This document shows positions 1 to 17,331 of a DNA stretch of 17,331 nt, one piece after another. A program made the translations under genes and the position numbers. The notes under the pieces were generated by a model. It was not told the DNA's origin and made no database searches. It saw only the letters and a list, made by a program, of their open reading frames with translations. Origin of the DNA: Oscillospiraceae bacterium (GTDB lineage: Bacteria; Bacillota; Clostridia; Oscillospirales; Oscillospiraceae); the NCBI GenBank assembly GCA_017378975.1, contig JAFNXT010000232.1:1-17331 (forward strand), given 5' to 3'. The first letter of the stretch is position 1. Each line of letters starts with the position of its first letter.

Positions 1-297
1 GAGTTGGGAAACCCGGTCTATCCACCGGCCCGGCGGGAGCTTCTGAAGCATGGTATTTCCTGTGAGGGTCACAAGGCCCGGCAGATCACCATGGAAGATT
101 ATCATCATTACGACCGGATCTACTATATGGACCGGAGCAATGCCCGTTTTTTGGCCCGGATGCTGCCGGCGGATCCGGAGAAGATCCGGCCACTGCTGGA
201 CCGGGATGTGGCGGACCCCTGGTACACCGGGGATTTCGGACAGACATGGGATGACATCCTGACGGGCTGTCAGCAGATACTGGAGGAGCTGTTATGA
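1..297 (+). CDS. Low-molecular-weight protein tyrosine phosphatase, 3' part only
   Basis: The gene enters from the left edge, and 98 codons are visible before the TGA. The visible part is the C-terminal two thirds of a low-molecular-weight phosphotyrosine or phosphoarginine phosphatase (family usually 145-160 aa). It has the GNPVYPPARRELLKHGI segment after the missing P-loop, then a substrate-loop-like MEDYHHYDRIYYMD stretch. Near the end is ADPWYTGDF, whose Asp-Pro carries the general acid in this family. The tail TWDDILTGCQQILEELL matches the usual C-terminal helix. The CxxxxxR nucleophile loop must lie upstream of the window. Its stop overlaps the next ATG (ATGA), so the two genes are probably translationally coupled. 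Whether it acts on phosphotyrosine or phosphoarginine (YwlE-like) cannot be told from this part. The family call is secure. Confidence 0.9.
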   Translation, partial: ELGNPVYPPARRELLKHGISCEGHKARQITMEDYHHYDRIYYMDRSNARFLARMLPADPEKIRPLLDRDVADPWYTGDFGQTWDDILTGCQQILEELL

Positions 298-833
298 TCG
301 ATAAAGGGCTGTTGGAGGAACAGTTGGCGGAGCTTCCTCTGTATGTATACCATTTCATGACGCCGGAGGAGCTGGAGTTCAGTGACCGGATCCGGTGGAT
401 CTGTGAGCATGAGTGCCCCATGTACGGCAAGAGCTGGGCCTGTCCTCCCGGTGTAGGGTCTGTGGCTCAGTGCCGGGAGAAATGCCTTGGGTCCCGGGAG
501 TGTCTGATGATCGCCACGATCACGGAGGTGGCAGACATCTCGGATCTGACCGCGACCCTCGCCACCAGAGGCGACCATGAGGATCTGACAGACCAGGTCC
601 GGGATCTGATGCGTCAGCAGGGGACAGAGCCCTATGTGCTGTCCACCGAGGCCTGCGCCCGGTGTGAGCGGTGCACCATCGCCGATGGGATGCCCTGCCG
701 TTTCCCGGACAGGATGCATCCCTGCGTGGAGAGCCACGGGATCAACCTGCTGGGGCTTTTGGAAGAGATGGGGCTGGCGTTCCAGTACGGTGAGAACGTG
801 GTGACCTGGTTCTCGTTGTTGTTCTTTGACTGA
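294..833 (+). CDS. DUF2284 family cysteine-rich putative metal-binding protein
   Basis: A 179-aa soluble protein with eleven cysteines in clusters typical of DUF2284: C37, C41, C50 (CEHECP...WACPPG), C60, C64, C70, then C121, C124, C127 (CARCERC), C135 and C144. The spacing suggests one or more metal or Fe-S sites, but no biochemical role is established for the family. There is no signal peptide or membrane segment. The start ATG overlaps the stop of the phosphatase gene by four bases, with GGAGGA at 282-287 as ribosome site. A terminator follows directly, so these two genes form the end of an upstream transcription unit separate from the cdaA cluster. The family assignment is good; function is unknown. 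Confidence 0.85.
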   Translation: MIDKGLLEEQLAELPLYVYHFMTPEELEFSDRIRWICEHECPMYGKSWACPPGVGSVAQCREKCLGSRECLMIATITEVADISDLTATLATRGDHEDLTDQVRDLMRQQGTEPYVLSTEACARCERCTIADGMPCRFPDRMHPCVESHGINLLGLLEEMGLAFQYGENVVTWFSLLFFD

Positions 834-838
834 AACAA

Positions 839-870
839 GGGGGGGCGTCCCGGCGTGGGCGCCTCCTTTT
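839..870 (+). terminator. Rho-independent terminator after the DUF2284 gene
   Basis: A GC-rich stem (841-850 GGGGGCGTCC pairing with 857-866 GGGCGCCTCC, two G-U pairs) with a 6-base loop is followed by TTTT at 867-870. It starts a few bases after the TGA at 831-833. It separates the upstream pair of genes from the promoter of the cdaA cluster. Confidence 0.75.
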
Positions 871-906
871 CGTTTGGGGGGCGGGAGAATTTTTTTGCGA
901 TCACTA

Positions 907-935
907 TTGCTATTATTGGTGCTATCCGCTATAAT
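907..935 (+). promoter_or_regulatory. Sigma-A-type promoter for the cdaA cluster
   Basis: A perfect -10 TATAAT at 930-935 lies 17 bases downstream of TTGCTA (907-912), a 4/6 match to TTGACA. The predicted transcript would start near 942 and give a leader of about 65 bases before the cdaA GTG. It sits just after a terminator in a locally AT-rich stretch, as expected for the head of the long downstream gene run. Confidence 0.7.
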
Positions 936-961
936 AGTACAGATAATAGGGTGGGTATCGG

Positions 962-991
962 CTCCGGGCGAGGGGCCGGAGGAGCCCGGAG
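962..991 (+). promoter_or_regulatory. Leader hairpin overlapping the cdaA ribosome binding site
   Basis: CTCCGGGC (962-969) is perfectly complementary to GCCCGGAG (984-991), giving an 8-bp, almost all G-C stem with a 14-base loop. The purine-rich ribosome site GGAGGGGAG spans 988-996, so its first four bases are in the 3' arm. The hairpin could limit ribosome access to cdaA. The base pairing is visible; the regulatory role is inference. Confidence 0.45.
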
Positions 992-1007
992 GGGAGAGAC
1001 GCTTTTC

Positions 1008-1877
1008 GTGGACAGAGTAGAGAGCTTTTTCAATCAGTTGACCCGGATGCAGTGGTCGGACTATCTGGACATCCTGGTGGTGGCGTTCCTCATCTACCGT
1101 CTGATCCCTCTGTTCCGCTCCAGCGGTACGGTCCGGGTGGCCAAGACCGTGGGCCTGTTGCTGTTGGTGGCGTGGATCACCGACTTTTTGGAGCTGCACA
1201 CCCTGAGCTTCCTTCTGGAGCAGGTGCTGGCCGTCGGTCTGATCGCCATCGTGGTGCTGTATCAGCCGGAGCTCCGGCGGATGCTGGACAATCTTTTGAA
1301 CGTGAAGCTCACGGGCCTGTTCGGGGTGGAGAAGCCCCAGGAGGAGATGGTCTCCATCATCCAGCAGACCGTCATGGCCTGTGAGATCATGAGCCGGGAG
1401 CGTGTGGGCGCGCTGATGGTCTTCGCCCGGGGCGATACGCTGGAGGAGTTCAGCCGGAAAGGCACCCAGATCCAGGCACAGGTCTCCGAGCAGTTGATCC
1501 GGAACATCTTCTTCCCGAAGGCGGCCCTCCATGACGGTGCCATGATCATCCGGGACGGTAAGATCGCCGCCGCGGGCTGTGTTTTGCCCCTGTCCTCCAG
1601 CCATTCCCTCAGCGCTGACCTTGGCACCCGGCATCGGGCCGGCGTAGGCATGAGCGAGGTGTCCGATGCTGTGGTGGTGATCGTGTCCGAAGAGACGGGC
1701 ACCATCTCCGTGGCGGTGGGCGGTGTGCTGAAGCGGTATCTGGCACCCCAGATGCTGGAGCGGCTCCTGCGGACGGAGCTTTGCAAGGATGAGCCCCAAC
1801 AGCAGAAGGGCCTGGCCCTCCGGTTGAAGCAGAAGCTCCAGAAAACGGACAAGGGAGGGAAGAACGGTGAAAAATAA
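1008..1877 (+). CDS. cdaA: Diadenylate cyclase CdaA (c-di-AMP synthase)
   Basis: Condenses two ATP into cyclic di-AMP, the second messenger controlling potassium and osmolyte uptake and cell-wall homeostasis in Firmicutes. The 289-aa product has three N-terminal membrane helices (about residues 19-34, 46-62 and 68-86), then a cytosolic DAC domain. The catalytic DGA is at 176-178 (HDGAMI) and the RHR at 208-210 (LGTRHRAGVG), both intact. Membrane helices plus a short C-terminal tail identify the CdaA type rather than DisA. The GTG at 1008 is chosen because it follows GGAGGGGAG by about 11 bases and gives the normal family N-terminus. The same frame stays open upstream to 855 but encodes low-complexity, unlike sequence across the promoter. 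It overlaps cdaR by 11 bases. The usual third partner, glmM, is not in this window. Confidence 0.96.
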   Translation: MDRVESFFNQLTRMQWSDYLDILVVAFLIYRLIPLFRSSGTVRVAKTVGLLLLVAWITDFLELHTLSFLLEQVLAVGLIAIVVLYQPELRRMLDNLLNVKLTGLFGVEKPQEEMVSIIQQTVMACEIMSRERVGALMVFARGDTLEEFSRKGTQIQAQVSEQLIRNIFFPKAALHDGAMIIRDGKIAAAGCVLPLSSSHSLSADLGTRHRAGVGMSEVSDAVVVIVSEETGTISVAVGGVLKRYLAPQMLERLLRTELCKDEPQQQKGLALRLKQKLQKTDKGGKNGEK

Positions 1878-3141
1878 AGTCTTCCATATCCTGCTGTCTG
1901 TGGTCATCGCCTTCGCCCTGTGGGTGTATGTGATCACCGTGGAGCGGACCGAGACCGAGCAGACCTTTTACAATGTCCCTGTGGTGATCGACGGTGAGAG
2001 CGTCCTTGAGGACCGGGGCCTGAAGATCACCTCTGACACGGAGCTGACCGTGACCCTGCGGCTCAGTGGCAAGCGGTCCGTGCTGAACGATTTGAGAAGC
2101 TCCGATATCACCGTGCTGGCGGATCTGACCAGGATCACCGAGGCCGGCAAGAAGGGGCTGAGCTATGACGTATCCTTCCCCGGTGATGTCCGGGACAGCG
2201 CCGTCGAGGTGATCGGCAGAGAGCCTGCTACCATCACACTGACGGTGGCCCAGTGGGCGTCCAAGGAGATCCCCATCCAGACCCAACTGCCCGGCACGTT
2301 GCCGGAGGACTATATCATCGACTATCAGAACGTCCATCTCGATCATGGCTCCGTTTCGATCGCCGGTCCCAAGGACGTGGTCGATCAGATCGGCATGGCC
2401 AAGGTGGTGGTGGATATGGAAGGCCGCACCGAGTCCGTGGAGGAGCGGGTGAATATCATCCTCTGCGACAGTCGGGGCGTGCCGGTGTCCGATGTGAGTG
2501 CCGTGACCCCGGAGCCCTACCGGATCCTTGCCAAGGTGCCGGTGCTCATGGTCCGGGATCTGCAGCTGGTGCTCCCCGTCACCGACGGCGGCGGACTGAC
2601 GGCGCAGGATGTGTCCGTCACCATGGAGTATGAGACGATCACCGTGGGCGGTCCGTCCTCGGTGGTTTCCAGGATGGATCCGGTCATCACCCTCGGTACC
2701 ATCGATCTGAGTCAGGAGAACGAGAGCTTCACGGACCGGGAGTACCCGGTGAAGCTGCCGGAAGGCGTGCGGAACATCTCCGGCTTCGATACAGTGAAGG
2801 CTTCGCTGGAGCTTCCGCCCATGAAGGTCAGGGAGTTTACCGTGGGACAGAAGCAGTTCGTGTTCACGGGGCTGCCCGAGGGCATGAAGTACACGGTCCG
2901 TACCCAGTCTTTGGGCGTCTGGATCCGGGGGCGTGAGACGATCCTGGAGAAGGTGGAGGCCGGTCAGATCCGGCTGGAGGTGGACCTGAGCGGTGCCACT
3001 CAGACCGGCTACTTCCCTGCCACCGTGGTGGTGGAGGGAGTCAGCGAGGTGGGCGTGGTGCCCGATCCCAGCGCTCCCAATGAGCCCTATGAGGTCTATG
3101 TCGCCATCGAAGCGAAGCTTCCGGTGGTGCCGGAGGGCTGA
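1867..3141 (+). CDS. cdaR: CdaR, YbbR-domain regulator of CdaA
   Basis: A 424-aa membrane-anchored protein. An N-terminal helix (about residues 5-23, ending in the family-typical ALWVYVI) is followed by four extracellular YbbR repeats at about 35-125, 133-218, 228-315 and 322-415. Each carries the recurrent pattern G-x-(K/P/R)-xx(V/I)L or VV...D(L/M), for example LSGKRSVLNDL, IAGPKDVVDQI, VGGPSSVVSRM and IRGRETILEKV. CdaR binds CdaA in the membrane and modulates c-di-AMP synthesis. The GTG start at 1867 lies inside the end of cdaA and has a strong AAGGGAGGGA site 7 bases upstream, so the pair is translationally coupled. The call rests on the repeats and on position directly after cdaA. Confidence 0.95.
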   Translation: MKNKVFHILLSVVIAFALWVYVITVERTETEQTFYNVPVVIDGESVLEDRGLKITSDTELTVTLRLSGKRSVLNDLRSSDITVLADLTRITEAGKKGLSYDVSFPGDVRDSAVEVIGREPATITLTVAQWASKEIPIQTQLPGTLPEDYIIDYQNVHLDHGSVSIAGPKDVVDQIGMAKVVVDMEGRTESVEERVNIILCDSRGVPVSDVSAVTPEPYRILAKVPVLMVRDLQLVLPVTDGGGLTAQDVSVTMEYETITVGGPSSVVSRMDPVITLGTIDLSQENESFTDREYPVKLPEGVRNISGFDTVKASLELPPMKVREFTVGQKQFVFTGLPEGMKYTVRTQSLGVWIRGRETILEKVEAGQIRLEVDLSGATQTGYFPATVVVEGVSEVGVVPDPSAPNEPYEVYVAIEAKLPVVPEG

Positions 3142-3142
3142 G

Positions 3143-3559
3143 ATGGAACAGATCGTCCGTGTGAAAAAGGTCCATGAGGACGGCACGGTCCGGGCGGTCC
3201 TCGTGCGTCAGAGTGCCTGCTCCGGGGACTGTCACAAGTGCTCCGGCTGTGGTGCCGCCACGCAGACCATGGAGCTGTTGGTCAACGATCCCATCGGCGT
3301 GGAGGTCGGGGATCTGGTGACCATCACCGGCTCCACAGGACCGGTGCTGGGGGCGGCGGCCATGCTGTATATGCTCCCGCTGGCCCTGTTCTACATCGGA
3401 TATTATATCGGCGCTGTGCTCCGGCATGGGGCTCTGGGCGGTGGTCTGGGGTTCCTTGTGGGGATCGGCGCGGCGGTGGTCTATGACCGGACCGTCGCCC
3501 GGAAGCGAGAAGTTGTTTATACGATCACCGGCTATGCCGGGACCCGAGAGGAAGGATGA
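3143..3559 (+). CDS. RseC/MucC-like SoxR-reducing-system family protein
   Basis: A 138-aa protein with an N-terminal cytosolic part containing a Cys cluster at residues 26, 30, 33 and 36 (CSGDCHKCSGC), then two membrane helices (about 67-92 and 98-115) and a short basic tail. This is the layout of the RseC family, named from Proteobacteria where RseC affects sigma-E and SoxR reduction. In clostridia, family members are thought to be linked to redox or electron-transfer functions, and no sigma-E system is expected. The ATG follows the cdaR stop by one base, with GGAGGG five bases upstream. Its position inside a c-di-AMP/ribonuclease run gives no clear functional hint. The family call is good; the role is unknown. 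Confidence 0.85.
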   Translation: MEQIVRVKKVHEDGTVRAVLVRQSACSGDCHKCSGCGAATQTMELLVNDPIGVEVGDLVTITGSTGPVLGAAAMLYMLPLALFYIGYYIGAVLRHGALGGGLGFLVGIGAAVVYDRTVARKREVVYTITGYAGTREEG

Positions 3560-3564
3560 CTGAA

Positions 3565-4443
3565 GTGATCAAAAGTATGACTGGCTACGGCCGTGCTGTG
3601 GAGACAGTGAACGGCCGGGAGTTCACGGTGGAGGTCCGTTCTGTCAACAACCGGTATCTGGACTGCGGCGTTAAGCTGCCCAGAGCCCTGACCTTCGCCG
3701 AGGAAGCGGTGAAGCAGGCGGTGAAGGCTACAATCTCCCGCGGCAAGGTGGATGTGTTCATCTCCTGCCGCTCCGAGGGCGGTGAGGAGGTCCGGGTGAG
3801 CCTGAACCAGACCGTGCTCCAGGGGTATCTGACTGCCATGCGGCAGATGGTGACCGATCACGGTGTGGCGGACGATATCAGCGTTTCCACCCTGTCCCGT
3901 CTGCCCGATGTGTTCACGCTGGAGCGTCCTGAGGTGGACGAGGACCAGCTGAAGGCGGATCTGATGGCCGTGGTGGCCAAGGCGCTGGCGGGATATGACG
4001 CCATGCGTACCACCGAAGGTCAGGCTCTGGAGAACGATCTGCGGACCAGAGGCGATACGATCCGGGAGCTGGTGGCTCAGGTGGAGCAGGGGAACGGTCA
4101 GACCGTGTCTGATTACCGCGCCCGGCTGGAGGCCAAGCTTCGGGAGGTGCTGGAGAATACATCGATCGACGAGAGCCGGATCCTCACCGAGGCCGCGATC
4201 TTCGCCGACAAGGTGGCGGTGGACGAGGAGACCGTCCGTCTGCGCAGTCACCTGAAGCAGATGGATGCCATGCTGACCACCGGCGGTGCCGTGGGCCGGA
4301 AGCTGGACTTCCTCCTGCAGGAGATGAACCGGGAGACCAACACCATCGGCTCCAAGTGCTCCGACGTCCGGCTGGCCCGGATCGTGGTGGACATCAAGGC
4401 CGAGCTGGAGAAGATCCGGGAGCAGACCCAGAACATCGAGTAA
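3565..4443 (+). CDS. yicC: YicC family endoribonuclease
   Basis: A protein of 292 aa beginning [10 protein letters not shown], the family's hallmark N-terminus. It ends with the DUF1732 region ([21 protein letters not shown], followed by a conserved helical tail through [11 protein letters not shown]). YicC proteins are ring-forming RNA-degrading enzymes; E. coli YicC acts in degradation of a small RNA. I prefer the GTG at 3565. AGGAAGG (3549-3555) is 9 bases before it, and this start reproduces the family's usual length and start. The in-frame ATG at 3556 overlaps the previous stop but sits directly against that ribosome site and would add only three residues. In Firmicutes yicC, remA and gmk are commonly neighbours, as here. 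Confidence 0.93.
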
Positions 4444-4454
4444 AAGAGGTCGCT

Positions 4455-4715
4455 ATGAAACTGATAAACATCGGATTCGGGAGCCTGATCGCCGCCAGCC
4501 GTGTGCTGGCGATCGTGGACCCGGAATCCGCTCCCATCAAGAGAGTGGTACAGGAAGCCCGGGACCGGGGGATGCTGATCGACGCGTCCTACGGCCGGAA
4601 GACCAAGTCCGTGATCCTGATGGATACAGACCATGTGATCCTGTCGGCCATGACACCGGACATCCTGGGTGCCCGGTGGACCGGGACGCAGGAAGAAAGC
4701 GAGGAAACGGTATGA
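4455..4715 (+). CDS. remA: RemA family DNA-binding regulator
   Basis: An 86-aa protein starting [20 protein letters not shown], the signature of the RemA/DUF370 family. The central [27 protein letters not shown] segment holds the conserved Arg residues implicated in DNA contact in Bacillus RemA. RemA oligomerises into rings and activates matrix and osmoprotection genes in B. subtilis. Its targets in this organism are unknown. The ATG has AGAGGT at 4445-4450. The stop overlaps the gmk start by four bases (ATGA), so expression is coupled to guanylate kinase, the usual arrangement in clostridia. Confidence 0.93.
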
Positions 4716-5275
4716 GCCAAGGGAAGCTGTTCGTCATCTCCGGCGCCTCCGGCGTGGGGAAGGGCACCGTGCTCGGCCGGGTGATGAAGGTCCGGGAGGA
4801 TCTGCGGTTCTCCGTGTCGGCCACTACCCGTGCCCCCAGACCCGGCGAGGAGGATGGCGTACACTACTATTTCATCTCCATGGAACGCTTCCGGGAGATG
4901 GTGGACAACGACGAGTTCCTGGAATATGACCTGCACGCCAATGCCGGATACGGTACCCCTCTGAAGCAGCTGGAGGAGAAGCTCCGGCATGGCAGCGTGG
5001 TGCTGGACATCGAGCCGGTGGGTGCCGGGAACGTGAAGAAAAAGATGCCGGATGCCACCTTGATCTTCATCATGCCTCCTTCCATGGAGGAGCTGGAGCG
5101 CAGGCTCCGGGGCCGGGGCGACACCTCTGAGGAGCAGATCGCTCTGCGGATGGAGCGGGCCCGGTGGGAGATGGAACAGCGGCACTGGTATGACCATACC
5201 GTGGTCAATGACGATCTGGACCGCTGTGTGGAAGAAGTCCTGCAGATCATCGCCGAAAAGGTCGATGAAAAATAA
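4712..5275 (+). CDS. gmk: Guanylate kinase
   Basis: Phosphorylates GMP to GDP with ATP, an essential step of GTP and dGTP supply. The 187-aa product carries the P-loop GASGVGKG (11-18), the GMP-binding [19 protein letters not shown] block (36-54), [13 protein letters not shown] (71-83), the [12 protein letters not shown] segment (98-109) and the lid [17 protein letters not shown] (131-147). It is slightly shorter than B. subtilis or E. coli Gmk (about 205 aa), mostly at the C-terminus. The ATG overlaps the remA stop by four bases. The ORF is open further upstream, but that stretch lies inside remA and does not resemble the family. A 124-base gap with repeats separates it from rpoZ. Confidence 0.96.
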
Positions 5276-5290
5276 AAGAAGAGCCGGAGC

Positions 5291-5368
5291 GTAGGTGACC
5301 TACATTCCAAATCATCCCCGAAGGGGATACCATCACTCTTCACTCTTCACTTTTCACTATTCACTAAA
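5291..5368 (+). repeat. Heptamer tandem repeats and small palindromes between gmk and rpoZ
   Basis: Five consecutive 7-base units starting CACT lie at 5334-5368: CACTCTT twice, CACTTTT, CACTATT and CACTAAA. They are preceded by a palindrome GTAGGTGACCTAC (5291-5303) and a hairpin ATCCCC-GAA-GGGGAT (5314-5328). The stretch is much more AT-rich than the flanking genes. Similar degenerate heptamer arrays occur between genes in many bacteria and probably arise by slippage or mobile-element activity. No coding potential is convincing, and no terminator follows gmk. Confidence 0.65.
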
Positions 5369-5399
5369 TCAGTATTTTTTTATTTGGAGGAACTTTACT

Positions 5400-5606
5400 A
5401 TGCTGTACCCCCCTGTTGCAGATATGCTGAAGAACGTCGAGAGCCGTTACCTGCTGGTGAACGTGGTGGCTCAGAGAGCCCGTCAGATCGCGGTGGAGGC
5501 TGAGGCCTTCCAGGAGGAACTGCCGGACAAGCCTGTGACCATGGCGATCCGGGAAGTGGCGGAGGGCAAGCTCACCGCCAGCCTGAAAGACGAATATATG
5601 GAGTAA
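5400..5606 (+). CDS. rpoZ: RNA polymerase omega subunit
   Basis: A 68-aa protein matching bacterial omega: a start MLYPPVADMLKNVESRYLLV followed by the core helix NVVAQRARQI and the AIREVAEGKL motif near the end. Omega stabilises RNA polymerase assembly by binding beta-prime and, in some phyla, contributes to a ppGpp site. TTGGAGG at 5384-5390 is 9 bases before the chosen ATG; the frame is open further upstream only through the heptamer repeats. Its place directly after gmk is the standard Firmicutes order. The length is typical for clostridial omega. Confidence 0.95.
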   Translation: MLYPPVADMLKNVESRYLLVNVVAQRARQIAVEAEAFQEELPDKPVTMAIREVAEGKLTASLKDEYME

Positions 5607-5624
5607 GAAGGAGGATGGGGCTGT

Positions 5625-8069
5625 ATGGTAGCAAAGATCGCGGTGTCTGCCGCAACGTTTGCCATCGATAAGCCCTATTCCTATTGGGTCCCGGTCGGAC
5701 CGGCACTTTCCCCCGGGATGCGGGTCATGGTGCCCTTCGGCCGGGGCAACCGGCATTGTGAGGGCATGGTCCTGTCGCTGGAGGAGGGGAGCCCGGAAGG
5801 GCTCAAGCCTGTGGCGCAGGTGCTGGACCCCGAGCCGGTATTGGACGATACCATGCTCCGGCTGGCGGGGTTCCTGCGGGAACGGTATTTCTGCACTCTT
5901 TACGACGCGGTGCGGGCCATGCTCCCGGCAGGGATGGGCTTCCGTGCATTGGAACGGTTCAGCCTGACGGAGGATCTGAGCTGGCAGACGGCCACGGTCC
6001 GGAAAGCCGGGGCCAAAGCGGTCCTGGAGCATTTGCAGACCTTGGGCGGACAGGCCGATGCTTCCCACCTGCGCCAGTTGGTGCCGGGAGAGGATGCCTT
6101 CCGGGAGGTCATGAGCTACCTCGTCCGGAAGGGCTGGGTCCATACCCAAATGGATCTGCGCCGCCGTACCGCCGACAAGGCGGAGCAGGTGGCGGTGCTG
6201 TGTTCCTCGGTGGAGGAGGCCATGGACTATGCCGCGGGCAGGCCCAAGTCCGCCGCCATGCAACGGGCGGTGCTGGAGCTGTTGTGCCAGTTGGGCACCG
6301 TCAGCGTCAAGGAGCTTTGCTATTTCACCGGCGCCAGTCCGGCTACGGTCCGGCGGCTCCGGGATCTGGGCTATGTGGAACTGACGGAGCGGGAGGTCCT
6401 GCGTTGTCATGAGATCCGCCCGGCACAGGTGGATACGGATCTGGTCCTCAATGAGGAGCAGGCGGAAGCCTTCCGGGGACTGCGGGCGCAGATGCACTCC
6501 GAGGTGCCGGGGACGGCGCTTTTATACGGCGTCACCGGCTCCGGTAAGACCTCGGTGTACCTGACGCTGATCCGGGACTGTCTGGAGATGGGCAGGACTG
6601 CCATGCTGTTGGTGCCGGAGATCGCCCTGACGCCCCAGCTTTTGGGGATCCTGGTGGCCCATTTCGGCGATCAGGTGGCGGTGCTCCACAGCAGTCTGCC
6701 GGCAACGGAGCGTTATGACCAGTGGAAACGGGTCCGCTCCGGGGATGCCAAGGTGGTGGTGGGCACCCGCTCGGCGGTGTTCGCCCCCTGTACGGATCCC
6801 GGTCTCATCATTCTGGATGAGGAGCAGGAACATTCTTATAAATCTGAAAATTCGCCCCGATACCATGCCCGTGAAGTGGCCATGTGGAGGGGGCTCAAGC
6901 AAAAGGCATTGGTGCTGTTGGGCTCGGCCACGCCGTCCATCGAGACCATGTACCATGCCAAAGAGGGCCATCATCGGCTCTATACCCTCCGTCAGCGATA
7001 TAACCGCCGGGCGTTGCCTCAGGTGGAGATCGTGGACATGAAGGAGGAAGTGAAGGACGGCAACGATTCCGGGTTCAGTTACCGGCTTCGGGAGGCGATC
7101 CGGGAGACGGCGGATAAGGGCAAGCAGACGATCCTGCTCCTGAACCGCCGGGGCAACAGCCGGGCGTTGGTCTGCGTGGATTGCCGACAGGCACCGGAGT
7201 GCCCAAGGTGTACCGCAAGGCTCACCTATCACAGCGCCAATGAACGGCTCATGTGCCATTACTGCGGCTTCTCCCGGCCGGTGCCGGAGCGGTGCGACTG
7301 CGGCGGCCCCCTGAAACGGGTGGGCACCGGCACCCAGAAGGCCCAGCAGGAACTGGCGGAGCTGATGCCGGATCTGACCTCGATCCGCATGGACGCGGAC
7401 ACGGTCAGCGCTGTGAACACCCACGAGAAGATCCTGGACCGGTTCAAACAGGAGAAGATCCCGGTGCTGATCGGCACCCAGATGGTGGCCAAGGGGCTGG
7501 ATATGCCTGATGTCACTTTGGTGGGCGTGCTGGACGGGGATCTGGGACTGTACACCGGGGATCATCGGGCGGCGGAGACCACCTTCAATATGCTGACACA
7601 GGTGGTGGGCCGGGCCGGACGGGGCAAGGACCCCGGTACGGCGGTGGTCCAGACGCTGGTGCCGGAGCATGAGGTGCTGAAGCTGGCGGCCCGGCAGGAT
7701 CATGAGGGCTTTTATGAGCTGGAGATCCGTCTCCGGCAGATGCAGGCACTGCCTCCCTTCGGGGATGTGGTCACTGTGACCTTCGTGGGACAGGAAGAGC
7801 CGAGGCTCCTGCGTGGTGCCGCGAAATTCCGGGACTCCCTGATCGGCTGTCTGGCACAGCCGCCCTATGGGGGGACCCCTGTCACCGTGTTGGGCCCCGC
7901 GCCCTGCCCGGTGCCGAAGATCAATTACAATCACCGTTACCGTCTGACGTTGCGGTGCCGTCTGGACAAGCCCCTGCGGGGGCTGGTGGCCCATCTGCTC
8001 CGGGAGTTCGCCCGGGACGGGGCCAACCGGGGCATCAATGTGTTCGCGGACGTGAACGGGATGGACTAA
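5625..8069 (+). CDS. priA: Primosomal protein N' (PriA helicase)
   Basis: Replication-restart 3'-5' helicase that recognises stalled forks and loads the replicative helicase. The 814-aa product has the N-terminal 3'-end-binding domain (about 1-100), a winged-helix region, and Walker A GVTGSGKT at 302-309. Walker B is DEEQEHSYK at 398-406, a frequent clostridial form of the DEEH motif. The zinc-binding insertion has cysteines 517, 520, 526, 529, 544, 547, 557 and 559, followed by helicase motifs including IGTQMVAKGLDMPDV and QVVGRAGRG. The last Cys pair is CDC rather than the usual CxxC. AAGGAGG at 5608-5614 is 10 bases before the ATG, and the gap from rpoZ is 18 bases. It is followed at 11 bases by def. 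Confidence 0.97.
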   Translation: MVAKIAVSAATFAIDKPYSYWVPVGPALSPGMRVMVPFGRGNRHCEGMVLSLEEGSPEGLKPVAQVLDPEPVLDDTMLRLAGFLRERYFCTLYDAVRAMLPAGMGFRALERFSLTEDLSWQTATVRKAGAKAVLEHLQTLGGQADASHLRQLVPGEDAFREVMSYLVRKGWVHTQMDLRRRTADKAEQVAVLCSSVEEAMDYAAGRPKSAAMQRAVLELLCQLGTVSVKELCYFTGASPATVRRLRDLGYVELTEREVLRCHEIRPAQVDTDLVLNEEQAEAFRGLRAQMHSEVPGTALLYGVTGSGKTSVYLTLIRDCLEMGRTAMLLVPEIALTPQLLGILVAHFGDQVAVLHSSLPATERYDQWKRVRSGDAKVVVGTRSAVFAPCTDPGLIILDEEQEHSYKSENSPRYHAREVAMWRGLKQKALVLLGSATPSIETMYHAKEGHHRLYTLRQRYNRRALPQVEIVDMKEEVKDGNDSGFSYRLREAIRETADKGKQTILLLNRRGNSRALVCVDCRQAPECPRCTARLTYHSANERLMCHYCGFSRPVPERCDCGGPLKRVGTGTQKAQQELAELMPDLTSIRMDADTVSAVNTHEKILDRFKQEKIPVLIGTQMVAKGLDMPDVTLVGVLDGDLGLYTGDHRAAETTFNMLTQVVGRAGRGKDPGTAVVQTLVPEHEVLKLAARQDHEGFYELEIRLRQMQALPPFGDVVTVTFVGQEEPRLLRGAAKFRDSLIGCLAQPPYGGTPVTVLGPAPCPVPKINYNHRYRLTLRCRLDKPLRGLVAHLLREFARDGANRGINVFADVNGMD

Positions 8070-8080
8070 GAGGAGGACAT

Positions 8081-8551
8081 ATGGGGATCAGAAAGATCTT
8101 GACGGATAAGGATCCGGCTCTGCATAAGGTGTGCAAGCCGGTGGAAGCCTTCGATAAGAAGCTGCACAAATTGCTGGACGATATGGCCCAGACGCTGGAG
8201 GAAGCCAACGGCGTGGGTCTGGCGGCTCCGCAGGTGGGCATTTTGCGCCGTGTGGTGATCGTGGATATCGGGGAGGAGATCCTGGAGCTGGTGAATCCCA
8301 CGCTGGTGGAGACCTCCGGGGAGCAGACCGGCGCGGAAGGATGCCTGAGCGTCCCGGGCAAGTACGGTCTGGTGACCCGGCCCAACAAGGCCAAGGTCCG
8401 GGCCCAGGACCGGGACGGCAACTGGTTCGAGGCCGAGGGCGAGGAACTGATCGCCCGGTGCTTCTGCCACGAGCTGGACCATCTGGACGGCATTTTGTAT
8501 ACCCAGGTCATGGACCGGTTCCTCACCGAGGAGGAGCTGGAAGAACTGTGA
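8081..8551 (+). CDS. def: Peptide deformylase
   Basis: Removes the formyl group from the initiator methionine of nascent proteins. The 156-aa enzyme has all three metal and catalytic motifs intact: GVGLAAPQ (44-51), EGCLS with metal ligand C88, and HELDH (130-134) with two His ligands and the catalytic Glu. The short length and compact C-terminus are typical of Firmicutes type 1-like Def. AGGAGG immediately upstream at 8071-8076 with a 4-base spacer fixes the ATG; the frame upstream lies inside priA. The partner fmt, which adds the formyl group, follows after a repeat-bearing gap of 98 bases. Confidence 0.96.
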   Translation: MGIRKILTDKDPALHKVCKPVEAFDKKLHKLLDDMAQTLEEANGVGLAAPQVGILRRVVIVDIGEEILELVNPTLVETSGEQTGAEGCLSVPGKYGLVTRPNKAKVRAQDRDGNWFEAEGEELIARCFCHELDHLDGILYTQVMDRFLTEEELEEL

Positions 8552-8553
8552 TC

Positions 8554-8630
8554 GCCCCCTTTTGGGGCAGATGTATTTCGCATTTTGTAGATGTGGGGGA
8601 TCGCCACGTCGCTTCGCTCCTCGCGAAGAC
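8554..8630 (+). repeat. Dispersed-type palindromic repeat between def and fmt
   Basis: The gap begins with a hairpin GCCCC-CTTTT-GGGGC (8554-8568) that has no following T-run. At 8597-8630 lies a sequence read as GATCGCCACGTCGCTTCGCT followed by CCTCGCGAAGAC. It contains the inverted repeat CTTCGC (8612-8617) / GCGAAG (8623-8628). From memory, the motif GCCACGTCGCTTCGCTCCTCGC is a widespread intergenic repeat in many bacterial genomes. The fmt ribosome site GGAGGGG (8638-8644) begins 7 bases after it. Confidence 0.6.
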
Positions 8631-8649
8631 AGTTGTTGGAGGGGTTTTT

Positions 8650-9555
8650 GTGAGAGTAGTATTCATGGGTACGCCGGATATTGCGGCGGTTTGTTTGAGG
8701 AAGATCATCGGTGACGGCTTCGATGTGGTGGGCGTGTACACCCAGCCGGACCGGCCCAAGGGCCGGGGGATGAAGCTGGTGGCCTCTCCTGTGAAGGAGG
8801 TGGCGATCGCCAATGACATCCCGGTGTTCCAGCCGGAGAACTTCAGGGATGAAGGAACGGTGGCTCAGCTTCGGGCATTGGAGCCGGATGTGTGCGCCGT
8901 GGTGGCTTATGGGCAAATCTTGCCCCAGAGCGTGCTGGATGTGCCTAAGATGGGCTGTATCAACATCCACGCCAGCATCCTGCCGGAGTACCGTGGCTCC
9001 GCTCCCTATCAGTGGGCGGTGCTGGACGGCAAGAAGGAGACCGGTGTCACGGCCATGTATCTGTGCCGGAAGATGGACGCCGGCGACATCATCGACGTGT
9101 CCCGGACCCCCATCGGGCCTGACGAGACGGCCGGGGAACTGCTGGACCGTCTGGCGGTGCTGGGCTCTGTACTGCTGAGCAAGACGCTGGGCCGCTTCGC
9201 ACAGGGGCCTGTGGAGGCGGTACCGCAGGATGAGGCCGCGGTCACCTATGCCCCCATGCTGGACAAGTCCCTTTGTCCCATCGACTGGACCAAGACGGCC
9301 CAGCAGGTCCATGACCATGTCCGGGGCCTGCATCCCTGGCCGGTGGCCACCACCGAGATCCAGGGCAAGCGTTTCAAGATCCATTCCACCGCTGTGGTGG
9401 AGGGCTCCGGTACGCCGGGGCAGATCCTGGGGCTGACCAAGACCGGACTGAAGATCGCCTGTGGCGAGGATGCGGTGGAGATCCGCTTCCTGCAGGCCGA
9501 AGGCGGCAAGCGGATGGCCGCGCCGGATTATTTCCGGGGACATCCGCTGGAGTGA
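8650..9555 (+). CDS. fmt: Methionyl-tRNA formyltransferase
   Basis: Formylates Met-tRNA(fMet) using 10-formyl-tetrahydrofolate, preparing it for initiation. The 301-aa protein starts MRVVFMGTPD, as in the family. It holds the folate and catalytic core INIHASILPEYRGSAPYQWA, with N105 and H107, and KMDAGD with D143 completing the catalytic triad. The smaller C-terminal tRNA-binding domain covers about 205-300. The GTG at 8650 is chosen over the ATG at 8665 because GGAGGGG ends 5 bases before it and the family begins with the residues between them. It is functionally paired with def just upstream. Confidence 0.96.
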   Translation: MRVVFMGTPDIAAVCLRKIIGDGFDVVGVYTQPDRPKGRGMKLVASPVKEVAIANDIPVFQPENFRDEGTVAQLRALEPDVCAVVAYGQILPQSVLDVPKMGCINIHASILPEYRGSAPYQWAVLDGKKETGVTAMYLCRKMDAGDIIDVSRTPIGPDETAGELLDRLAVLGSVLLSKTLGRFAQGPVEAVPQDEAAVTYAPMLDKSLCPIDWTKTAQQVHDHVRGLHPWPVATTEIQGKRFKIHSTAVVEGSGTPGQILGLTKTGLKIACGEDAVEIRFLQAEGGKRMAAPDYFRGHPLE

Positions 9556-9583
9556 CACCATACCCTGCGAGGGAGGGAAGGAT

Positions 9584-10900
9584 ATGAACGCAAGAGAGAC
9601 TGCTTTGGACGTGCTGATCGCCTGCCGGAAGCGGGCGGCATGGTCCAACGGCGTTTTGAAAGACTATATCGAGCGGGACCGGCTGGACAGACGGGACGCG
9701 GCACTGGCTACCAGACTGTGCTACGGCATCCTCCAGCACCGGGGCATGCTGGACTTCTTTTTGAAGCAACTGCTCACCGGGAAGCTGAAGGATCTGCATC
9801 CCGTGGTCCGGGACATCCTGCATATGGGCCTGTACCAGATCTATGAGCTGGACAAGGTGCCGGACAGCGCGGCGGTGAACGAATCCGTGGCGCTGGCGAA
9901 GAAATACTGCCGCTGGCAACGGGGGGCCTCGGGACTGGTGAACGCGGTCTTGCGGAACGCCGTCCGGACCAAGGGCACCCTGAAACAGCCCACCACGCTG
10001 GAGGACCGGTACAGCCATCCCAGCGCGCTGATCGGTCTGCTGGGCAACTATGTGGGCCGTGAGGCGCTGGAGCCTATGCTGGCGGCCAATAACGACACTC
10101 CGCTGACGGTGGTGCAGGTGAACACCCTGCGGACCACCACGGAAGCGCTGGTGGAGGAGCTGGCCCGGGAGGATGTGGTGGCTCTGCCCCACAGTTGGAT
10201 GCCCGACTGTCTGGTGCTGTCCAACACCGGCAACATCGAAAAGCTCCGGGCCTTCAGGGACGGTCTGTTCTATGTGCAGGATGCCGCTTCCCGGCTGGCG
10301 GTCCAGTGCGCCCAGATCCCGCAGGGGGACAAGGTCCGGGTGCTGGATTGCTGTGCCGCTCCCGGCGGCAAGACCTTCGCCGCGGCGATCGCCATGGGCG
10401 GCAAGGGCAAGATCCGTTCCGCTGACATCCACCGGCACAAGACGACCCTGATCCAGCACGGCGCCGACCGTCTGGGCCTGCACAATGTGCTGGTCCGGGA
10501 ACAGGATGCCACCGAGAACCATCCCACATGGCTTGGGAAGATGGACGTGGTGCTGTGCGACGTGCCCTGCTCCGGCTACGGTATCATCCGGAAGAAGCCG
10601 GACATCCGTTACAAGGACCCCAAGGAGATGTCCCGTCTGCCGGAGCTCCAGCTGAAGATCCTCAGCAAGCAGGCCCAGTACGTCCGTCCCGGCGGTACGG
10701 TGATCTATTCCACCTGTACGCTGGTGCGCAACGAGAACGAGGGCGTGGTGGAGGCCTTTTTGAAACATCATCCCGAATTCCATCTGGAGCCCCTGCCTCT
10801 GCCGGACAACTTCCCCCGGAACACCTCCGGCATGATCGCGCTGGTGCCCGGACAGTATGACACCGATGGTTTCTTCATCGCCAGACTACGGAGGAAATGA
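9584..10900 (+). CDS. rsmB: 16S rRNA (cytosine-967-C5)-methyltransferase RsmB
   Basis: Methylates C967 of 16S rRNA with S-adenosylmethionine. The 438-aa protein has an N-terminal NusB-like helical RNA-binding domain (about 1-135) and a C-terminal Rossmann methyltransferase. The SAM-binding CCAAPGGKT is at 256-264, motif IV is DVPCSGYG with C329, and motif VI is STCT with the nucleophile C378. Both catalytic cysteines are present. The ATG follows GGGAGGGAAG by about 3 bases, or 8 from GGGAGG; the upstream open frame lies in fmt. The stop overlaps the rlmN ATG by one base. The end FFIARLRRK is the normal family C-terminus. Confidence 0.95.
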   Translation: MNARETALDVLIACRKRAAWSNGVLKDYIERDRLDRRDAALATRLCYGILQHRGMLDFFLKQLLTGKLKDLHPVVRDILHMGLYQIYELDKVPDSAAVNESVALAKKYCRWQRGASGLVNAVLRNAVRTKGTLKQPTTLEDRYSHPSALIGLLGNYVGREALEPMLAANNDTPLTVVQVNTLRTTTEALVEELAREDVVALPHSWMPDCLVLSNTGNIEKLRAFRDGLFYVQDAASRLAVQCAQIPQGDKVRVLDCCAAPGGKTFAAAIAMGGKGKIRSADIHRHKTTLIQHGADRLGLHNVLVREQDATENHPTWLGKMDVVLCDVPCSGYGIIRKKPDIRYKDPKEMSRLPELQLKILSKQAQYVRPGGTVIYSTCTLVRNENEGVVEAFLKHHPEFHLEPLPLPDNFPRNTSGMIALVPGQYDTDGFFIARLRRK

Positions 10901-11925
10901 TGCATCTGAAGTCCATGACGCTGGCGGAGCTGACCACCCTCTTCAAGGACATGGGGGAGCCCGGCTTCCGGGCGAAACAGGTCTATACGTGGCTCCACAA
11001 GGGCGTGCGTACATATGACGGGATGACGAACCTGCCCCAGACCCTGCGCCAAAAGCTGGCGCAGGAGCATCCGATCCGTCCGCCGGAGGCGGTGCGGAAG
11101 CAGGAGTCTCAACGGGACGGTACGATCAAATATCTGTGGCAGCTCTCCGACGGCAACTGTGTGGAGACGGTGCTCATGCGCTATGAGTACGGCAACACGG
11201 TGTGCATCTCCACGGAGGTGGGGTGCCGCATGGGCTGTGCCTTCTGCGCCTCCACGCTGGGTGGTCTGGTGCGGCGGCTGGAGCCCTTCGAGATGCTCGA
11301 TCAGGTGCTCTTCACCCAGATCGATTCCGGCCTGCCGATCTCTCGGATCGTGCTCATGGGCATCGGGGAACCGCTGGACAATTTCGACAACGTGCTCCGG
11401 TTTTTGGAGCTGGTGAACAGCCCGGAGGGGATGAACATCTCCATGCGGCATATCAGCCTGTCCACCTGTGGGCTGGTGCCTAAGATCGATGCGCTGGCGG
11501 AGCGGAAGCTCCAGATCGCGTTGGCGATCTCCCTCCACGGACCCAACGACGAGATCCGGGACAAGATCATGCCGGTGAACAAAGCCTATCCTATGGATCA
11601 GCTTCTGGCGGCCTGCCGGAGATATTTCGAGGCCACCTCCCGGCGGATCCATTTCGAGTACGCCATGATCGACGGCGTCAACGACCGGGAGCAGGATGCT
11701 AGAGAGCTTCTGCGGCGGCTGAAGGGGCTTCCGGCCCATTTCAATCTGATCCCTTTGAACCATGTGGAGGAGAGCCCTCTGAAGCCCAGCAGTCGCAAGG
11801 CGGTGGCCCGGTTCCAGCAGATCCTGGAGGAGGGCGGCATCACTGCCACCGTCCGCCGGACTTTGGGCGGCGATATCGATGCTTCCTGCGGACAGCTTCG
11901 TCGGAAGTACACCAAAGGGCAGTGA
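10900..11925 (+). CDS. rlmN: Dual-specificity 23S rRNA/tRNA (adenine-C2) methyltransferase RlmN
   Basis: Radical-SAM enzyme methylating A2503 of 23S rRNA and A37 of some tRNAs. The 341-aa product has the cluster motif CRMGCAFC (C109, C113, C116), C102 and C330. The last two correspond to the pair of catalytic cysteines of E. coli RlmN (C118, C355), and GEPLDNFDNV is conserved. Two adjacent ATGs exist at 10897 and 10900. GGAGG at 10890-10894 is 5 bases from the second but only 2 from the first, so 10900 is preferred. It is not Cfr-like: it sits in the housekeeping cluster in the usual place after rsmB and has RlmN-type sequence. Confidence 0.95.
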   Translation: MHLKSMTLAELTTLFKDMGEPGFRAKQVYTWLHKGVRTYDGMTNLPQTLRQKLAQEHPIRPPEAVRKQESQRDGTIKYLWQLSDGNCVETVLMRYEYGNTVCISTEVGCRMGCAFCASTLGGLVRRLEPFEMLDQVLFTQIDSGLPISRIVLMGIGEPLDNFDNVLRFLELVNSPEGMNISMRHISLSTCGLVPKIDALAERKLQIALAISLHGPNDEIRDKIMPVNKAYPMDQLLAACRRYFEATSRRIHFEYAMIDGVNDREQDARELLRRLKGLPAHFNLIPLNHVEESPLKPSSRKAVARFQQILEEGGITATVRRTLGGDIDASCGQLRRKYTKGQ

Positions 11926-11962
11926 ACAGCGAGTACTAAACTTGACGGAAGGAGCGTATCAT

Positions 11963-12694
11963 ATGCAAAGCTGGGCGTTGACGGATCCGGGCTGTGTCCG
12001 GACCCAGAATCAGGACTCTTACGAAATGAAACAGTTGGGGCGTGACACGCTCCTTTGTGTGGTCTGTGACGGCATGGGCGGCGCCAAGGCCGGCAACGTG
12101 GCCAGCTCTCTGGCGGCGGAGGTGTTCGTGCAGGAGGTGGAGCGGAATTTCCATCATGACATGGACATGGATACCGCCGATCAGATGCTGGAACGGGCGG
12201 TGAAGCTGGCGAATTTTACCGTGTTCGACCAGTCCCGGCAGTTCGAGGACTTCCGGGGCATGGGCACCACGCTGGTGGCGGCTCTGATCCGGGGACGGCA
12301 GGTCACTACGGCGAACGTGGGCGACAGCCGGGTCTACCGGGTGGATCAGGGCGGCATCCGCCAGATCACCACGGACCATTCTCTGGTCCAGCTCATGATC
12401 CAGACCGGGGAACTGCGGCCGGAGCAGGCCCGGGATTTCCCCGGCAAGAATTACATCACCCGTGCCATCGGCACGGAGCCCACGGTGCGGTGCGATATCC
12501 GCCATGTGGATCTGGGACGGGGGGACCATCTGGTCCTTTGCTCCGATGGCCTTAGCAATCTGGTGGACGATCAGGAAGTATTGTTCGAGGTGATCCACGG
12601 TGTCAGCAAGAAAAGCTGTTGTCAGCGGCTGGTGGATATCGCCAAGAATCGGGGCGCACCGGATAATGTGACCGTCATCCTGGTACAGGTTTGA
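11963..12694 (+). CDS. prpC: PP2C-family Ser/Thr phosphatase (PrpC/Stp)
   Basis: Dephosphorylates substrates of the adjacent PASTA kinase. The 243-aa protein has the metal-dependent phosphatase motifs in order: RTQNQDS with D18, VCDGMGG with D36, GTTLV (101-105), ANVGDSRVYR (118-126), TTDHS (136-140), CSDGL with D195 and DNVTVI with D234. All metal-binding Asp residues are present. The first motif reads NQD instead of NED, a common variant in bacterial PP2C. It is cytosolic, with no membrane segment. GGAAGGAG at 11947-11954 is 8 bases before the ATG. The kinase gene starts 15 bases downstream, the standard phosphatase-kinase pair. Confidence 0.96.
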   Translation: MQSWALTDPGCVRTQNQDSYEMKQLGRDTLLCVVCDGMGGAKAGNVASSLAAEVFVQEVERNFHHDMDMDTADQMLERAVKLANFTVFDQSRQFEDFRGMGTTLVAALIRGRQVTTANVGDSRVYRVDQGGIRQITTDHSLVQLMIQTGELRPEQARDFPGKNYITRAIGTEPTVRCDIRHVDLGRGDHLVLCSDGLSNLVDDQEVLFEVIHGVSKKSCCQRLVDIAKNRGAPDNVTVILVQV

Positions 12695-12709
12695 TGGGAG
12701 GAGCGAGCT

Positions 12710-14665
12710 ATGGATAAGGATAAATACATCGGACGCCTCCTGGATGGTCGGTATGAGATCCTGGAGGTCCTTGGTGTGGGCGGCATGGCCGTCGTATATA
12801 AAGCGATGTGCCACCGGCTGAACCGGCTGGTGGCGATCAAGATATTGAAAGACGAATTTTCCCGGGACGAGGAGTTCCGGGCCCGGTTCCAGGCGGAGAG
12901 CCAGGCGGTAGCCATGCTGAGCCACCCCAACATCGTGTCGGTCTATGACGTGGGCACCTCCGATGGGGCGGACCACATCATCATGGAGCTGATCGATGGC
13001 ATCAGCCTGAAGCAGTACATGGAGAAGAAGGGCGTGCTCAACTGGAAGGAGACCCTCCATTTCGCCATGCAGATCGCCAAGGCGCTGGAGCATGCCCACA
13101 GCCGGGGTCTGGTCCATCGGGACATCAAGCCCCACAATGTGATGGTGCTCAAGAACGGCTCCGTGAAGGTGGCCGACTTCGGTATCGCGCAGGTGACCTC
13201 CCAGTCCAGCACCGTGACCAAGGAGGCGCTGGGCTCCGTGCATTACATCTCTCCGGAGCAGGCCAAGGGTGGCCGGGTAGATAATCGGTCGGACCTGTAC
13301 TCTCTTGGCATCGTCATGTACGAGATGATCGCGGGCCGGGTGCCCTATGACGGGGATACACCGGTGTCTGTGGCGATCCAGCACATCAACGGCGGCGCGG
13401 TGCCGCCCTCCCAGTTCAATCCCAATACCCCCAAGGGTCTGGAGCAGATCATCATGAAGGCTCTGGGCCTGCGGCTGGAAGACCGGTATCCCAGCGCCAC
13501 GGCCATGCTTTACGACATGGATGAGTTCCGGAAGGATCCGGAGATGGTGTTCCCGGAGCCGGAGGGCGCTCCCGTGACTCCGGCACCGCCGGTGCCGCCG
13601 GTGGAGCCCAAGCCGGTGCCTCAGGTCACCCGTACCATCGCCCAGCGGACCGCCGCCGGGAAGTCGGAGAAGATCCGGGAGCCCCGGAAGAAGCCGGAAG
13701 AGGGCAACGGACGGGGCGCTACCATCGCCATCGCTTCCTGCGCCGTGGTGGGCGCGATCGCGATCATCATCTTTTTGGTGATCCTGATCCAGGGGGACCT
13801 GTTCGGAGGACCGAAGATGGTGCCGGTGCCGCCCTTGGTGGGCGAATACTATGACCAATTGGGCACCATAGAAGGTATCGTGGTGGTCCATCAGAGCAGT
13901 GAGCATGACCCGGACACCCAGAAGGGCCAGATCATCTACCAGTCTCCCGAACCCGGGATCCAGGTGGTGGAGGGGACCAAGGTCTTCGTGATCGTGAGTC
14001 TGGGACGGCAGGAGCCGGACCGGACCATGGAGGATCTGGAAGGTCATACCGCCGATGAGGCGGAGCTTTATCTGAAAGGCCTGGATCTGGGGCTGAACGT
14101 GAAGCGGTTCGACCAGAACAGCGACGATATCCCTCAGGGCAGTGTGGTCCGAACGGAGCCTGCCGCCGGTCTGCCGCTGACCAAGGGGCAGACGGTGGAG
14201 CTGTATGTCAGCGCCGGTCCCGGGATCGAGACCAAACGGGTGCCCAACGTGCTGGGCCAGACCGTGGAGACTGCCATGCGGAACATGGTGCTGGCAGGCT
14301 TCCATAATGTGGAGCCCAAGGAAGTGGACAGCGACCAGCCCAAGGGCACCGTGGTGGAGCAGTCCGCCAAGGTCGATACGCTGATCGAGTCCGGGCGGAA
14401 GATCATCCTCTCTGTGTCCCGTGGGCCCAAGGTACCTTCCACCACCCAGCCGGTGGAGCGGACCATCAGCTACCGTTTCCCTCTGCCGGAGCATTCCGGC
14501 TCCGTGAAGCTGAGCATCCTGTGCGGTGATGAATGGATCGTGGAGGATGAGACCGTGGGCAAGGGCGTGGACGGCTACGACGTGACCCTGACGGGCATGG
14601 GCAGCAAGGATTACAGCATCTACATCGATGGCGACTATATCGAGACCGTGACGGTGGAGTTTTGA
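12710..14665 (+). CDS. prkC: PASTA-domain Ser/Thr kinase (PrkC/StkP type)
   Basis: Membrane sensor kinase responding to peptidoglycan fragments and lipid II. The 651-aa protein has an N-terminal kinase domain (about 15-275): Gly loop GVGGM at 22-26, K44 in VAIK, HRDIKPHN at 137-144, DFG at 157-159 and an activation loop with T168 and T170. A Pro-rich basic linker (285-335) leads to one membrane helix (about 338-361). Three extracellular PASTA units lie at about 368-433, 436-503 and 508-572. Beyond them residues 585-651 form an extra domain rich in beta-type sequence, not a PASTA unit. GGGAGGAG at 12696-12703 precedes the ATG by 6 bases. The stop overlaps the rsgA start (TGATG). Confidence 0.97.
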   Translation: MDKDKYIGRLLDGRYEILEVLGVGGMAVVYKAMCHRLNRLVAIKILKDEFSRDEEFRARFQAESQAVAMLSHPNIVSVYDVGTSDGADHIIMELIDGISLKQYMEKKGVLNWKETLHFAMQIAKALEHAHSRGLVHRDIKPHNVMVLKNGSVKVADFGIAQVTSQSSTVTKEALGSVHYISPEQAKGGRVDNRSDLYSLGIVMYEMIAGRVPYDGDTPVSVAIQHINGGAVPPSQFNPNTPKGLEQIIMKALGLRLEDRYPSATAMLYDMDEFRKDPEMVFPEPEGAPVTPAPPVPPVEPKPVPQVTRTIAQRTAAGKSEKIREPRKKPEEGNGRGATIAIASCAVVGAIAIIIFLVILIQGDLFGGPKMVPVPPLVGEYYDQLGTIEGIVVVHQSSEHDPDTQKGQIIYQSPEPGIQVVEGTKVFVIVSLGRQEPDRTMEDLEGHTADEAELYLKGLDLGLNVKRFDQNSDDIPQGSVVRTEPAAGLPLTKGQTVELYVSAGPGIETKRVPNVLGQTVETAMRNMVLAGFHNVEPKEVDSDQPKGTVVEQSAKVDTLIESGRKIILSVSRGPKVPSTTQPVERTISYRFPLPEHSGSVKLSILCGDEWIVEDETVGKGVDGYDVTLTGMGSKDYSIYIDGDYIETVTVEF

Positions 14666-15552
14666 TGATGGAAAGAAGTACGGGCCGCATCCTGCGGTCT
14701 CTCAGCGGATTCTATGACGTGCAGACCTCTCAGGGGCTGATCACCTGTCGGGCCCGGGGCATCCTGCGCCGGGGGGACAATGTGCCCCTGACCGGTGATA
14801 TGGTGGAGGTCTCCGTGGAGAAGGGCAAGGGCATGGTGGAGAAGATCCTGCCCCGGCAGAACTGGTTCGTCCGGCCTGCGGTGGCCAATGTGGACGCGCT
14901 GGTGATCTTCGCCGCCAACGTCAATCCCGTGACGGAGCCCTTCCTGATCGACCGGGTGGCGGCGATCGCCGGTGACCGGGGCGTGAAGGTGGTCATCTGC
15001 ATCAATAAATGCGATCTGGACCCGGCGGTGGACTTAGAGAAGATCTACCGGGAGGCCGGATACCCCGTGATCGTCACCAGCGCTGAGACCGGCGAGGGTG
15101 TGGAGGAGCTCCGGCAGTTGCTGGAGGGCAAGCTCACGGCCTTCACCGGAAATTCCGGCGTGGGCAAGAGCAGTATCCTCAACCGCCTGTGTCCGGAGCT
15201 GGCCCTCCCCACCGGAGAGGTGTCGGAGAAGCTGGGCCGTGGACGGCATACCACCCGTCATGTGGAGCTGTACCGGCTGGGGGATGACACCTATGTTGCC
15301 GATACCCCCGGGTTCTCCTCCTTCGATACGGATCAGATGGATCTGGTGGTGAAGGAGGATCTGCAGTACGCCTTCCCGGACTTCGCCCCCTATCTGGGCC
15401 GGTGCCAGTTCCATGACTGCTCCCACCGCAAGGAGCCCGGCTGTGCGGTCACCGCCGCCGTGGCGGAAGGGGAGATCTGCCCGTCCCGGTATGACAGCTA
15501 TCTGAAGCTGTACGAGAAGGTCAGCCAGATCAAGGCGTGGGAGATCAAATAG
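14665..15552 (+). CDS. rsgA: Ribosome small-subunit GTPase RsgA
   Basis: Circularly permuted GTPase aiding late 30S maturation. The 295-aa protein has an N-terminal OB fold (about 1-65). The GTPase motifs then follow in permuted order: G4 NKCD (114-117), G5 SAETG (139-143), G1 GNSGVGKSS (162-170) and G3 DTPG (213-216). The C-terminal zinc site is C247, C252, H254 and C260. ATGs at 14665 and 14668 are both possible, with GGAG at 14656-14659. I take the first, which overlaps the kinase stop by one base. The last gene of the run, it is followed by a strong terminator instead of the rpe and thiamine pyrophosphokinase genes found next in many relatives. Confidence 0.96.
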   Translation: MMERSTGRILRSLSGFYDVQTSQGLITCRARGILRRGDNVPLTGDMVEVSVEKGKGMVEKILPRQNWFVRPAVANVDALVIFAANVNPVTEPFLIDRVAAIAGDRGVKVVICINKCDLDPAVDLEKIYREAGYPVIVTSAETGEGVEELRQLLEGKLTAFTGNSGVGKSSILNRLCPELALPTGEVSEKLGRGRHTTRHVELYRLGDDTYVADTPGFSSFDTDQMDLVVKEDLQYAFPDFAPYLGRCQFHDCSHRKEPGCAVTAAVAEGEICPSRYDSYLKLYEKVSQIKAWEIK

Positions 15553-15560
15553 AGCCAGAG

Positions 15561-15591
15561 AAAAGAGGACCGAACGATCGGTCCTCTTTTT
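15561..15591 (+). terminator. Strong rho-independent terminator after rsgA
   Basis: A perfect 12-bp stem pairs AAAAGAGGACCG (15561-15572) with CGGTCCTCTTTT (15579-15590), with loop AACGAT, ending in a run of five T (15587-15591). It begins 8 bases after the rsgA stop and closes the housekeeping run. Confidence 0.93.
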
Positions 15592-15634
15592 GTGCGTATT
15601 ATATATGATCTCATTGATCGATGTTGATCAATTG

Positions 15635-15663
15635 TTGACAGTTGCACAAAATTATGTAAAAAT
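15635..15663 (+). promoter_or_regulatory. Candidate promoter of the DNRLRE-protein gene
   Basis: A perfect -35 TTGACA (15635-15640) is followed at 17 bases by AAAAAT (15658-15663), preceded by an extended-minus-10 type TG at 15655-15656. The -10 is only a 4/6 match. A second TTGACA at 15668-15673 has no good -10. The surrounding stretch holds repeated TGATC/GATCGATG-like words (15606-15631), a possible operator. Transcription from here would give a leader of about 210 bases. Confidence 0.4.
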
Positions 15664-15762
15664 TGTATTGACAGAGAACATAATGAGATAACGCAGTCGC
15701 ACCATGCGAATGAGTATGTTCTATGACGCGATGCGCAAGATATTTATGGATTTGGCTGGATG

Positions 15763-15853
15763 ATCGGAGGTGGGGCCGATGTGCCGTGGATGATGCATTG
15801 ACGCAGTGCTGAGATCACGACCGTATATGGACAAGAGATGCGTCATCTTGTCC
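15763..15853 (+). promoter_or_regulatory. Structured leader upstream of the DNRLRE-protein gene
   Basis: The 289 bases between the rsgA terminator and the next start codon hold no convincing gene but several inverted repeats. These are ATCGG (15763-15767) / CCGAT (15776-15780), CGTG (15785-15788) / CACG (15816-15819) enclosing GCATT (15795-15799) / AGTGC (15805-15809), and GGACAAGA (15829-15836) / TCTTGTCC (15846-15853). The last stem ends 11 bases before the ribosome site and has no T-run, so it is not a terminator. It matches no riboswitch class I can recognise. A cis-acting RNA is possible but unproven. Confidence 0.4.
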
Positions 15854-15880
15854 TCCGCTATTTTAAGGGAGGGAATGGAA

Positions 15881-17331
15881 TTGAAACGCATAAAATCTAT
15901 TTGTTCAGTTTTGATGGTCATCGTCATGATGCTGTCTTTATTTCCGGGAGATGTGTATGCTACGAACGAAGCAACAGACTGCGTATTGGACGATGAAAAA
16001 CTGTCTGTGACCGAATCTGAGGTCCTATCTGAGTTTGAGTCCGGTAATGGACCAACGGTCCTGTACGAAGATGTCTCTCGCCGAGGACGATACGAAAAGC
16101 ATTTCGTACTGTCTGACGGTTCGTATCAGGCCGTAGTATATACTGAACCCATCCATTATGCCACTGCATCAGGGTGGGAAGAGGTCGACAATACGCTTTC
16201 TCTTCAGGATGACCTTGATGGCGGTAAACGATATGTCACTGTGGACGGCCTTGCGGATGTGAGTTTCGCCAGCTCTGCTAATGATCGTTTGGTGACTGTG
16301 AAACACGATGGATATGAACTCTCGTGGAACGTTCGTGCCGTGACTTCCGGAAAGCTGACCTCCGAAATCGCAACAGCCGAGCTGATTTCTCTGGACCGAC
16401 TTGACGATGAAGACAAATCAGCTTATCTTGCGGAACGTTCTTCCTCTGCGATCCGGTATCGGGATGCCTTGGGGAAAGGGGCGGATCTGGAGTATGTCGT
16501 TTTGCCCAGTCGTGTGAAGGAGAATATCATTTTAAATAGCCAACAGGATATCGCCTCGTATGTGATCACGGTATATGTGGATGGCCTGTCCGCACGTCTG
16601 CTTAAGGACCGCAGAGTGGAATTCGTGGATCAAGATGGTGATGTCATCTTTATGATGACCTCTCCGTATATGTATGACAGTGCGGGGGAGTTGAGCGAGA
16701 ACATCTCGGTAGAGCTTAGTTCTTCTGGACGCGGTGTGTACGTCATTCGTATGACACCAGATGTCACCTGGCTTAATGACGCTTCACGTGTGTATCCGAT
16801 CACAATCGATCCTCAGGTCACCACGTCTACGGCACAGACGAACATCGTCGATAACTATGTGCTGGAGGGTGCAGGGAACCAAAATGGGAACTTGGATCGG
16901 GTGTATATCGGGAGAAAATCCGGTACGAGGGCCAGAGCGTATATCAAATTTACCAATATGCCCACGCTTCCCACGGGTGCAACGGTCACAGCCGCATCGA
17001 TGACGACGCACATCGTGGCAAATACATCTACGGGTAATACAGCGGATGCCTATATGGTCATGGGCGGGGACTGGTCTGCCAGTACGATCACTTGGGCCAA
17101 TATGCCTTCTGCCTATGGAACACTTGCTACCAGTATCAGTCACAATTCTTTGACCAGATATACTTTTTCATGTACATACGCAGTTCAGACATGGTATTCC
17201 GGCAGTTCCGTTGGGCAAAACAAAAACTATGGCATCATGCTCCGGTATCATGACGAGTCCATCGCAGACTATAACGCGGTGTATTCTGCCGACCATACGA
17301 CAGCGAGTCAGCGGCCGTCCATCGTCATCAC
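15881..17331 (+). CDS. Secreted DNRLRE-domain protein, N-terminal part (WapA/RHS-like)
   Basis: The frame stays open from the start to the right edge: 483 codons without a stop, so the gene is 3'-truncated by the window. Residues 1-27 form a signal peptide (basic KRIK start, hydrophobic core, cleavage likely after VYA). Residues 28-310 are a beta-rich region ending in YPITIDPQV, a typical junction before the next domain. Residues about 318-483 match a DNRLRE domain (DNYVLEG..., ARAYIKF, LPTGATVTAASM, WSASTITWANMPS), found in cell-wall-associated RHS proteins such as WapA. The TTG at 15881 follows GGAGG (15868-15872) by 8 bases. The in-frame ATG at 15875 is only 2 bases from it, and one at 15827 lacks a site. 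Lower GC and different codon use suggest transfer. The C-terminal function is unseen. Confidence 0.8.
   Translation, partial: MKRIKSICSVLMVIVMMLSLFPGDVYATNEATDCVLDDEKLSVTESEVLSEFESGNGPTVLYEDVSRRGRYEKHFVLSDGSYQAVVYTEPIHYATASGWEEVDNTLSLQDDLDGGKRYVTVDGLADVSFASSANDRLVTVKHDGYELSWNVRAVTSGKLTSEIATAELISLDRLDDEDKSAYLAERSSSAIRYRDALGKGADLEYVVLPSRVKENIILNSQQDIASYVITVYVDGLSARLLKDRRVEFVDQDGDVIFMMTSPYMYDSAGELSENISVELSSSGRGVYVIRMTPDVTWLNDASRVYPITIDPQVTTSTAQTNIVDNYVLEGAGNQNGNLDRVYIGRKSGTRARAYIKFTNMPTLPTGATVTAASMTTHIVANTSTGNTADAYMVMGGDWSASTITWANMPSAYGTLATSISHNSLTRYTFSCTYAVQTWYSGSSVGQNKNYGIMLRYHDESIADYNAVYSADHTTASQRPSIVI

What the first reader, a model, noticed from the sequence alone, without database searches (positions are those of the whole stretch)
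15881..17331. Start of a large secreted DNRLRE protein, possibly a WapA/RHS polymorphic toxin
A signal peptide, a beta-rich N-terminal region and a DNRLRE domain are read directly from an uninterrupted 483-codon frame that leaves the window. In Gram-positive bacteria this architecture commonly precedes YD/RHS repeats and a variable C-terminal toxin with a downstream immunity gene. Only the delivery half is visible, so the toxin and immunity part is inference. It is the best candidate here for an accessory competition system.
Basis: partly seen in the sequence, partly recalled or inferred. Interest (0 to 1): 0.7.

Follow-up and report, generated by a model that had tools for sequence, protein, structure and literature searches.

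The report
Secreted protein with swappable enzyme end
The contig ends inside a gene for a secreted gut-bacterial protein whose relatives keep the same front half but carry many different ends, among them protein- and cell-wall-cutting enzymes, usually followed by a small membrane-anchored protein that may be the antidote, which suggests a bacterial competition system different from the RHS toxin first proposed.

Summary
In detail: an open frame with a signal-peptide-like start and a DNRLRE domain (NF033679, E 2e-21) runs off the window, which is a whole contig of a 75.7%-complete metagenome-assembled genome. The WapA/RHS reading is not supported. The nearest relatives with complete genes (48-58% identity over the same front) lack YD arrays; their ends are M23, amidase, papain/C39-like, metzincin-like, caspase/CHAT-like, or of no known family, often after Big_2 and ricin-type modules. 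On a 95-row tree the window sits in a 34-row clade without an RHS protein. The broader idea, a constant front with a variable effector and an adjacent immunity gene, gains support in relatives: near-identical fronts (484 of 486 residues) carry unrelated ends, the break falling right after DNRLRE, where this contig also stops; the next gene's product looks exported in 28 of 35 non-RHS against 10 of 31 RHS relatives; and it follows the effector type, not the front. Best reading: a polymorphic, extracytoplasmic effector with a membrane-anchored antidote. The window's own effector and antidote are unseen; toxicity is inferred.

The parts
15875..17331 (+). Truncated gene for a secreted DNRLRE protein (485 codons seen; the contig ends inside the gene)
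   Evidence: Open frame; homologues; the contig is the window
15875..15961 (+). Signal-peptide-like N-terminus (residues 1-29)
   Evidence: Read from the translation; no predictor run
16052..16819 (+). Constant N-terminal region before DNRLRE (about residues 60-315), no curated domain of its own
   Evidence: Conserved in an alignment of 44 sequences; no Pfam or NCBIfam family here; weak DUF7948 hits below the cut-off in relatives
16850..17329 (+). DNRLRE / CBM96-like domain (residues 326-485); its end is the constant/variable junction seen in relatives
   Evidence: NF033679 E 2e-21; PF24517 E 1.4e-12; junction shown in relatives
15865..15873 (+). Shine-Dalgarno-like AAGGGAGGG
   Evidence: Read from the sequence
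15564..15591 (+). Inverted repeat with a T run between rsgA and this gene: possible rsgA terminator, so this gene may be a unit of its own
   Evidence: Read from the sequence; the terminator scan did not list it
15635..15663 (+). Promoter-like site TTGACA-17-AAAAAT
   Evidence: Consensus match only, 10 of 12; 3 sites found in the region on both strands against 0.9 expected in shuffles

Best explanation
The gene encodes a Sec-exported protein with a constant front half (N-terminal region plus DNRLRE/CBM96-like domain) that holds it at the cell surface or binds a glycan. The unseen part most likely continues, as in the nearest relatives, with a Big_2 module, often a ricin-type lectin module, and then one of many exchangeable C-terminal domains, most likely a peptidase or peptidoglycan hydrolase acting outside the membrane of a neighbouring cell. 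A lipoprotein or other membrane-anchored protein encoded directly downstream would protect the producer by binding its own enzyme. It would thus be a polymorphic toxin system without RHS repeats. Shown: the front half; its relatives, their exchangeable ends, and the linkage and co-variation of the exported partner gene. Inferred: the window's own C-terminus and partner, toxicity, antidote function, target.
For: Closest same-genus relatives: M23 end (G089), papain-like WCWA end (G072, motif by eye), and a ricin-lectin protein with a caspase/CHAT-like end (G057, by its intact relative P0001). Database and locus relatives: Amidase_2, Amidase_6, C39_2 and CHAT over their cut-offs in single members, M12-like metallopeptidase below its cut-off, Big_2 and ricin lectin. 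The nearest partial relatives P0122 (61%) and P0127 (63%) run from DNRLRE into Big_2. Swapping: P0010/P0012 share 484 of 486 aligned residues over residues 1-500 and then diverge; P0003/P0005 and P0008/P0011 likewise at lower identity. Next gene with signal/TM N-terminus: 28 of 35 non-RHS against 10 of 31 RHS relatives, Fisher p 1.4e-4; 28 of 30 after a post hoc drop of 5 odd rows, against 25 of 100 other next genes of the same loci. Among pairs with fronts at least 35% identical, partners are similar in 4 of 5 effector-similar and 0 of 29 effector-dissimilar pairs; at 25% or more, 8 of 13 and 3 of 285. Partner copies in tandem, and in L075 a further copy of the effector end (93 aa, 89% identical) followed by a second partner gene. 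The M23 partner is a family of 87 homologues.
Against: The window's own C-terminus and downstream gene are not in the data. 8 of 16 effector-similar pairs show no partner similarity (at least two of these eight, L066/L110 and L066/L133, probably match only in the DNRLRE tail). The M23 partner is well conserved (40-60% identity to the query in 43 aligned members), more than expected for a fast-diversifying antidote, and its domain also stands alone or beside M56-like membrane proteins. Ricin and CBM-like modules with peptidases also fit digestion of host or dietary glycoproteins. A close full-length neighbour, P0032, has a C-terminus without any Pfam hit. Pair counts are not corrected for shared ancestry. 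In L037 an end without YD repeats sits on an RHS-clade front, so the front does not strictly fix the kind of end. 10 of 31 RHS relatives also have an exported-looking next gene.
Confidence: 0.6

Rival explanations
1. It is a WapA/RHS polymorphic toxin: the missing part holds YD repeats, an Rhs core and a toxin delivered into the cytoplasm.
For: Distant relatives with the same kind of front do carry YD repeats, also in this genus; S. suis WapA combines DNRLRE, LysM, Rhs and a toxin (PMC12704120, passages); fronts and kinds of end can recombine (L037).
Against: 0 of 16 ORF rows at 33% identity or more have a YD motif; rows with YD reach 32.5% at most; 34-row clade without RHS; nearest neighbours at 50-65% identity agree in RHS versus non-RHS in 77 of 79 cases (database proteins there were capped in length, which thins out RHS); no Rhs core in the held part of G000.
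Confidence: 0.06
2. It is a secreted scavenging enzyme: lectin and CBM-like modules bind glycoproteins, the enzyme digests them, and the downstream lipoprotein is a partner or a self-protection inhibitor rather than an antidote in bacterial competition (compare SpeB with its inhibitor Spi, recalled).
For: Glycan-binding-type modules; peptidase ends; conserved M23 partner.
Against: Sharp swapping of unrelated enzymes behind near-identical fronts, M23 and amidase ends that would cut cell wall, partners that change with the effector, tandem partner copies and an orphan module are marks of effector-immunity systems.
Confidence: 0.25
3. The protein is an adhesin or structural surface protein whose C-terminus holds only binding or anchoring domains.
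For: The visible part is all binding-type; P0032, a close neighbour, has no enzyme family at its C-terminus, and the ends of L067 and L075 (not scanned with Pfam) show no motif I recognise.
Against: Many relatives end in enzyme-like domains (M23 by motif in 33 of the 105 non-RHS rows besides the window; others; not every row was scanned), and L067 and L075 too are followed by a membrane-protein gene.
Confidence: 0.09

Closest known systems
WapA / RHS polymorphic toxins of Gram-positive bacteria (e.g. S. suis WapA-CT1, PMC12704120, passages read)
   Same: Sec signal, unknown N-terminal domain, DNRLRE domain in the N-terminal part, variable C-terminus with adjacent immunity gene
   Different: No YD/Rhs part found in the window's clade; relatives there are shorter (about 640-1310 aa); ends include peptidases and wall hydrolases; next gene product mostly exported and membrane-anchored
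Polymorphic toxins with peptidase toxin domains (Zhang et al. 2012, PMC3482391, passages read)
   Different: The passages read do not describe a DNRLRE-Big_2-ricin front with lipoprotein partners; the whole text was not read
TslA-TilA, T7SS lipase and its immunity lipoprotein (PMC10730906, passages read)
   Same: Gram-positive effector acting outside the membrane, neutralised by a lipoprotein with multiple copies
   Different: Phospholipase, T7SS-secreted, reverse domain order
VgrG2b-PA0261 and Tpe1-Tpi1 metallopeptidase effector-immunity pairs (PMC6899460, passages read)
   Same: Metallopeptidase toxic outside the cytoplasm, immunity in periplasm, inner membrane or as lipoprotein, encoded beside it
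   Different: Gram-negative, T6SS-delivered
Lysostaphin / zoocin A / LytM M23 endopeptidases
   Same: M23 catalytic domain at the end of one subclass of relatives (the M23 hits in the PDB come from the part of profile A3 beyond the window)
   Different: Other binding domains; the partner lipoprotein has no Pfam match over a cut-off

Membership tests
WapA / RHS polymorphic toxin | Signal peptide and DNRLRE-type N-terminal part | tested here: met
   (signal peptide by eye)
WapA / RHS polymorphic toxin | YD repeats and Rhs core in this protein | not testable with these tools
   Contig ends before that part; no continuation found
WapA / RHS polymorphic toxin | YD repeats in the closest relatives | tested here: not met
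   0 of 16 rows at 33% identity or more; 34-row clade without RHS; regular expression, not an HMM
WapA / RHS polymorphic toxin | Rhs core anywhere in the genome | tested here: inconclusive
   0 matches of TIGR03696 in G000, but only 75.7% complete and this gene cut off; rings in 2 of 14 control genomes
Polymorphic toxin system in the broad sense | Near-identical front with unrelated C-termini (in relatives) | tested here: met
   P0010/P0012, P0003/P0005, P0008/P0011
Polymorphic toxin system in the broad sense | Adjacent partner gene that varies with the C-terminus (in relatives) | tested here: met
   relatedness not corrected; 8 of 16 effector-similar pairs without partner similarity
Polymorphic toxin system in the broad sense | Orphan effector modules and tandem immunity copies (in relatives) | tested here: met
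   Further copy of the effector end in 2 of 38 loci; partner copies flagged in 11 of 38, clear in 5 and partial in 1
Polymorphic toxin system in the broad sense | C-terminus toxic, partner protective | not testable with these tools
   Needs experiment
DNRLRE domain proteins (NF033679) | Score over the curated cut-off | tested here: met
   76.8 against 34 bits
CBM96 (PF24517) | Score over the gathering cut-off | tested here: met
   48.1 against 26 bits
CBM96 (PF24517) | Binding of alginate or another glycan | not testable with these tools
   Needs experiment

The most novel reading that the evidence does not exclude
In gut Clostridia one surface stalk (N-terminal region plus DNRLRE) serves two classes of polymorphic effectors: RHS-encased toxins for the cytoplasm with mostly non-exported immunity proteins, and a class without RHS that carries interchangeable peptidases and wall hydrolases working outside the membrane, each with its own lipoprotein antidote. 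The effector-antidote pair moves as one cassette joined at the end of DNRLRE. The window contig stops exactly at that joint, as expected if the sampled population holds the same front with different ends.
Probability: 0.45. Interest if true: 0.7.

Novelty: new variant of a known kind. Interest (0 to 1): 0.5.

Why it matters
If right, a widespread group of gut Clostridia proteins (where named in the tables seen here, only as DNRLRE domain-containing, hypothetical or murein endopeptidase) is a large store of extracellular antibacterial proteases and wall hydrolases with ready-made inhibitors, and the place where the immunity protein sits (membrane-anchored or not) could be predicted from the delivery class. 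It also shows that a DNRLRE front in a Gram-positive genome should not be read as an RHS toxin by default.

Tried and rejected
Looked for the rest of the gene in G000: last 150 bases (only itself plus eight matches of 14-20 bases), a long relative (only matches to its Big_2 stretch on two other contigs), Rhs core, and the rpe contig in case the usual rsgA-rpe order (recalled) held (rpe lies beside a proS-like and an HtrA-like gene, names recalled). First genome-contig scan with the single sequence found nothing; the alignment found 179 relatives, of which the best 80 (77 loci) were kept. Viral contigs, phages and plasmids hold only distant matches (6 viral loci, 4 phage records, 62 plasmid records of which 8 were listed; 22-30% where listed), so a phage or plasmid origin was not pursued. 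Order-wide search with the M23 partner: matches in 18 of 394 genomes; the 14 weaker ones touch only the first half or so of the model at under 30 bits and were not followed; the other four (G742, G855, G831, G673) were looked at.

The RHS label rests on a YD-type regular expression and not on an HMM; single chance matches occur (one in P0032). Rows dropped: duplicates L021-L023 and L202, contig-truncated, short or unclassified rows, and post hoc five rows (L098, L134, L141, L092, L187), whose next ORF was large or not a small separate gene; with them the count is 28 of 35. One of the two exceptions left (L065) has an in-frame stop, so its next ORF is its own tail; the gene after that looks like a lipoprotein; the other (L040) is a true exception. 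In one search all 36 proteins with the M23 family but only 40 of the others were compared. Literature: (listings of one open library); no listed title or abstract start describes this front with peptidase ends and lipoprotein partners; that is no proof of absence from print.

Full report
WHAT IS THERE. The frame is real and open to the last base. The window is all of contig C275 of a 2.02 Mb assembly in 359 contigs, 75.7% complete. NCBIfam places a DNRLRE domain at residues 326-485 (E 2e-21) and Pfam a CBM96 match over residues 322-444 (E 1.4e-12). Residues about 60-315 are conserved in relatives but have no curated family of their own. An inverted repeat with a T run follows rsgA (read by eye; the scan did not list it), so the gene may be transcribed on its own. 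The genes before it look like housekeeping genes (recalled, no call).

CLOSEST RELATIVES ARE NOT RHS PROTEINS. In the genus, 22 of 101 genomes have a match to the front (window's own included); a search of 136, all that are held, finds three at E below 1e-60 besides the window's own genome. These are G057, G072 and G089, with frames of 1012, 978 and 685 residues. G089 ends in an M23 peptidase (E 1.5e-20). G072 ends in a papain-like domain with the motif WCWA and a later GHA (by eye; no Pfam hit). G057 has ricin-lectin modules and then a domain cut by an in-frame stop; Pfam finds no enzyme in the part before the stop, but its intact database relative P0001 carries CHAT. The one named isolate close to the window among the 77 loci kept, Massiliimalia massiliensis (48%), ends in M23. 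Relatives with YD motifs exist, also in this genus, but at 32.5% identity or less: of 108 ORF rows, 64 have YD or Rhs motifs, and none of these is among the 16 rows at 33% or more (13 without duplicates). Among 88 database proteins aligned over 380 residues or more, 86 have no YD match and 2 have one, but those searches capped length.

WHAT THE ENDS ARE. Over the curated cut-off in single members: M23 (G089, L066, L071), Amidase_2 (P0022), Amidase_6 (P0128), C39_2 (L080), CHAT (P0066). Below the cut-off: CHAT in P0015, M12-type metallopeptidase in P0018 and L070, both of which carry HExxHxxG. No Pfam family at the C-terminus: P0032, P0007, P0004 and others. Not every relative was scanned.

TREE. 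On 95 rows (47 RHS, 9 M23, 37 other, the window, one truncated), the RHS label needs 8 changes against 31.7 in shuffles. The window lies in a 34-row clade (support 93, drawn open; its 32-row core is starred at 96) with no RHS row, and in a starred four-row group with P0022 (Big_2, Amidase_2), P0032 (Big_2, C-terminus without a Pfam family) and P0122 (truncated in Big_2). This was the quick tree with SH-aLRT support only. As a rough rate, nearest neighbours at 50-65% identity agree in RHS versus non-RHS in 77 of 79 cases, at 40-50% in 96 of 103; the length cap thins out RHS proteins among the database rows. G000 has no Rhs core match, which says little for a 75.7%-complete genome.

SWAPPING. 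P0010 and P0012 agree at 484 of 486 aligned residues over residues 1-500 and then part directly after the DNRLRE end; one ends in an HExxHxxG (metzincin-like) domain, the other in a papain-like WCWA one (motifs by eye). P0003/P0005 and P0008/P0011 part at the same place; P0024/P0028 share the linker too and part about 200 residues later. The window contig stops at the corresponding residue. A branch point in the assembly at a constant/variable junction would give that; this is a single case noticed after the fact and was not tested.

THE NEXT GENE. Of 38 non-RHS loci with enough flanking DNA, 35 have a next gene (start within -60 to +200 bases), and in 28 of these it has a hydrophobic signal or TM segment near its start, 23 with a lipobox pattern; of 33 RHS loci, 31 have a next gene and 10 of these have such a segment, 4 a lipobox pattern (Fisher p 1.4e-4). 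After a post hoc drop of five odd rows it is 28 of 30, against 25 of 100 next genes elsewhere in the same loci. The signal test is a simple hydropathy rule. Similar effectors go with similar partners: 9 of 21 effector-similar pairs against 7 of 574 others, 3 of the 7 being among the odd rows. With effector matches of at least 60 residues and fronts at least 35% identical, 4 of 5 effector-similar pairs share partner similarity and 0 of 29 effector-dissimilar pairs do; at fronts of 25% or more it is 8 of 13 and 3 of 285. Against this, 8 of 16 effector-similar pairs show no partner similarity (for example L070/L195, L075/L188, L027/L067), and pairs are not independent of descent. Two effector-similar pairs with fronts of only 26-27% identity (L063/L190, L065/L189) show weak partner similarity (E about 1e-3).

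PARTNERS. Ten downstream proteins gave no Pfam match over a cut-off. The M23 partner has 87 homologues; in the loci held it was found only at the two M23 loci from which it came. By listed contig length, 6 of 36 M23-type proteins and 0 of 40 chosen others share a contig with it (a proxy). Partner copies are clear in L065, L073, L075, L037 and L131 and partial in L089; L071, L072, L080, L098 and L187 were also flagged but are low-complexity, short or belong to odd rows. L075 holds a further copy of the effector end (93 aa, 89%) followed by a second partner gene; L187 also holds a further copy of its end (35%). Against a simple antidote role, the M23 partner is well conserved, and its domain also occurs alone (G742, G855) and with M56-like or sigma-factor-linked membrane proteins (G831, G673; names recalled); the lone copies could be orphan antidotes or point to another role.

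MECHANISM. Most likely: export by Sec; retention or targeting through DNRLRE and lectin modules; cleavage of envelope proteins or peptidoglycan of neighbours; self-protection by the membrane-anchored partner. All of these steps are inferred, export from a signal peptide read by eye. Known parallels for an enzyme acting outside the membrane with a membrane-anchored or periplasmic antidote are TslA-TilA (PMC10730906, passages) and VgrG2b-PA0261 / Tpe1-Tpi1 (PMC6899460, passages). Peptidase ends in polymorphic toxins are known (PMC3482391, passages). S. suis WapA shows DNRLRE at the front of a true Rhs toxin (PMC12704120, passages).

VERDICT. For the window itself the effector stays unknown. Interest is moderate because the family-level pattern is strong while the window shows only its constant half.

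Noticed in passing
L065 (G057:C36) 7485-10799: The effector gene of this relative has an in-frame stop inside its C-terminal domain; an intact relative (P0001) exists in the protein database.
   Followed up: partly
L264 4957-5589, L265 5764-6303, L266 4167-5030, L268 4711-8097: The M23-partner lipoprotein domain also occurs alone, as short tandem ORFs beside an M56/BlaR1-like membrane protein, and within a 1128-aa protein next to a sigma-factor-like gene (names recalled): orphan antidotes or a sensor domain?
   Followed up: partly
L075 14261-15031: Further copy of an effector end (93 aa, 89% identical) followed by a second copy of the partner gene, like a silent toxin-immunity cassette.
   Followed up: partly
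window 15553-15874 and L226-L241: What follows rsgA is not the same in the genomes of the genus read by eye (ribosomal-protein genes in some, a der-like gene in others, other genes elsewhere; 12 loci printed): a variable spot next to a housekeeping block.
   Followed up: partly
L037 (G099:C29) 7110-10904: An end without YD repeats, by eye like that of P0009/P0017, on a front that belongs to an RHS clade, followed by three tandem membrane-anchored genes: exchange between the RHS and non-RHS classes.
   Followed up: partly
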